A stretch of 33,782 bases of DNA from Dokdonella immobilis (GTDB taxonomy: Bacteria; Pseudomonadota; Gammaproteobacteria; Xanthomonadales; Rhodanobacteraceae): positions 1 to 33,782 of the forward strand of contig NZ_FOVF01000041.1 in the NCBI RefSeq assembly GCF_900115085.1. The letters run 5' to 3'. A model generated the notes under the pieces. That model was not told where the DNA came from, did no database searches, and saw only the letters and a program-made list of their open reading frames with translations. How positions within the stretch are numbered: position 1 is the stretch's first letter; the number at the start of each line of letters is the position of its first letter. Shown here one piece after another: positions 1 to 33,782 of the stretch. A program made the position numbers and the translations under genes.

Positions 1-2
1 AA

Positions 3-239
3 CACACCAGCGTCATCATCACCACCAATCTGGTGTTTGCCGAATGGGCCAACGTGTTCATCGACGCCAAGCTGACCACGGCTCTGCTCGACCGACTGAC
101 CCACCACTGCCACATCGTCGAGACGGGCAATGAATCCTACCGATTCCACCAGAGCAGCGGCCAGGCCAAAGCCCGAATCAAGTCGCGTGAGCAGGCCAAG
201 CAGCGAGCATCCAAGGAGGTGATCGAAGAACCCTTCTGA
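3..239 (+). CDS. istB: IS21-family transposition helper ATPase IstB, C-terminal 78 residues
   Basis: This is the tail of the AAA+ ATPase that works with the IstA transposase of IS21-family elements, choosing the target and activating IstA. The visible part carries the typical IstB end: a TTNLVFAEW block, then ALLDRLTHHCHIVE, then GNESYRF close to the C-terminus, followed by a basic tail. The Walker A and B motifs must lie left of the window. The frame is open from base 3 and ends with TGA at 237-239. No base in the visible part suggests damage. Confidence 0.88.
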   Translation, partial: HTSVIITTNLVFAEWANVFIDAKLTTALLDRLTHHCHIVETGNESYRFHQSSGQAKARIKSREQAKQRASKEVIEEPF

Positions 240-307
240 TCCCCTCCGACCCACGCTCGGAGTTACACTCCGACCACGCCGAGGGAGCTCTCCCCGGCCT
301 TTATCCC

Positions 308-351
308 TGGTCAATTTTCAACGAGCAGAGATGGTCAGTTTTCAACGAGCG
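308..351 (+). repeat. Tandem terminal repeat units of the left IS21 copy
   Basis: Two near-identical 20-bp units lie at 308-327 and 332-351. They differ at two positions (A/G at the seventh base, A/G at the last). IS21-family ends usually carry several such IstA-binding repeats. Unit 308-327 is the perfect reverse complement of 33445-33464. Confidence 0.85.
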
Positions 352-373
352 CCAACACCCCTCTCCGTTCGAC

Positions 374-727
374 TTGGTCGCCGAGTTCGCACATCAGCTA
401 TGGGCGGCCTCGCTCATCGAATTGCAGGAGATGGGCGTGTACGAGGTAATCGGAACCGAGCCGGACCTGACCGCCTTCGAGCCGGAACGTCCCATCCGAT
501 CAGCGGCGCCGAGCCGACCGCAGGCCTCGCGACCCGAGACCCCTGGTCAGCGCCATGAGCGCAAGCTCGCCGAGCGGCTCTTCAGGCTCGAGGAGCTGGG
601 TGAGCCCTATAGCGTCTGCGTGATCTGCGAGGTGCCACTCGCTGACGGAGACCGATGTAGTTGCGGCACAAAGCTGCAGCCTAAGATCGTGCGGCCGCCG
701 TCCCCTACCCCCGATAACCAGCCCTAA
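374..727 (+). pseudogene. 5'-truncated ORF with C-terminal zinc-ribbon-like motif, cut by IS21
   Basis: I do not recognise the family. The reading frame stays open upstream straight into the IS terminal repeats, and the first usable start in island DNA is a TTG at 374. The protein therefore looks like the C-terminal part of a gene interrupted by the IS, with residues PSPFD preceding the TTG. The N-terminal part is hydrophobic and helical (HQLWAASLIELQ). A Pro/Arg-rich linker follows, then CVICEVPL and CSCG, a four-cysteine arrangement like a zinc ribbon, and a Pro-rich tail. It may have belonged to the element or region present before the IS landed. Function unknown. Confidence 0.4.
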
Positions 728-868
728 TCTGCAGCAAGGTCTGCCCCGGCCACTTCCAGCGTTGAGGTAAAGGCCTCCGAATTGGTCGAACCAGCTGTTG
801 GACCAGCAAGGACCAGGACGGGGCCCCGCTGATGGCGGCATCAGCGGCACAGCCGTACTTTTGAACGC
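728..868. other. Non-coding stretch without recognised content
   Basis: These 141 bases lie between the truncated ORF and the degraded phosphatase gene. I see no convincing promoter, repeat or reading frame in them. Confidence 0.4.
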
Positions 869-1440
869 ATGAAGTCCAGACCATCCCGCACCGCCGGTCG
901 CATCCGGGCCCTGACCAGGCCGCTGGCCGGCGTGCTGCTCTGGTTGGTTGCGCCTCAACACAGCCGGCAAGCCGGCATGCCGGCGCTGCGTCGGCCGCGT
1001 CATCTGACGAGGTGCCGCTGCAGGCAGTGACCAGCGGCCTGTTTACCTCCGGCCAGCCCGCGCCTTCCCAGTGGGCTTCGATCCGCTCAAGCGGGGTTAC
1101 TACCGTCATCAACTTGCGTCTCGACGAGGAAATGGCCGGGCGCGATGAAGCATCCGAAGTCGTCTCCGCCGGCATGGCCTACCGCCAACTTGATGTCGGT
1201 GGGGTCCAGGAAATCACCGATGCGAACGCTGCGCAGGTACAAGCCTGGATCGACGAGGCACCGGGTCCTGTGCTGCTGCACTGGGCTTCCGGCAATCGCG
1301 CCGGCGCGCTGCTGGCGATGGTGGCCGCACGCAACGGCGCGCCACCGGAAGAGGCCCTGGAGCTGGGGCGCCGTGGCATGACAAGTTTGCAGGAACCGGT
1401 GCGTGCCCTGCTTGACCTTAAAATGGTGGACACCCCTTAA
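869..1440 (+). pseudogene. DUF442/protein-tyrosine-phosphatase-like lipoprotein, frameshifted and lacking the catalytic Cys
   Basis: The main frame (open from GTG 1012, 142 residues) is a DUF442-type cysteine phosphatase fold, often found near metal-resistance genes. It reads TSGQPA, then VTTVINLR, then the P-loop LLHWASGNRAGALL. The family needs Cys after His (HCxxGxxR type). Here codon 1282-1284 is TGG, giving Trp. An ATG at 869 in another frame begins MKSRPSRTAGRIRALTRP and continues hydrophobically, while the main frame upstream of 1012 reads LVGCASTQ, a lipobox. One base lost near 938-943 would join the two into a normal lipoprotein signal. Two independent lesions point to a decayed gene. 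A short protein starting at GTG 1012 could still be made, without export signal or catalytic nucleophile. Confidence 0.7.
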
Positions 1441-1601
1441 TCAGGCCAGCAGCAAAGAGGCGCGCCTTGCGCCACCGGGCTGGAGCAGTGCCGCACGGGG
1501 AATTGGCGATCCAACTGCCGATGCTCGAGAACGCCCCGGCGACGTGGAAGTTCTGATTGGCCCGGGTGCGATCGGCGACGCGGCTGCGTTTCCGGTGCAT
1601 T

Positions 1602-1638
1602 CATCCAGCGTTTAGATCCGAACGTATAATTGGGCGCA
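1602..1638 (+). promoter_or_regulatory. Probable copL promoter with -10 TATAAT, giving a leaderless message
   Basis: A perfect -10 hexamer lies at 1625-1630. Seventeen bases upstream (1602-1607) there is no good -35 box, as expected for an activator-dependent promoter. The expected transcription start, about seven bases after the -10, falls on or next to the ATG at 1638, so the message would have no 5' leader or ribosome-binding site. The inducing regulator cannot be read from the sequence. Confidence 0.5.
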
Positions 1639-2060
1639 TGTCTTTGCGTGCGCTCCTGATGCGGGTGTTCCTGATCGTTGCCCTGTTGGCCAACGGTCCG
1701 GGCATTGCTGGGGCGGCCATGCATATGGATCATCTGAGAGACTCCGCGGGCGACGTGACCTCCGTGGCCGCGGCGCAGACACGAAGCGAGGCCATGGCTG
1801 CCTGCCACGGCACAGCGACCCCGCCGGTGGCCGACGATCACAGTCACCCGCGGCCCGCTGAGCTGGTCGACGCGAAATCGCCGTTGGGCGATTGCTGCCA
1901 GGCGGGCGATTGCTGTGCGTGCATGCACCATTGTTTTGCGGCACTCGTCGGTTCAACACTCGGCAACGTCTCCGTCCTGTATCGGCAAACCGCCGAGCCC
2001 TTCCTGTCGCTGCACGCGTCCGCTGCCCTGACCAATCTGTTCCGACCTCCGATCGGCTAA
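1638..2060 (+). CDS. copL: CopL-family metal-binding regulatory protein
   Basis: A 140-residue exported protein. In Xanthomonas, CopL is needed for copper-inducible expression of the copAB genes that follow it, by a mechanism not well understood. The N-terminus is a signal peptide (ALLMRVFLIVALLANG). The mature part has MHMDH near the start, scattered His residues, and a Cys-rich cluster GDCCQAGDCCACMHHC near residue 90. These are plausible copper ligands. I chose ATG 1638 because it sits just after a strong -10 box. ATG 1659, also in frame and before the hydrophobic stretch, is the alternative. The 104-bp gap to copA contains three hairpins. Confidence 0.82.
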   Translation: MSLRALLMRVFLIVALLANGPGIAGAAMHMDHLRDSAGDVTSVAAAQTRSEAMAACHGTATPPVADDHSHPRPAELVDAKSPLGDCCQAGDCCACMHHCFAALVGSTLGNVSVLYRQTAEPFLSLHASAALTNLFRPPIG

Positions 2061-2070
2061 GTGTCGCTGC

Positions 2071-2141
2071 ACGCCTCTTGAGGCGTTGATGGACCCTGTC
2101 CGCTGTTCCGCACCGACAGGGCAAGGCTCGCCCCGCGAGCC
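2071..2141 (+). promoter_or_regulatory. Three tandem perfect hairpins between copL and copA
   Basis: Three perfect 7-bp stems follow one another in the copL-copA gap: 2071-2077 with 2080-2086, 2094-2100 with 2115-2121, and 2125-2131 with 2135-2141. None is followed by a T-run, so they are not simple terminators. A CGGAG ribosome-binding site (2155-2159) and the copA ATG come 14 bases later. They could set message stability or act as a copper- or CopL-responsive leader. Confidence 0.5.
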
Positions 2142-2164
2142 CCCGACCTTTCCCCGGAGTTTCC

Positions 2165-4018
2165 ATGTCTTCCGATTCTTTCGGCCGTGCCGAGGGGCTG
2201 TCTGCCCCGTCGCGCCGCCTCTTCGTGCAAGGCCTTGCCGCCGGTGGCGCCGTTGCAGCCTTGGGCCTCTGGCCGCGTTCCAGTTGGGGCGTCCAGGCTG
2301 AGGGCGTACCCAACGTGCTCTCGGGCACCGAATTCGACCTGACCATCGGCGAGACGCCGATGAACTTCACCGGCGCCACGCGCCCCGCGATCACGGTCAA
2401 CGGATCGATTCCGGCGCCCCTGCTGCGCTGGCGCGAGGGCACCACCGTCAACCTGCGGGTCCGCAATGCCCTGCCCCCCGGCTCCATCCATGGCGACCAG
2501 GCGTCGATCCACTGGCACGGCATCCTGCTGCCGGCCGACATGGACGGTGTGCCGGGGCTGAGCTTCAACGGCATCAACCGCGGCGAGACCTACCAGTACC
2601 GCTTCAATGTCGTGCAGGGCGGCACCTACTGGTACCACAGCCATTCCGGCTTCCAGGAGCAGGCCGGACTCTACGGGCCGCTGGTGATCGAGCCTCTGGA
2701 GCCCGAGCCCTTCGCCTATGACCGCGATTACGTGGTCATGCTCAGCGACTGGACCGACCTGGATCCGAAGCGCCTGTTCGCCAGGCTCAAGAAGCGGTCT
2801 GACTTCGACAACTTCTCCAAGCAGACGGTCGGCGACTTCTTCGACGACGTGAAGCAGCACGGCCTGGCCGCTACCGTCGAAGACCGCAAGATGTGGGGCC
2901 AGATGCGGATGACGCCGACCGACCTGTCGGACGTCAACGGCAACACCTATACCTTCCTCATGAACGGCACCACCTCGCTGGGCAACTGGACCGGTCTGTT
3001 CCGGTCGGGCGAGAAGGTGCGCCTCCGCTTCATCAACGGGTCTGCGATGACCTACTTCGACGTGCGCATCCCGGGGCTGAAGATGACCGTGGTCGCGGCC
3101 GATGGCCAGTACGTGCATCCGGTCACGATCGACGAGTTCCGCATCGCCACCGCCGAGACCTTCGACGTCATCGTCGAACCGACCGGGCAGGATGCGTTCA
3201 CCCTTTTCGCGCAGGACAGCGGCCGCAGCGGCTACGTCAGCGGCACGCTCGCCGTCAGGGAAGGCTTGCGCGCGCCGGTGCCCGAGGTTGGCCCCAAGCC
3301 GCTGCTCACCATGGACGACATGGGCCACGGCGGAATGGGCGGCGGCGGTCATGACATGTCGTCGATGTCACCGGCTGCGACGGCCGGCGGTGCTATGGCC
3401 GCAATGGATCACAGCGGCCACGACATGTCGTCGACGGCCACGGGCGCGACCGCCGGCGGGAGCATGGCCGGCATGGACCACGGTGCCGGCGGGATGCAGG
3501 AGCACCCTGCCAGTGAAACCGGCAACCCGCTGGTCGACATGCAGACGATGGCACCCGCGCCGAGACTGGATGATCCCGGCATTGGGCTGCGCGACAACGG
3601 CCGCCGCGTGCTGACCTACGCCGACCTGCGCAGCACGTTCCGCGACCCGGACGGGCGCGAGCCTGGGCGCACGATCGAGTTGCACCTGACCGGCCACATG
3701 GAGCGTTTCGCGTGGTCGTTCAACGGAGTGAAGTTCGCTGACGCGGAACCGTTGCGCCTGAACTATGGCGAGCGCCTGCGAATCGTGCTGGTCAACGACA
3801 CGATGATGTCGCACCCGATCCACCTGCACGGCATGTGGAGCGACCTCGAGGACGAGTCCGGCAACTTCATGGTGCGCAAGCACACCATCGACATGCCGCC
3901 GGGCAGCCGACGCAGCTACCGGGTGCGCGCCGATGCGCTCGGCCGGTGGGCCTACCACTGTCACCTGCTCTACCACATGGAAGCCGGCATGTTTCGCGAA
4001 GTGCGGGTGGAGGAATGA
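2165..4018 (+). CDS. copA: CopA multicopper oxidase, copper-resistance system
   Basis: A 617-residue periplasmic multicopper oxidase that oxidises Cu(I) and binds copper, here as first gene of copAB. A Tat signal is visible (SRRLFVQG at 17-24, then a hydrophobic stretch). The four copper-site segments are intact: HWHG at 116-119, YWYHSHSG at 155-162, HPIHLHGMW at 550-558 and WAYHCHLLYHMEAGM from 595, which supplies the type-1 Cys (C599). Between about 383 and 447 lies a Met/His/Gly-rich insert with repeated MDHSGHDM-like units, the copper-collecting segment usual for CopA. The stop overlaps the copB start as ATGA, so the two are translationally coupled. Upstream hairpins may regulate it. Confidence 0.95.
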   Translation: MSSDSFGRAEGLSAPSRRLFVQGLAAGGAVAALGLWPRSSWGVQAEGVPNVLSGTEFDLTIGETPMNFTGATRPAITVNGSIPAPLLRWREGTTVNLRVRNALPPGSIHGDQASIHWHGILLPADMDGVPGLSFNGINRGETYQYRFNVVQGGTYWYHSHSGFQEQAGLYGPLVIEPLEPEPFAYDRDYVVMLSDWTDLDPKRLFARLKKRSDFDNFSKQTVGDFFDDVKQHGLAATVEDRKMWGQMRMTPTDLSDVNGNTYTFLMNGTTSLGNWTGLFRSGEKVRLRFINGSAMTYFDVRIPGLKMTVVAADGQYVHPVTIDEFRIATAETFDVIVEPTGQDAFTLFAQDSGRSGYVSGTLAVREGLRAPVPEVGPKPLLTMDDMGHGGMGGGGHDMSSMSPAATAGGAMAAMDHSGHDMSSTATGATAGGSMAGMDHGAGGMQEHPASETGNPLVDMQTMAPAPRLDDPGIGLRDNGRRVLTYADLRSTFRDPDGREPGRTIELHLTGHMERFAWSFNGVKFADAEPLRLNYGERLRIVLVNDTMMSHPIHLHGMWSDLEDESGNFMVRKHTIDMPPGSRRSYRVRADALGRWAYHCHLLYHMEAGMFREVRVEE

Positions 4019-5127
4019 ACGCCATGACACTTCCCCGCCTCCACCCTTTGGCCATCGGGCTGGCCAGCGCACTGTTGCTTGCCGCGGGTCTCACGCCCGC
4101 GTGGGCGCAGCAGGCAGACCACACCTCGCACCATCCGGAAACGAAGAAAGCTGCGAAACCACCGTCATCCAAGTCTGTTGATCTGCACGCCGGCCACCCG
4201 CCGACTGCGCCAAAGAAGAGTTCCGATGATCACCGAACCATGGACCACGGGGCCATGGAGCACGGAGCCATGAAACACGGGTCTGCGGAAGCGGCCGACA
4301 GCGTTCGGTCGACGATGGATCACTCCGCGATGGACCACTCAGGCATGGACCACGCGTCCATGGGCCATCAGCCTGGCGTCGCCAAGGATCTCCCGCCGAC
4401 GGCGGAGCCGCACGAGCCCATTCCTGTCGTCACCCCGGCCGATCGCGCCGCGGCGTTCCCGGACCTCCACGACCACGCGATGCACGGCACCTCGATCAAT
4501 TCCTACTGGCTGCTAGACCGACTTGAGGCGTGGGACGCCGATGAGGAGGGCACCGGCATGGCCTGGGAAGCGAAGGGCTGGCTCGGTTCCGACTTGAACC
4601 GGCTTTGGCTGCGCAGCGAGGGCGAGCGTGCGGGCGGAACCACCGAATCGGCGGATGTGGAAGTCCTCTACGGCCGCGCCATCGCCCGATGGTGGGATGC
4701 CGTCACCGGTGTCCGCCATGACTTCGGCTTTGGCGGCGGCCCGTCGCGCACCTATGCGGCGCTCGGCGTCATCGGTCTTGCCCCGTACAAGTTCGAAGTC
4801 AAAGCGACCGCCTACGTGGGCGAGTCCGGCCAGGTAGGGCTCGGCGCGGAAGCCGAATACGAAACGCTGTTCACCAACCGGCTGATCGGCCAGTGGCTGG
4901 TCGAGGGAAATGCGTGGAGCAAGGACGATCCAGCGGTCGGAATCGGCAGCGGACTGAGCACGGTCGAAGCCGGTTTCCGCCTGCGCTACGAGTTCCATCG
5001 GCAGTTCGCCCCCTATGTCGGCGTGGTCTGGGAGCGTGCCTACGGAGGAACCGCGGACCAACGCCGTGCGCAATCCGGGGACATCGACGACACCCGGATC
5101 GTGGCCGGCATTCGAACCTGGTTCTGA
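4015..5127 (+). CDS. copB: CopB outer-membrane copper-resistance protein
   Basis: A 370-residue protein of the CopB family, an outer-membrane beta-barrel partner of CopA. The signal peptide ends near AWAQQ (residues 28-32). The next 100 residues are rich in Lys, His and Met, with repeated MDHGAMEHGAMKHG and MDHSAMDHSGMDH units that can bind copper. From about residue 160 the sequence is the conserved barrel domain, starting around HGTSINSYWLLDRLE and ending with an aromatic residue (RTWF), as porin-like proteins do. The start is the ATG at 4015, inside the copA stop. Frames extending further upstream run through copA and are not real. Confidence 0.93.
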   Translation: MNAMTLPRLHPLAIGLASALLLAAGLTPAWAQQADHTSHHPETKKAAKPPSSKSVDLHAGHPPTAPKKSSDDHRTMDHGAMEHGAMKHGSAEAADSVRSTMDHSAMDHSGMDHASMGHQPGVAKDLPPTAEPHEPIPVVTPADRAAAFPDLHDHAMHGTSINSYWLLDRLEAWDADEEGTGMAWEAKGWLGSDLNRLWLRSEGERAGGTTESADVEVLYGRAIARWWDAVTGVRHDFGFGGGPSRTYAALGVIGLAPYKFEVKATAYVGESGQVGLGAEAEYETLFTNRLIGQWLVEGNAWSKDDPAVGIGSGLSTVEAGFRLRYEFHRQFAPYVGVVWERAYGGTADQRRAQSGDIDDTRIVAGIRTWF

Positions 5128-5223
5128 CAGGAACCCGGACATTGAGACCCTACGCACCCGAAGCACGCCTGACTGGCGTTTCTGCGGCCAAGCACACAAC
5201 CACTGATTTCCAGGAGTCCATGC

Positions 5224-5733
5224 ATGAACACAATAACAACCACCTTCACCCTCGCTCTGGCGCTGGCCGTCGTGTCGCCCGCAATGGCGCAGACGACCCC
5301 ATCGCATGCGCATCACCCCGCCGCCGCGACAGACGCAAACGTGGACGTCCCCGCCGCTGCAGCCGCCGCCGTCGCCGTGGCCGAGCGGTTCAACACAGCT
5401 CTGTCCAGCGGCGACCTGGCCACGGTCGAAGCCCTGCTCGCAGCCGATGTCCTCATCCTCGAGTCCGGCGGTGCCGAGCGCAGTCGCGAGGAATATATGG
5501 GCCATCACGCCATCAGCGATGCGGCGTTCCTCAAGGGCGCCCATCGCCAGTTGCTCCGTCAGCGCGCACGCACCGCCGGTGAGTTCGCATGGGTCGGAAC
5601 CGAGAGCGAGCTGCATGCGCAAAAGGACGGCAAGCCACTGACCGTCATGAGCGCCGAGACGATGGTACTGAAGCAGACCGCCGACGGCTGGCGCATCGTC
5701 CACATCCACTGGTCCTCGCGGACCAAACACTGA
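5224..5733 (+). CDS. Exported NTF2-like (SnoaL/DUF4440-type) protein
   Basis: A 169-residue protein with a clear signal peptide (cleavage after AMA, about residue 22) and an NTF2-like cone fold: AERFNTALSSGDLATVEALLAADVLI at the start of the domain, and WRIVHIHWSSR at the end. Members of this fold are often enzymes or small ligand binders, and copies like this are common in copper islands without a defined job. The mature N-terminus has HAHH, which may touch metal. It has a good AGGAG site (ending about 10 bases before ATG), lies 96 bp after copB and 14 bp before the DUF411 gene, and so is probably co-transcribed with them. Confidence 0.8.
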   Translation: MNTITTTFTLALALAVVSPAMAQTTPSHAHHPAAATDANVDVPAAAAAAVAVAERFNTALSSGDLATVEALLAADVLILESGGAERSREEYMGHHAISDAAFLKGAHRQLLRQRARTAGEFAWVGTESELHAQKDGKPLTVMSAETMVLKQTADGWRIVHIHWSSRTKH

Positions 5734-5747
5734 ACGGAGAACCCGGA

Positions 5748-6272
5748 ATGAACAAGTACAGATTGAACCACCTGGCGTGGATGGCTCTTGCCGTGGCCGG
5801 CCTGGGCGCTTGCACGCAGGCCGCTTCACCCACGCAATCCACCGTCGCGCCCGCCGCACAAGTCGCCCCGGGAACCGCCGAGGCGACTGCAGCAGCCCTG
5901 CCACGCATGACCGTCCACAAGACCCCGACCTGCGGGTGCTGCGGTGCCTGGATCGACCACGTGCAGAAGGCGGGCTTCACCGTGGATGTGCACGACATGG
6001 ATGACTTGGGTCCGGTCAAGGCGCGCCTGGGTGTCCCCTTTGCAAAGGGCTCCTGCCACACGGCCGAGGTCGGTGGATACGTCATCGAAGGCCATGTCCC
6101 GGCCGCGGACATCAAGCGCCTTCTCGAAGAAAAGCCGGACGCACGTGGTCTGGTCCTGCCGGGAATGCCGATGGGTTCGCCGGGCATGGAGGTTCCGGAT
6201 GGGCGCCAGCAGCCGTACACGGTCGAACTGGTCCATCGCGACGGAACCACCAAACCCTTCGCACAGCATTGA
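5748..6272 (+). CDS. DUF411 metal-binding lipoprotein
   Basis: A 174-residue DUF411 protein. The signal is a lipoprotein type with lipobox LGAC at about residues 19-22, so it is probably membrane-anchored on the periplasmic side. The domain starts with VHKTPTCGCCGAWIDH, the CGCC pair typical of the family, and continues through GVPFAKGSCHTAEVGGYVIEGHVPA, which holds a third conserved Cys-His. The C-terminus has a Met-rich stretch (LPGMPMGSPGMEVPD). DUF411 proteins occur with Cu and Ag resistance genes and are thought to bind Cu(I). The start ATG 5748 has a GGAG site. An open frame runs further upstream but overlaps the previous gene. Confidence 0.88.
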   Translation: MNKYRLNHLAWMALAVAGLGACTQAASPTQSTVAPAAQVAPGTAEATAAALPRMTVHKTPTCGCCGAWIDHVQKAGFTVDVHDMDDLGPVKARLGVPFAKGSCHTAEVGGYVIEGHVPAADIKRLLEEKPDARGLVLPGMPMGSPGMEVPDGRQQPYTVELVHRDGTTKPFAQH

Positions 6273-6342
6273 TTCATTGGAATAACTTGGGGCGGTGATG
6301 CGGGCGCGCCGATTCTCGTCCGCGAGGAAGAAGGAGAACCAC

Positions 6343-6693
6343 ATGACTCACCATTCCGCGGCACACCGGCCCGAGGCCATGAACGAGTGCATCGACAATT
6401 GCACGCAATGCCATGCGATTTGTATGGAGACCATCCACTACTGCCTGGGCAAAGGCGGTGCCCACGCGGCTCCAGAACACATCGCCCTGTTGACTACATG
6501 TGCAGAAATCTGCTCGACCAGCGCCAATGCGATGTTGCGTGGCGCGAGCGTGCACAACGTGGTTTGCGGTGCCTGCGCGGAGATCTGTCGCCAGTGCGCC
6601 GATGCATGCGATGCCATGAACGACCCCGAGATGACGCGCTGCGCCGATGCTTGTCGCCGCTGCGTGGAAAGCTGTAGCGCCATGGCAGCGTGA
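6343..6693 (+). CDS. Four-helix-bundle Cys-rich copper-storage protein (Csp/DUF326 type)
   Basis: A 116-residue protein with no signal peptide, so cytosolic. It has about 15 Cys spaced as CxxxC or CxxC along helices: CIDNCTQCHAIC, ETIHYC, CAEIC, CGACAEICRQCADAC, CADACRRCVESC. This is the pattern of four-helix-bundle copper-storage proteins (Csp3-like), which fill the bundle core with Cu(I). ATG 6343 has a strong AAGGAG site 7 bases upstream. In context it would buffer cytosolic copper that escapes the CPC ATPase. A short CCCGC/GCGGG hairpin after the gene may end the transcript. Confidence 0.87.
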   Translation: MTHHSAAHRPEAMNECIDNCTQCHAICMETIHYCLGKGGAHAAPEHIALLTTCAEICSTSANAMLRGASVHNVVCGACAEICRQCADACDAMNDPEMTRCADACRRCVESCSAMAA

Positions 6694-6705
6694 TGCGCCG
6701 AGGAT

Positions 6706-6719
6706 CCCGCCTTAGCGGG
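6706..6719 (+). terminator. Weak hairpin after the copper-storage gene
   Basis: A perfect 5-bp stem (6706-6710 with 6715-6719) with a CTTA loop, 13 bases after the stop, followed by a short T-containing stretch. It is too short to be certain. Confidence 0.3.
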
Positions 6720-6866
6720 CGGCATTCTTATCGACCGAACCGGAAGTAACAAGACCCGACCCATCGTGGCTTCACGGACAGCCAGCCATTCAACGCTTGT
6801 CGGATCCAACACAGCACGGCCCCACGAACGGGACTTTGCATCATATTTGCAATGAGGAATATTCCC

Positions 6867-7250
6867 ATGAAATCACCAAACGTCATTCGCTCCTTCGCGC
6901 TGGTTCTCGCCATTGCGGCGGCACCCTTTTCGGTTCAGGTCGCGCACGCCCATGCGGCGCTGCAACAGTCCACGCCGGCGGCCAATGCGGTCGTGGCCTC
7001 TCCAGAGGCAATCGATCTCGTCTTCAACGAAACATTGCTGCCGCGGGCGTCGCGCCTGACGCTACTCATGATGCACGGCAGTTCCACCATGCCGATCGAG
7101 GGTTTCACGACCGAGATCGTCAATGACGGGAAGACCCTGCGTGCCAAGTTGCCTCGGCCGCTGGCTGCGGGTGTCTATACCGTGGAATACCGCGCCGTGG
7201 GAGGCGACAACCATCCCATGACAGGCAACTTCAGCTTCACCGTGCGCTGA
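6867..7250 (+). CDS. copC: CopC periplasmic copper-binding protein
   Basis: A 127-residue CopC-family copper chaperone of the periplasm. The signal peptide ends in AHAHA, so mature CopC starts with His, the N-terminal ligand used for Cu(II) in this family. HPMTGNFSFTVR at the end carries the second conserved His of that site. The Ig-like fold is apparent from STPAANAVVASPEAIDLVFNE onwards. I chose ATG 6867, not the in-frame 6852, because GAGGA lies correctly spaced before 6867. CopD follows 10 bp later, the usual CopC-CopD pairing. Confidence 0.92.
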   Translation: MKSPNVIRSFALVLAIAAAPFSVQVAHAHAALQQSTPAANAVVASPEAIDLVFNETLLPRASRLTLLMMHGSSTMPIEGFTTEIVNDGKTLRAKLPRPLAAGVYTVEYRAVGGDNHPMTGNFSFTVR

Positions 7251-7260
7251 GGAGTCGCGA

Positions 7261-8190
7261 ATGTCTGACCTGTCGGCCTATACATTGAGATTCCTGGAGT
7301 ACCTCGTACTCATGTTTCTTTTCGGGGTTCCACTGTTGGGATGGTACGGTTCGCGTCGATCGGCACTCGTCGACGCCCTGGCCGGCTGGCCACTCATGGG
7401 CATGCTATGGGTGACTGCCGCCATCGGAGTCGTGCTGACCGGGGCCGATGTCGTCTTCAAGACCGCGACCATCATCGGAATGTCGATTGCCGATGTTGAT
7501 CGTGCATCGCTGGGCTGGTATCTGCTCGAAACCCCAGCAGGCCGGGCGGCGATGGTGAGGGGCGCGTTGCTGGTCGCCCTGGTTTTCGTCTTCGGATGGC
7601 ACCGTCGTCGCAGCCAGCCCGGTAGCGTGTTCCCGCTGGCGGCGACGCTGGCGGGCGGCGCACTCGCCACACTGGCATGGAACGGCCACGCTGCGGCTGG
7701 CGAAGGTCTGTGGGGCGTGCTGCGTTTGGTTGCGGGCGTCGTGCATCTGCTCGCGGCAGGCGGCTGGATCGCCGCAGTCCTGATGTTCCTTGTGATGTTG
7801 CTGCGTCGCGAGGAAACAAGCGGTAACGCGCGCTTGCGATCGACCCATGATCTTCTGCATGCATTTTCCGCCCTGGGAATGGTTTTTGTCGGTGCGCTTG
7901 TCGTTTCCGGGATCGCGCACTACGGGGATCTCACCGGTTGGTCATTGTCTGCATTGGTGCAGAGCACCTACGGAAAGCTGCTGCTGTTCAAGTTGGCCCT
8001 GTTCGGTGGAATGCTTGGCTTGGGGGCGCTCCACAATTGGACGCGGGTGCCGCGCCTGGGCCGGGCATTGACCCGCGGAGACCCTGCGCAGGAGGTGCGC
8101 GCTTTGCGGCAAAGCGTTGCCGCAGAGGCCGCATTGGCTACCTTGATCCTGATTATTGTTTCAGTACTCGGGACGCTCAGTCCCCATTAG
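7261..8190 (+). CDS. copD: CopD inner-membrane copper protein
   Basis: A 309-residue polytopic inner-membrane protein of the CopD family with about eight hydrophobic segments. It is thought to act with CopC in moving copper across the inner membrane or in homeostasis. Family features include the central [33 protein letters not shown]-type region (His residues at the end of membrane helices; about residues 139-171) and a later HYGDLTGW loop followed by [13 protein letters not shown]. The start ATG follows copC closely and has a GAGG site. The gene ends 61 bp before the copper ATPase. Confidence 0.9.
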
Positions 8191-8251
8191 TTGTCCCACC
8201 CGCCATGGCACACTGCCCTGGCAGTCCATTCCTACCAAAGCGAGTATCGGC

Positions 8252-10687
<2,436 letters not shown>

Positions 10688-10731
10688 CCTGGATCAACCG
10701 AATCGGATCGGGCACGGGTTACGCTCACGTG

Positions 10732-11133
10732 ATGGCCAGTCGTTGCCAGCGGAAATGGTTCAAGTGCGCCGTGTTTGTTGCGGCGGCTGCGCTGCTCTGG
10801 TCGCAATTCGCGCTGGCCAGTCATGGCGGCTGCCTGGATATGCTGGCACACGCGGCATCGGTGGAGGTCACCCACGGCCATGGCTGTGATGGCATGGTTC
10901 CGTCCGCGGACAAGGCGCTGTGTGATGCGCATTGCGCCGAGGGTGACGTCAGCGCAGACAGCGGACGTATCCCGCCTGTCCCGCCGCTGTTTGTCGGAGC
11001 GTGGCTGCCCTGGTTTCCGACCGTTGCCATCGTCGATGGCGTACCGGTGGCCACGTCCACCTGGCTTCCACCGCCGCCCAGGCCTGCCTGGCACCGACCT
11101 ACCCCCCATCCAGCGGCCCTCCTGCTGATTTGA
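10732..11133 (+). CDS. Small exported protein of unknown function between the copper ATPase and cusCBA
   Basis: A 133-residue protein. I do not recognise a defined family, though its position and look (signal peptide, few Cys/His, Pro-rich tail) recall the small exported proteins placed before heavy-metal RND operons. The signal stretch is CAVFVAAAALLWSQFALA. The mature part has HGGCLDMLAHA, HGHGCDGM and CDAHCAEGD, three Cys/His clusters that could bind metal, then a Trp/Pro-rich end. I chose ATG 10732, which sits directly before the signal peptide. No good ribosome-binding site is visible. It starts 44 bp after the ATPase stop. Confidence 0.65.
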   Translation: MASRCQRKWFKCAVFVAAAALLWSQFALASHGGCLDMLAHAASVEVTHGHGCDGMVPSADKALCDAHCAEGDVSADSGRIPPVPPLFVGAWLPWFPTVAIVDGVPVATSTWLPPPPRPAWHRPTPHPAALLLI

Positions 11134-11219
11134 TGCCTGAACCCTGACTGTTCCGCACGTCTCGTGCGGCGCAGTCCTGTGCGTTCGCGCCGTGCCCGTC
11201 ACGGCAAGTCCTGACCCAA

Positions 11220-11325
11220 TACTGTTCGGTTGCGCACCCCAACCGTTCGGGCTGAGCTCGTCGAAGCCCCTGCATTTCGTTCCGACCCTTCGACAGGTTC
11301 AGGGCGAACCGCTCTCCGAACAGTA
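11220..11325. repeat. Interspersed-repeat-like imperfect palindrome of about 105 bp
   Basis: The outer arms 11220-11229 and 11316-11325 are perfect reverse complements (10 bp). Inside, 11245-11266 and 11288-11309 pair over 17 of 22 positions. The inner sequence (GTTCGGGCTGAGC and CTTCGACAGG cores) is of the type seen as REP-like repeats scattered through many high-GC proteobacterial genomes. It sits in the 248-bp gap before cusC, where it could end upstream transcription or mark an insertion. No other copy occurs in this window that I could see. Confidence 0.7.
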
Positions 11326-11381
11326 ATGAGTCCTGCCCTCGTCCGATCGACATCAGTCGCGTCGGCCCAAGGACATTCGAT

Positions 11382-12704
11382 ATGGCATCACCTCACGACC
11401 CATCGCAGACCAGGCGCCTGCCCGCCCGCCCGCGGTTTTCCCTCCACCAACCGCTTCGTCATGCGGTTTGCTGGCTGCTTGCCGGCGTCCTGTGGACGCT
11501 CGCGCTGCCCGTGATCGCCGCCGAACCCATTCCAGGGCACAGCCTCGAATCGATTCGCGCCTGGGTTCTCGAACACAACCCGGAGTTGCGCGCACTGGAT
11601 TTCGAAGCCCAGGCCGCCGAGGCACGCATACTGCCTGCGGGTGCCCTGCCCGATCCGATGGCATCGGTGGCCATCCGCGGCCTCAATCCGGACAAGCCCT
11701 GGCGTTCCGTCGATGCCGGACGAGAGTTCGACTACGCGCTGCGCCAGCGCCTGCCACTGTGGGGCAAACGTGACCTGGCGCGGACCGCGGCCAGCCAGGA
11801 CGCGGTCGCGGTCGGGCTCGACCGCCTCACCACGGCGCGCGATCTGCTGGCTGACGCCGAGGCGGCCTACGCGCGCTATTGGCACGCCGACCAGGCCGTC
11901 GCCGTGCTCGATCGCCGCATCGCACTGATCGGCCAGATCGAAGAGATGGCCCGCGTCCGCTATGCGTTGGGTCGGGCCGCCCAGCAGGACGCGATTCGCG
12001 CCCAGGTCGAGCAGACCAGCCTCCAGCGCGAACGCATCGAACGCATCGCCGCCAAGGAGGAAGCCGTCGCCATGCTCAACGCCGTCCTCGGTCGTCGCGC
12101 CGACGCAGCCTTGGCGACGCCGAATGGGATACCCGGCCTGGTCGTGCGCAGCGCGTCGCTTGCCGACGCGCTGGGCGGAACGGATGCACACCCGGCAGTG
12201 CGCGCGCAGCAGGCTCGCGCCGAAGCCGCGCACACCAACGTGGCGCTGCAACGTCGCAACCGTTTTCCCGATATCACCGTGGGTGTGGGTGCGATGCAGA
12301 TCGGCAACGGCATCAAGAGCACCGAATTGATGCTCGAGGTCGAGATCCCGTTCCAGCAGCACGCCCGCCGCGAACGCGAGCGCGAATCGCGCCTGCTCGA
12401 AGACGCGGCGCTGGCCCGCATGGAAGCCACGCTGCATGCCGTCGAGGAACGCGGTGCCTCCGCCTGGGCGCAGTGGACCAGCGCACGCGAACGCCGCGGG
12501 CTGATCGAGAACACGCTGCTGCCGCAAGCCGATGCCACCTGGCAGTCCGCGCTGGCCAGCTACCAGGTCGGCGAAGTCGACTTCGGCACGCTGCTCGAAG
12601 CACTCAATGAATGGCAGGGCGCCGACCTCGCGCGGGTCGATGCGTTGCGTGACGAACTGTTGGGCGCTGCCGCCGTGCGCGCCATCGAAGGAGAGATCCG
12701 ATGA
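11382..12704 (+). CDS. cusC: CusC/CzcC-type outer-membrane efflux protein
   Basis: A 440-residue TolC-superfamily outer-membrane channel of a heavy-metal RND pump. The signal sequence lies at about 27-48 (LRHAVCWLLAGVLWTLALPVIAAEP) after a longer than usual polar start. The helical hairpin repeats typical of the OEP family follow: LEHNPELRALDFEAQAAEA in the first half, and NRFPDITVGVGAMQIGNG opening the second, ending with YQVGEVDFGTLLEALNEW. An AAGGA site lies 8 bases before ATG 11382. The stop overlaps the cusB start (ATGA), so the subunits are translationally coupled. The metal is assigned as Cu/Ag from the pump's partners and context. Confidence 0.9.
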   Translation: MASPHDPSQTRRLPARPRFSLHQPLRHAVCWLLAGVLWTLALPVIAAEPIPGHSLESIRAWVLEHNPELRALDFEAQAAEARILPAGALPDPMASVAIRGLNPDKPWRSVDAGREFDYALRQRLPLWGKRDLARTAASQDAVAVGLDRLTTARDLLADAEAAYARYWHADQAVAVLDRRIALIGQIEEMARVRYALGRAAQQDAIRAQVEQTSLQRERIERIAAKEEAVAMLNAVLGRRADAALATPNGIPGLVVRSASLADALGGTDAHPAVRAQQARAEAAHTNVALQRRNRFPDITVGVGAMQIGNGIKSTELMLEVEIPFQQHARRERERESRLLEDAALARMEATLHAVEERGASAWAQWTSARERRGLIENTLLPQADATWQSALASYQVGEVDFGTLLEALNEWQGADLARVDALRDELLGAAAVRAIEGEIR

Positions 12705-14113
12705 CCCGTATTCAGACCCTGTCTCTCACCATCGGCGTCGCGCTGGCCGCCCTCGCCGTCGGCTGGATGGCGGGCCGCGCCACGCAGGACCCGTCATCCG
12801 TCAGCGCCTTGTCCGAGGCACCGGCCGCCGAACGCAAAGTGCTCTATTACCGTAATCCCATGGGTCTGCCGGACACCTCGCCGGTTCCGAAGAAGGACCC
12901 GATGGGCATGGATTACGTCGCCGTGTATGCCGGCGATGCACCACCGGCGGCACCCGGCACGGTGGTCCTGGCCCCGGACAAGGTGCAGGCGCTGGGCGTG
13001 CGCACCGAAGCGGTCAAGCGCGGGGCCCTGGCCGCCATCGTGCGCACCAGCGGCACGGTGGCGGTCGACGAGACCCGGCAGTATGCGATCGCGCCGCGCT
13101 TCGAAGGCTGGGTCGAGCGGCTGTACGCCAACCAGACCGGCATGCGCGTCCGCGCCGGGCAGCCGCTGCTGTCGGTGTACAGCCCGCAGCTGGCCGCGGC
13201 GCAACAGGAATACCGGCTGGCCGACGAGACGGCCCGAAGGCTGGCGGCGTCCGATCCCGTGAGCGCAGCATCGATGAGCCGCCTGCGCGATGCCGCCCGC
13301 ACCCGCCTGCGCAACTGGGAAGTCAGCGACACGCAACTGGGCAAGAACGGTCTGGTCCTCAGTGCGCCGGCGGACGCGGTGGTGATCGAGAAGCTCGTGG
13401 TCCAGGGTGCGCGTTTCGAGGCCGGCGAAACCATCCTGCGCCTGGCCGACCTTTCGACGGTGTGGGTCATCGCCAAGGTTCCGGCGGCGCAGGCCGCGGG
13501 CCTCAAGCCCGGCCAGCCGGCCCGCTTTGAAACCGTGGCCCTGCCGGGCCAGGTGGTCGAGGGTGAAGTCACCTTTGTGCAACCGGTCATCGATGCAATG
13601 ACGCGCACCGTGGACGTGCGCATCGCCCTGCCCAACCCGAATGGCGACCTGCGGCCCGGGCTTTACGGCACGGTGCTGCTTGAAGAGCCGGGGTCTGGGC
13701 CGGTCCTGAGCGTTCCGCGCTCGGCGGTGCTCGACAGCGGCACGCGCCAGTTGGTGCTGGTCGAAACCGGCCCCGGCCGCTTTGCATCGCGTGACGTCAG
13801 CCTGGGTCGCCGCGGTGGCGATCGCATCGAGATCCTCGACGGGCTGGCCGAGGGCGAGTTGGTCGTGGTCTCCGCGAACTTCCTGATCGACGCGGAAAGC
13901 AACCTGCAGTCGGCGCTGGAGGGTCTGGGCGGGCATGCAGGACATGGCACGCCCGCAGGCAGCCGCGGGGATCCACAACCCGAATCCGGCGATGGCACCG
14001 CCGACCCGCACGCGGGCCATGCCGACGCCGCCGCGGACCCGCACGCAGGTCATTCCATGCCGGCCACGCCGGAGGAGACTGCGCCCCCTTCCACCGATCA
14101 CGAGGGGCACTGA
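12701..14113 (+). CDS. cusB: CusB-type periplasmic adaptor (membrane fusion protein)
   Basis: A 470-residue RND adaptor linking the inner-membrane pump to the outer-membrane channel. The N-terminal anchor helix (LTIGVALAALAVGWMAG) precedes a heavy-metal-binding segment YYRNPMGLPDTSPVPKKDPM around 49-68, the Met-rich type found in CusB. Barrel-sandwich parts are visible (RFEGWVERLYANQTGMRV; LVLSAPADAVVIEKLVVQGA). The C-terminus is an unusual tail of about 50 residues with repeated DPHAGH units (about 435-455), rich in His and Asp, which could collect metal. cusC overlaps at its start and cusA follows after 1 bp. Confidence 0.92.
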   Translation: MTRIQTLSLTIGVALAALAVGWMAGRATQDPSSVSALSEAPAAERKVLYYRNPMGLPDTSPVPKKDPMGMDYVAVYAGDAPPAAPGTVVLAPDKVQALGVRTEAVKRGALAAIVRTSGTVAVDETRQYAIAPRFEGWVERLYANQTGMRVRAGQPLLSVYSPQLAAAQQEYRLADETARRLAASDPVSAASMSRLRDAARTRLRNWEVSDTQLGKNGLVLSAPADAVVIEKLVVQGARFEAGETILRLADLSTVWVIAKVPAAQAAGLKPGQPARFETVALPGQVVEGEVTFVQPVIDAMTRTVDVRIALPNPNGDLRPGLYGTVLLEEPGSGPVLSVPRSAVLDSGTRQLVLVETGPGRFASRDVSLGRRGGDRIEILDGLAEGELVVVSANFLIDAESNLQSALEGLGGHAGHGTPAGSRGDPQPESGDGTADPHAGHADAAADPHAGHSMPATPEETAPPSTDHEGH

Positions 14114-14114
14114 C

Positions 14115-17100
14115 ATGCTTGGCCGCCTCATCGAATGGTCGGTCCGCAACGTCTTCCTTGTGCTGGTGATGACGCTGGCGATCGTCGCCGGTGGCGTCTA
14201 CGCCCTGCTGCAGACGCCGCTGGACGCACAGCCGGACCTGTCGGACGTCCAGGTGATCGTGTTCACCGAGTACCCGGGGCAGGCGCCCCAGGTGGTCGAG
14301 GACCAGGTGACGTATCCGCTGACCAGCGCCCTGCTCGCGGTGCCGAAGTCGAAGGACGTCCGCGGGTTCTCGTTCTTCGGCGCCTCCTTCATCTATGTCA
14401 TCTTCGAGGAGGGCACGGACCTCTACTGGGCGCGCTCGCGCGTGCTCGAAAACCTCAACGTCGCCTCCAAGAACCTCCCGGCCGGCGTGGCACCCGCTCT
14501 GGGCCCCGACGCCACGGGCGTGGGCTGGGTCTACCAGTACGTCCTCAAGAGCGACCGCCACTCGCTGGACGAGCTGCGCGCCATGCAGGACTGGTACCTG
14601 CGCTACCAGCTCACCACCGCGCCCGGCGTGGCCGAGGTCGCCAGCGTTGGCGGCTTCGTGCGCCAGTACTCGATTACCGTCGATCCGGTCCGGCTGCGCG
14701 AGTTCGACATCCCGATTTCGCGGGTGTCCGAGGTGATCGCCGCGAGCAACCGCGACGTCGGCGGCCGCGTGATCGAGATGGCCGAGACCGAGTACATGGT
14801 CCGCGGCATTGGCTACCTGCGCGGCATCGAGGACATCGAGAGCCTGGTGCTGCGCGCCGAAGGAGGCGCACCGGTGCTGATCGGCGATGTTGCCCGGGTC
14901 GAACTGGTGCCCGACGAGCGCCGTGGCATCGCCGACCTGGACGGCGAAGGAGATGTCGTGGCCGGGATTGTCATTGCGCGGTTCGGCGAGAACGCCCTGG
15001 CCGTGATCGGCGGGGTGAAGGACAAGATCGCCGAACTTGCACGAGGCTTGCCCGAAGGCGTCAGCGTCCAGGCGGTCTACGACCGGTCCGACCTCATCGT
15101 GCGTGCAATCAAGACCCTGCGCACGACTTTGCTCGAGGAAAGCCTGATCGTCGCCCTGGTCTGCCTGGTGTTCCTGTTCCATGCGCGCAGCGCGCTGGTC
15201 GCGATCGTCATGCTGCCGGTCGGCGTGCTGATCGCGGTGATCGCGATGCGTGCGCTTGGCATGAACTCGAACATCATGAGCCTGGGCGGCATCGCGATCT
15301 CGATCGGCGTGATGGTCGACGCCGCGATCGTGATGATCGAGAACGCGCACAAGCACATCGAGCGCTCCGACGGCTCCCGAAGCCGGGCCCAGCTGATCAT
15401 CGACGCCTGCCGCGAGGTCGGGCCGGCGCTGTTCTTCAGCCTCATGATCATCACCGTCTCGTTCCTTCCGGTGTTCGCCCTGGAGGCGCAGGAAGGCCGC
15501 CTGTTCAAGCCGCTGGCGTTCACCAAGACGTTCGCCATGGCCGGCGGTGCGCTGCTTTCGGTGACGCTCGTCCCCGTGCTCATGCTGCTGTTCGTGCGCG
15601 GCAAGATCGTGCCCGAGCACAAGAACCCGGTGAACCGGGTCCTGGTCGCGGCCTATCGGCCAGTGATCGACGTCGTGCTGCGGCACCGCATGGCCACGAT
15701 CGTGATCGCCCTCGTCGCCCTGTTCGCCAGCCTGTGGCCCGCGTCGCGGCTGGGCAGCGAGTTCATGCCCACGCTCAACGAGGGCACGCTTTTGTACATG
15801 CCGGCATCGCTGCCTGGCATGTCGGTGACCAAGGCCTCCGAGCTGCTGCAACAGCAGGACCGGATCATCAAGGGCTTCCCGGAAGTTGAGTCGGTGTTCG
15901 GCAAGGCGGGCCGCGCCCTGACGGCCACTGACCCGGCCCCGCTGGAGATGTTCGAAACCGTCATCAACCTCAAGCCCGAGGACGAGTGGCGCGACGGCAT
16001 GACCACCGACAAGCTGATTGCCGAGATGGACGCGGCGCTGAAGTTCCCCGGCGTGGCCAACTCGTGGACGATGCCGATCAAGGCCCGCACCGACATGCTG
16101 GCCACCGGCATCCGTACGCCGGTCGGGATCAAGCTCTTCGGCAATGATCTTGAGCAGCTCGATGCCCTGGCCACCGAGATCGAAGCGGTGGTGCGTGAGG
16201 TGCCTGGAACGACCAGCGCGTTCGCCGAACGCCTGACCGGGGCCTACTATCTCGATATCACGCCCGACCTGCGCAGTCTGGCGCAATACGGGGTCACCCT
16301 TGGCGAAGTCCAGGACGTTGTGGCGGCCGCACTCGGCGGCGAGATTGTCACCACCATCCTCCAGGGCCGCGAGCGTTTCAGCGCGATCGTGCGCTATCCG
16401 CGCGAGCTGCGCGACGACCCGCACCGCATCGGCAGCCAGGTCCTGGTGCCGGTGCCCGGCGGCGCGCAGGTGCCCCTCGGCGAGTTGGCGCGGATCGAGG
16501 TCAAGAAAGGGGCGCCCAGCATCCGCACCGAGAACGCCATGCTGGCGGCCTACATCTACGTCGACACGCGCGAGAGCGACCTGGGCCGCTACGTGGAGGC
16601 GGCACAGCAGGCCGTTGCCAAGCAGGTGCAGTTCCCACCCGGCTACTACGTGACCTGGAGCGGGCAGTACGAGTACATGCAGCGCGCCGCCGAAAAGATG
16701 CGCGTCGTCATCCCGGTGACGCTGGCGCTGATCTTCCTGCTGCTGTACCTCAACTTCCGCCGCGTCACCGAGTCGTTGATCGTGATGCTGTCGGTGCCGT
16801 TCGCGCTGGTCGGCGGCATCTGGCTGATGTGGATGCTCGACTACAACGTCAGCGTCGCGGTGATCGTGGGCTTCATCGCGCTGGCGGGCGTTGCCGCGGA
16901 AACCGGCGTGGTGATGCTGATCTACCTCGACCACGCGCTCGAGGCGCGGGCCGTGCAGCGTCGGGCCGAAGGCCGTTCGCTGGATGCACGCGACCTGCGC
17001 GAGGCGATTGTCGAAGGTGCGGTCGACCGCGTGCGCCCGAAGATGATGACCGTGGTCGCGATCATGGCCGGCCTGCTGCCGATCATGTGGAGCAGCGGCA

Positions 17101-17267
17101 CCGGCTCGGAGGTGATGCGCCGCATCGCCGCGCCGATGGTGGGTGGCATGGTTTCCTCCACGGTGCTGACCTTGATCGTGATTCCGGCGTTGTACTCGAT
17201 GATCAAGCAGCGGCAGCTGGCGAGGAAGCCGCCGGCACCCGCCGCGCTGCCCGTGGAAGTGCCGTGA
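14115..17267 (+). CDS. cusA: CusA-type heavy-metal RND efflux pump
   Basis: A 1050-residue inner-membrane proton-driven transporter of the HME-RND family. It has the expected N-terminus (MLGRLIEWSVRNVFLVLVM), DVQVIVFTEYPGQAP, 12 membrane segments with two large periplasmic loops, and the proton-relay Asp in GVMVDAAIVMIENAHKHIE near residue 400. The second half contains TMPIKARTDMLATGIRTPVGIK, diagnostic of metal-exporting RND pumps, and a C-terminal membrane block ending with SMIKQRQ. Several Met residues in the porter region (PMKA-like MPIKARTDML) fit Cu(I)/Ag(I). ATG 14115 begins 1 bp after cusB. A GC-rich hairpin follows the stop. Confidence 0.95.
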   Translation: MLGRLIEWSVRNVFLVLVMTLAIVAGGVYALLQTPLDAQPDLSDVQVIVFTEYPGQAPQVVEDQVTYPLTSALLAVPKSKDVRGFSFFGASFIYVIFEEGTDLYWARSRVLENLNVASKNLPAGVAPALGPDATGVGWVYQYVLKSDRHSLDELRAMQDWYLRYQLTTAPGVAEVASVGGFVRQYSITVDPVRLREFDIPISRVSEVIAASNRDVGGRVIEMAETEYMVRGIGYLRGIEDIESLVLRAEGGAPVLIGDVARVELVPDERRGIADLDGEGDVVAGIVIARFGENALAVIGGVKDKIAELARGLPEGVSVQAVYDRSDLIVRAIKTLRTTLLEESLIVALVCLVFLFHARSALVAIVMLPVGVLIAVIAMRALGMNSNIMSLGGIAISIGVMVDAAIVMIENAHKHIERSDGSRSRAQLIIDACREVGPALFFSLMIITVSFLPVFALEAQEGRLFKPLAFTKTFAMAGGALLSVTLVPVLMLLFVRGKIVPEHKNPVNRVLVAAYRPVIDVVLRHRMATIVIALVALFASLWPASRLGSEFMPTLNEGTLLYMPASLPGMSVTKASELLQQQDRIIKGFPEVESVFGKAGRALTATDPAPLEMFETVINLKPEDEWRDGMTTDKLIAEMDAALKFPGVANSWTMPIKARTDMLATGIRTPVGIKLFGNDLEQLDALATEIEAVVREVPGTTSAFAERLTGAYYLDITPDLRSLAQYGVTLGEVQDVVAAALGGEIVTTILQGRERFSAIVRYPRELRDDPHRIGSQVLVPVPGGAQVPLGELARIEVKKGAPSIRTENAMLAAYIYVDTRESDLGRYVEAAQQAVAKQVQFPPGYYVTWSGQYEYMQRAAEKMRVVIPVTLALIFLLLYLNFRRVTESLIVMLSVPFALVGGIWLMWMLDYNVSVAVIVGFIALAGVAAETGVVMLIYLDHALEARAVQRRAEGRSLDARDLREAIVEGAVDRVRPKMMTVVAIMAGLLPIMWSSGTGSEVMRRIAAPMVGGMVSSTVLTLIVIPALYSMIKQRQLARKPPAPAALPVEVP

Positions 17268-17300
17268 TGCGTCCCACTTTCAACGCCCCTGTGCAAAGGC

Positions 17301-17320
17301 GGTCCGCGTCTGCGCGGGCC
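17301..17320 (+). terminator. GC-rich hairpin after cusA
   Basis: An 8-bp stem (17301-17308 with 17313-17320, one G:T pair) with a TCTG loop, 33 bases after the cusA stop and before the MerR-family promoter. No T-run follows, so termination is only suggested. Confidence 0.35.
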
Positions 17321-17381
17321 CATCGTTATCGCCGCGGGAGCACCAGGCGTCTTGTCATTGATGGCCTCGCGTCCGTCGAGC

Positions 17382-17412
17382 TTGACCTGTGTGCGAGACA
17401 CAGGTCTATCGT
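17382..17412 (+). promoter_or_regulatory. MerR-type promoter and operator of the regulator gene
   Basis: -35 TTGACC at 17382-17387 and -10 TATCGT at 17407-17412 are separated by 19 bp, the over-long spacing that MerR-family activators correct by twisting DNA. The spacer holds a palindrome with perfect 9-bp arms at 17384-17392 and 17398-17406. The downstream gene encodes a MerR-family protein, so this is most likely autoregulation of the regulator-DUF2933-methyltransferase operon. Confidence 0.85.
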
Positions 17413-17439
17413 GATCAACATCTTGCCGGGAGTGCGCCA

Positions 17440-17952
17440 ATGACGGCCAAAGACGAAGCAGTGCCGCCGCTGATAACGGTACGCCAGCTGGCACAGCAGG
17501 GCGACGTCACGGTGCATGTAGTGCGCAACTATCTGCGGCGCGGCCTGCTGCGAGCGGCCACGCATACCGGGAGCGGCTACCAGCTGTTTTCAGCCTCGGA
17601 GCTCCAGCGCCTGCACTTCATTCGTACGGCGCAACAGCTCGGCTTCACGCTGACTGAAATCGAGGACATCATCCGCCACAGCCTGCTGCGACATAGTCCC
17701 TGCCCGCTCGTGAGGGACATCATCCGGCGCAGGCTCGACGACACCCGCCAACAACTGGACAGGCTGCTGGCCATGCACGAACGGATGGAGCATGCCATCC
17801 ACACTTGGGCAGCGCTGCCGGACTCCATTCCGACTGGCGACGATGTCTGCGCATTGATCGAAGCCGTTGCCGCGACAGAAGGCGGCAAGTTCGTCAGGTC
17901 CACCCCGCGACGACTCCTCGGGCGTCGCCTCACTCAGGAGAATTTGCCATGA
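17440..17952 (+). CDS. MerR-family transcriptional regulator, MerD-like N-terminus
   Basis: A 170-residue MerR-family protein. The winged-helix part reads LAQQGDVTVHVVRNYLRRGLL, closer in wording to MerD (VSVHIVRDYLLRGLL type) than to CueR or MerR. The domain goes on with GYQLFSASELQRLHFIRTAQQLGF. A long dimer helix follows (LLAMHERMEHAIHTWAALP). Cys residues are few: C88 in SPCPLV and C137 in DVCALIE, which could sense metal. ATG 17440 lies about 28 bases after the -10 box with GGGAG before it. The stop overlaps the next ATG. Likely target: its own promoter, perhaps also the cus operon, but no second matching operator was found. Confidence 0.85.
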   Translation: MTAKDEAVPPLITVRQLAQQGDVTVHVVRNYLRRGLLRAATHTGSGYQLFSASELQRLHFIRTAQQLGFTLTEIEDIIRHSLLRHSPCPLVRDIIRRRLDDTRQQLDRLLAMHERMEHAIHTWAALPDSIPTGDDVCALIEAVAATEGGKFVRSTPRRLLGRRLTQENLP

Positions 17953-18257
17953 CTGCCCCCCGCTCTCCCGCCACGTCCGGGTCCCGACGTTGGGTCTTCT
18001 GGATCTTCCTCGCGCTGGCCGTGTTCTATCTGGGCGTCGAGCATCGCGCCCACCTCGCAGGAACGCTCCGCTGGTTGCCACTGGCCATCCTGCTGCTGTG
18101 CCCCCTCATGCATGTGTTCATGCACAAGGGGCATGGCGGGCATGGAGGGCACGGGCGCGGCGGCAATGCCGACGACACACCCAACGGCAGCCCCGACACC
18201 CGTGGCAAGCCCGTATTGACCGACGAAACGTCCGACACCTCGACCGGAGGGCACTGA
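17949..18257 (+). CDS. DUF2933 small membrane protein
   Basis: A 102-residue DUF2933-type protein with one or two membrane segments: WVFWIFLALAVFYLGVEH, then LPLAILLLCPLMHVFMH. A Cys-Pro-x-x-His and Met/His end of the second helix leads into a glycine/histidine repeat (HKGHGGHGGHGRGG), a likely metal-binding stretch, and a polar tail. Genes of this type sit beside metal-efflux and MerR genes in many proteobacteria without a known role. It overlaps the regulator stop (ATGA) and is followed 1 bp later by the methyltransferase-like gene, so the three form one operon. Confidence 0.8.
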   Translation: MTAPRSPATSGSRRWVFWIFLALAVFYLGVEHRAHLAGTLRWLPLAILLLCPLMHVFMHKGHGGHGGHGRGGNADDTPNGSPDTRGKPVLTDETSDTSTGGH

Positions 18258-18258
18258 C

Positions 18259-18921
18259 ATGCATGCACCTGACTCTGGCTACGGTCTTTGGCTCCTGGCC
18301 GCCATCAACGCCGCGTTCTTCATCTTCTTTGCCTGGAGCTTCTACAAGCCGTTGACCCGGTGGGACTGGCGGGGGTTCGGGATGTTCTCCGCCTTCGTCG
18401 TGGCCCTGTTCGCGGAAATGTATGGCTTCCCGCTGACGCTGTACGTCCTGGGCGGCTGGCTCAGCGCCAACTATCCGCAGGTGAACTGGCTCAGCCATGA
18501 CGCGGGGCATTTGCTGGAGATGTGGTTCGGCTGGCGCGCCAATCCGCATTTCGGTCCATTCCACATCGCGAGTTTCGTGTTTATCGGCGGAGGGTTCTGG
18601 TTGTTGTCGACCGCCTGGCCCGTGCTGTATCGGGCACAGCGAGAGGGTCGGCTTGCCCGTGAGGGCGTGTATGCGCGCATGCGCCACCCGCAGTACGTTG
18701 CCTTCGTGCTGGTGCTGACCGGCTTCCTGCTGCAGTGGCCGACGCTGCTCACACTCATCAGCTTTCCGGTGCTCGTGTGGGCCTATGCCCGCCTCGCTCG
18801 CCGTGAGGAGAAAGATTGCCTGAGCCGCTTTGGCGACGACTATGCCCGCTACATGCAGGAGGTCCCGGCCTTCCTCCTGCGACGCCGGCGCGGCCCCGCG
18901 CCATCGCCGGGAGAAGCATGA
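18259..18921 (+). CDS. Isoprenylcysteine carboxyl methyltransferase (ICMT/PEMT)-like membrane protein
   Basis: A 220-residue polytopic protein of the ICMT/phospholipid-methyltransferase superfamily. N-terminal membrane segments occupy about 8-105. The conserved C-terminal catalytic region is present: LAREGVYARMRHPQYVAFVL near 134 (the RHPxY S-adenosylmethionine-binding motif) and RREEKDCLSRFGDDYARYM near 182 (EE..L..FG..Y). Bacterial members are frequent in metal-resistance islands, next to DUF2933. Their substrate is unknown: lipids, isoprenoids or thiols are possible. It ends at the TGA inside an ATGATG, after which a doubtful 44-codon frame runs to 19052. Confidence 0.82.
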   Translation: MHAPDSGYGLWLLAAINAAFFIFFAWSFYKPLTRWDWRGFGMFSAFVVALFAEMYGFPLTLYVLGGWLSANYPQVNWLSHDAGHLLEMWFGWRANPHFGPFHIASFVFIGGGFWLLSTAWPVLYRAQREGRLAREGVYARMRHPQYVAFVLVLTGFLLQWPTLLTLISFPVLVWAYARLARREEKDCLSRFGDDYARYMQEVPAFLLRRRRGPAPSPGEA

Positions 18922-18925
18922 TGAC

Positions 18926-18978
18926 GCAGGTTGAGGAGCTGCCTGGGCAACGCTCCGCCGTTCAAGTTGCCCACCTGC
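18926..18978 (+). promoter_or_regulatory. Hairpin between the methyltransferase-like gene and the exported protein gene
   Basis: Arms 18944-18950 plus C18951 pair with 18966-18973 (8 bp). A further outer pairing, 18926-18931 with 18973-18978, is possible with a large bulge. It lies in the 127-bp gap and has no T-run, so it may be a processing or attenuation structure. Confidence 0.3.
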
Positions 18979-19048
18979 ATGGTCTCTCCGTTCGTGTTGT
19001 CGCCGCAGATCTCCGTCTCCGTTCAGGCCCATCCAAGGAGTCCACTCA

Positions 19049-19468
19049 ATGAATACGGTCACACCCGTTGCCTGTTCCGCAGCCCCACGTACCAATTCCT
19101 ACCGCTGGTTCGCCGCACTGGCGCTGGTGGGCGCACTCGCATTCTCCTTCGCACTGCCGGGCGTCGCATCCGCGAGCGAGGGCGGGTTCCGCCACAACGT
19201 CTTGATGCGCGGCCAGGTGTTGGAGAAGGGGGACGAGACGCTCGTGGTCTGCGTCGGGCAGGCCGACGGCGCCCAGGTCGGGCAGGTGCTGGATGTGATC
19301 CGGCACAAGCGCCGTATCCGGCATTCGCGGGCCGGCGGTCCACGCTATCGCCGCGAGAACATCGGTCAAGTACGGATCGCCGAACTGTTCGACAGCCACT
19401 ACGCGGAGGCTGAAGTGATCTCCGGCAGCCCCAAGGTCAACGACACAGTGGAGCTGATCCGCCCCTGA
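19049..19468 (+). CDS. Exported beta-rich protein of unknown function
   Basis: A 139-residue protein. A long signal peptide (RWFAALALVGALAFSFALPGVASA) is followed by a compact domain that reads FRHNVLMRGQVLEKGDETLVVCVGQADGAQ in its first half and ends with AEVISGSPKVNDTVELIRP. The alternating hydrophobic pattern and the VGQVLDVIR and GSPKVNDTVEL segments resemble small beta-barrel domains like the FlgT C-terminal type, a resemblance I cannot test. One Cys sits in the first beta-strand. It has AAGGAG before ATG 19049 and stands between the methyltransferase operon and the nucleotide cluster. Confidence 0.7.
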   Translation: MNTVTPVACSAAPRTNSYRWFAALALVGALAFSFALPGVASASEGGFRHNVLMRGQVLEKGDETLVVCVGQADGAQVGQVLDVIRHKRRIRHSRAGGPRYRRENIGQVRIAELFDSHYAEAEVISGSPKVNDTVELIRP

Positions 19469-19550
19469 CAAGCGCGCAGGCGATGCAGATGCGCCTCGGC
19501 CCTCGCCATGCCATCAGCAATCACTTCCCTTCCAGGACAGGAGCCACAAC

Positions 19551-20936
19551 ATGACATCGTCTTCCAGCCCCACCCTGCAATTCCTCGGTGCCGCGGGCAC
19601 TGTGACTGGCTCGCGCTACCTGGTTGAGGCCAACGGTCAGCGCGTGCTCGTGGACTGCGGCCTGTTCCAGGGCTACAAGCAATTGCGCGACCGCAACTGG
19701 GCTCCGTTTCCCGTCGAGCCGTCATCGATCGACGCGGTAGTCCTGACCCACGCCCACCTGGACCATTCGGGCTACTTGCCCGCACTGGTCAAACAAGGGT
19801 TCCGCGGCCGGATCCACTGCACCCATGGCAGCGTGGCCCTGTGCGGCCTGCTGCTTCCCGACAGTGGATACCTGCAGGAAGAGGATGCTAAGTATGCAGC
19901 GCGCAAAGGGTACTCCAAGCACAAGGAACCACGACCGCTTTATACCGAGGATGACGCCCGCCGCAGCCTGAAGCAGCTCAAGGGGCATGACTATGGTCGC
20001 GACATCGAGGTCGCATCAGGCGTCACGATCCGCTTCCATCCTGCCGGCCACATCCTGGGCGCTGCCCACGTCAGCCTGGACGTCCAGGGCCAGCGCCTGC
20101 ACTTCAGTGGTGACCTGGGCCGGCAGCAGGAGTCTCTGATGAACCCGCCAACGCCCCTGCCCGCCTGTGACGTACTGGTCTGCGAATCCACATATGGCAA
20201 TCGGGAACACGTTCCGATCGACCAGGAGGCGGAGCTGGCCCCCATCATCCGCCGCGTCGCTGCCCGTGGGGGCGTAATCGTCATTCCGGCCTTTGCCATC
20301 GGTCGCGCCCAGGCGCTCATGCTGCATATCGCCCGGTTGCGCGAGCGCAAGGACATCCCTCGCGTGCCGGTCTACCTCAACAGCCCGATGGCAATCAACG
20401 CGACCCGGCACTACCACGCCCACCATTCCGAGCACCACGTGTCCGAAGAGGACTGCCAGCGGATGTTCGACGTGGCCACCTTCGTCAACACTGTAGAAGA
20501 GTCGAAGGCGCTCAACCGCCAGCGCGGGCCGATGATCATCATCTCGGCCAGCGGCATGATCACCGGCGGGCGCGTGTTGCACCACATCGAGGCGTTCGGC
20601 CCCGATGACCGCAACGCGATCCTGCTCGCGGGCTACCAGGCCGGAGGAACACGCGGTGCCGCGCTGGCGGCAGGCAAGCGCACGTTGCGCATGTTCGGCC
20701 GCGAGGTCCCCATCCGCGCTGAAGTGGTGCAGCTGGAAGGCTTCTCCGGCCACGCCGACGCCGGGGAGTTGCTGGACTGGATGCGCACCGCGCCGTCCGC
20801 GCCGCGCGTGGTGTACCTCACCCATGGCGAGCCCGATGCAGCCGACACACTGCGCGCGCGCGTGCAGCGTGAACTGGGCTGGCGTGCGCGCGTGCCGGAG
20901 CACCTGGAGCAAGTCGGATTGGAGGATGCGAGATGA
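19551..20936 (+). CDS. Metallo-beta-lactamase/beta-CASP RNA nuclease
   Basis: A 461-residue MBL-fold protein with beta-CASP and C-terminal RMMBL parts, the family of CPSF73-like RNA exo/endonucleases. The zinc motifs are intact: LTHAHLDHSG with H67, H69, D71, H72; PAGHILGAAH; FSGDLG; and a final LTHGEPDA near 425. The beta-CASP domain holds PAFAIGRAQ, YLNSPMA and ISASGMITGGR, and GFSGHAD follows. An AGGAG site lies before ATG 19551. The stop overlaps the next gene as ATGA. In this cluster it would supply nucleotides from RNA to the phosphorylase. That is inference from order alone. Confidence 0.9.
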   Translation: MTSSSSPTLQFLGAAGTVTGSRYLVEANGQRVLVDCGLFQGYKQLRDRNWAPFPVEPSSIDAVVLTHAHLDHSGYLPALVKQGFRGRIHCTHGSVALCGLLLPDSGYLQEEDAKYAARKGYSKHKEPRPLYTEDDARRSLKQLKGHDYGRDIEVASGVTIRFHPAGHILGAAHVSLDVQGQRLHFSGDLGRQQESLMNPPTPLPACDVLVCESTYGNREHVPIDQEAELAPIIRRVAARGGVIVIPAFAIGRAQALMLHIARLRERKDIPRVPVYLNSPMAINATRHYHAHHSEHHVSEEDCQRMFDVATFVNTVEESKALNRQRGPMIIISASGMITGGRVLHHIEAFGPDDRNAILLAGYQAGGTRGAALAAGKRTLRMFGREVPIRAEVVQLEGFSGHADAGELLDWMRTAPSAPRVVYLTHGEPDAADTLRARVQRELGWRARVPEHLEQVGLEDAR

Positions 20937-22450
20937 CCACGCAGGCCCCGGGCCACACCCGCCTGCGCGTCACCCGTGCCGGCATCGACACCTACCAGCA
21001 GCCGGTGGTCTATATGCACCGTGACTGTGAAGTCTGCCGCTCGGAAGGCTTTGCCGCGATGACTCGCGTGAGGCTAGACGTGGGTTCGCGCACGCTGGTG
21101 GCGACGCTGAACGTGGTCGTGGACGATCGGCTCGGCCTGGACGAGGTGGCGCTCTCGGAGACCGCGTGGACGCTGCTCGATCCCATGCCCGATGTCCTTG
21201 CCCGGGTCCGGCACGCGGAACCCGCGGCGTCGGCAGGCGCGCTCCGCGCCAAGGTGTTCGGGGCACGGCTGGACGACGCGCAGTACCTCGCCCTGGTGCA
21301 GGACGTGATGGAAAGCAGGCTGTCGGACCTGGAGCTTGCCGCCTTCGTCACGGCCAGCGCGGGCGACCGCCTCGACAACGTCGAGACGACCGCGCTGACG
21401 CGGGCCATGATCGCGGTTGGCCAGCGCCTGGACTGGGGCGATGGGCCGGTGCTGGACAAGCACTGCGTCGGCGGCCTGCCGGGCAATCGCACCACCCCGA
21501 TCGTGGTGGCCATCGTGGCCGCGCTGGGCTACCGCATCCCGAAGACGTCCTCGCGCGCCATCACATCGCCCGCGGGCACCGCCGACACCATGGAAGTGAT
21601 GGCGCCGGTGGCGCTCGACCTGGCGGCGATGCGGCGGGTGGTGGAGCGCGAGGGCGGCTGCATCGTCTGGGGCGGCAACGTGCGCCTGAGCCCGGCCGAC
21701 GACATCCTGATCCGGGTCCAGCGCCCGCTGGACTTCGATAGCGACGGACAACTGGTAGCCAGCGTGCTGTCGAAGAAGATCGCGGCGGGCTCCACCGACG
21801 TGCTGATCGACATGCCGGTGGGTCCGACCGCCAAGGTGCGCAGTGAGGCTGCGGCGGACAGCCTCGGCTCGCGGCTTGCACACACCGCCAGCGCGCTTGG
21901 ATTGCAGCTGGCCATCCATCGCTCCGACGGCACCCAGCCGGTGGGTCGGGGCATCGGCCCGGCGCTCGAGGCGCACGATGTGCTCAAGGTGCTGCGCAAC
22001 GCCACCGACGCACCGGCCGACCTGCGCGAACGCGCGCTTGCGCTGTCGGCGGCGCTGCTGGACATGGCACCGGGCAGCAGCACCGGCACCGGACTGGAGC
22101 GCGCGCGCAGCGTGCTGGATTCCGGGAGGGCGCTGGCCAAGTTCCTGGCGATCTGCGAAGCCCAGGGAGGCTTCCGCGAACCGGCGCGGGCGCCATTCAC
22201 CGCCGACGTTCCGGCATCCGCGTCGGGCCGCATCACGGAAATCGACAACCGCAGGCTGGCCAAGCTGGCCAAGTTGGCCGGCGCACCCACATCCCCCACC
22301 GCCGGCCTGGAAACGAGTCTGCGCGTCGGCGATGCGGTCGAGCGCGGACAGCCTCTGCTGACCCTGCATGCGGAGTCTCCGGGCGAGCTGGCCTATGCGC
22401 TGGAGCACGCCGCCACCTTGCAACCCTTCGTCCTTGGAGAGGTTCCATGA
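20933..22450 (+). CDS. Thymidine phosphorylase family protein, long form (AMP-phosphorylase-like)
   Basis: A 505-residue nucleoside phosphorylase of the thymidine-phosphorylase fold. It has an extra N-terminal domain of about 85 residues (TYQQPVVYMHRDCEVCRSEGF), a size and layout shared with archaeal AMP phosphorylase, which splits NMPs to base and ribose 1,5-bisphosphate. Core motifs: LSDLELAAFV, DKHCVGGLPGNRTTPI near 175, KTSSRAITSPAGTADTME near 203, GGCIVWGGN, and LSKKIAAGSTDVLIDMPVGP. Standard DeoA is near 440 residues. Whether this enzyme takes thymidine or NMPs cannot be decided by eye. Its start and stop both overlap neighbours by ATGA. Confidence 0.9.
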   Translation: MTTQAPGHTRLRVTRAGIDTYQQPVVYMHRDCEVCRSEGFAAMTRVRLDVGSRTLVATLNVVVDDRLGLDEVALSETAWTLLDPMPDVLARVRHAEPAASAGALRAKVFGARLDDAQYLALVQDVMESRLSDLELAAFVTASAGDRLDNVETTALTRAMIAVGQRLDWGDGPVLDKHCVGGLPGNRTTPIVVAIVAALGYRIPKTSSRAITSPAGTADTMEVMAPVALDLAAMRRVVEREGGCIVWGGNVRLSPADDILIRVQRPLDFDSDGQLVASVLSKKIAAGSTDVLIDMPVGPTAKVRSEAAADSLGSRLAHTASALGLQLAIHRSDGTQPVGRGIGPALEAHDVLKVLRNATDAPADLRERALALSAALLDMAPGSSTGTGLERARSVLDSGRALAKFLAICEAQGGFREPARAPFTADVPASASGRITEIDNRRLAKLAKLAGAPTSPTAGLETSLRVGDAVERGQPLLTLHAESPGELAYALEHAATLQPFVLGEVP

Positions 22451-23361
22451 CCCGTGTGCTGATGCCTTTCCCGGCCGATGCAGCATTGGCCAGCACCATG
22501 AACCAGGCTATGCAGGCGCGCATTGCACCTGTGGCTTGGCGGCACTTTCCCGATGGCGAGTCGCTGGTGACCCTGGAGGACTCGCTGGCTGGCGCGGATG
22601 TGGCCATCCTGGCCAGCCTGCGCCACGCCGATGCTTTGGCCCTCCCGTTGCGTTTCGCCGCCCGAACGGCGCGCGAGTTCGGGGCGCGCTCGGTCGGCCT
22701 GATCGCGCCCTACCTGGGGTACATGCGCCAGGACAAGCGTTTCCATGGTGGTGAAGCGGTCAGCACGCCGCTGTTTGCCCAGTTCCTGGAGGAGACGTTC
22801 GACTGGCTGGTGACCGTGGACCCGCACCTGCACCGCGTCGAGCGCCTGCAGTCGCTCTACCGGATTCCGACGGCCCACGTGTCGGCGACGCCGGCCGTGG
22901 CGCGCTGGATCGCGGAGACCGTCCCCGACGCGGTGCTGATCGGACCCGACAGCGAGAGCGAGCAATGGGTCGCCGACATCGCCGCCCGCTCCGGCATGCA
23001 CTGGCAGGTGCTGGCCAAGGAACGCCACGGCGACTACGACGTGCGCGTGAGCCTGCCTGACCCGGCGGCCGTGGCCGGCCGGACCCCGGTCCTGGTCGAC
23101 GACATCGTGTCGTCCGGCCATACGATCCTGGAGACCCTCGCGCACCTGCGCCAGCTGTCGCTGCCGCCACCGCTGCTGGTCGCCCTCCATCCGGTGTTCG
23201 CGGGCGATGCCTACGCCCGCCTGCAGGAGGCGGGCCTGGCCCGCATCGTCAGCACCGACACCATTCCCCACCCGTCGAACGCGATCGCGCTGGGCGCCGA
23301 CCTCGCCGCCGCGGCATCGACCCTGATGCGCGCTTCGACCGATTCCCCGGAGGACCCATGA
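22447..23361 (+). CDS. Ribose-phosphate pyrophosphokinase (PRPP synthetase) family protein
   Basis: A 304-residue PRPP-synthetase homologue. Recognisable are FPDGESLV (near 34), YLGYMRQDKRF near 89-99 (ATP-binding RQD), DPHLHR at 125, GPDSESEQWV near 166 and the PRPP loop VLVDDIVSSGHT at 215-226. The flexible-loop region reads KERHGDYDVRVS rather than the DKRRP type of the housekeeping enzyme, so it is a divergent paralogue, not the main PrsA. It could make PRPP from ribose 5-phosphate, or run in reverse to release ribose 5-phosphate and ATP. It overlaps both neighbours by 4 bp (ATGA), tying it to the phosphorylase and the phosphoketolase-like enzyme. Confidence 0.9.
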   Translation: MTRVLMPFPADAALASTMNQAMQARIAPVAWRHFPDGESLVTLEDSLAGADVAILASLRHADALALPLRFAARTAREFGARSVGLIAPYLGYMRQDKRFHGGEAVSTPLFAQFLEETFDWLVTVDPHLHRVERLQSLYRIPTAHVSATPAVARWIAETVPDAVLIGPDSESEQWVADIAARSGMHWQVLAKERHGDYDVRVSLPDPAAVAGRTPVLVDDIVSSGHTILETLAHLRQLSLPPPLLVALHPVFAGDAYARLQEAGLARIVSTDTIPHPSNAIALGADLAAAASTLMRASTDSPEDP

Positions 23362-25820
23362 ACCTGCATCTCAACTGCTGCACCGCCGACCAGCTGTCGG
23401 CCGCCGAGCGCCAGCGGATCCTTGAACTGGCCGACGCCCACCGGCAGACCGATCCCGCGTTCGCCCATTGGGCTGCCGGCTACGGCGTGATCCGGCATGA
23501 CCCGCTCACCCAGCTCCGGGTCCGCCAGATGGTGGACGAGCTGGTGACCCTGGGCCGCACGCCCGATGCCGGCACCGCCTGGCAGCGGCTCGCCGCGGCC
23601 GACCGCGTCACCAGCGCCGGCATGTGGCTGGTGGCGCACATGACCTACAGCCAGCGGGTCCGTACCGACGGTGCGGCCCTCGAGTCCGATGACTTCAAGA
23701 TCACCCCCGAAGGCCACACCGGCGGGTCCCTCAACATGGTGCCCGCCTATGCCGGCTACCTGCTGATGGACGCCCTGGATGGCGTCACCCGCGCATGGAT
23801 GATGGGCCAGGGACACTGCGTGGCCGCGATCGACGCGCTGAACGTGCTGGTTGGCAACATGACCGACCGGCACGCCGAACGTTACGACCGCACCGGCGAA
23901 GGGCTGAGCCGGTTCGTAAGCGACTTCTATGCCTACACCCTCAATCCGGACGGAACGCCGGCGTCGCCCCTCGGCTCCCACGTCAATGCGCACACCGCCG
24001 GGGGCGTGATGGAAGGCGGCTATCTCGGCTTTGCCGAGCTGCAGTACGTGCATGCGCCGCTCAAGGATGAACGCCTGGTCGCCTTCCTCAGCGACGGTGC
24101 GTTCGAGGAACAGCGTGGCAGCGACTGGGCGCCACGCTGGTGGCGCGCCGAGGACAGCGGACTGGTCAGCCCGATCATCATCCTCAACGGGCGCCGCATC
24201 GAACAGCGCAGCCAGATCACCCAGCAGGGCGGCGAGCGGTGGCTGGACCGGCACCTGCGATTGAACGGCTTTGATCCGATCGCGCTGGACGGGCGCGATC
24301 CGGCCAGCATCGCGTGGGGCATCCACGTGATGGAGTCGCGCCTGCAAGCGGGCGCCGCTGTTCCCGCCGACGTGCGGCTGCCCTATGGCATCGCCGAAAC
24401 CGTCAAGGGCTTCGGCTTCCCCGGCGCCGGGACCAACGCCTCGCACAACTTGCCGCTGCCGGGGAATCCGGCGAAGGATGCCGCGGCGCGCACGCTCTTC
24501 AATGAAGGCGCAGCGGCGCTGTTCGTGGCCGCGTCGGAGCTCGAGCAGGCCGTTGCCGCACTCAACAGCCACGATCTCCAGCAGCGGGTGCGCGAGCGCG
24601 ACCATGCGCTGGCCGATCGCCAGGTGGAACCGCCCCGCGTCCCGGCGATCGCCGACCGCGGCGCCGGCGGTGAGAGCTCGCCAATGACCGCACTCGACGA
24701 GCAGTTCGTCGCCATCGCCGAGGCGAATCCGGGACTGCGGGTGCGCGTGGGCAATCCCGATGAGCTGCGCAGCAACAAGCTCGACCGGACCCTGGACGCG
24801 ATGAAGCACCGGGTGCACGAGCCCGAGCCCGGCGTCGCCGAATCGCCAACCGGCGCGGTCATCACTGCGCTCAACGAAGAAGCCGTGGTCTGCGCGGCGC
24901 TCGGCAACAAGGGCGGGCTAAACTTGGTGGTCACCTACGAGGCGTTTGCACCGAAGATGCTCGGCGCCGTACGTCAGGAACTGATCTTCGCCCGCCACCA
25001 GGCCCAGGCCGGGCGCCCACCCGGCTGGCTGGGCGTGCCCCTGGTGCTGACCTCGCACACGTGGGAGAACGCGAAGAACGAACAGTCCCACCAGGATCCG
25101 ACCATGGCCGAGGCACTCATGGGCGAAATGGCCGACATTTCGCGCGTGGTGTTCCCGCCGGACGCCAATGGCGCTGCCGCCGCCCTCGCCCGCGCCTACG
25201 CGCAACGGGGCACGGTCACCACACTGGTCGTTCCCAAGCGTCCGGTGCCTCATGAGCTGACCCCGCAGCAGGCCCAGGCACTGGCCGAGACCGGCGCAAC
25301 ATGCCTCGCCGGCGATCCGGAGACGGCGGCGATCCTGCTGGTGGCCACCGGCGCGTACCAGCTGCAGGAAGTGCGCCGCGCACAGGCGCGTCTGGCCGCA
25401 CGCGGAATGTCGGCCGCGATCGTCTATCTCGCCGAACCCGGCCGATTTCGCGCCCCGCGCGATCCGGAGGAGGCAAGGTACGTGCACTCCGACAGTGCGG
25501 TCCAAGCGCTGTTTCCGGTGGGCCGGCCGCGCGTATTCGTTACCCACACCCGTCCGGAGCCCTTCCTCGGTGCGCTGCGCCGACTCGACACCGGCCCCAC
25601 CACCACCGCGGCGCTGGGCTTCGTCAACCGGGGCGGCACACTGGACGTGCCGGGCCTGCTGTTCGCCAACCGCAGCACCTGGGCGCACGTGGTTGACGCG
25701 GCTGCGGGCGTCCTCGGCGAGTCCCGCGACAACCTGCTGTCCGAAGCGGAGCTGGCGGCCGTGGATGGTCGCGGCGATCCGACCGCCATCCTGCGCGCGG
25801 AAGCGGGGCCGGCATCGTGA
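23358..25820 (+). CDS. Phosphoketolase-superfamily thiamine-diphosphate enzyme
   Basis: An 820-residue enzyme with the size and order of xylulose-5-phosphate/fructose-6-phosphate phosphoketolases, which cleave ketose phosphates with Pi to acetyl phosphate. Family-like segments: EGHTGGSLNMVPAYAGYL near 117, GQGHCVAAIDAL near 152, SDGAFEEQRGSDW near 245 with a following LNG (ThDP/Mg site), TSHTWENAKNEQSHQDPTMA near 562 and VFPPDANG. Several motifs differ from classical Xfp (GHTGG where GHWGT is usual, GQGHC where GPGHG is usual), so substrate or reaction may differ. Relatives are sometimes labelled xylulose 5-phosphate 3-epimerase. It overlaps the PRPP-synthetase gene by ATGA. Confidence 0.85.
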   Translation: MNLHLNCCTADQLSAAERQRILELADAHRQTDPAFAHWAAGYGVIRHDPLTQLRVRQMVDELVTLGRTPDAGTAWQRLAAADRVTSAGMWLVAHMTYSQRVRTDGAALESDDFKITPEGHTGGSLNMVPAYAGYLLMDALDGVTRAWMMGQGHCVAAIDALNVLVGNMTDRHAERYDRTGEGLSRFVSDFYAYTLNPDGTPASPLGSHVNAHTAGGVMEGGYLGFAELQYVHAPLKDERLVAFLSDGAFEEQRGSDWAPRWWRAEDSGLVSPIIILNGRRIEQRSQITQQGGERWLDRHLRLNGFDPIALDGRDPASIAWGIHVMESRLQAGAAVPADVRLPYGIAETVKGFGFPGAGTNASHNLPLPGNPAKDAAARTLFNEGAAALFVAASELEQAVAALNSHDLQQRVRERDHALADRQVEPPRVPAIADRGAGGESSPMTALDEQFVAIAEANPGLRVRVGNPDELRSNKLDRTLDAMKHRVHEPEPGVAESPTGAVITALNEEAVVCAALGNKGGLNLVVTYEAFAPKMLGAVRQELIFARHQAQAGRPPGWLGVPLVLTSHTWENAKNEQSHQDPTMAEALMGEMADISRVVFPPDANGAAAALARAYAQRGTVTTLVVPKRPVPHELTPQQAQALAETGATCLAGDPETAAILLVATGAYQLQEVRRAQARLAARGMSAAIVYLAEPGRFRAPRDPEEARYVHSDSAVQALFPVGRPRVFVTHTRPEPFLGALRRLDTGPTTTAALGFVNRGGTLDVPGLLFANRSTWAHVVDAAAGVLGESRDNLLSEAELAAVDGRGDPTAILRAEAGPAS

Positions 25821-25845
25821 GCCGGCCGGCCAGGACCTCGCGCTG

Positions 25846-27438
25846 ATGGCGGGCACGGTGCGCCGCGGAGGCCAGATCGCCTGGGCCGGACTGACTCTCG
25901 GGGTCGCGGTGTTGCGCCTGCGCCGACGCAGACCCGAACGGCTTCCCGCGTACGTCAGCGCCACCCTGGTGGGGCTGGGTACCACCTTCGTCAAGCTGGG
26001 CCAGGGTTTGAGCCTGCGCTGGGACCTGCTGCCGGCGCCCTATCGCGAGGCATTGTCGCGGTTGCACAGCGACGTGCCGGCATTTCCTGCGGACCAGGCC
26101 AGACACATGGTCGAGCAGGCGTTCGGCGCCTCCGTCGAAGAGCTTTTCGCCAGCTTCGATGACCATCCGCTGGCCGCCGCGTCGGTGGCTCAGATCCATC
26201 CGGCACGCATGCATGACGGTCGCGACGTGGTCGTCAAGGTCACCCGGCCCGGCATCCACGCTCAAGTGCAGGCTGACCTGCGGCTGCTTCGACGCACGCT
26301 GCGCGTAGCCCAGTGGATCTGGCCGCCTCTGAAGCGACACCGCCCCCTCGAACTGGTGGACGAGCTGGGCGCATTCCTGCGCGATGAAATCGACATGCGT
26401 CACGAGGCGCAGAACATGCGCCGCATGGCGAAGGTGCTCGATGCCCTGCCAGGCATCACACAGCCACATGTCGTTGAGCCCTACGCCACCCGCGACGTGC
26501 TGGTCCAGGATCGTAGCCACGGCACCCGCCTGGAAGCCGCTTATGGAACGGCGGCGGCTCCCGCACTGGCAAGGGCGCTGCTCGGTGCCTACGTGCATCA
26601 GCTCTTCGGCGCCGGCGTCTTCCATGCCGACCCGCACCCGGGGAATCTGTTCTTCTTTGACGACGGTCGCCTGTGCCTGCATGACTTTGGCTCGATCGGC
26701 GTGCTCGACCCTGCATCCCGGCTCGCGCTCGGCGGCATGGTCGAGGCCATTGCGGCCGACGACGCCGAGGGCGTGCTGGATGCAGCGATCGCCATGGGCT
26801 TCTTCCCGCCGCAGGTCGACCGCCGCTCGCATGTGCGCGAGATCCACCTGATCCTGGCCGAGATGGCCAGCCGTCCGCTGGCGCAGTGGTCCATTGCCGA
26901 GGCAATCTGGCGCGTGGCACGCATTGGGCAGGGCGCTGGCTTCCGGCTTCCGGCCCACCTGCTGTCCCTGATCCGGACGCTGTTCCTGGTCGAGAACACG
27001 CTGCGGGCGCTGGATCCGGATCTGGACCTGCTGGGGACGCTGTCCGCGCAGGCGGCCGCGATCGCCGACATTGCCGAAGCCAGCCGCCCCAGCGGCAACA
27101 GGCCGCTTGCCATGCGGCTGGCCCGCACTGCGCGCCAACTGCCACAGATCGCCACCGACCTGTTGCGGCAGGCGCAACTGAGCGACGGACGACCCGCCTT
27201 CTCCGTACACCACCATGGCCTGAGTTCCACGCAGGAGGCAATCGCGCGCACGGGCAACCGGCTGGCGTTGGCCCTGGTCACCTTGGGCCTGTACGTAAGC
27301 GGTGCGCTGTTGAGCCTGCATTCCGACGGCCCGCAAGTGTTCGGTCACATGCCTTTCCTGGCGATCGTGGCCTTCGCTGCTGCGGGATTGCTCTCACTGC
27401 GGCTGGTGATGGCCATCGCCAGATCGGGACACTTGTAA
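25846..27438 (+). CDS. AarF/UbiB (ABC1)-family atypical kinase
   Basis: A 530-residue ABC1 protein, the UbiB-like atypical kinase/ATPase family linked to quinone and lipid metabolism. Signature parts: GTTFVKLGQGLSLRWDLLP near 45 (KxGQ), AAASVAQIHPA with an Ala-rich loop, VVVKVTRPGI with the ATP lysine near 132, ELGAFLRDEIDMRHEAQNM, FHADPHPGNLFF near 262 and LHDFGSIG near 280 (catalytic DPHPGN and DFG). Two C-terminal membrane helices follow (LALALVTLGLYVSGALLSL; FLAIVAFAAAGLLSLRLVM). ATG 25846 is the first in-frame start after the previous stop, 25 bp away. Its role in the nucleotide cluster is unclear. Confidence 0.88.
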   Translation: MAGTVRRGGQIAWAGLTLGVAVLRLRRRRPERLPAYVSATLVGLGTTFVKLGQGLSLRWDLLPAPYREALSRLHSDVPAFPADQARHMVEQAFGASVEELFASFDDHPLAAASVAQIHPARMHDGRDVVVKVTRPGIHAQVQADLRLLRRTLRVAQWIWPPLKRHRPLELVDELGAFLRDEIDMRHEAQNMRRMAKVLDALPGITQPHVVEPYATRDVLVQDRSHGTRLEAAYGTAAAPALARALLGAYVHQLFGAGVFHADPHPGNLFFFDDGRLCLHDFGSIGVLDPASRLALGGMVEAIAADDAEGVLDAAIAMGFFPPQVDRRSHVREIHLILAEMASRPLAQWSIAEAIWRVARIGQGAGFRLPAHLLSLIRTLFLVENTLRALDPDLDLLGTLSAQAAAIADIAEASRPSGNRPLAMRLARTARQLPQIATDLLRQAQLSDGRPAFSVHHHGLSSTQEAIARTGNRLALALVTLGLYVSGALLSLHSDGPQVFGHMPFLAIVAFAAAGLLSLRLVMAIARSGHL

Positions 27439-27501
27439 CAGAACACTGATCTATCTCCCCGCTGGTGCCCGGTGCATCAGTGCATTCAGGAAGGCAGACC
27501 C

Positions 27502-29577
27502 ATGACGCAACGCAATCATCATCATCAAGATCATCAGGCGCACGGCGAGCAACCGCCGCATCCCCGCACGGGTGCTGAAGGTGACGTCCATGCCGGGCAC
27601 GACAAGCATGCCGGCCACAGCGTGGCGAGCTTCCGCGACAAGTTCTGGTTCACGCTGCTGCTGACCATCCCCACTCTGATCTGGAGCGGGATGATCCAGC
27701 ATTGGTTCGACTACACCGCACCACAGTTCCCGGGGTCGGCGTACATCCCGGCGGTGTTCGGCACGATCGTGTACTTCTACGGCGGCTGGCCGTTCCTCCG
27801 CGGCGGATACCACGAGCTGAGAAATCGCCTGCCGGGCATGATGACGCTGATCTCGCTTGCGATCACCGTCGCCTTCCTTTACAGCGCGTTGGTCACGCTC
27901 GGCGTTGTCGAGGGCTTGGACCTGTGGTGGGAGCTGGCGACGCTGGTGGCGATCATGTTGCTCGGCCACTGGATCGAGATGCGTTCGATCAACCAGGCAC
28001 AGGGCGCTCTCAAGGAACTCGCGAAGCTGCTGCCTGATATGGCGGTGCGGTTGGATGAGGCCGGTACCGCGAAGGAAGTCCCTGTCGCGGAACTGAAGCG
28101 CGGCGACCTGCTGCTCATCAGGCCCGGCGCGAGCATTCCCGCCGACGGCGTCGTGAAGGAAGGGACCAGCGCCGTCAACGAAGCGATGATCACCGGCGAG
28201 TCCAAGCCGATGGACAAGTCGACGGGCGACCGGGTGATCGCCGGCACCGTCAACGGACAGGGCTCGTTGCGTGTCGAGGTGACGGGAACCGGCGACGAGA
28301 CCGCGCTCGCGGGTATCATGCGGCTCGTCGAGCAGGCCCAGACGTCGCGCTCGCGCGCCCAGGCCCTGGCGGACCGGGCGGCGTTCTACCTCACGATCAT
28401 CGCCATCGTCTCCGCCGCGGTTACCGCCATTGTCTGGCCACTCCTCGGTCGACCGTGGAGCTTCACGATCGAGCGCGTAGTGACCGTGCTCGTGATCGCC
28501 TGTCCCCATGCGCTGGGCCTGGCCATTCCGCTGGTGACCGCCATCTCGACCACGATTGGCGCACGGAACGGCCTGCTCGTGCGCGATCGACGCGGCCTGG
28601 AAGAGGCCCGTTTGCTGAACACGGTCGTGTTCGACAAGACAGGCACGCTCACCCTCGGTTCGCACCGCGTCGTGAAGACCACTGCCGCCGATGGACTCAC
28701 CGACGACGAGGTGCTTCGCGTGGCCGCGTCGGTCCAGCGCGACGCTGAACATCCGATCGCGCAGGCGCTGATGACCAGCGCCAAGGAACATGGCATCGAC
28801 GTTCCGATGTCGCAGGACTTCGAGTCCATGCCGGGACGCGGCGTGCGCGCAGTCGTCGAGGAGCGCTCGCTTCACGTTGGCGGGCCGGGTCTGTTGAGAA
28901 TGCTCGCGGTCGAACCGCCGGAGACGCTTCGGCGGGCTGCCGAATCAGCGGCAGCCGATGGTCAATCTGCAACCTACCTGGTGGAAGGCGACCGGGTGCT
29001 CGCCGTATTTGCGATCGCGGATGCCATCCGTCCCGAATCGTTCGACGCGGTCAAGCGGCTGCACGACGAAGGACTGGAGGTTGTCCTGCTGACGGGTGAT
29101 TCCACGGCGGTCGCAAACGCGGTCGCGAAGGAACTCAACATCGACACCGTCTTCGCCGAGGTATTGCCCGAGGACAAGGTGGCAAAGATCGAGGAGCTGC
29201 AGGCCCAGGGCAAGCGCGTCGCGATGGTGGGTGACGGTGTCAATGACGCTCCGGCGCTGCTCACGTCCGACGTCGGCATCGCCATCGGCACAGGGACGGA
29301 CGTCGCGGTCGAGGCCGGCGACGTCGTACTCGTGCGCAGCGACCCGCGCGACGTGCCAGCGATCATCGAATTGAGCAAGGCCACCTATCGCAAGATGATC
29401 CAGAACCTGTGGTGGGCCGCCGGCTACAACATCGTCGCCATCCCTCTCGCCGCTGGCGTTCTCGCCGCATGGGGGATCCTGCTGCAACCTGCGCTTGGGG
29501 CAGTGCTCATGTCGCTGAGCACCGTCGTTGTGGCAATCAATGCGCAGTTGTTGCGCCGGGCGGTGCGGTCCCCATGA
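27502..29577 (+). CDS. P1B-type ATPase with CPH motif (CopB/P1B-3-like)
   Basis: A 691-residue heavy-metal ATPase. The N-terminus is His-rich (NHHHQDHQAHG, HAGHDKHAGH) without HMA domains. The membrane motif is CPH at 334-336 instead of CPC, which marks the P1B-3 group, reported to move Cu(II), Cu(I) or Ag(I). Other motifs are intact: ITGESKPMDKSTGD, DKTGTLTLG with D378, AEHPIAQAL, TGDSTAVANAVA and GDGVNDAPALL. ATG 27502 lies 63 bp after the AarF gene. Together with the CPC ATPase at 8252 the island has two copper pumps of different class. Its place before acetate kinase suggests co-transcription with the nucleotide cluster. Confidence 0.92.
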   Translation: MTQRNHHHQDHQAHGEQPPHPRTGAEGDVHAGHDKHAGHSVASFRDKFWFTLLLTIPTLIWSGMIQHWFDYTAPQFPGSAYIPAVFGTIVYFYGGWPFLRGGYHELRNRLPGMMTLISLAITVAFLYSALVTLGVVEGLDLWWELATLVAIMLLGHWIEMRSINQAQGALKELAKLLPDMAVRLDEAGTAKEVPVAELKRGDLLLIRPGASIPADGVVKEGTSAVNEAMITGESKPMDKSTGDRVIAGTVNGQGSLRVEVTGTGDETALAGIMRLVEQAQTSRSRAQALADRAAFYLTIIAIVSAAVTAIVWPLLGRPWSFTIERVVTVLVIACPHALGLAIPLVTAISTTIGARNGLLVRDRRGLEEARLLNTVVFDKTGTLTLGSHRVVKTTAADGLTDDEVLRVAASVQRDAEHPIAQALMTSAKEHGIDVPMSQDFESMPGRGVRAVVEERSLHVGGPGLLRMLAVEPPETLRRAAESAAADGQSATYLVEGDRVLAVFAIADAIRPESFDAVKRLHDEGLEVVLLTGDSTAVANAVAKELNIDTVFAEVLPEDKVAKIEELQAQGKRVAMVGDGVNDAPALLTSDVGIAIGTGTDVAVEAGDVVLVRSDPRDVPAIIELSKATYRKMIQNLWWAAGYNIVAIPLAAGVLAAWGILLQPALGAVLMSLSTVVVAINAQLLRRAVRSP

Positions 29578-29596
29578 ACATGATTCGGGGACACCT

Positions 29597-30699
29597 GTGA
29601 CCACGCGCCGGCTTCTTGCACTCAACGTTGGCTCGTCCACCCTCAAGGGCGCGTCCTATCTGTTCAACACTGAGGGACACGGCGCGCAGTCTCGTCTGCT
29701 CGAGCGCTCCCGGGCCGAAATTCCAGTCGGCGTGGATGCGCAGGAGCGCCTTGCCACCCTGCTCGAGGCATTGTCGGAGCCGTGGCCCAGCCCCGACGTG
29801 GTGGTGCACCGAATCGTACATGGCGGTGACCTGCACGACGCCCGCGAGCTCGACGAAACCGTGCTCGCGAAACTGGATGCATTGGTGCCGTTCGCACCCT
29901 TGCACCAGCCGGTAGCCCTCGCTTTCGCGCGTGCCGCGCGCATGCGTTGGCCGCACGCGCGCCAAGGCGTGGCCTTCGACACCGACTTCCACGCGTCGCT
30001 CGCGCCCTGGAGCCGGCGCTTGCCTGTCCCTGAAGCATGGGATGCGCTGGGCATCCGCCGCTACGGTTTCCATGGACTCGCCTTTGCCTCCGCGCTCCGC
30101 ATAGTGGCCAGCCACGACGCTGGAATCCTGAAGGGCCGCGCTGTCTTCGCGCATCTGGGGGGTGGCTGCAGCGTCTGCGCCGTCGAGGGCGGCCGCAGCC
30201 GCGACACCACCATGGCGCTCACTCCGCTGGGTGGAATCCCGAGCCCTACCCGCTCCGGAGATCTCGATCCCGGCGCATTGCTGTATCTGCTACGGCACGA
30301 GCGTCTGGATGCGCAGGCACTTGAAGATGGCCTTATCGCAGTGCAGGCCTTGCCGGAATCGCCGGGCATGGCGACATGCGCGTGTTGCTGGCCGATCCCG
30401 GCCCGCAGGCCCAGCTCGCCGTGGAGCTGTTTGCAGTCCGGATCGCGCAGTCCATCGCGGCCATGGCCACGGGAATCGGCGGACTCGACCATGTCGTCTT
30501 TTCCGGCGGCATCGGCCACCGCGCGCCCGGTCTGCGGGCGCGGATCATCGCGCGCCTGGGCTGGCTTGGCTTGGCGCTGGCGCCTTGCGCCAACGATGCT
30601 GGAGCCACGCGGATCGATGGTGGAAGCGGGCCAGCCATCTGGAACGTCGCGATCGATGAGGAACGCGAGCTGGCCGAATCGGCACTGGCCTGGCTGTAA
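29597..30699 (+). pseudogene. ackA: Acetate kinase, split by a 1-nt frameshift
   Basis: An acetate/propionate-kinase-family gene (acetyl phosphate + ADP to acetate + ATP). The first frame, from GTG 29597 (GGGGA 6 bases upstream), shows LALNVGSSTLKG, VVHRIVHGGD, FDTDFHAS, YGFHGLAFAS, HLGGGCSV and TRSGDLDPG. Near 30332-30336 the family sequence moves to the next frame: ALEDGL in frame one should join YRSAGLAGIAGHGDMR in frame two, which goes on with FSGGIGHRAPGLRARI to TAA at 30697-30699. One missing T in CTT(T)A explains it. Joined, the protein would be near 367 residues, a little shorter than usual. The unshifted frame runs on to 30937 as junk. The cause is mutation or sequencing error in a T-run. 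Confidence 0.85.
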
Positions 30700-30735
30700 G
30701 CCCCGGCACATCGCCAGGGCCAGCTCAAGCCAGGA

Positions 30736-32013
30736 TCACTCGTCGATCAGTGGCGTCGTGAGCACCGCTGCGAATCCACCACCGGGGGTGCGCATGTTCG
30801 TGGTTTGGCCGTGGTACAGCCTGGCCGCGAACAACAGCACACCCGCCTCAGACGCAAAGCAGCGCACGTCGGCCTTGAGAAACTGGCCCCCATGCACGAT
30901 CCGCATGCTCGGTGGCGCGAAGGTCTGTGCGATGTAGGTCGCCGACGCCATGGACTCCCACGTCCGCCGGGTGAGCTTGTCGCCCCGATAGCTCCCTCGG
31001 CTGCCGAACCCTGCTGCAGGCTTGAAGAAGTAGCCGTTGCGCGCTGCCCACAGCGCATCCCGGTTCCCGGGCACGACTTCAACCGTGGGCGGGATCACCT
31101 GTGCCAACAGGGCGGTCGAACCCGCATCGACCCCGAACCCGCCAAGCAGAACAGGGTCTCCCAGCACCGCGAGGTTGCGCTTGTCGGCGAACAGCGCGTG
31201 CGCACGCGGATGCGGTGTCAGCGCCACTTCCCCTGCGAGGTAAGCCTGACGAAGGTCTGTATGTGACGCTTCCTCAAGCGCGAAATCGGTCAACCGGTTG
31301 TAGACCATGTCGATCCGGCCGTGCGCATCTGCAAGCCCGTCCGGACCAAACTTCAGTTCCTCGGGTGCGCGTATCACGCAGTCCACGCCATGCTCCCGGA
31401 ATGCGCCCGCGTACAGCTCGAACTCGGGGTAGAGGAACTGCTCCCGCGGGGCGCTGTCCACGATGGCCAGACGCGACGGCATACGGCCGGACTGCTGCCG
31501 GGCGTCCTCCAGCCAGGCGATGATAGCCATGTTGCTAGCGTTGGCCCCCGTTGTCCAAGTGGTCCACGCATCCGGTGCGCAGGCCTGCACGGCATCGACC
31601 AGCATTGCATTGAGAAGCAGCCCGCCGGGATTGGTGTTGACCTCAATCAGCCGCGGGCCGTCGACTGTCAAGTGAAAGTCCAGCCCCAGGACTCCACCCG
31701 CCGACCCTGGCTCATGGGTCGCGATGTCGGGGGCCCATTGCAGGACGTGCTGGCGATATCGCGGATTTGCTGCGACGTCGAAGACCGTCGCCGCGACTCG
31801 CCCCATGGCGTCCAGCGCCGCGCGATCAACGAACAGGGCATACGGGGAAAACAGGTGGGCGTGCACGGATGGATCGGCCGTGAACTCCGGAAAGGCAGAC
31901 CGGATCGACTCGTGCAAACTGAAAACGTCAACCACTTCGCACGCACATCGCTGGTTGAGCTGCGCACCTACCGAGGTGGCACAGTCGAGATCGCAGCCTG
32001 CCTGTGCAGTCAT
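30736..32013 (-). CDS. ATP-grasp-like protein with permuted motif order, last gene of the mer operon
   Basis: A 425-residue protein of no family I can name. GLDFHLTVDGPRLIEVNTNPGG near 120 looks like the metal-binding end of an ATP-grasp site (Asp, Glu, Asn), while the Lys/Gly-loop part, FFKPAAGFGSRGSYRGDK, comes later, near 326. Normally these occur in the reverse order, so the fold would be circularly permuted, as in glutathionylspermidine-synthase-type ligases. It would then join a carboxylate to an amine or thiol using ATP. ATG at 32013 follows the GDCCVxC gene by 13 bp on the same strand. The in-frame extension upstream overlaps that gene. No signal peptide. Product and role unknown. Confidence 0.72.
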   Translation of the reverse strand: MTAQAGCDLDCATSVGAQLNQRCACEVVDVFSLHESIRSAFPEFTADPSVHAHLFSPYALFVDRAALDAMGRVAATVFDVAANPRYRQHVLQWAPDIATHEPGSAGGVLGLDFHLTVDGPRLIEVNTNPGGLLLNAMLVDAVQACAPDAWTTWTTGANASNMAIIAWLEDARQQSGRMPSRLAIVDSAPREQFLYPEFELYAGAFREHGVDCVIRAPEELKFGPDGLADAHGRIDMVYNRLTDFALEEASHTDLRQAYLAGEVALTPHPRAHALFADKRNLAVLGDPVLLGGFGVDAGSTALLAQVIPPTVEVVPGNRDALWAARNGYFFKPAAGFGSRGSYRGDKLTRRTWESMASATYIAQTFAPPSMRIVHGGQFLKADVRCFASEAGVLLFAARLYHGQTTNMRTPGGGFAAVLTTPLIDE

Positions 32014-32026
32014 TATCGAAGTCCGG

Positions 32027-32239
32027 TCAACCACAACATGAATTGTGCTGTTGGATCGGCGGGCATGGCACTGTTCCGAACGAGCAGAACACACAGCAGT
32101 CGCCTTGATTCGGCCGCAAGACCACTCCACAGCCCGTGCACTCGTAGAAAAATTGGCACGCTGTGACTGGCATTGTCTCGGTCGCCCGATGGCCGCACTC
32201 CGGGCAGGTCAAGATGCTTTCTAGCTCGACGTCACTCAC
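32027..32239 (-). CDS. GDCCVxC domain-containing protein
   Basis: A 70-residue cytosolic Cys-rich protein of the GDCCVxC (seleno)protein family. It shows SDVELESILTCPECGH, ETMPVTACQFFYECTGCG and the naming motif GDCCVFCSFGTVPCPP. Nine or more Cys include two zinc-ribbon-like pairs. All positions are Cys: no in-frame TGA is used, so this is not the selenocysteine form. I prefer the GTG at 32239, which overlaps the merP stop, since family members begin MSD-. ATG 32254 is the alternative (5 residues longer). The family often stands beside merT/merP, and the role (metal or thiol chemistry) is not known. Confidence 0.85.
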   Translation of the reverse strand: MSDVELESILTCPECGHRATETMPVTACQFFYECTGCGVVLRPNQGDCCVFCSFGTVPCPPIQQHNSCCG

Positions 32240-32519
32240 CGTCAGCCCGCGCATTGGCCGGGAAGCCTGCTTCTGTGACTGCGCGCGCGATTCTAGATGT
32301 ATCCGTCCGGCTCGTGTCGAACGTCACCGTGACTGTTTCTGCCCGCGTGTCAACCTTCGTCTCGGTGACGCCAGGCACCTTCTCCAGCGCCTTCCTGATG
32401 GTGATGCCGCAGGCGGGACAGGTCATGTTCTCGGCATCGAACACCACGGTCGCGGGCGTCGCCGCCAGGGCGGCCCCGACCGAGAGAGCAGCCACGAGGG
32501 CCAGTATCCACTTGCGCAT
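32232..32519 (-). CDS. merP: MerP periplasmic mercury-binding protein
   Basis: A 95-residue MerP-family protein. The signal peptide (WILALVAALSVGAALAATP) is followed by one heavy-metal-associated domain: NMTCPACGITIRKALEKVPGV with C34 and C37 as the Hg(II)/Cu(I) ligands, and ARAVTEAGFPA at its end. MerP captures Hg(II) in the periplasm and hands it to MerT. A strong TAGGAGG site lies before the ATG. The gene follows merT by 8 bp and its stop overlaps the next gene's GTG. Met-Thr-Cys lacks the common preceding Gly (Asn here), a minor variation. Confidence 0.9.
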   Translation of the reverse strand: MRKWILALVAALSVGAALAATPATVVFDAENMTCPACGITIRKALEKVPGVTETKVDTRAETVTVTFDTSRTDTSRIARAVTEAGFPANARADGE

Positions 32520-32527
32520 TGCGCCTC

Positions 32528-32884
32528 CTACAGAATCCAGACGATGTAATAGGGAAACAGCAGCAACAGGACGATGAGGACTGTCGCCAACCAGAGCCAA
32601 CGCCGCCTCCTTCGCAGGGTGTCCGGCTCGACGCAACTGCCATCCACACCGCAATGTGACGCCGGCCGATACAGCATCCAGAACGCCACCGCCAAGGACA
32701 CTACGGCGGCGGCACTGAACCAAGGCCTCAAGGGATCCAGGGCCGTAAGGGTGCTGATCCAAGCGCCGCTGATCCCCATGAACACCAGTACCAGTGGCAC
32801 GACGCAACAGACGGACGCGCCAATGGCGGCGATGCTCGCGCCAACGATGGCCGGAACAGAAGATTTAGCGGGAGTTGCTTGCAT
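32528..32884 (-). CDS. merT: MerT mercuric transport protein
   Basis: A 118-residue inner-membrane mercury importer. Three membrane segments are visible, the first with the vicinal pair ASVCCVVPLVLVF (C26-C27) that takes Hg(II) from MerP. A second Cys pair, C78 and C84 (HCGVDGSC), lies in the cytosolic loop and would pass it on. In classical mer operons the metal then goes to MerA, which is not in this window. The ATG at 32884 lies 8 bases after the -10 box of the MerR-controlled promoter, so the message is close to leaderless. Confidence 0.92.
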   Translation of the reverse strand: MQATPAKSSVPAIVGASIAAIGASVCCVVPLVLVFMGISGAWISTLTALDPLRPWFSAAAVVSLAVAFWMLYRPASHCGVDGSCVEPDTLRRRRRWLWLATVLIVLLLLFPYYIVWIL

Positions 32885-32891
32885 CCGGGCA

Positions 32892-32922
32892 TACTAATCT
32901 CCGTACCCGGGTACGGAGTCAA
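32892..32922 (-). promoter_or_regulatory. mer operator/promoter (PmerT) between merT and merR
   Basis: On the minus strand: -35 TTGACT (32922-32917), 19-bp spacer, -10 TTAGTA (32897-32892). The spacer holds a perfect 16-bp palindrome at 32901-32916 (CCGTACCC GGGTACGG), the classic MerR site with its CCGTAC/GTACGG arms. merR lies divergently, 10 bases from the palindrome, so the regulator's own promoter must overlap the site, as in other mer loci. Confidence 0.92.
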
Positions 32923-32925
32923 GCT

Positions 32926-33351
32926 ATGCGTCCAAACACGTTCACGATCAGCCGCTTGGCAGCGGCTGCCGATGTGCACGTCGAAACCGTGCGCTACTAC
33001 CAGCGCCGCAAGCTGCTGCATCAGCCCGCGCGACCGAGCGGAGGCGTGCGTCGCTACGGCGAAAGCGACGTGAATCGGCTTCGGTTCATACGGCACGCTC
33101 AGAAGATGGGATTCAGCCTCGACGAGATCGCTGGCTTACTACAGATTACAGGCAAGCATTCTTGCGAGCAGACCCGCCAGTTGACCGAGCGAAAGCTCGT
33201 CGATGTCCGCCTACGAATCCGCGAGTTGAGGAATCTGGAGAGGGACCTCGAACAGAAGGTAGCGCGGTGCGCCCGAGTTCCGGCGGGAGAGTGCTGCCCA
33301 ACCCTCGATTTTCTGGAGCGGCCAAGAAAGCCAGCTGCGACAGGCAGTTAG
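32926..33351 (+). CDS. merR: MerR mercury-responsive transcriptional regulator
   Basis: A 141-residue MerR. The winged helix reads FTISRLAAAADVHVETVRYYQRRKLL, then GGVRRYGESDVNRLRFIRHAQKMGFSL. The three Hg ligands of MerR have counterparts: Cys in GKHSCEQT near residue 80, Cys in VARCARVP near 115, and the last Cys of GECCP nine residues on. This spacing supports mercury rather than copper sensing. It is divergent from merTP and faces their operator. A hairpin (33414-33433) follows 62 bp after the stop, just before the IS21 end. Confidence 0.92.
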   Translation: MRPNTFTISRLAAAADVHVETVRYYQRRKLLHQPARPSGGVRRYGESDVNRLRFIRHAQKMGFSLDEIAGLLQITGKHSCEQTRQLTERKLVDVRLRIRELRNLERDLEQKVARCARVPAGECCPTLDFLERPRKPAATGS

Positions 33352-33413
33352 CTCACTTTCGGCCCGTTTTTACACGAATCCCTGCCGACCCTCGTGCTCA
33401 GTCGCGCCGCCCG

Positions 33414-33433
33414 CGCCGCGGTCAAACGCGGCG
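33414..33433 (+). terminator. Strong hairpin after merR, before the IS21 end
   Basis: A perfect 7-bp GC stem (33414-33420 with 33427-33433) with a GTCAAA loop. It has no T-run, so it may be a factor-dependent terminator or just target DNA of the IS. Confidence 0.35.
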
Positions 33434-33444
33434 AGCGGTGTTGC

Positions 33445-33498
33445 TGCTCGTTGAAAATTGACCATAAATCGAGGGTTCTGCTCGCTGAAAATTGACCA
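33445..33498 (+). repeat. Tandem terminal repeat units of the right IS21 copy
   Basis: Units at 33445-33464 and 33479-33498 differ at a single base (T/C). They are the inverted counterparts of the units at 308-351. Confidence 0.85.
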
Positions 33499-33514
33499 GG
33501 GTGTTCTGACCTAA

Positions 33515-33539
33515 CCTGCCGGCCTTTTGGACCGGCAGG
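33515..33539 (+). promoter_or_regulatory. Hairpin in the istA leader
   Basis: A perfect 8-bp stem (33515-33522 with 33532-33539) lies 17 bases before the istA ATG. Such structures can hide the ribosome-binding site in transcripts that enter an IS from outside, and so limit transposition. Confidence 0.4.
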
Positions 33540-33556
33540 GAGACGAGGTGCACACC

Positions 33557-33782
33557 ATGGCAACGTACGCAAAGGTGCGACGGATGCGGCTCCGCGAGGG
33601 GCTGTCGACTAGTGAGATCGCCAGACGGACGAGTCTGTCGAGGAATACGATCAAGGCGTGGCTGCGGGAGTCAACCCGCAGGGAGTTGAGTTACCGGCGC
33701 GAGGCGGGCTCGAAGAAGCTCGATGATCATCGAGAGTGGTTGCGACAGGCGCTTGAGATCGATGCCCGTCGGCCGAGAAAGG
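33557..33782 (+). CDS. istA: IS21-family transposase IstA, N-terminal 75 residues
   Basis: The start of the DDE transposase of the IS21 family. The helix-turn-helix that reads the terminal repeats is visible: REGLSTSEIARRTSLSRNTI at about 14-33, followed by KAWLRES and a basic region. The catalytic DDE residues lie beyond the window. ATG 33557 has GGGAG about 13 bases upstream and GAGG closer by. The gene is cut by the window edge, not by mutation. Confidence 0.88.
   Translation, partial: MATYAKVRRMRLREGLSTSEIARRTSLSRNTIKAWLRESTRRELSYRREAGSKKLDDHREWLRQALEIDARRPRK

Follow-up and report, generated by a model that had tools for sequence, protein, structure and literature searches.

The window, i.e., the whole stretch of 33,782 nucleotides of Dokdonella immobilis DNA analysed here, carries the following genes; RNA elements and tRNAs were not found in it.

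19551..20936, + strand: MBL/beta-CASP/RMMBL ribonuclease-like protein, which opens the overlapping gene set
20933..22450, + strand: NMP-phosphorylase-like protein of the long form (505 aa), overlapping the MBL gene by ATGA
22447..23361, + strand: PRPP-synthetase paralogue (PRSp) of the PRK07199 family; ATGA overlap with the phosphorylase gene
23358..25820, + strand: divergent phosphoketolase-like ThDP enzyme; ATGA overlap with the PRSp gene
25846..27438, + strand: AarF/ABC1/UbiB-family atypical kinase (Pfam ABC1, 199 bits; start ATG 25846 inferred)
27502..29577, + strand: P1B-type CPH metal ATPase (TIGR01511/TIGR01525 above cut-off, CPH motif; start ATG 27502 inferred)
29597..30699, + strand: acetate kinase gene with a frameshift, its parts in two frames (start GTG 29597 inferred)

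ATGA junctions at 20933, 22447, and 23358 join four genes in the order MBL, phosphorylase, PRSp, and phosphoketolase, and all three overlaps and all four family assignments are as the original prediction described them. Its account of the same-strand followers held for the AarF/UbiB kinase and the CPH P1B ATPase but failed for acetate kinase, which is broken here: the N-terminal (29783–30328) and C-terminal (30340–30597) matches lie in two frames, with a stop at 30699. Both acetate kinase halves were found at 50 loci (window counted), and in 47 of these they share one frame (the exceptions are the window, L126, and L140), and a second, single-frame copy lies elsewhere in the same genome (C75:12665–13807). 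The MBL protein matches the Pfam Beta-Casp, RMMBL, and Lactamase_B domains, and its nearest solved structure is Ribonuclease TTHA0252 (E 1.6e-82); among the NCBIfam models matched, it falls below every cut-off (best cas14_MBL_CASP, 360 vs. 800).

The phosphorylase belongs to subfamily PRK04350 (646 bits vs. a cut-off of 434) and lies under the equivalog cut-off of TIGR03327 AMP_phos (439.8 vs. 535 bits), a match that spans residues 11–501. Its long form comprises an N-terminal domain beyond the nucleoside-phosphorylase core, and residues 46–499 align to 35–490 of 4ga5, which together with 4ga4 is the closest solved entry (E 7e-91); we take 4ga4–4ga6 to be the Thermococcus kodakarensis enzyme. 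The motifs KTSSRAITS...GTAD and GGxPGN, read off alignments to the closest solved phosphorylase structures, recur across the 106 sequences of the phosphorylase cluster (a set not dereplicated): KTSSRAITS or a close form occurs in 100, GGxPGN/S in 101, and GTAD in 103, and the nucleoside-phosphorylase motif SGRGLGHTGGT in none. Database records examined name the phosphorylase thymidine phosphorylase and PRSp ribose-phosphate diphosphokinase or pyrophosphokinase.

About one in nine of the sampled genomes of the phylum (44/398) carry the phosphorylase. Phosphorylase and PRSp occur together in 39 of the 398, phosphorylase alone in five, and PRSp alone in one (Fisher p 2.4e-47, with related genomes not independent), and 40 of 46 phosphorylase loci contain PRSp. 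Of the five genomes with no PRSp over the cut-off, four have the phosphorylase fused to PhnN (164–186 bits vs. 156); in the fifth, G285, an adjacent PRSp scores 299.6 bits vs. a cut-off of 322. Eight further PhnN–phosphorylase fusions were recognised by motif, in one order, and a tree that includes ten fusions groups them as a single clade (support 1.0). Inspection by eye of the genes listed at the fusion loci, in search of a phosphonate context, showed no C-P lyase-like genes. PhnN is a ribose-1,5-bisphosphate (R15P) kinase that converts R15P to PRPP (PMC9700705). It acts on the metabolite proposed for PRSp and is fused to the phosphorylase family in relatives, but it is a guanylate-kinase-like protein and not of the Prs fold. 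PhnN was also not found in the window's genome (best match 53.9 bits vs. 156), one of the 31 among the 39 genomes with both genes that have no PhnN above cut-off; the other eight also have PhnN. Because the pairing is near constant and a PhnN fusion occurs where PRSp is absent, R15P is probably the product of the phosphorylase and the metabolite that PRSp handles. The occurrence of these fusions where PRSp is missing lends strong support to the earlier proposal that PRSp would bridge a gap at R15P. This gap, previously noted for the stretch itself, extends to the whole genome: the best match to R15P isomerase (TIGR00511) has 181.7 bits vs. a cut-off of 314.1, and RuBisCO has no match. No R15P isomerase exceeds the cut-off in any of 45 genomes, the lower-scoring matches (139–187 bits) being probably MtnA-like; RuBisCO matches above cut-off occur in 21 of the 45.

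PRSp scores above the cut-offs of both TIGR01251 (176.9 vs. 113) and PRK07199 (366.1 vs. 322), and its closest solved Prs is 1u9y, which we take to be a class III (archaeal) PRPP synthetase. In E. coli Prs the ligand residues are F35, D37, H131, D170, D220, D221, and T228, and R99 binds the nucleotide beta-phosphate. When mapped by motif, the PRSp equivalents F34, D36, H127, D168, D218, D219, and T226, along with the loop Lys and Arg (K191 and R193), are kept in 89 of 89 sequences (not dereplicated); at position T225, 73 sequences have S and 16 have T. The R99 equivalent is not conserved in PRSp (T 32, R 20, K 11, A 8, others; n = 89), as against R in all 20 canonical Prs of the comparison set (20 sequences from 30 loci); it also varies (K, R, Q) in the three sequences aligned in the solved-structure search. 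Compared with class III enzymes, the catalytic residues are mostly kept. Two motifs differ from those of the 20 canonical sequences: HxxQ is replaced by HLHR (H129 and R130 in 89/89) and PDxGG by PDxES (E170 in 89/89, S171 in 86/89). These residues sit beside metal ligands at both metal sites, and none of the three sequences aligned in the solved-structure search has all of them. A canonical-scale Prs (358–415 bits to TIGR01251) is present in 44 of 45 genomes; G236 (70% complete) shows PRSp only.

The phosphoketolase-like protein, the sole XFP match in its genome, exceeds the Pfam cut-offs for XFP (134.7 bits) and XFP_N (45.6 bits), with no XFP_C match listed, and falls under all six NCBIfam phosphoketolase cut-offs matched (best 125.3 bits vs. 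777). In a check for the ThDP/Mg motif and the catalytic His and Glu residues of phosphoketolases, it was found to contain GHTGG, GQGHC, GSH, SDG...NG, YEAF, SHQDP, and the lysine of PKR—motifs that align with known enzymes or are largely invariant among five sequences—and to have KN in place of the usual HN pair. Plasmid records call its relatives "xylulose 5-phosphate 3-epimerase" in 14 of 15 cases. In the dereplicated set of 20 phosphoketolase loci that have 7.5 kb or more of sequence on each side, MBL is present in 15, phosphorylase in 14 (L179 by a partial match only), PRSp in 13, and acetate kinase in 11, in several gene orders. The phosphorylase is missing from six, and at L129–L131 the MBL gene adjoins XFP, with the phosphorylase–PRSp pair not between them. 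AarF, linked in eight of the 20, is a facultative neighbour, less regularly linked than the core genes; GAPDH sometimes lies near the module in relatives. From the phosphorylase side, a phosphoketolase is within reach in just 4 of 46 loci. The gene set recurs in gamma-, beta-, and alphaproteobacteria as well as on plasmids, and the association is far beyond chance. Gene-order conservation had been set beforehand as a refuting test for the original prediction, and the prediction came through it, the genes recurring together in several arrangements.

That prediction also tentatively placed the pathway in cells whose respiration fails, and published Bradyrhizobium tables support this by analogy. 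Such tables report microoxic control of named module genes, and those of PMC9104804 assign two operons to the low-oxygen regulator FixK2, one of phosphorylase, PRS, and MBL and the other of phosphoketolase and acetate kinase (bll2518–bll2517); a named Bradyrhizobium plasmid carries phosphorylase, PRS, and MBL in the same three-gene order. The bll2518–bll2517 pathway resembles the present one in phosphoketolase family and acetate kinase, and is, per those tables, under low-oxygen control, but here a divergent phosphoketolase clade is linked to an NMP phosphorylase and PRSp. Within 300 bases upstream of 19551 no exact FNR/FixK box (TTGA-N6-TCAA) was found, the best candidate having two mismatches. 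In relatives, boxes lie upstream of 10 of 185 run-first genes vs. 2.2 expected, the expectation coming from whole-locus background with coding parts included and the loci being related; by first gene, these are phosphorylase 5/40, MBL 3/56, phosphoketolase 2/37, acetate kinase 0/46, and PRSp 0/6. Internal genes have one in 213. As no exact box lies just upstream of 19551, the background includes coding sequence, and the loci are related, low-oxygen control at this locus is suggested by analogy only.

We propose, with a probability of roughly 0.6, that this module of predicted enzymes ferments NMP ribose to acetate and ATP under oxygen limitation. The MBL/beta-CASP nuclease would help degrade RNA to 5'-NMPs, and the long-form phosphorylase, judged by its family, its motifs, and the PhnN fusions, would convert NMP and Pi to free base and R15P. 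PRSp would then consume R15P, in our favoured version by R15P + AMP giving R5P + ADP, i.e., the reverse PRPP-synthetase reaction with one phosphoryl group instead of two, which would require no ATP and would conserve the anomeric phosphate. RpiA and Rpe, whose genes were found in the genome, would lead on to xylulose 5-phosphate, from which the phosphoketolase-like enzyme would produce acetyl phosphate and GAP. Acetate kinase would supply the ATP—here necessarily from the second copy elsewhere in the genome, barring an error of assembly at the frameshift—and GAP may yield extra ATP via GAPDH, a neighbour gene in some relatives. A fuller claim is tentative, and we give it somewhat less than even odds: PRSp would be a new ribose-1,5-bisphosphate:AMP phosphotransferase, derived in evolution from PRPP synthetase by reversal of its chemistry with a single phosphoryl group, and would complete, along with NMP phosphorylase and a phosphoketolase, a bacterial pathway free of isomerase and RuBisCO in which the ribose of RNA is fermented to acetate and ATP at low oxygen and which plasmids have spread among proteobacteria. 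We know of no activity for any of these proteins; the missed AMP_phos and phosphoketolase cut-offs, the loci that lack one of the partners, the genomes that have PhnN as well, the broken acetate kinase, and the missing box upstream also weigh against the proposal. Among the open-licence papers found by searches for the gene set or pathway, none proposes this pathway, as judged by title and abstract start.

PRSp could alternatively recover PRPP, using ATP and the R15P made by the phosphorylase to supply phosphoribosyltransferases as a like-for-like substitute for PhnN, with phosphoketolase a separate passenger. PhnN, an R15P-to-PRPP enzyme (PMC9700705), does replace PRSp in the fusion lineage, and four of the 12 fusion loci (L074, L076, L077, L227) have the fusion next to a quinolinate-PRTase-like gene that belongs to a single cluster, was identified by Pfam on the L074 copy and by cluster elsewhere, and likely uses PRPP. 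We nonetheless regard this reading as unlikely, given the linkage of PRSp loci to phosphoketolase, acetate kinase, and GAPDH, a set that requires R5P, and given that FixK2 governs both halves in the Bradyrhizobium tables (PMC9104804), and that making PRPP suits energy shortage poorly. More doubtful still is an ordinary salvage pair, in which PRSp is a normal, unregulated PRPP synthetase and the phosphorylase, acting on nucleosides or NMPs, releases bases to be reused with that PRPP. The scores over both Prs cut-offs fit such a pair, as does retention of the checked catalytic residues except the R99 equivalent, but it leaves the PhnN fusion unexplained, must accommodate the invariant changes beside both metal sites, and would add to the canonical-scale Prs that 44 of 45 genomes already have.

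The surroundings bear on a third reading. Copper genes lie upstream of the module and MerT downstream, near-identical islands occur in Luteimonas, Pseudoxanthomonas, Stenotrophomonas, and one Alcaligenaceae relative, and PRSp-like genes are found on plasmids, where the phosphorylase occurs with PRSp; the gene set moves between bacteria, sometimes via plasmids. The genes might thus be passengers gathered on a mobile copper/mercury island with no shared pathway, which we consider very improbable in view of the same core in varied orders across many genomes, the PhnN–phosphorylase domain fusion, and the co-regulation of unlinked halves in the published tables (PMC9104804). The CPH P1B ATPase probably belongs to the metal island, and metal shock, originally named as a possible trigger, gained no support, the copper genes looking like co-travellers on the island.

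The fermentation that we favour has its nearest parallel in the archaeal pentose bisphosphate pathway, or NMP shunt (T. kodakarensis TK0352; PMC9700705 and PMC12628685), with which it shares a relative of the NMP phosphorylase, R15P as the proposed node, and the direction of NMP ribose to central metabolism. It differs in that the window's genome has no R15P isomerase over the cut-off and no RuBisCO, with PRSp proposed at the R15P step and phosphoketolase at the exit. If this reading is true, bacteria would possess an R15P-based route for nucleotide ribose, as worked out in archaea in those sources, but built around a new enzyme. Some of the genes under low-oxygen control by FixK2 would thereby gain a role, and the route may hint at what cells gain from RNA breakdown once respiration stops.

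The original prediction joined an RNA nuclease, a nucleotide phosphorylase, a PRPP-synthetase paralogue, a phosphoketolase-like enzyme and acetate kinase into a route from RNA through acetyl phosphate to ATP, with the paralogue bridging a gap after ribose 1,5-bisphosphate (R15P). The core of this inference holds better than expected and the linked gene set is real, with ATGA overlaps at 20933, 22447 and 23358 linking four genes of the window:

19551-20936, plus strand: MBL/beta-CASP/RMMBL protein (MBL); closest solved structure, ribonuclease TTHA0252
20933-22450, plus strand: long-form NMP-phosphorylase-like protein (phosphorylase), 505 aa, PRK04350 subfamily; nearest solved relatives, entries 4ga4-4ga6, which we take to be T. 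kodakarensis NMP phosphorylase
22447-23361, plus strand: PRPP-synthetase paralogue (PRSp), family PRK07199
23358-25820, plus strand: divergent phosphoketolase-like protein (XFP)

AarF and then a CPH-type metal ATPase lie downstream. Acetate kinase, the last gene, did not stand as an intact member: it is broken by a frameshift, its two parts lying in separate frames. Among the 50 loci in which both parts were found (window counted), they share one frame in 47 and are split only in the window, L126 and L140. The window's genome carries another acetate kinase, a single canonical-scale prs, RpiA and Rpe; it yielded no second XFP match, no PhnN (the R15P kinase that gives PRPP) or R15P isomerase over cut-off, and no RuBisCO match. 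The copper region upstream (multicopper oxidase, CopC, CopD, OEP/HlyD/RND efflux) was taken as a companion on the island; MerT lies downstream. A 464-aa ORF (30736-32130, minus strand), with no Pfam/NCBIfam match at E 0.001, is kept in island relatives (19 loci, window counted). A DUF2933 gene was seen near the module in the window (17805-18921) and in five of the six plasmids opened first (L229, L230, L232, L235, L236), in some of these loci accompanied by an isoprenylcysteine methyltransferase-family gene; it was not seen near the module in Acidovorax p1-T1.

The phosphorylase and PRSp mostly occur together. Across the phylum sample of 398 genomes, the phosphorylase is over cut-off in 44 and the PRSp family in 40, 39 of which are among those 44. 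At the margins, G285 has a PRSp adjacent to the phosphorylase that scores 299.6 bits against a cut-off of 322, and G383 has PRSp over cut-off with the phosphorylase not over it. We fetched 46 phosphorylase loci with ~9 kb each side where the contig was long enough, representing 42 of the 44 genomes (the window's own and G236 left out), second copies in three, and G255, whose phosphorylase is under cut-off. PRSp is present in 40 of these loci, mostly as the next gene, with MBL in 20, P-type ATPase in 9, phosphoketolase and acetate kinase in 4 each and AarF in 2.

Starting from the phosphoketolase, a scan of genome contigs confirmed at least 521 relatives, of which the best 80 were kept. These best 80, which include many near-identical copies and some short contigs, contain PRSp in 56, phosphorylase in 55, MBL in 53, acetate kinase in 51, P-type ATPase in 48, AarF in 47 and members of a sequence cluster that includes a GAPDH-family gene in 14 (type II by annotation in one plasmid record). 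Dereplication of the 80 at 80% identity gave 28 representatives, and dropping eight with short flanks left 20, with MBL in 15, phosphorylase in 14 (L179 being a partial match only, at 40% identity), P-type ATPase in 14, PRSp in 13, acetate kinase in 11 and AarF in 8. Several gene arrangements occur among these 20, and three of them yielded neither MBL nor phosphorylase, PRSp or acetate kinase. XFP adjoins MBL with no phosphorylase-PRSp pair between them in L129-L131 (L130 is a short contig), natural variants from which one might learn which genes function by themselves; in L193 and L196, MBL and acetate kinase accompany XFP and the pair is absent.

The module also travels on plasmids. Among 72,556 plasmid records, the PRSp query found 103 matches at E <= 1e-30, of which 48 are on plasmids typed as conjugative. 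Of 60 matches sampled across the ranking of these 103, 34 are overlapped by an annotated thymidine phosphorylase; the weakest include genes named prs, which may be ordinary ones. The phosphoketolase query matched 15 records at E <= 1e-100. In 14 of these (H26, H28-H40) the XFP-like family is labelled 'xylulose 5-phosphate 3-epimerase', a name for which the papers listed in one literature search gave no source. Acidovorax p1-T1 carries, over ~19 kb, MBL, phosphorylase, PRSp, AarF, type II GAPDH, phosphoketolase, a MerR regulator and acetate kinase, with ppk2 upstream, and an Agrobacterium plasmid has the order PRSp-XFP-MBL-phosphorylase with a Crp/Fnr regulator close by. On a Sphingobium plasmid (L232, 10608-16825), F1F0-type ATP synthase genes adjoin the module, perhaps as another energy-stress part.

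PRSp retains most of the binding apparatus of a PRPP synthetase with a distinctive set of changes beside the metal ligands. We compared 89 PRSp sequences (not dereplicated) with 20 canonical Prs (30 loci fetched, 10 of which gave no sequence by the motif filter). The 89 retain the residues that bind adenine, ribose and metal, as well as the loop Lys/Arg. H129 and R130, where canonical enzymes have D/T/G and Q, occur in 89/89, two and three residues past metal ligand H127; E170 (canonical G) occurs in 89/89, two residues past metal ligand D168, and S171 in 86/89. PRSp scored higher with PRK00934 (183.7 bits), which we take to be the archaeal Prs model, than with PRK01259 (110.1 bits), presumably the bacterial one. 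H127 and D168 are the equivalents of E. coli Prs H131 and D170, described in PMC9232217 as binding the two magnesium ions at the phosphoryl-transfer site. The equivalent of R99, which binds the beta-phosphate (same source), varies in PRSp and likewise in three sequences of the structure alignment. PMC13252144 describes PRPS classes IV-XI, one of which might include PRSp.

Evidence for the substrate comes from natural fusions. In G249, G308, G382 and G392 the phosphorylase and PhnN form a single fusion protein, with the PhnN score above its curated cut-off; eight further fusions were picked up by motif in one order, and the ten fusions placed in the tree form one clade (support 1.0):

L074 8331-10433; L075-L077; L220-L227: PhnN-NMP-phosphorylase fusions

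PhnN converts R15P to PRPP, as stated in PMC9700705. Since these fusions occur where PRSp is missing, the phosphorylase very probably makes R15P, i.e., is an NMP phosphorylase, and PRSp very probably occupies the same position as PhnN. Where phosphorylase and PRSp occur together (39 genomes), PhnN over cut-off is absent from 31 and present in eight.

When PRPP synthetase runs in reverse, the diphosphoryl group passes to AMP, whose attack falls on the phosphorus adjacent to ribose O1. With the same geometry and R15P as substrate, PRSp would move a single phosphoryl group (R15P + AMP -> R5P + ADP), a reaction that would need no ATP, would supply ribose 5-phosphate (R5P) for the phosphoketolase route and would suit an enzyme paired one to one with an NMP phosphorylase. 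Alternatively, PRSp could copy PhnN (R15P + ATP -> PRPP + ADP). PRPP formation suits the fusion lineage, where a quinolinate-PRTase-like gene, likely a PRPP user, adjoins the fusion in 4/12 loci (L074, L076, L077, L227), an arrangement suggestive of a ring that recycles PRPP around a pyridine base. The phosphoketolase-linked PRSp clusters, however, have catabolic neighbours, and for this reason we favour R5P and ADP over PRPP as the products there.

In Bradyrhizobium, genes assigned to these families are under low-oxygen control. A table in PMC9104804 gives two B. diazoefficiens operons as FixK2-dependent, bll3117-bll3116-bll3115 (predicted; phosphorylase family, ribose-phosphate pyrophosphokinase, MBL) and bll2518-bll2517 (phosphoketolase, acetate kinase). 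The boxes lie at -74 and -89, and fold changes on fixK2 deletion are -6.6 (bll3117), -30.6 (bll3115), -10.0 (bll2518) and -10.2 (bll2517). Transcript and protein of bll3115, bll3116, bll3117 and bll2518 are raised in microoxia, according to PMC6515984. We assigned these genes to module families from their names and their order within the operon. A B. septentrionale plasmid carries phosphorylase, PRS and MBL in that order, with gene ends that overlap and with universal stress genes close by, its PRS matching the window's PRSp at E 2e-39; the same order occurs in L045, L046, L048 and L049 (all one genus), with phosphorylase and PRSp of L045 over their PRK04350 and PRK07199 cut-offs. TTGA-N6-TCAA lies upstream of the first gene in a run in 10/185 cases (2.2 expected) and upstream of internal genes in 1/213; none lies upstream of the module in the window. 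A perfect FNR-type box (TTGACCTGGATCAA) sits at 10684 within the copper region, away from the module's first gene.

Both the families taken singly and their control by low oxygen are already known, and no assignment of the pathway or of a PRSp role was found in the searchable literature. The PRSp-family gene of G383 (L228 8772-9716), with transporter and peptidase-like genes alongside by eye, is an exception that could help to identify the substrate of PRSp. We rate the module as a variant of the archaeal route that degrades nucleotides by way of R15P, one that may run with a new enzyme.
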